NCBI GenBank assembly: GCA_027062325.1
Contig: JAMOTN010000038.1
Location: 1 to 26,234, forward strand
Length of the DNA: 26,234 bases
Source of the DNA: a bacterium
GTDB taxonomy: Bacteria > JAMOTN01
Reading direction: 5' to 3'
In this document: positions 1 through 26,234 of the stretch, in pieces
Layout of the letters: each line of letters starts with the position of its first letter
How positions within the stretch are numbered: position 1 is the first letter of the stretch
Made by a program: the position numbers and the translations under genes
The notes under the pieces: model-generated
Told to the model about the DNA's origin: nothing
What the model saw: only the letters and a program-made list of their open reading frames with translations
Databases searched by the model: none

Positions 1-3000
1 CTGAAGTTGTACTTACACGCTATGGAAGAGTAATTGTTTCCGATGGGGATAAGATGGAGGAGTACCATGTACCTAAGGGTTATTATCTACGTGTTACTGA
101 AGGGAAAGAGGTTACACCTGGAGACATCCTTGCAGAAAAAATAGGAGAGAAGGAGCCGGCAATTGCAAGTTATGGTGGAAAGGTTTACCTACACAACGTC
201 AAAGTTCACGGAGGACAGGTTATAAACGACGAAGGAATTCTTTACGTATTTGATAAGGAAAATGAGGAGGAAGTAGTATATAAACTTCCAACAGGTGTTA
301 GAGAAACTGCTGATGCGAACTCTGAGTACGAACTGGCGGTCAAGAATGGAAGTGAAGTTGCGTATGGCTCTGACATGCTTTACGTGAAGAGTGAAATAGC
401 AGGATATGTCGAGAGTATTTCTGATAAGCAGATAGTTATAAAGAATCGTGTTAAGAGAGAATACTTACTACCTAAAGAGCAGGGAATTGAGTTTGAGGAA
501 AAAGATGGTAAGAAATATTTCTGGGTCAAGGCTAAAAACGGTGGAATTGTGAAGATTAAGAAGGAGACTGTTGATAAGCATCAACATCAGCGTGTTGTGG
601 TTACCAAGAGTGAGGAGTTTAAAATACCTGAGGATATTAAACTATTTGTAAGTGAGTTGAAGGTCAAGCAGGGGAAGAATGTTAAGAAGGGTAAAGAACT
701 TACAGGTGAAGTGAAAATAGTTAGTGAGATAGATGGAGAGGTAGAGGTAGTTGATACTACAATTCCAGCTGATGAGGCAATGATTGGAAAAATTGATGGG
801 TTGTCGCCTGAGGAGTTGAAACAGTACAAAGTTAAAGCCTACAAAGTCATAGTAAGAGATATAAGTAAAGAACCAGTTAATACTAGTAAAAACATAGGGA
901 AAGAGTTGATTGGTAAGAAGGTTTGGGAAGATATTATTTCGAAAGATGGAAAAGTGCTTTTGAAGAAGGGAGAGAAGTTTACTGAGGAGTTCGTGCGTAC
1001 TCACTTTGTACCTGTGGATGCAAACGGAATAATAAGAAAGGTTGAAGAAGAGCCCCTCAACTTGAAAGAGGTTGATCTTGAAAGTTATGTTGGAACAGTT
1101 ATTGAAGGCGATGTTATAGATCCAAAAACTGGCGAAATTCTTGCGGAAAAGGGTGATGTATTGGATGACGATCTTGTTGACCTTTTGAGAGAAAGTAATG
1201 TTGAGGAGATAGTTGTTAGAGGTAGAGGTGTTGCTGTAATAAGTGAAAAAGAGGTTGATTTGAGAGAAGTTTCCGCGGATAGGGAGATGGCACTTGAGCA
1301 GTTGCAGGGAGAGATAACATCTGAGGATATAATAGATCCTGAAACAGGAGAGGTTCTTGTTCCTAAGGGAACAATAATCACCATAGCTATAGTAGATGAA
1401 CTGTTGAAGAGAGCGAATAGTATAGGAAAAGTTAAAGTTTACAGAAAGTATCGTTACAAAATTCCCGAGGGTGCTGAACTTAAATTTGAGGAAGGTAAAG
1501 AGGTTAAGAAGGGAACCGAGTTGGTTAAGGCCTTGCACTTTGCCAATGATCAAATTGTTTGGGTGGAAGAAGAAGTATCTTATGTCATACCAAGTCGCTT
1601 GAAAGGAATGGGCAGACCGTGTGTTTTGAGGGTTAAAACGGGAGATAGGGTCAGCAGAGGAGACGATATAATAGAGCCACTTCCGCCTTATAAGGCTCCA
1701 ATTGATGGAAAGGTGAACTACAAAGTTAAGACTGATGAGAGGACAGGAGAAGAAGTAGTTGTAAGCTTGGAGGTTTATGATACTCAGGATTATAGAATTC
1801 CAGCAGAGATTAAGCTTCTTGTTAAAGAAGGAGATATGGTTGAAGTAGGAGATCCTATTACTGAAAAAGTTGAGTATGAAAATATTGAGGAGACAAAAGA
1901 TGTTTACAAGATCTTTAAGGAGACAGATGAGACTAAGTATCACAAAATTACTCCTGATATGGAAATATTGGTGAAGGAAGGAGACAGGGTAAGAGAGGGA
2001 GATAGACTGGCTGTTTTGAAGAATACCAAGGTTGAGCAGTATGTGACGTATCAAGAAGATGGAGAAACTGATCAAGTAGGTTGTTACACATGCTTCTGGC
2101 CACACTTGAGACCTGCGGCTTTGGAAGTTAAGGTTGGGTCTGGTAAGTGGAAAAAGATTGCGCATGCAATGTCAGAGGTAGTAAGCAAGGGTGAAAAGTG
2201 GTTCGTTGGTAAAAAAATTAGTGCTAAAGATTTGAAAATAGGTGATGAGATTTACAGAATAGGAACTGTAATTGATGAAAAGCTTGCTAAGTTAATAGTA
2301 GAGAACAAGAGCAAGATTGATGATGACGTTGTGTTTGTTGAGAATGGATGGGATGTTGACTGGTCGCTTGGTGTAGTAAGAGTTCCTGACAAAAAGAAGG
2401 TGAAGTTGTCGCTTAAATATGATTACGAGAACAGGATGGTAGTAATATTGGACAAGAAGACAACTACTGTTTCTAGAATCATCCTTAGGAAAGGTGAAGC
2501 ATTCCCAATTACTGAAGGAGCAAGGCTTCAAGTTAAAGAGGGAGAAATTGTTGAGAGAGGAGAAATTTTGGCTAAGTGGGCAGTTGCTACGAAGAAGACA
2601 ACAGATATCGTACAAGGTTTGCCTCGTGTAAGAGATCTATTTAGGGCTCAAAGACCTAAGAAAGAGGCGGTTATTGCACCAATTACTGGTGTTGTTAGAA
2701 AGAGTGGAGTTACTACGGCAACTCTTCACATAGAAGATGAGAATGGAAATACGTATCCTATAAAGGCTTCACTTTCTCAGTTAGCAGAGGCTATTGTGTT
2801 TGATGGTGAGTATGTTGAGAAGGGTGATCAGTTGACGGAGGGGCACATTGAGTTGAAGAAGCTTAGAAACGAAGGAGGAGTTTATAAGGTACAGCGTTAT
2901 TTGAATGATGAGATACAAAGAGTTTATCGTGGGCAAGGTGTTCGTATAAATGATAAACACATAGAGATAATAATAAGCAGGATGTTCAAGCGTGTTCTTA

Positions 3001-3398
3001 TAAAAGATCCCGGAGATACACGCTTTGTAAAAGGAGAAGAAGTGACTCTTACGGAATTTTTGGAAGAAAACGATAGAGTCAAGCTTCTTTACGGGGATAA
3101 GGCGCGTCTTGCGAAGGGGCGTTTGATGGTTGTTGGAATAGAAAAGGCAGCTCTTACAACGGACAGCTTTATCTCCGCTGCATCATTCCAGGAGACGGCA
3201 AGAGTTTTGACCCGAGCTGCGATAAGAGGAAAGCTGGACTTCCTGCGTGGATTGAAGGAAAATGTTATATTGGCGAAACTTATACCAGCAGGTACTGGAT
3301 TTAGGTGGTTCAGAGATGTTGATTGGCCTCCACTTGGTGAGAAGAAGAGAGAAGACGATGCCTCCACTAAAAAAGTTGAAGTAAGTGCCGATGCATAA
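1..3398 (+). CDS. rpoC: RNA polymerase beta' subunit, C-terminal part (5' end outside the window)
   Basis: Catalytic-subunit gene of bacterial RNA polymerase, truncated by the window start; the frame is open from base 3, so the ATG at 54 is internal. The last ~265 residues (from about base 2598) are canonical beta': GLPRVRDLFRAQRPKKEAV, a VYRGQGVRINDKHIEII block, SFISAASFQETARVLTRAA, and GLKENVILAKLIPAGTGF near the end. Everything upstream in the window, at least 850 residues, lies where the trigger-loop insertion (SI3 in E. coli) sits, and consists of repeated sandwich-barrel-hybrid-like units of the form VKEGDRVREGDRLAV plus four helical modules. E. coli SI3 is about 190 residues, so this insertion is extraordinary. 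A CxxC pair (bases 2082-2093) lies inside it. The conserved Mg-binding and bridge-helix parts lie upstream, outside the window. No rpsL follows. Identity is certain; the insertion's role is unknown. Confidence 0.97.
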   Translation, partial: EVVLTRYGRVIVSDGDKMEEYHVPKGYYLRVTEGKEVTPGDILAEKIGEKEPAIASYGGKVYLHNVKVHGGQVINDEGILYVFDKENEEEVVYKLPTGVRETADANSEYELAVKNGSEVAYGSDMLYVKSEIAGYVESISDKQIVIKNRVKREYLLPKEQGIEFEEKDGKKYFWVKAKNGGIVKIKKETVDKHQHQRVVVTKSEEFKIPEDIKLFVSELKVKQGKNVKKGKELTGEVKIVSEIDGEVEVVDTTIPADEAMIGKIDGLSPEELKQYKVKAYKVIVRDISKEPVNTSKNIGKELIGKKVWEDIISKDGKVLLKKGEKFTEEFVRTHFVPVDANGIIRKVEEEPLNLKEVDLESYVGTVIEGDVIDPKTGEILAEKGDVLDDDLVDLLRESNVEEIVVRGRGVAVISEKEVDLREVSADREMALEQLQGEITSEDIIDPETGEVLVPKGTIITIAIVDELLKRANSIGKVKVYRKYRYKIPEGAELKFEEGKEVKKGTELVKALHFANDQIVWVEEEVSYVIPSRLKGMGRPCVLRVKTGDRVSRGDDIIEPLPPYKAPIDGKVNYKVKTDERTGEEVVVSLEVYDTQDYRIPAEIKLLVKEGDMVEVGDPITEKVEYENIEETKDVYKIFKETDETKYHKITPDMEILVKEGDRVREGDRLAVLKNTKVEQYVTYQEDGETDQVGCYTCFWPHLRPAALEVKVGSGKWKKIAHAMSEVVSKGEKWFVGKKISAKDLKIGDEIYRIGTVIDEKLAKLIVENKSKIDDDVVFVENGWDVDWSLGVVRVPDKKKVKLSLKYDYENRMVVILDKKTTTVSRIILRKGEAFPITEGARLQVKEGEIVERGEILAKWAVATKKTTDIVQGLPRVRDLFRAQRPKKEAVIAPITGVVRKSGVTTATLHIEDENGNTYPIKASLSQLAEAIVFDGEYVEKGDQLTEGHIELKKLRNEGGVYKVQRYLNDEIQRVYRGQGVRINDKHIEIIISRMFKRVLIKDPGDTRFVKGEEVTLTEFLEENDRVKLLYGDKARLAKGRLMVVGIEKAALTTDSFISAASFQETARVLTRAAIRGKLDFLRGLKENVILAKLIPAGTGFRWFRDVDWPPLGEKKREDDASTKKVEVSADA
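60..2580 (+). repeat. Tandem sandwich-barrel-hybrid-like protein repeats in the rpoC trigger-loop insertion
   Basis: At least seven diverged copies of a beta-rich unit of pattern hydrophobic-Pro-x(4-8)-hydrophobic-V-K-x-G-x-x-V-x-x-G-x-x-L. They begin near bases 60, 612, 1455, 1581, 1791, 1941 and 2502; a further weaker copy may start near 462. Clear examples read YKIPEGAELKFEEGKEVKKG and HKITPDMEILVKEGDRVREG. Known SI3 insertions of beta' are built from such sandwich-barrel hybrid motifs, which supports the assignment. The repeats are diverged at DNA level, so they are old and not a recent slippage product. Confidence 0.75.
913..2345 (+). repeat. Four copies of an AEDVIDP-type module inside the rpoC insertion
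   Basis: A module of about 45 residues, with pattern G-x-x-x-x-x-D-hydrophobic-I-x-P-x-T-G-E-hydrophobic-L-x-x-K-G followed by a helix and a short beta strand (VxVRG or similar), occurs near bases 913-1030, 1089-1230, 1309-1450 and 2205-2345. Copies two and three are clearest: VIDPKTGEILAEKG and IIDPETGEVLVPKG. The same pattern is known in the conserved part of beta' just before the second Cys region (GRVTAEDVLKP in E. coli), which lies upstream of this window. The copies look like intragenic duplications of that core element, or independent members of the same fold. Confidence 0.6.
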
Positions 3399-3455
3399 TA
3401 GTAAAGAAAGTGTGGAGTGAATGTGAGTTCTAGCACGTGAAGTAGGGGTGATAGT

Positions 3456-4049
3456 ATGGAGGTAAAAGTTTTCTTAGATGAAAAGGAGATTGATTTAAAT
3501 GAGTGGAAAGTAGATGAAAGTTGGGCACTTGGCAGGCTGATTGATGAGTTTAATACGAAGCTTATTGAAGAGGATAGGGGAGTTAGTAAGGTTGGAGTGG
3601 ATTTTAAGGGAGAAGCTCCTGAGAATGTTAATGTATGGGAGCTGCCATTGAAGGAATTTGCTGCTGTTCACCTTTATACAGATGAAGTTGCAAATATTAT
3701 TAAAGAGTTAATAGCAGATATTGAAAATAGGGATATTGAAGCGATAGTGACAGATTTTGTGGAAAAGTTTGAAAAAGGTGAAAGATGGGGAGAGAGTTTT
3801 GCTGACTTTGTTATGCTCTTAGAGGATGTTATGAAGCCAGTTGCAGTGTTGGTGAATTGGAAGAGTATAAAAAAGGAAGAATTCAAAAGTGAAAATTTTG
3901 TAGAAAAAGAAAACAAATTCAAAGAGTTTGCTGAAAAAATAAAAGAGGCTTTTGAGAAGGCTGATTACAACATGGTGAAAGAGATAATAGCAAATGAATG
4001 GGAGGTAGTGAAGGAGTTATTAGAGGTCTTGAAGAAAGAGGTGGAATAG
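3456..4049 (+). CDS. Acidic protein of unknown function
   Basis: A 197-residue protein I do not recognise. It starts at an ATG preceded by GGGGTGAT at a suitable distance. Two parts are visible: an N-terminal ~75 residues with a beta-strand look (MEVKVFLDEKEIDLNEWKVD), and a C-terminal mostly helical part very rich in Glu and Lys that ends in KELLEVLKKEVE. No signal peptide, membrane segment, Cys cluster or nucleotide-binding motif is present, so it is probably cytoplasmic. It sits 57 bases after rpoC with no terminator between, and 54 bases before the MAF-family gene, so it probably shares their transcript. The N-terminal extended part plus helical tail would suit an adaptor or chaperone for the next gene's product, but that is only inference. 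Confidence 0.75.
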   Translation: MEVKVFLDEKEIDLNEWKVDESWALGRLIDEFNTKLIEEDRGVSKVGVDFKGEAPENVNVWELPLKEFAAVHLYTDEVANIIKELIADIENRDIEAIVTDFVEKFEKGERWGESFADFVMLLEDVMKPVAVLVNWKSIKKEEFKSENFVEKENKFKEFAEKIKEAFEKADYNMVKEIIANEWEVVKELLEVLKKEVE

Positions 4050-4090
4050 CGAATTTTGTTTGTGTAGATTGAAGCCTTTGTTAGTTTATT

Positions 4091-4103
4091 GGGGGTATGG
4101 GGG
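4091..4103 (+). promoter_or_regulatory. G-rich Shine-Dalgarno of the MAF-family gene
   Basis: GGGGGTATGGGGG lies directly upstream of the TTG at 4104. The first G run is 8 bases from that TTG. A longer frame opens at TTG 4089, but that codon precedes both G runs and has no ribosome binding site, so 4104 is preferred. Confidence 0.5.
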
Positions 4104-6035
4104 TTGGAGTATTGGAGGCTTAATTTTAATGAAATGCTAAGGAAACTTGGAGATGATGGGGATTTTAAGAGGAAGTGTGAAAAAGCTTTTAAAAATTTAA
4201 AATTTGAAAGAGCAAATACTGGTAGATATGTTGCGTTTAAAGATGGTGTAGCATTGGCAAGTGCTTATGATCCAGAGAAGGAAGCAGATAGGGTTGTAGG
4301 TAGATATTTGCCAAGGTTGTCCGTTTCTCCCAATGTTGTAGTTTTAGGAGGAGGATGTGGTTATTTAATAAAGAAGTTACATGAAAAGGCTCCTGATTAT
4401 GTAAAATTTGTGATAGTTGAGCCTGATTTTGAAAGATTAGTTGCTGATTTTTCGTGTGTTAATTTAGTAGATTTCATAAGAAATAGAAGCTTTAAATTTA
4501 TCCTTACTACCAACGAGGGTTTTATAACAAATCATCTGGCTGAAAATTTGTACCCTGGCCAGGGGGGCTACCCCATGGTATTGACTATAAGACATCCAGT
4601 TACAAATTCTGGTGAAAGTAAAGACTTTTTTGATAGAGCAGAGTTGATAATAAAAAAGTTGGTTATGTCAGTGATTTTGAACTACACTACTTCATTGGCA
4701 TCGCAGAGAGTTATGCCTTTTCATATTTCAGAATCGTTTGAGGAGCTTTTGCGATTACCGGGAGTTCAACGTTTAAGGAGAAGATTTGATGGAAAGCCTG
4801 GAGTTCTTGTGGCAGCTGGGCCAAGTCTAGATGAAGAGATAGAGAAATTGAAGCGTGTAAAAGATAAAGTAATAATTGTTGCTGTTGCAACTGCAGTTCC
4901 TGCATTGTTGAGGGCAGGGATAGAGCCACATTTTGCTATGGCAGCTGATATGTTTAGAAATAGTATATTCTCATCCTATGGCTTGAAATACTGTAAAAAT
5001 ACGGTAATGGTTTTGTCAGCGATTGTGAACTATGACTGGTTTAGAATATTTAAGGGTAGGAAGGCTCTTTTCAATCCCAACAATAAGTTGATTTCTTGGT
5101 TAGAGAGATTCAGAGAAGAAATGGGATTTTTTGAGGTTGCTGGCACAGTGGCAACGGGAGCGTTGAATTTCCTGGAGTATTTGGGATGTAATCCTATATT
5201 CTTGGTAGGTCAGGATTTTTCAGAGAAAGAAGGGAAGACTCACGTAAGTGGAACTTATCATGAATACATTACAGAAATGTCAGCTTTGACGGAATTTGAA
5301 ACATTTGGTGGTTTAAAGAGATTGAAAAAGCTCTTCTATAAGCCAAAATTAAAGGTTAGTAAGAACGGAAAAGAATATTACACTACTACTGTGTATCAGA
5401 GTTATTCATATCAATTTATGAAGATTGTTGAGGCTTTTGAAAAGAGAGGAATAGAAGTGTACTATGCTTCTGATGGGATTTTGGATATGGAGTATGTTGA
5501 TATTGAGGAAAAGTTGGCTGAGTTTCCCATTATAGAGACAGAAGTTAGAGCAGAAATTGAAAAATTGTTAGATGAAAAAGTCAAAAATGTTGATGTGGAT
5601 GGTTTGTTAGAGGATATATCAGAGGTTGATAAACATATGGATAAGTTAGAAAGTGAGTTGTTTAGAAAAGCGGAAAAGGCATACGAACTGTTTGAAAGAG
5701 CAATTGCCATGAGTTTTAAGGAAAAAGAGGATTTGAAAAGGGAACTTCTGGCCTTTTTCATGGGTATTTCAGAAAGGTGGCCTTTTATGAAGGTTGTTTC
5801 TACGAATTATGAGTTGTACAATTTGTTGTTTGCGAAGAAGTACTTTGAGATATTGGAAAAATTTGAAAAGGGGGAGTATGATGTTGATGATATGGCCAAG
5901 GAAATAGGTAGAGTATTCATTATATTTTTTGCGAATGTTTTAAAAGAGTTAAGATTTTTAAGGGAGTTGTTTGAGAAAATAAGAGAAAGACTTCTCAGCT
6001 ATTCGGAGAGAGGGGCTGAAAATGGAAATATTTGA
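4104..6035 (+). CDS. MAF/DUF115 family protein (6-hydroxymethylpterin pyrophosphokinase MptE-like)
   Basis: A 643-residue protein. The N-terminal third has a Rossmann-like stretch, VVVLGGGCGYLIKKLHE at about residue 78, followed by IVEPDFERL. The central domain carries the family hallmark GVLVAAGPSLDEEIEKLK at about 233, then AVATAVPALLRAGIEPHFAM, and FLVGQDFSEKEGKTHVSGTY near 380. The C-terminal ~150 residues are helical and charged. Motility accessory factor proteins of this family transfer or help transfer nonulosonic acid sugars to flagellin in Campylobacter and relatives, while the archaeal MptE branch makes pterins. No flagellin or sugar-biosynthesis gene is present here, so the acceptor is unknown. 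The start is TTG at 4104. The stop overlaps the next gene by 14 bases, implying translational coupling to it. Confidence 0.85.
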   Translation: MEYWRLNFNEMLRKLGDDGDFKRKCEKAFKNLKFERANTGRYVAFKDGVALASAYDPEKEADRVVGRYLPRLSVSPNVVVLGGGCGYLIKKLHEKAPDYVKFVIVEPDFERLVADFSCVNLVDFIRNRSFKFILTTNEGFITNHLAENLYPGQGGYPMVLTIRHPVTNSGESKDFFDRAELIIKKLVMSVILNYTTSLASQRVMPFHISESFEELLRLPGVQRLRRRFDGKPGVLVAAGPSLDEEIEKLKRVKDKVIIVAVATAVPALLRAGIEPHFAMAADMFRNSIFSSYGLKYCKNTVMVLSAIVNYDWFRIFKGRKALFNPNNKLISWLERFREEMGFFEVAGTVATGALNFLEYLGCNPIFLVGQDFSEKEGKTHVSGTYHEYITEMSALTEFETFGGLKRLKKLFYKPKLKVSKNGKEYYTTTVYQSYSYQFMKIVEAFEKRGIEVYYASDGILDMEYVDIEEKLAEFPIIETEVRAEIEKLLDEKVKNVDVDGLLEDISEVDKHMDKLESELFRKAEKAYELFERAIAMSFKEKEDLKRELLAFFMGISERWPFMKVVSTNYELYNLLFAKKYFEILEKFEKGEYDVDDMAKEIGRVFIIFFANVLKELRFLRELFEKIRERLLSYSERGAENGNI

Positions 6036-7404
6036 TTTAAAGCCTAGGAAAAAAGCTAAGATATTTGTTGTAGAGCCGTGTGAGAGTTTTGAGGGTTTGA
6101 AAATTCCGAGAATTGAACTTCAGTATTTTGTGGATAAATTCAGAAATTTTGATGTAGAAGAGATAAATTTTGAAAAGGAGTTTACTAAAACTTTTGAAAA
6201 AGGTTGCTTAGAGAAAATGTATGTTTCCCAAAAGGTTGGAAGACATAGACTACATTCTTACAGGGGAGTAGTTGTTTCTAACCTAGCATATAGTGTTCCA
6301 GTAGAGTGGTTTGTTAAAAGAGCGAAAGAAGATTTTAGAGAGTACGATTACTATGTTTTTCTCACCAAAAGACAAATTGTTGTTAGTCAAGAGTTAGTTG
6401 ATAAAGTTACGGATTATGCAAGATGGGTGGATATATCAATGTTGCAAACATTAGGAGCTTTAGGGTTGGATTTCTTGGTAGTGAATTTGAATTTTTACCA
6501 CATATTTGAAGAAATGTTGAAAAAAAGGATTGATATATTCAAAAAGGTAGGAAATGCTCTATATGATGTTGCTTTAAATGTTAATTCTTACTCAACGGTT
6601 GAGTTTACTTTGTACTCTTGGTTATTGCCGCAGCCGTTTTGGTCAGCTTTTTTTGATTTTAACATTTATGATGAAAGGGTACCTGATTTTGATTTTAGGG
6701 TTGAGCCCATGGTTAAAATACCAACTGAATACCTAAAATTTTTCTACTACTATCCTAGAAAAGTTTTTACTGATGTTGAATCTATTGGTGTGATAGAGGA
6801 GTATATGGGCGTTGATTTTTCTGAACTAAAAGGGAAACCTTTTCAATTGGTATTCAAGATTAATGATAGGAGTGAATTAGGAAAAGTTTCGGAGTTTCTT
6901 CAAGTGAATAGAAATAATATTTGGAGAGTTGGAGTGTGGGCTGATTATGAACTTTTAAAGGAAGAGTTATCGAAAGAAGACAACATTTTTAAACGCCAAG
7001 GTTTACACTTTGTTGTAGTTGATAATCTATATCTTTCTGAGGAGAATGTGGATGTTGAGAATGTAATAGCTGCAAGAACTTTGGATAGCTTGCCTAACTA
7101 CACATTTATAGTTGATGGTGATGACAGTTTCTTAAAAGATTTTATGAAAGATATGCTCTATAGAAGAGGTAGAGTAATACTAAAAGATAGAGATGAGTAC
7201 GCGCCAGCGGTAATTCCAGAGGTTTGTCCGTACGTTTTGGAAAAGGTATTTTTTAAGAATAAAGAAGCTTATACGTGTCCGTTTAAAATGGGAGAGAGGG
7301 AGAGGAGCTGGAAGGATAGGTTTGAAAAATGGGAGAAGTTTAGTATGGATTACTACTGCTTTGGCTGTAAAGATTGGTGGAAAAAATGGTTCTGGTTTGA
7401 GTAA
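6022..7404 (+). CDS. Unknown protein with Cys-rich, SPASM-like tail, coupled to the MAF gene
   Basis: A 460-residue protein that I cannot assign to a family. ATG at 6022 follows GAGAGAGGGG and overlaps the end of the MAF-family gene by 14 bases, so the two are translationally coupled. The C-terminal ~60 residues carry four Cys, at positions 402, 419, 446 and 449, in the contexts VCPYV, AYTCPFK and YYCFGC. The spacing (C-x16-C-x26-C-x2-C) and the FFKNKEAYTCPF strand recall the SPASM tail of radical-SAM proteins, but no CxxxCxxC radical-SAM motif is present. The middle part (residues ~270-400) alternates strands and helices like a TIM-barrel half. The extreme C-terminus, DWWKKWFWFE, is unusually aromatic. 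A metal or Fe-S site and a role with the MAF protein in sugar or modification chemistry are inferences. Confidence 0.8.
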   Translation: MEIFDLKPRKKAKIFVVEPCESFEGLKIPRIELQYFVDKFRNFDVEEINFEKEFTKTFEKGCLEKMYVSQKVGRHRLHSYRGVVVSNLAYSVPVEWFVKRAKEDFREYDYYVFLTKRQIVVSQELVDKVTDYARWVDISMLQTLGALGLDFLVVNLNFYHIFEEMLKKRIDIFKKVGNALYDVALNVNSYSTVEFTLYSWLLPQPFWSAFFDFNIYDERVPDFDFRVEPMVKIPTEYLKFFYYYPRKVFTDVESIGVIEEYMGVDFSELKGKPFQLVFKINDRSELGKVSEFLQVNRNNIWRVGVWADYELLKEELSKEDNIFKRQGLHFVVVDNLYLSEENVDVENVIAARTLDSLPNYTFIVDGDDSFLKDFMKDMLYRRGRVILKDRDEYAPAVIPEVCPYVLEKVFFKNKEAYTCPFKMGERERSWKDRFEKWEKFSMDYYCFGCKDWWKKWFWFE

Positions 7405-7420
7405 GACAGGTGTGGCTGTA

Positions 7421-9082
7421 ATGTCGTTGAGGACTTTTCTGTTGTTGAGCTTTATCTATTTTTATACACTTGTTGTTTTTTCGTATTCACTTGATGATTT
7501 GATGAAAAGTTATATGAAAAGAGTTGTGGGAGAGAATGTGGATTTGCTCTCATATTTTGAAAGAATGAAGAATGGTAAATGGATTCTAGATGATTACAGG
7601 ATGTATTATTTGGCTTCGAAGAAGGTACGCAGTAAGAGCTACAAAGATGTCTTAGCAGGAATAAAGTGGGCTAAATTGCTTATAAAATACTATCCGGATA
7701 GTGTATGGGCTGATGATGCAGCAATTATTCTGTTTGAAAATTTGGGGATTATATATGATAGGTTTAAAACAGCTATTATTCAGCGAGCTGATTGGAAAGC
7801 TGTTAAAAAGAATTATAGGAAACTTTTGAGTTATACGCTCTTAAAAAGAGCTGTGAAGGAGGATGATTTGAGGTTTGTCGAAAAGATTGCTCGGCTTTTA
7901 GGAAGGGATGTATTGTGGTGGAAAGTGAAGTGGTATCTTGCTCATGGGAAGCGTAGATATATAACGAAAGTGTTGGATAGGGGAAAAAGTTGTAAGGAGA
8001 AGTACTATGCATTTGTAGTAAGTAAAACTGAGAGAAGAGCATTTGAGGTTTTGAAAATGCCATGTTATAGATATGCTAAGAAAGCTATGCAGTATTTGGT
8101 GGATAAAGTTATAATGGGGAATCGCAGGCTCGCTGAAAAGTTATGGAGAAAGCGTAAAAGTTTCTATCACAAGGAATTTCAGGAGGTAGCTAACTGGTGT
8201 TATGAATATGCAAAGAGGTTTTCAATAACCTTTCTTTCAAAGTTAGAGCCGTACAGTTCTCTAGATACTAGAATTGCTTTTTTAAAGAGGATTAGTACGG
8301 GGAGGTTGAGATTGGAAGACGTAACGGATGTTTTTAGGCCATTTTACTATGTATTTAGTGGAAAATGGCGGGAGTTGTTTTCAAAAAAGCTTGATTTTGA
8401 AAAGCATAGGATTGGTAGTGATTACTTAAAAAGTTTAAAGGGGTGGCATATTGCCAAAGCACGCTACATATTGGGATTTGATGAACAAGCGGTTGACTTT
8501 GTGGTAGCAGAGTTGTATGCTCAGCTTAAAGCATCTACAAGTAATCAGGCGTCCAAAAAACTACTTCAAACTTTGGTTTACTACCTTGTGCGAGCTAATC
8601 GATGGCGTGAAGTTGTGAGCTTGGGAATAAGGTATGGTAATAAATTGTGGCAGTATCCAGCGGCTTTTAAAAAATGTTTTATAAATGCAAGTAGAAGATA
8701 CAGAGTTCCTTTGATTTTGCTGTATGGACTTGCAAAGACTGAGAGTAATTTTAACTGCAGAGCTTTTTCAATAAGTGGTGCTTACGGTGTAATGCAGATA
8801 ATGCCTGGGACGGCACGTTGGATTAAGAAGAGGTTGGGAGTTAGAGGAGATTGGCATGAGTGTTGTACAAATATAAATTATGGAGCTGCATATCTTGCGT
8901 ATCTTAAGCGACAGACCGATTGGTTGAGAGCTGTTGCAGCTTACAATGGTGGTTTGAGACGTGTAAAAAATCTAAAGCCAGAGGAGTTGCTGTTTAGTGT
9001 AGGAATTGCGGAGACTGAGAAATACGTTTACAAGGTCCTATACAATTCCTATCAGTACTTTAAAATATGGGGTAAAAAGTGA
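7421..9082 (+). CDS. Soluble lytic murein transglycosylase (Slt type)
   Basis: Exported enzyme that cleaves peptidoglycan between MurNAc and GlcNAc with formation of 1,6-anhydroMurNAc. ATG at 7421 gives 553 residues with a signal peptide (basic start, hydrophobic run FLLLSFIYFYTLVVF, cleavage near SYS). The frame continues upstream into the preceding gene, but a start there would bury the signal. Residues ~25-420 form a helical region rich in Lys and Arg, as in the superhelical domain of Slt70. The SLT domain begins near 430: LLYGLAKTESNF contains the catalytic Glu (about 441), followed by ISGAYGVMQIMPGTARWIK and AVAAYNGGLRRV. The length is slightly below that of E. coli Slt. It points to a periplasm with a peptidoglycan layer. 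Confidence 0.93.
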   Translation: MSLRTFLLLSFIYFYTLVVFSYSLDDLMKSYMKRVVGENVDLLSYFERMKNGKWILDDYRMYYLASKKVRSKSYKDVLAGIKWAKLLIKYYPDSVWADDAAIILFENLGIIYDRFKTAIIQRADWKAVKKNYRKLLSYTLLKRAVKEDDLRFVEKIARLLGRDVLWWKVKWYLAHGKRRYITKVLDRGKSCKEKYYAFVVSKTERRAFEVLKMPCYRYAKKAMQYLVDKVIMGNRRLAEKLWRKRKSFYHKEFQEVANWCYEYAKRFSITFLSKLEPYSSLDTRIAFLKRISTGRLRLEDVTDVFRPFYYVFSGKWRELFSKKLDFEKHRIGSDYLKSLKGWHIAKARYILGFDEQAVDFVVAELYAQLKASTSNQASKKLLQTLVYYLVRANRWREVVSLGIRYGNKLWQYPAAFKKCFINASRRYRVPLILLYGLAKTESNFNCRAFSISGAYGVMQIMPGTARWIKKRLGVRGDWHECCTNINYGAAYLAYLKRQTDWLRAVAAYNGGLRRVKNLKPEELLFSVGIAETEKYVYKVLYNSYQYFKIWGKK

Positions 9083-9122
9083 TAAAATTATATAAGTGAC
9101 TGAACGTGAATAAACTTGTATA

Positions 9123-9127
9123 GGGGG
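9123..9127 (+). promoter_or_regulatory. GGGGG Shine-Dalgarno before a TTG start
   Basis: GGGGG lies 7 bases upstream of the TTG at 9135, and no ATG is available nearby in frame. It is one of several G-run ribosome binding sites in the window. Confidence 0.5.
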
Positions 9128-9134
9128 CATTGAA

Positions 9135-9887
9135 TTGGCTGGTAAGGTGGAACATAAGCAGATTTCGGATTCCAGAAAATGGGCTGCTTTTAACCTTGCT
9201 TTAGTTGGTGCGCATTTGGGTATTGCTGCAGAGGGTAAGAGTAATGTTGAGATAGAGTATGAGTATGGACTTATTACTGAGCCCCAGACGGAGAGCGTGG
9301 AGTTAGTTGAATATTGGATTGAGTTTTTAAAGACAGCGGATTTTTCTGTGGTTAAAGATGCAGTGTCTGAAGAGTGGCAAATATGGTTATTTTTGATTCC
9401 CTCAACTTTGGCTGCAGATAAAAAGAAGTTTGCAGAGTTAATGATATACGTTGATGAAGATGTGGAGTATCTGGAGAAGTTTTTTGATATTTTTCAGAAT
9501 TTGCGTGAGATGAGAAAGTTGAATATTGCGTGTTTTGACGGATTTGATGAAAGTGAGGCTGTATTGGATTACGTATTAGGTGTAAAGAATTCTTCATATG
9601 ATGATGAAGTTATTCAGGAGTTGTTTGCTTATTTTGATCCGTACAGTGTGCGAGGAGTTTTTTGGAGAGCAGCGGTGAGTTTTTTGTTATCTCCTGAAAA
9701 TGCTACTGGTGTTATTATAAGAGCAGCAAATCTTGGAGATAGTGCTATTGTTACTACAGCTTTAGCGGGCTTGATAGTAGGGGCATTTAGTGGTAGACTT
9801 GAAATACCGGGTAACTGGAAAAGATTTTTAAATACGATTGATGCGGCAAGTTTGTACGAGGAATTTTTGGACAATTGGGCAAGTTGA
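9135..9887 (+). CDS. ADP-ribosylglycohydrolase (DraG)-like protein lacking metal ligands, probable pseudoenzyme
   Basis: A 250-residue protein with the layout of the ADP-ribosylglycohydrolase (DraG/ARH) fold but without its active site. The C-terminal block ANLGDSAIVTTALAGLIVGA (from N199 at residue 199), followed by FSGRLEIPGNWKRFL, matches the family signature N-x-GGDxDT-x-A-x-x-G-x-x-x-GA-x-x-G-x-x-x-IP-x-x-W in length and in its flanking residues. The GGDxDT metal-binding core reads GDSAIV, so both Asp ligands are displaced or lost. Near the N-terminus, VGAHLGIAAEGK aligns with the usual GDALG stretch, and TEPQT at residue 48 stands where TDDT normally binds the second metal. Hydrolase activity is therefore unlikely, but ligand binding is possible. 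TTG start. The gene lies 52 bases after slt and 40 before the small basic protein. The relationship is read by eye and needs a profile search. Confidence 0.55.
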   Translation: MAGKVEHKQISDSRKWAAFNLALVGAHLGIAAEGKSNVEIEYEYGLITEPQTESVELVEYWIEFLKTADFSVVKDAVSEEWQIWLFLIPSTLAADKKKFAELMIYVDEDVEYLEKFFDIFQNLREMRKLNIACFDGFDESEAVLDYVLGVKNSSYDDEVIQELFAYFDPYSVRGVFWRAAVSFLLSPENATGVIIRAANLGDSAIVTTALAGLIVGAFSGRLEIPGNWKRFLNTIDAASLYEEFLDNWAS

Positions 9888-9927
9888 GATTGCACTAGTA
9901 AAAATGAAGGGATAGGAGGGATCAGAT

Positions 9928-10179
9928 ATGGAGATGTGGGTAAAAATTGGGGATAAGGTTACCAAGTTCCAAGGTTCCATGTATTCTGTTGTGTCTCAAC
10001 TTGTTGAGAAGGCTTCAGATGCAAAGGATGTAAAGCTTATGTGTTGGCATGCTGGCCAGAAGGAAAGAAGAAGGCTGAAAAGAGAATTTAGAGCTGCAGG
10101 AAGAGATTTAGTTAAGATGGCAGTAAATTTGAAGAAATGGTTTGAAAGCAAGAAAACAAAAGGTTATGCAACAAATTAG
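9928..10179 (+). CDS. Small basic protein of unknown function
   Basis: An 83-residue protein. ATG at 9928 is preceded by a strong AGGAGGG at 7 bases, so it is real and well translated. The N-terminal 30 residues begin MEMWVKIGDKVTKFQGSMYS. The rest is a basic helical stretch, KERRRLKREFRAAGRDLVKM, ending in KKWFESKKTKGYATN. The RxxRREFRxAGxDLxKxA pattern weakly recalls the helical part of Hc1-type histone-like proteins, so nucleic-acid binding is possible, but I would not name it. It lies between the DraG-like gene and the S1-domain gene. Confidence 0.75.
   Translation: MEMWVKIGDKVTKFQGSMYSVVSQLVEKASDAKDVKLMCWHAGQKERRRLKREFRAAGRDLVKMAVNLKKWFESKKTKGYATN
10142..10170 (+). promoter_or_regulatory. 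Weak candidate promoter inside the end of the small basic gene
   Basis: TTGAAA (10142-10147), a 17-base spacer and TATGCA (10165-10170) would start RNA near 10177, just ahead of the hairpin RNA at 10203-10261. The -35 matches consensus at five of six positions, but the -10 at only three. It lies within coding sequence, so support is modest. Confidence 0.2.
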
Positions 10180-10202
10180 TTTTGAAGTGTAGATATTAAA
10201 TA

Positions 10203-10261
10203 GCGAACTGTCCTGCCTACTTACCACTTTTCAGGTGGTAGGAGGTTGGAGCAGGAATCGC
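10203..10261 (+). ncRNA. Candidate structured RNA element upstream of the S1-domain gene
   Basis: Between the small basic gene and the S1-domain gene, three nested complementary pairs form one long imperfect hairpin: GCGA (10203-10206) with TCGC (10258-10261), TCCTGC (10211-10216) with GCAGGA (10251-10256), and TACCAC (10222-10227) with GTGGTA (10235-10240), with a 7-base loop. No T run follows, so it is not an intrinsic terminator. The purine-rich 3' side of the internal loop (10241-10250) resembles a binding surface. An alternative pairing of CCTAC with GTAGG competes with the apical stem. It is either a leader element of the S1 gene (start 31 bases downstream) or a small RNA. It matches no riboswitch or SRP RNA that I recognise. 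Confidence 0.4.
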
Positions 10262-10292
10262 ACAAATAATTAAGTTAAGGAGGATGGGTGTG

Positions 10293-10742
10293 ATGGCTTA
10301 CGAAGTTGGTAGTGTTGTGAAAGGCGTAGTAGAGGCTATTAAACCGTTTGGAGCATTTGTTAAGTTGGAGAATGGTGAAGTGGGATTGATCCACATCTCT
10401 AAAGTATCGTCAGATTATGTTAGAAGAGTTTCTGATTATTTGAGTGTTGGAGATGAAGTTGAAGTCAAAATTTTGGAAATCAAAGAGGATGGGAAGATTG
10501 CTCTTGAGCTCATTGGTGGTAAGTTGAAGGAGGGATCTTCTAGACGAGAAGAGAATTCTGAAAGGAGGCAGATGTCCGAGAGAAAAGAGGCTTCAGAAGA
10601 GTCTTCAGAGAAGAGAGAGCGTTCTAGCAAAGGATCTCCTAAAGAAAGATCTGACTTTGAACGTAAGTTTGCTGAATTTAAAAGGATAAGTGATTCTACA
10701 ATGATGGATCTGCGTCGTAGAAGTGACAGACGCAGTAAGTAA
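10293..10742 (+). CDS. S1-domain RNA-binding protein (general stress protein 13/YugI type)
   Basis: A 149-residue protein with one S1 OB-fold domain in residues ~1-75: VGSVVKGVVEAIKPFGAFVK, then GLIHISKVSSDYV, then VGDEVEVKILEIKEDGKIAL, all standard for the domain. The C-terminal half is a low-complexity charged tail rich in Ser, Arg, Glu and Lys. Such small S1 proteins bind RNA and often associate with ribosomes. AAGGAGG ends at 10283, directly against an in-frame ATG at 10284, which is too close to serve. GTG 10290 (6 bases) or ATG 10293 (9 bases) fit, and ATG 10293 gives the usual MAYEVGSVV start. The gene is the last of the rpoC unit, with a terminator 22 bases after its stop. A structured RNA candidate sits just upstream and could be autoregulatory. 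Confidence 0.88.
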   Translation: MAYEVGSVVKGVVEAIKPFGAFVKLENGEVGLIHISKVSSDYVRRVSDYLSVGDEVEVKILEIKEDGKIALELIGGKLKEGSSRREENSERRQMSERKEASEESSEKRERSSKGSPKERSDFERKFAEFKRISDSTMMDLRRRSDRRSK

Positions 10743-10763
10743 TGGGGGTTATAACCTTTCATT

Positions 10764-10792
10764 GGAGGTGGGGCTTTCCCACCTCCTTTTTT
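10764..10792 (+). terminator. Rho-independent terminator after the S1-domain gene
   Basis: A perfect 9-bp stem, GGAGGTGGG (10764-10772) with CCCACCTCC (10778-10786), a 5-base loop and a run of six T at 10787-10792. It closes the long unit that began upstream with rpoC. Confidence 0.93.
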
Positions 10793-10795
10793 ATT

Positions 10796-10801
10796 TATAC
10801 T
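10796..10801 (+). promoter_or_regulatory. Possible -10 box before the TPR operon
   Basis: TATACT sits just after the terminator T run and 23 bases before the TTG start at 10824. No convincing -35 lies at the right distance, so this is only a candidate. Confidence 0.2.
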
Positions 10802-10810
10802 CTTATTTTA

Positions 10811-10818
10811 GGAGGGGG
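10811..10818 (+). promoter_or_regulatory. Shine-Dalgarno GGAGGGGG deciding a TTG start
   Basis: GGAGGGGG lies 5 bases before the TTG at 10824. That TTG opens directly into a signal peptide, which confirms it as the start. Confidence 0.65.
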
Positions 10819-10823
10819 TAGTA

Positions 10824-11768
10824 TTGAATTATTGGAAATGGAATGGTGCGGCAGTGGTGGCTTACCTTCTGGTGTTTGGACTCAGTATTTATGCGAGTGT
10901 TGAAAACTTGTTTGATTCCCCAGTTGAACTTGCAGATTGTTATTATGAGTTGAGAGAGTACAACAAAGCTATGGATGTATTGAAAAAGCTTCTTACAAAT
11001 GTGGATTTGTCAGATGATATTCGGTTAAAAGCACGCTTTTTGTTGGGGAAGATTTTTCAGAAAAAGAAGATGTACGTTGATGCAGCAGAGCAATTTATGA
11101 TGGCTTACAATCTTGAAAAGGATCCTACGAGGCGCATAGATATTTTAAAAGAGGTTGTGGGATGTTATACAGAAGCTGGAATTTACAACAAAATTGGAGA
11201 AATATACTCGTTGATAAACGAAGAAAAGAGGAAAATAAGACAAAACAATGAAGAGGTTCAATTGAATAAGCTTGAGGAGTTGAAAAAAAAAGGGGTTGTT
11301 GAAGTTGTTACTCCTGATACTCCCATAGTTTCGACTGGTGAAAAGTTATCCGATAAAGGTAATACTGCAAATCAAGAAAGGATGCGAAATAAGGCTTTTA
11401 AGTCTTTGTTGGATAAAGCTCAAAAATTTGTAAACGAAGGTAAATATCCTCAAGCTTATAGTTTATTGGAAAAGTCTTATAAATTGGCTAAAAATTTAAA
11501 GGACAAAGAGGATGCTTTGCTTTCACTTATAGGTGTGTCAATACAAGTTGGGCATGGGCTAGGAAAGTGGTTAGAAGAGATTGAAAAGCTTCCGGGTGAT
11601 TCCACATTGAAGGATTTATTGGATTTGTATCCATCGCCTTATAGAATAAAAAAAGCGATTGAAGCTGGAAATTTATCCACTGCTAGAAAGTTGTGTGAAG
11701 ATTTGATGCGTTTTGATTCAGATCCCAAATGGAAAAAACTTTACGACAGTATTGTTGCGAGGATGTGA
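10824..11768 (+). CDS. Exported TPR-repeat protein
   Basis: A 314-residue protein beginning with a signal peptide: a short polar start, the hydrophobic run AAVVAYLLVFGLSIYA, and likely cleavage after IYA. Two helical repeat blocks follow. The first (about residues 30-110) contains LADCYYELREYNKAMDVLKK and FLLGKIFQKKKMYVDAAEQF, typical TPR helix pairs. The second (about 190-240) contains KFVNEGKYPQAYSLLEKSYK. A polar linker rich in Lys, Glu and Thr separates them. TPRs mediate protein-protein contacts; no catalytic motif is visible. The TTG start is supported by GGAGGGGG. It is the first gene after the terminator and is coupled to the next gene through a GTGA overlap. Confidence 0.85.
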   Translation: MNYWKWNGAAVVAYLLVFGLSIYASVENLFDSPVELADCYYELREYNKAMDVLKKLLTNVDLSDDIRLKARFLLGKIFQKKKMYVDAAEQFMMAYNLEKDPTRRIDILKEVVGCYTEAGIYNKIGEIYSLINEEKRKIRQNNEEVQLNKLEELKKKGVVEVVTPDTPIVSTGEKLSDKGNTANQERMRNKAFKSLLDKAQKFVNEGKYPQAYSLLEKSYKLAKNLKDKEDALLSLIGVSIQVGHGLGKWLEEIEKLPGDSTLKDLLDLYPSPYRIKKAIEAGNLSTARKLCEDLMRFDSDPKWKKLYDSIVARM

Positions 11769-12256
11769 GATTTTTGAGGTTTGTTTTTTTGAAGATAGCT
11801 GCTTTTATTGCAGTGTGTTTAGGGTTTTGGGGTGAAGCTGAGGAAGACTTTGCTAACTTAGTTAAGTATTATGAGGATCCCAAACTCTCCACGGAGGCTG
11901 TTTATTTAAACGAATTGGGATTGATGCTTTACCAGGATGGGGATATTGATGGGGCTTTAGACTTTTTCCAAAAAGCTTGGGAAAAAGGTTCGATAACTGC
12001 ATTGGGAAACGTGATAATAGTTTTGTGGAATTCTCAAGAGTATGATAGGGCTTATAAAGTTTTGGAGAGGGAAGATGCAAGAAAACAATTATCTTCCAAA
12101 ATTCCAGAAATTGCGTTGATAAAGGCGCTTCTCTTGTATAGAATAAAGAAGAAAAGAAGTGCTAGGAAGATTTTAAAAGATTTAGATCCTTCAAAGTTTA
12201 AAACACGGGAGGCAGTTGAATTATATAGAAAATTGAGAAAGTTGGTTAGCAATTAG
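11765..12256 (+). CDS. Exported TPR-like protein
   Basis: A 163-residue protein. GTG at 11765 overlaps the preceding stop as GTGA and yields a clean signal peptide, MRFLRFVFLKIAAFIAVCLG, with cleavage before EAEEDF. A longer frame opens at ATG 11729 inside the preceding gene, but has no ribosome binding site and would hide the signal. Mature residues show TPR pairs: YLNELGLMLYQDGDIDGALD and ALGNVIIVLWNSQEYDRAYK, then ALIKALLLYRIKKKRSARKI. Translational coupling to the preceding exported TPR protein suggests the two act together outside the cytoplasm. The exact start (GTG 11765 or nearby TTG 11774) is uncertain because the ribosome binding site is weak. Confidence 0.8.
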   Translation: MRFLRFVFLKIAAFIAVCLGFWGEAEEDFANLVKYYEDPKLSTEAVYLNELGLMLYQDGDIDGALDFFQKAWEKGSITALGNVIIVLWNSQEYDRAYKVLEREDARKQLSSKIPEIALIKALLLYRIKKKRSARKILKDLDPSKFKTREAVELYRKLRKLVSN

Positions 12257-12260
12257 TTGT

Positions 12261-12268
12261 GGGGGTGG
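12261..12268 (+). promoter_or_regulatory. Shine-Dalgarno GGGGGTGG deciding a TTG start
   Basis: It lies 5 bases before TTG 12274. The alternative GTG at 12259 overlaps this site and has nothing upstream. Confidence 0.5.
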
Positions 12269-12273
12269 TTGAG

Positions 12274-13254
12274 TTGTTTTTCTCATCAGATAAATTTTCT
12301 CAGTTTTACGAGGAAGCTAAGCAGGAGTTTGAAAATGGTAATTTAGATAGAGCTCGTTTTCTGCTTTTAAAGGCACTTGAGCTGGTTTATACAATTGAAG
12401 AGAGGCAGCGAGTTGAAGAGTTGCTGGATAGGGTAAATAAGCGATTAGGATCTTACCTTTATAGAAGGGCAAAGGATCTTTTGCTGGCTGGGGAGTATTT
12501 AAAGGCTTGGGAGTTTGCAAGGACTGTTCTTGAACTTGGTATAGAGGAGAAGGATGCAGAGGGATTTGCTAATCTTGTTGATGAGATAAGAAATAAGCTT
12601 GAGGAAAGCGAACGTCTGGGCTTCATAGAACCTTATCTTGAAAGAGCTTCTGAGTTTGAGGAGAATGGGAACTTTGAAGAGGCAATAGTTGAGTTGAAAG
12701 AAGCAGTTGCTATGTTGGAAGGATTAAACACACCTAAGTATGATGAGTTAGTTGATAGGATTGCTGAATTGGAGGAAAAGGTTGTTGAAAGAATTATGAA
12801 GAATTACAATCCTGAGGATGATTTTTCGGCTCTCAAGACGGTTGATGCAGCTTTAGCTGTTGTTGATTTTAATGCTGAGTTGAAGAAAAAGTTGATTGAT
12901 TTGTTGTTGAAGCATAGAAAAAATATTGCAGAGCAGAAAGCAAAAGATCCAGATTTTGAAAAGTTAGAAGTAGATGATATAGTGCGTGAATATGAACGTG
13001 CTATAGGACTTTATTTTAATATGCCTCACTCACCGGGTTTGGGTTTTGAGCTAAGAAATCCTTATAAAGAGTATGTCGATGCTTTGAGAAGAAAACTTGC
13101 AATAGCTATTGGTAGAAAGGCGGATTTAGAATTTAGAAAAGGTAGGAGAAAGAAAGCACTTGAGTACTATAAACTTGCTCATAAATACTCCGAGGGATTG
13201 AATATGCCTGAGAGAGTTTATTTCCAAAAGATGATTACAAATTTGGAGAAGTAG
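12274..13254 (+). CDS. TPR-like helical protein
   Basis: A 326-residue protein, probably cytoplasmic, since no signal peptide is seen from the TTG start at 12274. Helical repeats are evident: FYEEAKQEFENGNLDRARFL near the N-terminus, YLYRRAKDLLLAGEYLKAWE at about 60, YLERASEFEENGNFEEAIVE at about 120, and GRKADLEFRKGRRKKALEYY near the C-terminus. These are TPR-like pairs (small residue at helix A, Ala and hydrophobics at helix B). It follows two exported TPR genes and precedes the PP2C/RsbW signalling gene by 38 bases. The three may be scaffold components around that regulator or around an envelope structure. No enzyme motif was found. Confidence 0.8.
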   Translation: MFFSSDKFSQFYEEAKQEFENGNLDRARFLLLKALELVYTIEERQRVEELLDRVNKRLGSYLYRRAKDLLLAGEYLKAWEFARTVLELGIEEKDAEGFANLVDEIRNKLEESERLGFIEPYLERASEFEENGNFEEAIVELKEAVAMLEGLNTPKYDELVDRIAELEEKVVERIMKNYNPEDDFSALKTVDAALAVVDFNAELKKKLIDLLLKHRKNIAEQKAKDPDFEKLEVDDIVREYERAIGLYFNMPHSPGLGFELRNPYKEYVDALRRKLAIAIGRKADLEFRKGRRKKALEYYKLAHKYSEGLNMPERVYFQKMITNLEK

Positions 13255-13292
13255 GTTACTGTGAAAAAGGCATTGAGTAGGAGGAGAATAAG

Positions 13293-15845
13293 GTGTCTGA
13301 TACAAGATGGCAGATTTTCGAATACTTGCATCAAGTTAGAGAGGTTTTAGGAAGGCCTTTTTTCTTGGAGTTAAAGCTTACCAATTACTCAGAACCTTTG
13401 ATAATTTCGTCAGGGAAGTGTACAGCTTGTGAAAGAGAATGTTCCGTGGTAGGAGATCAAAAAGAAGCAGAGATTTTGAAAAGGAAGAATGTTTCTCTTG
13501 TTTACTGTACTTACGGTTTGAAAGATGAGGAGAAAAATAGGTTTAGAGTTGCGGGGAATATATTGTTGGATTTGATTGTTCTTTCGATGGAGGTTGTCAC
13601 AACTGAAGAGAGGGAGAAAATAAGAAAAATTCTTGAATCAGTTAAAGTTTTGATCCGAAAGGTTGGTAATCTTGGTGAACTTTTAATTGAGGCTATTGAG
13701 ATCATAGCTTCTGTGTTGGATGTTGGCAGAGTTTCCATAATGCTTTACGATGAGAAGGAAGATGTGTTGAAAATATATGCAGCTAGGGGATTACCTGCTG
13801 ATGTTGTAAGAAAGGTGCGAGTTAAATTAGGAGAAGGAATATCTGGGAAAGTTGCGGCAAGCGGCAGAAGTTTGTTTGTTGTTGATATTGAAAAGGATCC
13901 TCGTTTTTCAAGTGGAAACAAACCTTACTATCAGACTAGATCTTTTGTTTCTGTTCCTTTAATAGGTGAAAGTAAAGTAGTTGGGGTTGTAAATGTTTCT
14001 GAGAAGCGAGGAGACGGACTTTTAACTCGAGTTGATCTTGAGGTTGTTGAGTTTTTATCTAACATAGTTGCAACTTTGATAGATAGAACTTTCCTTCATG
14101 CTGAGTTGCGACATAAACAGGAAAAGCTTTCTGAGATGCTCAAACTTTACGAGGATATGTATGATTTGCTTTCAAAAATGCTCTCTATTACTAATACAAT
14201 TTTTATGTTTTTGTCAAAGCCTGTTGAAGATTTAATGAAAAAGATTGCGGAAATTTTATTAACTTCTTTTGGTTTAGATGTTATGGTTGTTGCTTTGGGG
14301 CAGGATTTTAAAAATAGAATGTTTGTTTCCAATGAGGAATTGAAGCCTATTTTTGCAAGAACGTTGACTCCCGAATTTCTAAAAAAGATTTCGTTTATAT
14401 CTGAAGTTGTGGTTATAAATTGTAGTTCTAAGGGATATGAATTCAATCCTGTGATAAACAGCCTGATATTTGAGAGCACTATGGAGGCTTTGGTAAACGA
14501 GACAGGATACAAATCCTGGATGGTAGTGCCGTTGATATATCAGGGTGAAAAGTATGGATTCATATTTATGGCACGCAACAATAAGTTTGAAGTAAAAGAT
14601 AAGGAGTTTGGAGAGAGTTTGACAAAGCAGTTAACTATAGCTTTGTACAACTTCAAACTTCAAGAGGAGTCGGTAAAAGTCCAGGTTTTCCAAAGAGAGC
14701 TGGAGTTGGGTAGAAAAATCCAGCAGAGTATGTTTCCAGTGGATTATATAGAAGGTGAATATCTCAACAACTATGCTGTTAATATTCCGGCAAAAGTTGT
14801 TGGAGGGGATTATTACGATTGGTTTGAGGATAGAAATGGGGATCATGTTTTTATGGTAGCTGACGTTTCTGGTAAAGGAATATCTAGTGCGTTGATGGTC
14901 AGTGAAATAAGGGCTTTGCTTCATGCGTATAGAAAGAGTGTTGATAGCTTAAGTGGAGTTGTTAAGTTTTTAAATGAGTACTTTGTAGAGTTCAGGGATA
15001 AGATGAAACGTAATCTATTCTTTACGGCATTTTTGAGTAAGATAATTAGAAATGAAAACAAGTTAAGATTTGTAAGAGCAGGGCATAATCCTGCCATAGT
15101 GGTTTACAGAGATGGAAGTGTAAAAGTTTTGGATACACCGGGAATGTTAGTTGGGACATTCGGTGGCATAGATTGGCCAGAAGATGATGTTAGTTTAGAT
15201 GGAATAACCAAACTCGTTATGTATACTGATGGAATTACTGAGGCTTTTGATGTTAATGGTAAAGAATATGGGCTGGATAACCTTATTAGAGTTTTAGAAA
15301 AGGTTGTTGAAGAAGATGCTGAAGAGTCTGTAGATCGTGTTATGTATGATGTTAAGCAGTTTACAGCGGGAGCTGAGCAGAGTGATGATATAACTGTTCT
15401 AATAGTGGACTTTAAAAGAAAAGTTTTGAAGGAAAGGGTTATTCAAACAGACGAAGTGAAGATAGCTCAGCTTATTGAGGAGATAGCAGAGGATGCTAGG
15501 AAAAATGGAGTGACTGGTAAAGAGTTTGATTATTTTATTTTGGTTATGGATGAGTTGCTTGCCAATGCAGCAGAGCATGGAAATGCTTTCAATCCTGAAA
15601 AATCCATATATGTGAAGTGGTTGGCTACAGAAAATAAATTTGAGTTTATGGTTAAAGATGATGGATTAGGTTTGAATCCTGAAAAATTGCATAATCTTAC
15701 CATAAGTCCTATGGCAAGCCGTGGTAGGGGATTGTACATAGTGGACAATTTGGTTAATAAGTTTTATGTAGCAAGTGATGGATATGTGAAAGCGGTAAGA
15801 TACTTTTGGTTACCTTCGGGAATAAAAATTTATCGTCCTCAGTAA
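13293..15845 (+). CDS. Cys-cluster/GAF/SpoIIE-type PP2C phosphatase/RsbW-type ATPase fusion regulator
   Basis: An 850-residue signalling protein. GTG at 13293 follows AGGAGGAG at 6 bases. Residues 43-72 hold a Cys cluster (C43-x2-C46-x3-C50, then C72). A GAF domain spans ~128-266 and ends its core with SFVSVPLIGESKVVGVVNVS. A second GAF-like region lies at ~306-453 (WMVVPLIYQGEKYGFIFMAR). A PP2C domain of the SpoIIE/RsbU type spans ~465-708, with VGGDYYDWF, VADVSGKGISSALMVSEIRA, RAGHNPAIV, YTDGITEAFD and SDDITVLIVD supplying the metal Asp residues. An RsbW/SpoIIAB-like HATPase fills ~715-846, with MDELLANAAEHGN (N box), DDGLGLNP (G1) and GRGLYIVDNLV (G2). In partner-switching systems the phosphatase removes phosphate from an anti-sigma antagonist and the kinase adds it; here both sit in one chain. 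No antagonist (STAS) gene is adjacent. Confidence 0.93.
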   Translation: MSDTRWQIFEYLHQVREVLGRPFFLELKLTNYSEPLIISSGKCTACERECSVVGDQKEAEILKRKNVSLVYCTYGLKDEEKNRFRVAGNILLDLIVLSMEVVTTEEREKIRKILESVKVLIRKVGNLGELLIEAIEIIASVLDVGRVSIMLYDEKEDVLKIYAARGLPADVVRKVRVKLGEGISGKVAASGRSLFVVDIEKDPRFSSGNKPYYQTRSFVSVPLIGESKVVGVVNVSEKRGDGLLTRVDLEVVEFLSNIVATLIDRTFLHAELRHKQEKLSEMLKLYEDMYDLLSKMLSITNTIFMFLSKPVEDLMKKIAEILLTSFGLDVMVVALGQDFKNRMFVSNEELKPIFARTLTPEFLKKISFISEVVVINCSSKGYEFNPVINSLIFESTMEALVNETGYKSWMVVPLIYQGEKYGFIFMARNNKFEVKDKEFGESLTKQLTIALYNFKLQEESVKVQVFQRELELGRKIQQSMFPVDYIEGEYLNNYAVNIPAKVVGGDYYDWFEDRNGDHVFMVADVSGKGISSALMVSEIRALLHAYRKSVDSLSGVVKFLNEYFVEFRDKMKRNLFFTAFLSKIIRNENKLRFVRAGHNPAIVVYRDGSVKVLDTPGMLVGTFGGIDWPEDDVSLDGITKLVMYTDGITEAFDVNGKEYGLDNLIRVLEKVVEEDAEESVDRVMYDVKQFTAGAEQSDDITVLIVDFKRKVLKERVIQTDEVKIAQLIEEIAEDARKNGVTGKEFDYFILVMDELLANAAEHGNAFNPEKSIYVKWLATENKFEFMVKDDGLGLNPEKLHNLTISPMASRGRGLYIVDNLVNKFYVASDGYVKAVRYFWLPSGIKIYRPQ

Positions 15846-15865
15846 GTGGTAATTATATCAGGGGG

Positions 15866-16228
15866 GTGGAGAGGCTGAGACAAGAAAGCGTTAACTTACC
15901 TGTTGAATTAAAAGAGGTAATCGATTTATTGGATGAGCTTAAAGTTGAGAATATAGATATATACAATGTGAGAAAGGGTTTTCCTTTTGCAGATTATTTT
16001 ATAATAGGGACTGCTTTGAGTAAGACACATTTGAAAGCTGTATCTGATAAATTCTGGGAGAGATTTAAGGGAGATATTGTTGGGGAAGATGGAGAGCCTC
16101 AGAGTGGTTGGATAATTATAGATGTGCGAGGAGCTTGGGTTCATGTATTTTTAGAGGATATGAGAAAGTATTACTCTTTGGAAGAGTTGTGGAGTAAAGA
16201 GTTTATGGAAGAGCAGTATTATGATTGA
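15866..16228 (+). CDS. rsfS: Ribosomal silencing factor RsfS
   Basis: A 120-residue protein of the RsfS (YbeB/Iojap) family, which binds ribosomal protein L14 and blocks subunit joining when nutrients are scarce. Family landmarks are DYFIIGTALSKTHLKAVSDK, then GWIIIDVRGAWVHVFLEDMR, and YYSLEELW at the end. The frame stays open upstream into the preceding gene, but the family length and the G run at 15861-15866 favour a start at GTG 15866, or possibly CTG 15875. The G run partly overlaps GTG 15866, so the exact start is unsettled. It follows the PP2C/RsbW gene by 20 bases and precedes murI. Confidence 0.93.
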   Translation: MERLRQESVNLPVELKEVIDLLDELKVENIDIYNVRKGFPFADYFIIGTALSKTHLKAVSDKFWERFKGDIVGEDGEPQSGWIIIDVRGAWVHVFLEDMRKYYSLEELWSKEFMEEQYYD

Positions 16229-16265
16229 TCAGTGACAATGTTTTTTGAGGAGTTTGAGTGAGGAT

Positions 16266-17075
16266 ATGGTTGCGTCAATGAAGTTGAAAGTTGGCGTCTT
16301 CGATTCTGGCTTGGGTGGTTTAACGGTAGCGAGGAGAATTGTAAAATTGGGTTGCGATGTTGTTTATCTTGGAGATACTGCTCGTATTCCTTATGGCACT
16401 AAATCTGAGCGTTTTGTGAAGAAGTACTCTTACCACGCTTTGTCTTTTTTATTTGATGAGGACGTAGATTTGTTTGTGATAGCTTGCCATACGGCTTCTT
16501 CGGTGGCAGGTGAATGGTTAAAAGAAGTGTTTAAGGTGCCAATTTTCACTATGATTGACATGGTTAATGAATTGAAGTTTTTGAAAGGAGACTCTCCGGA
16601 ATCGGTGTTGATTATAGGTACGGAGGCGACAGTGAATAGTGGATGTTATGCAGAGCTACTCAATGCTAGTGGGAAGATAGTTTATCAGAAAGCAACTCCT
16701 GTACTTGTTTCTATGGCAGAAGAAGGAGTATTTGACAACGAAGTTTTAAATGCAGTGTTTAATTATTATTTTCGAGGCTATATTGGAAAAGTAGAGGCAA
16801 TATTACTAGGATGTACCCACTTTCCACTTTATGAAAAGCAAATCTCTGAATACTTTGAAAACAGCGGAAGTCCTGTCAATGTTTTGGATCCAGCGGTTGG
16901 AATTTCAGAATTGTTTTTTAAAAAAGGATATTTGAATGAAGAAGAAGTAACTTCATTTGGAAAGATAAGGTGTTATTTTACAGACTCTTATCAAAATATA
17001 TATTCTAAAATTTCAAATTTTCTCCAGGATATGAGTTTTTCTCTAGATAGTGTGGAGTTTATATCGCTTGATTAG
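16266..17075 (+). CDS. murI: Glutamate racemase
   Basis: Interconverts L- and D-glutamate to supply D-Glu for peptidoglycan. From ATG 16266 it is 269 residues, the normal length. Landmarks: VGVFDSGLGGL with catalytic Asp and Ser (13, 14), VYLGDTARIPYGTKS, first catalytic Cys at 74 in IACHTASS, IGTEATVNSGCY, and second catalytic Cys at 183 in LLGCTHFPLY. The residue after the first Cys is usually Asn (CNTAS); here it is His. The VIEP stretch common in the family reads MIDM here. Start choice is uncertain: TTG 16245, ATG 16266 and ATG 16278 are all in frame, and GAGG elements are scattered around them. The longest version adds an N-terminal extension not typical of the family. Confidence 0.95.
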   Translation: MVASMKLKVGVFDSGLGGLTVARRIVKLGCDVVYLGDTARIPYGTKSERFVKKYSYHALSFLFDEDVDLFVIACHTASSVAGEWLKEVFKVPIFTMIDMVNELKFLKGDSPESVLIIGTEATVNSGCYAELLNASGKIVYQKATPVLVSMAEEGVFDNEVLNAVFNYYFRGYIGKVEAILLGCTHFPLYEKQISEYFENSGSPVNVLDPAVGISELFFKKGYLNEEEVTSFGKIRCYFTDSYQNIYSKISNFLQDMSFSLDSVEFISLD

Positions 17076-17104
17076 GCACTTTTAATTGGCAGAGGGATGG
17101 AGTT

Positions 17105-17740
17105 ATGCGGTTTAGTGGTTTTAGTGTGGTGAAAGTTATCTCGGTATTGGTATTATACGGAGGATTAATAGGGTCAGGGATTTGGATTTACACCTTTCAT
17201 GTTACTTGTCCACTTGGGGAGATGCATGTTGCATGGGAGTGCTTTGAAGGTAGTGCAAACTTTACTTTGGGAGCTGCAGCGTTGTTATTGATGATTTATT
17301 GGTTACTTGTGGAGTTTTTCTATCCCAAAACCTTTTGCTCTATTTGTCCGCTGGGAAATGCTGTTAGATGTTGCCGGGTTGAATTTAAAGGTTGGAGGGA
17401 GAAATTGTATTTTTCTTTTAGAAGAGTTTTTTCTCTGATTGGATGGATAGCGTTGGTCTTTTTTGTCGTGTTTTCTTACAAATTGTATTGTCAATACATG
17501 TGTCCACTAAATGCACTTTACACGATAGGTTTAATGATTGGTTTGGAAGCTTTTGATTTGAGTGTTTTTTTAAAAGTGGTTGGAATTTTACTAAGCTTAG
17601 TGATTTTAAAGTTTATTTTTAGTTATAGAGCATTGTGTATAAACGGTATGTGTCCTGTTGAGAAGATTTGGAGGATGATATGGTGGTTCAGGAATTTCAT
17701 GTGTAGTAAGGGAGGAGTAAGGTGTGGAGAAAAATATTGA
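17105..17740 (+). CDS. Membrane Fe-S protein of the NapH/NosR (Fer4_5) type
   Basis: A 211-residue integral membrane protein. ATG at 17105 follows GGGATGGAG. About five membrane segments are visible (near residues 8-30, 53-72, 107-126, 137-157 and 160-175). Cys pairs stand at the ends of helices: C35 (TCPLGEM), C78 and C81 (FCSICPLGNAVRCC, with C89 and C90), C129 and C133 (YCQYMCPLNALY), C178 and C183 (CINGMCP), and C200 and C207. The CxxxCP pattern is that of NapH, NosR C-terminal and CcoG-like Fer4_5 domains, which pass electrons across the membrane. The classical C-terminal 2x[4Fe-4S] ferredoxin motifs are missing, so this is a short stand-alone version. It may be an electron-transfer or metal-cofactor protein. 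It overlaps the next gene by 17 bases. Confidence 0.8.
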   Translation: MRFSGFSVVKVISVLVLYGGLIGSGIWIYTFHVTCPLGEMHVAWECFEGSANFTLGAAALLLMIYWLLVEFFYPKTFCSICPLGNAVRCCRVEFKGWREKLYFSFRRVFSLIGWIALVFFVVFSYKLYCQYMCPLNALYTIGLMIGLEAFDLSVFLKVVGILLSLVILKFIFSYRALCINGMCPVEKIWRMIWWFRNFMCSKGGVRCGEKY

Positions 17741-18257
17741 TAATGTAGTTGAATTGGTGTCAAATAGTGATAATAAAGCTGGCGGTGGTTTTGTTGTTGG
17801 GTATGTTTTGTACCTCGCGGTTGGTTTAACAAGAATGGTGCTTGACATAATGAAGAAAAGAGGGAAAAGTGTAGGAGAAGTTTTGCAGGTTTTATCTTTT
17901 ATTGAGAGTAGAGTTTTGGAGATTTCATATAAAGATTGGAAATTTTTCTCAGAATTTATGAGGACAAAGGATAAGAGACTATTAGAAAAGGATTTTGAAG
18001 AATTAGTGAATGCTCAAATTGACTTATTTGAAAATTTGTTTGATGTAGTTGATTTTTTAGTGGAAAAGGCTCCTAAAAGTGTGGGGAGTGATGTGTGGTA
18101 CATAACAAGTTTGATTTGGAGCAGCGCTAATGTGACTTACAAAAATACACTTTACAACTTTAAGTACTATAAGAATATGGCGAAACTTAAAAGTAGGCTT
18201 GAGAATTTTAAACAAAAGTTTGAAAAATTGTCGGAAGTTGTGTTAAAACTTCACTGA
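17724..18257 (+). CDS. Cyclodeaminase/cyclohydrolase (FTCD_C)-like protein
   Basis: A 177-residue helical protein. GTG at 17724 follows GGGAGGAG at 6 bases and lies within the end of the preceding gene. The N-terminal block with AGGGFVVGYVLYLAVGL (Gly triplet at 20-22) followed by a hydrophobic helix matches the PGGGSxAAxxGALGAAL signature of the formiminotransferase-cyclodeaminase C-terminal family. The middle KDWKFFSEFM resembles DAxAFxxxM, and SVGSDVWYITSLIWSSANVT then YKNTLYNFKYYK matches the usual SDxxVAAxLxxAAxxGAxxNVxxNLK. Members act on methenyl- or formimino-tetrahydrofolate. Several small residues of the family are replaced by bulky ones, so it may be diverged in substrate. The gene lies just ahead of pyrG. 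Family assignment is by eye. Confidence 0.6.
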   Translation: MEKNIDNVVELVSNSDNKAGGGFVVGYVLYLAVGLTRMVLDIMKKRGKSVGEVLQVLSFIESRVLEISYKDWKFFSEFMRTKDKRLLEKDFEELVNAQIDLFENLFDVVDFLVEKAPKSVGSDVWYITSLIWSSANVTYKNTLYNFKYYKNMAKLKSRLENFKQKFEKLSEVVLKLH

Positions 18258-18282
18258 TTTTGTGTGGAGGAAGGTGCCTTTT

Positions 18283-19857
18283 ATGAAGATAATATTCTGC
18301 ACTGGCGGAGTAATGTCTTCTTTGGGGAAGGGAATTACTATAGCTTCGCTAGCAATGCTACTCAAATCTAGAGGATACAGGGTTACCGTTTTAAAATGTG
18401 ATCCGTATCTTAATGTTGATGCTGGTACTATGAGCCCTTATCAGCATGGTGAAGTGTTTGTAACTTTTGATGGTGCGGAGACAGATCTTGATTTAGGTCA
18501 TTACGAGAGGTTTTTGAATGAGAATTTGTCGGGTGTGAATAATCTTACGAGCGGTAAGGTTTACTGGGAGATAATAGCACGTGAGAGAAGAGGTGAATAC
18601 TTGGGGGCTACTGTGCAGGTTGTGCCTCATGTAGTTGATTTGATAAAAGAGAAGATTTACTCTTTTGAGGCAACTGGAGTTGATTTTCTACTTGTTGAGA
18701 TTGGTGGGACTGTGGGGGATATTGAGGGATTGCCATTCTTGGAGGCAGCGCGCCAAATTTTGAATGAAAGGGAGAAAGATGCGGCTACATTGCACGTGAG
18801 TTATGTTCCATTTTTAGAAACAAGTGGAGAGTTTAAAACCAAGCCAACTCAGCACAGTGTAAAAGAGCTTCTTGGATTGGGAATAAAGCCTACATTTTTG
18901 GTAGCAAGGGCTAAGTACAGATTTGATGATGTTGTTGCTGATAAACTTGCTAAGTTTTGCAATGTAAAAAAAGAGAGGGTATTCATAGCTTACGATGCTC
19001 CATCAATATACGAAGTGCCTATGATTCTGGAAGAGCAAGGCTTGGCTAAAAAAGTTCTTGAGTACTTTGGGGAGGGATTTGGAGAGCTTGGGAATTATTT
19101 TAAAAAATGGAGAGAGTTTACTTTGCAGTACAACGAACTTAAGAGAGAGGAGAACAAAAAAAGAGTTGCCATAGTTGGCAAGTATGTTGATTTACCAGAT
19201 GCTTATCTTAGTGTGAGTGAAGCTTTAATACACGCTTCGGTTGCAGAGAAGAAACCTATTAATGTAGATTTTATTTCTTCAGAAAGGGAAGATCTTAAAT
19301 CAGTTTTGAGTAAATATGATGGAATTGTTATACCCGGGGGATTCGGGGATCGAGGGGTTGAAGGTAAAATAATGGCTATTAGGTTTGCCAGAGAGAATGA
19401 TGTACCGCTTTTGGGACTATGCTTGGGAATGCAGTGTATTCTGATAGAGTTTGCAAGGAACGTTTTGGGATATTCTAATGCAAACAGCACAGAGTTTACC
19501 AAAGAGTGTGTTCCCGTAGTTGATAGACTAGTTGAATATGATGCTTCTACCAAAGGTGGGACCATGCGTTTAGGTGCTTTTCCAGTTAAGATTGTCGATG
19601 ATTACCTGAAGAGGATATACTCTGGAGATCTCATTTATGAAAGACACCGACATCGCTATGGCTACAACAACATTTTCAGAGATGAGTTTGAAAGAAAGGG
19701 ATTGCTTGTTGCAGCAGTAAGTGTTGATGAAAGGATTGTGGAAGCAATTGTGTTGCCAGATAAGAGATTTTTTGTAGGAGTACAATATCATCCGGAATTT
19801 GCAAGTAGGCCACTTGAGGCACATCCTCTATTTGTTGAGTTTGTGAGGAGACTGTGA
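18283..19857 (+). CDS. pyrG: CTP synthase
   Basis: Converts UTP to CTP with ATP, using ammonia from glutamine. A 524-residue protein from ATG 18283, close to the usual length. The ATG is chosen because MKIIFCTGGVMSSLGKGI is the conserved start and AAGGTG lies 6 bases upstream; an upstream GTG at 18262 would add seven unlike residues. The synthase domain shows GGVMSSLGKGI (P-loop), CDPYLNVDAGTMSPYQHGEV and VEIGGTVGDIEGLPFLEAAR. The glutaminase domain begins after ~residue 290, with VIPGGFGDRGVEGK, catalytic Cys in LGLCLGMQCI, and VGVQYHPEFASRP with the partner His and Glu. It is intact and typical. Confidence 0.98.
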   Translation: MKIIFCTGGVMSSLGKGITIASLAMLLKSRGYRVTVLKCDPYLNVDAGTMSPYQHGEVFVTFDGAETDLDLGHYERFLNENLSGVNNLTSGKVYWEIIARERRGEYLGATVQVVPHVVDLIKEKIYSFEATGVDFLLVEIGGTVGDIEGLPFLEAARQILNEREKDAATLHVSYVPFLETSGEFKTKPTQHSVKELLGLGIKPTFLVARAKYRFDDVVADKLAKFCNVKKERVFIAYDAPSIYEVPMILEEQGLAKKVLEYFGEGFGELGNYFKKWREFTLQYNELKREENKKRVAIVGKYVDLPDAYLSVSEALIHASVAEKKPINVDFISSEREDLKSVLSKYDGIVIPGGFGDRGVEGKIMAIRFARENDVPLLGLCLGMQCILIEFARNVLGYSNANSTEFTKECVPVVDRLVEYDASTKGGTMRLGAFPVKIVDDYLKRIYSGDLIYERHRHRYGYNNIFRDEFERKGLLVAAVSVDERIVEAIVLPDKRFFVGVQYHPEFASRPLEAHPLFVEFVRRL

Positions 19858-19888
19858 GAGTTTAGATGATAAGTAAGAGGCACTGGGT

Positions 19889-20752
19889 ATGCGTGAGAAA
19901 TTTAGAGTTGAATTAACGTTTGTGATTGTACAAGTTTTCTTCTTGCTCATAACTTCAAGGGCTGGTAGTTTACCACCTTCAAAAGAAATAGTTGATTTTG
20001 GCCTTGTAAGGTTTGACATAGTAATGTTGTTACATCCATTGATGTGGAATTTTGATGTTGCTAATTTGCGTTTTGTGAAGGCTGAGGTAGGGATGGAGAT
20101 ATACAAAAAGTATGAAGCTTATATAAGTGAGATAGAAAAACTGGAAAAGCAGAAAGAGGCTCTGACGGTAAAACTAAAACTTTACTATTCAGAAAAACAG
20201 ATTCCATCAGAGGTTGTGATGGCTTTAAAAGATATAGATGAAAAGATGAAAGCTCTTAATGAAAAATACCTAGATAACTATGTTTCTTGGGAAGATTCCT
20301 ATTGGAGAATGAGATTTGTGGTTACAAGTGCTCTTGAAGTTGTAAGAGCGGTTGAAAGTATGTTGAATGTGAAAATGCTTCTTATAAACCATTGGTTACC
20401 GGAACCTGCAAAAAGTATTCAAGGGAGAGATGGATTTTGCAAAGGACCAGTATTATGCTTTGAATTGCTCAGGGATTTTAATAAGTTGTATTTAAATAAT
20501 TCATTCAGTAGAGGAGTAAAGCACTCGACTTACTTGGGGGTTGTAGATTTGACACCAACAGTTATTGCCAAGATGAAGTCATTCACCTTTTGGTCTTTTT
20601 TAAATAGGGAAATCGAGTCTTTTTATAAACAGCTTTACTCGAAATTTGATGTTAAGAGTTGTTATTTTTTGGAAGAAGTTTTAGACGAAGGGTTAGATAG
20701 TTTTAAGAAAAGATTTTTAAAGAAAGAAAATGATTTAAAAGGAGATGAATGA
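19889..20752 (+). CDS. Probable exported coiled-coil protein of unknown function
   Basis: A 287-residue protein starting at ATG 19889 with AGAGG 9 bases upstream. The first ~27 residues (VELTFVIVQVFFLLITSRAG) look like a signal peptide. Residues ~40-60 read LVRFDIVMLLHPLMWNFDVA, which recalls the start of OmpH/Skp-like periplasmic proteins. A charged coiled-coil follows (about 75-125, YEAYISEIEKLEKQKEALTV). The C-terminal half includes two Cys at about 190-198 (GFCKGPVLCF), a possible disulfide, and VVDLTPTVIAKM at about 225. The stop overlaps the next start as ATGA, so the two are translationally coupled. It is probably periplasmic, but the OmpH resemblance is weak and I do not assign a function. 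Confidence 0.7.
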   Translation: MREKFRVELTFVIVQVFFLLITSRAGSLPPSKEIVDFGLVRFDIVMLLHPLMWNFDVANLRFVKAEVGMEIYKKYEAYISEIEKLEKQKEALTVKLKLYYSEKQIPSEVVMALKDIDEKMKALNEKYLDNYVSWEDSYWRMRFVVTSALEVVRAVESMLNVKMLLINHWLPEPAKSIQGRDGFCKGPVLCFELLRDFNKLYLNNSFSRGVKHSTYLGVVDLTPTVIAKMKSFTFWSFLNREIESFYKQLYSKFDVKSCYFLEEVLDEGLDSFKKRFLKKENDLKGDE

Positions 20753-21102
20753 GGATGAATGGTGGAAAAAGAAGAAGGATTTTACCTGTGATCGGTGAGA
20801 GGACTCATCAAATTCATGCGGATATTGTTACCTTGGCGTTTAACAACTATAATATGCGATTTCATGCTTTTACTGTGGATGCAAGAACTGAAAGACTACT
20901 GGCAACTGCTACAGGAGATGTAGAATTGGAGCCTGAAGTTATACTCTTTTTTAATCCAGAAGTTTTTGCTTCAACAATTGTTGTTATGTTGGATACGCTT
21001 AAGAATTATCTACACAGTAAAGATTTAGAGTTTGATGAGCCAATGAAGAATACTTTACGGCAGTTGAAAAGCAAGATAGAAGAACTGCTGGAAGAAAAGT
21101 GA
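20749..21102 (+). CDS. Small protein of unknown function
   Basis: A 117-residue protein that I do not recognise. It starts at ATG 20749 inside the stop of the previous gene (ATGA overlap) or at ATG 20755; AAAGGAG lies upstream of both. The N-terminus is basic (GGKRRRILP), the middle is beta-like (HADIVTLAFNNYNMRFHAFT, then VDARTERLLATATGDVELEP), and the C-terminus is a charged helix ending in KIEELLEEK. No signal peptide or membrane segment is present. Translational coupling to the exported coiled-coil protein suggests a shared process, but the localisations differ. Confidence 0.75.
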   Translation: MRMNGGKRRRILPVIGERTHQIHADIVTLAFNNYNMRFHAFTVDARTERLLATATGDVELEPEVILFFNPEVFASTIVVMLDTLKNYLHSKDLEFDEPMKNTLRQLKSKIEELLEEK

Positions 21103-21131
21103 TGTGAGATTGGAATTGATGTAGAGCTATT

Positions 21132-21139
21132 GGAGGTGA
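21132..21139 (+). promoter_or_regulatory. Shine-Dalgarno GGAGGTGA deciding a TTG start
   Basis: It lies 5 bases before TTG 21145. The longer frame from TTG 21130 overlaps this site, and ATG 21140 is out of frame. Confidence 0.65.
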
Positions 21140-21144
21140 ATGTT

Positions 21145-22281
21145 TTGGATTTGCCGAAGATTTTTGTAAAAAGTACAGTGCCGTTTACACCGTGGATATA
21201 TTCTACCTCTGTTGAAAATGGACACGAAGAAGATTCGGCTGAGGTTTTGGTAGAGAGAAAGGATGGAGAAGTATTTGGTACGGCGATGGTAACTGGAAGT
21301 GATAAACTGAGATATCGCATCCACACACCTTTTTCTGAGCAAAGACTGAGCGATATATGGAAGGATAGAGTTATTCAAAATCTTGAGCTTAATAAAAAGT
21401 TGGTAAAAGGTGATGCTTTTAGAGCCGTTTTTTCTGAAGCAAGTTGGTTACCAGGTTTGGTTATTGATGTTTATGGTCCGTATGTTGTGGTTGAGTTGAC
21501 TGTAAAATGGTGGGAAAAGTTTGAGAAAGACATTGTAGATCTGCTTATGAACGAGGGTTACAGCGGAGTTTACGTAAGAAGATTTATGGAATTGACGGGA
21601 CAAGAGGTTTATGGGGAGATTGAACCTGTTGTGGTTGAACAATACGGAGTTAAGTTTAAAGTTGATATATTGAATTCTCAGAAGACAGGATTATTCTTGG
21701 ATCAACGTATGAATCGTATTGTGGCAGCGCGCCTTTCAAAAAGTTTATTTGGTGAGGGATTTACTTGTCTTGATGTATTTTCAAATACTGGTGGATTCGG
21801 ACTTTACATGTTGAAAGAAGGGGCAAAGCATGTTACTTTCGTTGATTCTGTTAAAAGAGTTTTAGAGGCTGCTCGTGAAAATGTTGAGTTAAATGGATTT
21901 GGTTTGGAAAAGTGTAGCTTTGAAAAGATTAATGTTGTGCGAAGTGCTGAAAAGCTTTCTCAAAAAAGTTACGATGTGGTGGTTCTTGATCCTCCAGCGT
22001 TTGCTAAAAAAAGAGGAGATTTAGAAGCTGCAAAGAAGGCGTATCTCAGGGTTAATATTGAGGGAATGAAGAGAGTTAAAAGGGGAGGCTTGTTGGTAAC
22101 TTGTAGTTGCTCTGGAGTGCTTTCAAGGTTTGAGTTTAGAAAACTTATTTCTAAGGCTTTAAGAAAGGCTAGGAGAATTGGCAATATTTTATATGAAGGA
22201 AGAGCAGATATGGATCATCCTTCAAATCCTTATATTCCGGAAACTGATTACTTGAAATGTCTTATTTTGCGTATTTTTTAG
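21145..22281 (+). CDS. RlmI-like class I rRNA (cytosine-C5) methyltransferase
   Basis: A 378-residue S-adenosylmethionine-dependent RNA methyltransferase of the RlmI/YccW family, whose E. coli member makes m5C1962 in 23S rRNA. The N-terminal PUA-like domain includes FTPWIYSTSVENG and a central linker FSEASWLPGLVIDVYGPYVV, the family hallmark. The Rossmann domain has LDVFSNTGGFGLYMLKEGA (AdoMet motif I), FVDSVKRVLEAARENVELNG, VVLDPPAFAKKR (motif IV) and LLVTCSCSGVLS (motif VI with the catalytic Cys). The start is TTG 21145, which matches the family N-terminus. The end lies 23 bases before the next gene's start. The exact target base is inferred from the family, so no symbol is given. Confidence 0.9.
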   Translation: MDLPKIFVKSTVPFTPWIYSTSVENGHEEDSAEVLVERKDGEVFGTAMVTGSDKLRYRIHTPFSEQRLSDIWKDRVIQNLELNKKLVKGDAFRAVFSEASWLPGLVIDVYGPYVVVELTVKWWEKFEKDIVDLLMNEGYSGVYVRRFMELTGQEVYGEIEPVVVEQYGVKFKVDILNSQKTGLFLDQRMNRIVAARLSKSLFGEGFTCLDVFSNTGGFGLYMLKEGAKHVTFVDSVKRVLEAARENVELNGFGLEKCSFEKINVVRSAEKLSQKSYDVVVLDPPAFAKKRGDLEAAKKAYLRVNIEGMKRVKRGGLLVTCSCSGVLSRFEFRKLISKALRKARRIGNILYEGRADMDHPSNPYIPETDYLKCLILRIF

Positions 22282-22289
22282 CACCTCTC

Positions 22290-22297
22290 AGGAGGAG
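22290..22297 (+). promoter_or_regulatory. Shine-Dalgarno AGGAGGAG deciding a GTG start
   Basis: It is placed 7 bases before GTG 22305 (and 4 before GTG 22302), right ahead of the receiver-domain start MRVLIVEDEKD. An upstream in-frame ATG at 22257 lies within the preceding gene and would add a non-homologous extension. Confidence 0.65.
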
Positions 22298-22304
22298 ATG
22301 TGTG

Positions 22305-23711
22305 GTGAGGGTACTTATTGTTGAAGATGAAAAGGATATAGCTCAGCTTTTAAAGGAGATTCTTGAGCTTGATGGAGCTGATGTGGAGACGGCAGGAAGT
22401 ATATATGAAGCTAAAAAGTTGGGGGTTGATTTTGATGTTGCGATAGTAGATATAAGACTTCCTGACGGAGATGGTACAGATTATGCTAGATGGATGCTTA
22501 GTAATAATTCTGAAGTTGCAGTGGTGTTTATTACAGCGTATGCTTCTGTTGCTTCAGCAATTGAAGCGTTGAAAATTGGAGCTAAAGATTACATTATTAA
22601 GCCTTTTTCAGTTGATGTGATAAGAGCGGTTTACGAGAGAATAAAGAAAGAAAAGCGTTTAGAGAAGAGTATAGATTTTATGAGGAGAAACTACGGAAAA
22701 AATTTCTTTTACAGTAGTGGAATTATGAGAGATGTGGTTGCGTTAGCAGAAGAGTATTTTGCTTCCTCTGAACCGATGCTCATAACGGGAGAGACAGGAG
22801 TGGGAAAGACTGCTTTAGTACGATATCTTTATTCAAGAAGTGACTATACTAATCTCACAGAGTTTGAATGTGCTTCTGTTCCAAAAGATTTGTTTGAAGC
22901 GGAATTTTTCGGATTTGAGAAAGGAGCTTTTACAGGTGCTTTGAAGGGAAAAGCAGGAATTGTTGAGTTGGCAGATGATGGAGTTTTGGTGCTGGAAGAG
23001 ATAGGAGATCTGCCGTTGGAGCTTCAAACCAAAATTTTGAGATTTTTAGAGAGTAAAACTTACAGACGTGTTGGTGGGACAAGAGATAGAAGGGTTAGAG
23101 TCAAAGTAGTTGCTGTTACAAATAAAAGTTTGGAAAGCTTAGTAGCTGAAGGTAAATTTAGAGAGGATTTGTACTGGAGATTGAAGACTTTTAAGGTGGA
23201 AATACCGCCTTTGAGAGATAGAGTGGAGGATTTGGAGGCCATATTTGAGGGATATAAAGAAGAATTAGAGGTTACTTATGGAGTGAAGCTTGATTTTAAC
23301 GAAGTGGCTTCCAGGTTGAGAAATTATGAATGGCCGGGAAATGTTAGGGAATTTGTGAAGTATTTGCAAAAGAGTTATATGTTGGGAAAATGGCAACCTT
23401 TGGGTGATGAAAAGAGTGTTAAGGATAGGGCTAAAGATGAGCATGGGAATTTGGAGTTTAGAGGATTTGAGAAAAGCCAAATTGATGTGGAGTATATTAA
23501 TAAACTTTTAATTGAATATTTTGTGAGGAGATTAGAAGGGGAAGGAGAAGTATTTAAGGAGTTTTCAGAGCTTTTTTCTGGATTGGAAAGGGAGTTACTT
23601 TATAAAGCTTTAGAGCATTACAGAGGGAAATCTCTTTCTTACATTGCTAAAAAACTTGGAATGACAAGGAGACAGCTAGAGTTTAGGTTGAAGAAGTTGA
23701 ATTTAATTTAG
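22305..23711 (+). CDS. NtrC-type sigma-54-dependent response regulator
   Basis: A 468-residue two-component regulator that activates sigma-54 RNA polymerase. The receiver domain spans 1-~115, with phospho-acceptor Asp 49 in AIVDIRLPDGDG and Lys in YIIKPF. The AAA+ domain has Walker A GETGVGKT at ~162, the sigma-54 contact loop GAFTGA at 207-212, GVLVLEEIGDLP as Walker B, REDLYWRLKTFKVEIPPLRDR and an arginine finger region. The C-terminal Fis-type HTH ends in LSYIAKKLGMTRRQLEFRLK. Walker B has Glu-Glu at 231-232 where the family normally has Asp-Glu. No cognate histidine kinase is adjacent. It is the last gene of its unit before the convergent terminator. Confidence 0.95.
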   Translation: MRVLIVEDEKDIAQLLKEILELDGADVETAGSIYEAKKLGVDFDVAIVDIRLPDGDGTDYARWMLSNNSEVAVVFITAYASVASAIEALKIGAKDYIIKPFSVDVIRAVYERIKKEKRLEKSIDFMRRNYGKNFFYSSGIMRDVVALAEEYFASSEPMLITGETGVGKTALVRYLYSRSDYTNLTEFECASVPKDLFEAEFFGFEKGAFTGALKGKAGIVELADDGVLVLEEIGDLPLELQTKILRFLESKTYRRVGGTRDRRVRVKVVAVTNKSLESLVAEGKFREDLYWRLKTFKVEIPPLRDRVEDLEAIFEGYKEELEVTYGVKLDFNEVASRLRNYEWPGNVREFVKYLQKSYMLGKWQPLGDEKSVKDRAKDEHGNLEFRGFEKSQIDVEYINKLLIEYFVRRLEGEGEVFKEFSELFSGLERELLYKALEHYRGKSLSYIAKKLGMTRRQLEFRLKKLNLI

Positions 23712-23725
23712 TATTGAGGAAAGGT

Positions 23726-23751
23726 AAAAAAGGGCGGGGTTTTACCCCGCC
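23726..23751 (-). terminator. Rho-independent terminator of the minus-strand NlpC/P60-like gene
   Basis: On the minus strand, GGCGGGGT and ACCCCGCC form an 8-bp GC-rich stem (23733-23740 with 23744-23751, 3-base loop), followed by a run of six T (the A run at 23726-23731 of the + strand). It lies 28 bases past the minus-strand stop. No T run follows on the + strand, so it should work mainly for the minus strand. Confidence 0.88.
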
Positions 23752-23778
23752 ATGTGGACTATATACTTGTGACTAGGA

Positions 23779-25062
23779 CTAGATAGTATCAAGGTCTTTT
23801 GTGACTTTGCTGAAGAGTTTTTCTGCTCCCTTTATTCTGTAAGTTCCGGCATAGTACTGGTAATAACGCGGAGGCATAGGGCGTATCACTACTCTATCCA
23901 TGCTACCAGATGCTTCTGCAATAAGTGGTTCGCCGTCTGGTGCATATCCTAAAAATAGGAAATTGTGTGTCCAATTAACATGAGTTCCACCGAGGTTTTC
24001 CAAACGGATCATGTCACCAGGTTTAGCGGAGAAAGGAGGAACGTGTCCATCTTCAGGAAGCTTTTTCATGTATTTTTTAACGAGAATGCGGCTTGCTATC
24101 TTTTTGTTAGGAATGTTTGTTTTAATACCGTTGGCTTTAAAGGCGTCGAGCCACAGACGCTGTACAAATCCTGCACAGTCTATACCACCAATCTGGTAAA
24201 ATTCACGTTCAGCTTTCTTTGAGTAAAAGCGCCAAGTCTTTGGATTTATGTATTTTTCAAACATCTCCTCTGAGTGGAGGCCAAGTTTGTAGCCTTTCTT
24301 TTTCTTTTCAAGGAATTCTTCTGGAGAATCAAAACCGCCAAGCTTAAATACGACTCCTGCTTCAACCCACTTTTCTGCCAAGTTAAAGAAATACTCGTGC
24401 AATTTTTGAAACTTAGCTGTTTTATATGCTTCTTCATAAGCTTTAGCTAACTCTTCTTTCGATACGAGGCCATTTTTATAGGCAATGGCATAAATTTTAG
24501 CACGTGTAAGCAAAAGTTTTGTTGTTTGCTTCTCAAATGGTGTAGAGTTATACTTTTTGTCTATCTCTTTTAAAGCAAATTTGATTCTACCATCTTCTGC
24601 TAAAGCTAAAAGTTTCTCCTCTGAAAGAGAGCGCTTAAAACCTAGGCGTATGAGAAACTTATCCCACCAGCTCAGCTTTTTAGGATTTAGGTTTATGTTC
24701 AGAGTTTTTGCTATCGAGTCTAGCTTTTGAGAGTAGGTACGTGCTATCTTATTCCTATTAAATATTGGGGAGTAAGAATAAGAAGAGGTATCACTTTGAG
24801 GAGATGTTTGGTTCTGTAAGTAGTTTTGGGTCTGCAGCTTGGTTATCTCTTCGTTTACTTTTTTCATCTGCTTCTTTATCTTCTCGATCTCTTGCGCAAT
24901 TTTACTTTGTTCAGCTGGATTGTTTGTGAAGGCGTATTTGTTAACTAGATAAAGAAAACGGTTATAAAGTATTTCTTTTCTGTGGCGAAGTTCTGCTATT
25001 GAAGTTGCAAACACACTAGTGCATATAAGCATCACGAGTAACAAAGTAGCAGTTGCTCTCAT
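23779..25062 (-). CDS. Exported NlpC/P60-type (C40-like) cysteine hydrolase
   Basis: A 427-residue exported protein. Start ATG at 25062 follows AAGGAGGG at 6 bases; a longer frame from 25089 lacks a ribosome binding site and would bury the signal peptide ATATLLLVMLICTSVFA. Residues ~20-80 form a coiled coil (EIEKIKKQMKKVNEEITKLQ), then a polar linker and a helical domain to ~280. The C-terminal domain has the C40 pattern: GGIDCAGFVQRLW with the nucleophile Cys 296, PGDMIRLENLGGTHVNWTHN with His 361 and 366, and GYAPDGEPLIAEASG. Such enzymes cut peptidoglycan stem peptides. The coiled-coil/C40 layout is common in secreted cell-wall hydrolases. It is the only minus-strand gene, divergent from the C11 lipoprotein and with its own terminator. 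Confidence 0.85.
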   Translation of the reverse strand: MRATATLLLVMLICTSVFATSIAELRHRKEILYNRFLYLVNKYAFTNNPAEQSKIAQEIEKIKKQMKKVNEEITKLQTQNYLQNQTSPQSDTSSYSYSPIFNRNKIARTYSQKLDSIAKTLNINLNPKKLSWWDKFLIRLGFKRSLSEEKLLALAEDGRIKFALKEIDKKYNSTPFEKQTTKLLLTRAKIYAIAYKNGLVSKEELAKAYEEAYKTAKFQKLHEYFFNLAEKWVEAGVVFKLGGFDSPEEFLEKKKKGYKLGLHSEEMFEKYINPKTWRFYSKKAEREFYQIGGIDCAGFVQRLWLDAFKANGIKTNIPNKKIASRILVKKYMKKLPEDGHVPPFSAKPGDMIRLENLGGTHVNWTHNFLFLGYAPDGEPLIAEASGSMDRVVIRPMPPRYYQYYAGTYRIKGAEKLFSKVTKDLDTI

Positions 25063-25197
25063 AATGATCCCTCCTTGAATGTTCCACATTCCACTTTAAT
25101 TTTAATGATATTTTCACAAAGTGTTCATTAGTTAAATAGGTGAGTATCTGTTCAATTAATTTGATGCAGTGCCGAATATAGTTGTGAGGTGAAGACT
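25063..25197. other. Divergent intergenic region
   Basis: 135 AT-rich bases between the minus-strand C40 gene and the + strand C11 gene, so promoters for both must lie here or be shared. Ribosome binding sites are visible at 25069-25076 (minus) and within GAGGTGAAG just before 25198 (plus). I found no -35/-10 pair with good spacing on either strand, no repeat and no sigma-54 box. Confidence 0.5.
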
Positions 25198-26234
25198 ATG
25201 AAAAAAAGATATATCATCTCTTTCATAGTATTTGTGATAGCAATTGTAATTTTAATTCCAATGAGTTTGACAAGTTGCGTGGAGGCAGAGTTCCTACCTT
25301 ATGTATCGAGTGTTGAGATTAAAGGGATAAATGTGGAAAATGATCCTGCAGATCACCTGACGGTTAAATTGACTCCTTTGTATAACTTAAAGGCAGCGGA
25401 TAAAAGTAGCCAACTTTATTTCAAGTGGTACTTTGATGATGGGACAAGTTACTATACTACTGCTTCAGCTCCAACTTTGAAGAAGACTTTTCCATATCCG
25501 GGTAGGTGGAAAGTAACGGTTTATGCTGTTTATGCAGATGTTGTGCATGAGTATTCTACGTATGTTGATTTGAATGCCAAAAAAGTGTTGGCGGTTTATA
25601 TGGCGGCAGATAATAATTTGTCATCTATTAACGTGAATGGTTTGTCTTTGCCATCAACTTTAGATGTGGATGCTACAGATGCTGTCACATTTGTAGAAGA
25701 TAATGTTGCCAAGCTTTTAAAAATTGCTCCTGAAATGGAAGCTCAAAATGTAATGGTTTTGTTTGTTGATAACTACTATCTTACTGACAAAGTGAAATAT
25801 ATTATCATAGGTAAAAATGTGGTTAAGGAGTATGAATATGCAGAAGTGGATAGTGCTAATTCTTCATCACTTTCAAAATTTTTGTCCTGGGTACATGATA
25901 GTTTCCCAGCTAATGAGTATTCGCTTGTAATTTGGGGCCACGCTCTTGGAGCTCAGCCGGCTACCAGGTATGCTGCATACGATGAGACTTCAAACTCTTT
26001 GATGAGTGAGTCAGGTTTAAGAGATGCTGTGTTGAACACCCTTGGAAAAGTTAAAGTCTTAATATTTGATGCATGCGCCATGTCTTCGGCAGCTGCATTT
26101 TCCGATCTTACTGGGGCTGCTGAAAAAGTAGTTGCAAGTGCTGGCCTTGTTCCCGGTGAAGGGTTGGGAATACAAAATTTTGCGCTTAGTTGGTTGGGTG
26201 GAAATAGTGATACTCAGGCGATCGATGATTTTTA
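25198..26234 (+). CDS. Lipoprotein with PKD-like and C11 (clostripain-type) protease domains, 3' end outside the window
   Basis: At least 345 residues, truncated by the window end. ATG at 25198 follows GAGGTGAAG. A lipoprotein signal peptide is clear: MKKRYI, a long hydrophobic run, then the lipobox LTSC with Cys 27. Residues ~35-120 look like a PKD beta-sandwich (YFKWYFDDGTSYY, then FPYPGRWKVTVYAVY). A C11-type domain starts near 125 with KVLAVYMAADNNL, and has catalytic His 248 in VIWGHALG and Cys 293 in IFDACAMSSAA, 45 residues apart as in clostripain, gingipain-like and caspase-like folds. Such proteases usually cut after Arg or Lys. The usual WxHG context reads WGHALG here. It is probably surface- or periplasm-anchored. 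Confidence 0.85.
   Translation, partial: MKKRYIISFIVFVIAIVILIPMSLTSCVEAEFLPYVSSVEIKGINVENDPADHLTVKLTPLYNLKAADKSSQLYFKWYFDDGTSYYTTASAPTLKKTFPYPGRWKVTVYAVYADVVHEYSTYVDLNAKKVLAVYMAADNNLSSINVNGLSLPSTLDVDATDAVTFVEDNVAKLLKIAPEMEAQNVMVLFVDNYYLTDKVKYIIIGKNVVKEYEYAEVDSANSSSLSKFLSWVHDSFPANEYSLVIWGHALGAQPATRYAAYDETSNSLMSESGLRDAVLNTLGKVKVLIFDACAMSSAAAFSDLTGAAEKVVASAGLVPGEGLGIQNFALSWLGGNSDTQAIDDF

Follow-up and report, generated by a model that had tools for sequence, protein, structure and literature searches.

A trigger-loop insertion of about 1,000 residues with BEAN domains in a bacterial RNA polymerase β′ subunit, probably of the cyanobacterial Si3 type

Introduction

How far can the trigger loop of bacterial RNA polymerase (RNAP) be extended, from which modules, and with what consequence for the factors that reach the active site? 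The question is raised by the truncated first gene of a 26,234-nucleotide contig, the whole of which is called the window here. Recent structural papers describe the trigger-loop insertion Si3 of cyanobacteria as by far the largest in bacteria, without counterpart in other bacterial RNAPs, and the largest bacterial lengths in the literature are 630–645 residues (PMC10120043, PMC10802570). A first-pass annotation of the window had proposed an insertion of at least 850 residues at this site, among the largest known and built mainly of units like the sandwich-barrel hybrid motif (SBHM). We have followed up this proposal in the source genome, G000, a draft in 81 contigs that is 84% complete, and in related and unrelated bacteria.

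Results

The window (contig C38) starts inside rpoC. Its first frame (3–3398, forward strand, as for all window features below) encodes 1131 residues without a stop and is open at the contig start. The C-terminal part is canonical β′ (TIGR02386, E 7.8e-79, residues 864–1102), with the motif QGLPRVRDLF beginning at residue 871 (nucleotide 2613). The window hence covers 870 residues of the insertion (1–2612); from 2613 to 3398, the trigger loop is completed with its second half and β′ continues into its conserved C-terminal part. In this stretch, at 2613–2666, the conserved glutamate of LFEARRP is replaced by arginine (LFRAQRP); 87 of 89 other sequences have glutamate. The upstream part of rpoC was located on another contig of G000, C37 (locus L003), where rpoB is followed by an rpoC frame that extends unbroken from the N-terminus past the first trigger helix to the contig end. 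It contains the catalytic trigger-loop sequence GEPGTQLTMRTFHTGG of the first trigger helix, GEPGTQLTMRTFH; the helix residues TMRTFH are intact and the catalytic residues are retained in G000 RpoC. Another 135 residues follow TFH before C37 ends (L003:11469-11873). The insertion is thus flanked by TMRTFH on C37 and GLPRV in the window, which bears out the proposed site; the upstream part, examined for another insertion site, led to the trigger loop and to no other.

The gene is interrupted by a contig break, its two pieces do not overlap, and the assembly is at draft level (81 contigs). An assembly artefact, a chimeric joining of C37 with C38 or a degenerate additional rpoC would be in keeping with all this. 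We regard these explanations as highly improbable. In an alignment to the intact homolog of genome G256, the C37 piece reaches residue 1196 and the window takes over with its residue 2 at 1197, so the pieces abut; the reading frame calls for 2 (mod 3) missing bases, which means that no more than a few residues were lost at the joint. One HABAS domain crosses it, matching with 28.0 bits (E 3e-9) versus 22.3 bits for the window piece alone. G000 has only one PF04998 set, i.e., a single rpoC copy, and six related genomes carry the same insertion length in one frame. Even with C37 set aside, the window by itself still holds 870 residues. From 135 plus 870 plus a few residues, we estimate about 1,006 residues between the trigger-loop halves. 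Taken jointly with the assignment to the cyanobacterial type given below, an intact, single-copy, unsplit rpoC is the reading we favor as rather probable. From the open reading frames, the rpoBC neighborhood of G000 is unusual, as a pseudouridine-synthase-like gene (L003:2354-3444) precedes rpoB instead of rplJ-rplL. Elsewhere in the window (13293–15845), a single protein chain of 850 residues combines two GAF domains with a SpoIIE phosphatase and an ATPase domain of the anti-sigma type.

With the same anchor-to-anchor measure, the distance was 10–13 residues in insertion-free Firmicutes, about 199 in proteobacteria and 646–707 in Cyanobacteriota. The longest insertion in a survey of 87 genomes from 87 families had 670 residues and belonged to a cyanobacterium. 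The G000 insertion thus exceeds the length first proposed, and its placement among the largest known agrees with both the survey maximum and the published 630–645 residues being shorter.

A genome-contig search with the window protein gave no match, and the closest relationship that the search tool listed for G000 was "same domain"; a search with the C37 part returned 80 distant loci, of use for the tree only. A protein search, by contrast with the former, found homologs in one phylum (39 genomes). The 22 insertions measured there fall into two classes of 671–691 and 971–1,049 residues. All 22 RpoC frames are unsplit and all but one complete; relatives with complete genes have one RpoC frame of 1,985–2,367 residues. 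Lengths in each class are narrowly kept across many genera, and every intact gene of the clade had retained the insertion. That relatives might commonly carry the same length, which the first-pass annotation had named as speaking against its claim, holds in part: with one or the other class present throughout the measured genes, the giant insertion is typical of a lineage rather than a one-off, and that of G386 (1,049 residues) exceeds the one in G000. In the RpoC core tree, G000 falls within the 1,000-residue class, next to G420, so G000 may itself be a member of this phylum. In the literature consulted, no relevant report of such an insertion in RNAP of Poribacteria or Riflebacteria came up. 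Insertions of 621 and 470 residues occur elsewhere in the tree, in G039 and G068. In G039 (L147, G039:C154:32000-48000), the RpoC frame of 2276 residues has a trigger-loop insertion of about 620 residues without BEAN match, and the genome shows no Gre; as the first trigger helix ends only after 1,386 residues, a second large insertion probably lies upstream.

For the domain make-up, profile HMMs for HABAS and BEAN were built from the canonical β′ domains of other bacteria. They detected about nine HABAS (SBHM) units in the insertion, where at least seven separate folds had been looked for, in addition to BEAN units. Strict GD-box motifs number 8, compared with 0.07 per shuffle. The first unit in the window (18–137, E 2e-7, or 3e-9 across the joint) is completed by the end of C37 and resembles the N-terminal SBHM of E. 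coli-type SI3 (profile positions 13–93 match 6wmr SI3 with E 7e-21 and 2auk with 2.7e-7). The GD-box LAVKNGSEVAYGSDM of a further HABAS unit (333–377) adjoins a weak HMM match at residues 128–169. The unit at 525–707 (GD-box LKVKQGKNVKKGKEL, E 5e-4) has strands that appear paired with residues ~566–623 in the predicted model. Further units follow at 1410–1529 (LKFEEGKEVKKGTEL, E 3e-6), 1566–1676 (LRVKTGDRVSRGDDI, E 0.02), 1695–1865 (LLVKEGDMVEVGDPI, E 3e-10, the top HMM score among HABAS units) and 1866–2012 (ILVKEGDRVREGDRL, E 1e-6). The last one (2370–2576, LQVKEGEIVERGEIL, E 0.001) leads back into the trigger loop. A discontinuous HABAS domain in the model (165..623) matches T. thermophilus β′ 1253–1329 (VIA Z 10.5), which hints at interdigitated units. 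Pfam labels for cytochrome f, peptidase M23, RnfC_N and biotin-lipoyl domains were set aside; these share the barrel-sandwich fold and have no functional homology.

Repeated barrel-sandwich units are hence real, as first suggested; what had been overlooked are three to four BEAN domains, to which most of the added length relative to the cyanobacterial type is due. Two are clear and two weak by HMM. Unit 1 (870–1001) is weak by sequence (E 0.007), shows model helices at 298–302 and 328–334, and is not found in the 680-residue class. Unit 2 (1080–1217, E 6e-8) corresponds to model residues 348–407, which match the E. coli β BEAN 226–337 (Z 9.4) and β′ 818–884 (Z 8.3). Unit 3 (1290–1439, E 2e-8) aligns with the single BEAN of the 680-residue class, and model residues 409–486 match the T. 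thermophilus β′ BEAN 1105–1197 (Z 9.2–9.6). The BEAN-like unit 4 (2217–2324, E 0.009) is weak; it lies in a block of 134 residues (2028–2429) that is missing from the 680-residue class, and its region has model helices at 723–729 and 759–767. With the same HMM, BEAN was not found in the trigger-loop insertions of Cyanobacteriota, proteobacteria, G039 and G068, and a survey gives lineage-specific HABAS insertions but no BEAN at this site (PMC11515920).

The AlphaFold model of window residues 1–900 (pLDDT 67, pTM 0.42; residues 123–810 about 80 pLDDT) is good at the domain level, and it does not fix the overall shape or the position on the enzyme. A model of the whole G256 insertion (pLDDT 59, pTM 0.30) was set aside for questions of arrangement. 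BEAN-like matches also occur outside the insertion. RpoB on C37 (L003:3444-8243) is long (1599 residues) and has at least one extra BEAN-like match (residues 588–639, E 4e-6); in the relatives G420 and G416, BEAN-like parts of the insertion also match RpoB frames. In RpoC (L003:8253-11873), a BEAN-like match precedes the canonical BEAN (575–614 of the stop-to-stop frame, E 2e-7), and a tandem BEAN-like copy stands directly behind it (961–1012, E 6e-5). BEAN growth may thus touch both large subunits.

Profile alignment of the cyanobacterial and 680-class insertions runs end to end (1–642 versus 1–689), with 19% identity and a score of 237 versus 168 for the best off-register alternative. The 1,000-residue class in turn aligns end to end with the 680-residue class (36% identity). 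The G000 residues beyond the latter, window residues 257–426 (with small breaks) and 676–809, correspond to the regions of BEAN units 1, 2 and 4. The single BEAN of the 680-residue class maps to cyanobacterial residue ~326–330, and the Si3 head comprises insertion residues ~277–387 (PMC10120043); by this sequence correspondence, the part equivalent to the cyanobacterial head is where the BEAN array lies. In Foldseek, the eight best PDB matches of the model were all cyanobacterial Si3 or RNAP, at low TM scores. In the RpoC core tree calculated with the insertion removed, the G000 clade joins Cyanobacteriota with support 100/99 (98 in a second tree), and this grouping takes in Cyanobacteriota with unsplit RpoC, whose insertions have 646–681 residues.

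Could a giant insertion have been built independently, from an ordinary two-unit SI3, by duplication of HABAS and BEAN units, with its likeness to Si3 reflecting fold repeats? Since repeats of one fold align easily, convergence keeps a share of the probability. HABAS repeats align mutually in many registers, scoring off-register up to 168, identity to the cyanobacterial insertion is low (19%), other parts of G000 β′ also contain BEAN units, and 621 (G039) and 470 (G068) residues were attained in other parts of the tree. Nevertheless, we consider such independent accretion rather unlikely, given that the full-length colinear alignment with cyanobacteria is clearly ahead of others, that the core tree joins the two lineages (100/99), and that unsplit Cyanobacteriota have insertions of 646–681 residues. 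Our preferred reading, which we hold to be somewhat probable, is that of a cyanobacterial-type giant Si3 with enlarged head that covers the Gre site. The simplest history would be an ancestral Si3 of ~650 residues common to both lineages, with the head enlarged later: a HABAS-only form would have gained one BEAN on the head (680-residue class) and then more (1,000-residue class and G000).

The Gre N-domain was found in 0 of 40 genomes (G000 and its 39 relatives) and 0 of 69 Cyanobacteriota; the C-domain was likewise not found, except for one partial match of 30 residues. Since G000 is 84% complete, the absence of Gre from this one genome counts for little when taken alone. In 98 assorted genomes from other families, Gre was present in 68 and absent from 30. 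All three genomes of this set with insertions of at least 400 residues were Gre-negative, versus 21 of 84 with shorter ones (p 0.019). Even where no large insertion is present, Gre is thus missing in roughly one genome out of four. Cyanobacteria and the G000 clade may moreover share one Gre loss, in which case the correlation rests on few events. Gre absence fits altered factor access. For DksA, weak zinc-finger matches were seen in 2 of 39 relatives and none in G000; this result carries little information, since many control bacteria are without the family. A valine at the position of E. coli A940, reported to raise cleavage, was dropped as a candidate because it is common in Gre-positive genomes too.

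Discussion

We infer the position of the insertion on the enzyme and every functional step from analogy with cyanobacterial Si3. In cyanobacterial structures, the Si3 tail and fin lie on the rim helices, the docking place of Gre and DksA (PMC10802570), and Si3 growth was suggested to have hastened Gre loss (PMC7026648). If seated likewise, the G000 insertion would rest with its root (tail and fin) on the rim helices, where the secondary channel opens, and keep Gre- and DksA-like factors out; the enzyme would then have to cleave RNA and proofread unaided. From there, the body would follow the β lobe, and the BEAN array would enlarge the distal head. Since the cyanobacterial head contacts sigma and closes off the cleft, the head in G000 probably has more extensive contacts with sigma or with upstream DNA. 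The whole arm might swing with each folding of the trigger loop.

Alternatively, the insertion may be a neutral passenger, i.e., ballast tolerated in a cavity, with BEAN growth lacking a regulatory role and the missing Gre coincidental. Cyanobacterial RNAP from which Si3 was deleted shows unchanged, normal catalysis (PMC10802570), Gre is missing anyway from 30 of 98 assorted genomes, and one phylum accommodates two length classes. Ballast would hardly be expected, however, to keep its length so narrowly within each class (671–691 and 971–1,049 residues) over many genera with no intact clade gene lacking it, and deletion of the cyanobacterial head lowers open-complex stability and fitness (PMC10120043). 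We therefore think a purely neutral role unlikely. At the other end, it is tempting to speculate, with little confidence, that the BEAN array is a docking module on the trigger loop through which sigma, DNA or another factor senses or directly steers its folding while Gre is excluded. It would then be a regulatory arm exclusive to this lineage, and a giant, Gre-excluding Si3 would have existed in the ancestor shared with Cyanobacteriota, predating photosynthesis and the rpoC split.

A colinear, unsplit Si3 that is half again larger, with BEAN in the segment of the sigma-contacting head and again without Gre, now occurs in another lineage. The proposed trade between a giant Si3 and Gre hence becomes testable outside cyanobacteria and apart from photosynthesis, high manganese and a split rpoC, all previously put forward as linked causes.

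Among known systems, the BEAN domain (CATH 3.90.105.10) is described for β′-bD5 and for insertions in β (PMC11515920), and units 2 and 3 are alike to it by HMM and structure; its place within a trigger-loop insertion, not reported in the literature, is that found in G000. E. coli SI3 (β′i6, PDB 2AUK, of "type 4" β′) occupies the same site and its N-terminal HABAS unit matches by sequence, but it comprises two HABAS units in ~190 residues and coexists with GreA, GreB and DksA. Si3 of plant plastid RpoC2, at the same site and descended from cyanobacterial Si3, is about 160 residues longer than the cyanobacterial form (PMC10120043). It is still below the 1,006 residues of G000. Even larger RpoC2 proteins occur in some algal plastids. 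The closest likeness is to cyanobacterial Si3 itself (RpoC2; PDB 8EMB, 8GZG, 8SYI; "type 3" β′ of PMC11515920), which shares the site, nested and colinear HABAS units, the best Foldseek match, the RpoC core clade and the lack of Gre. It differs in length, with 630–645 residues in the literature and 646–707 by our measure against ~1,006 in G000, and in being built of HABAS only, where the G000 insertion also carries three to four BEAN domains. Finally, the split into RpoC1 and RpoC2 that defines type 3 is found in photosynthetic cyanobacteria, whereas rpoC of the G000 clade is unsplit.
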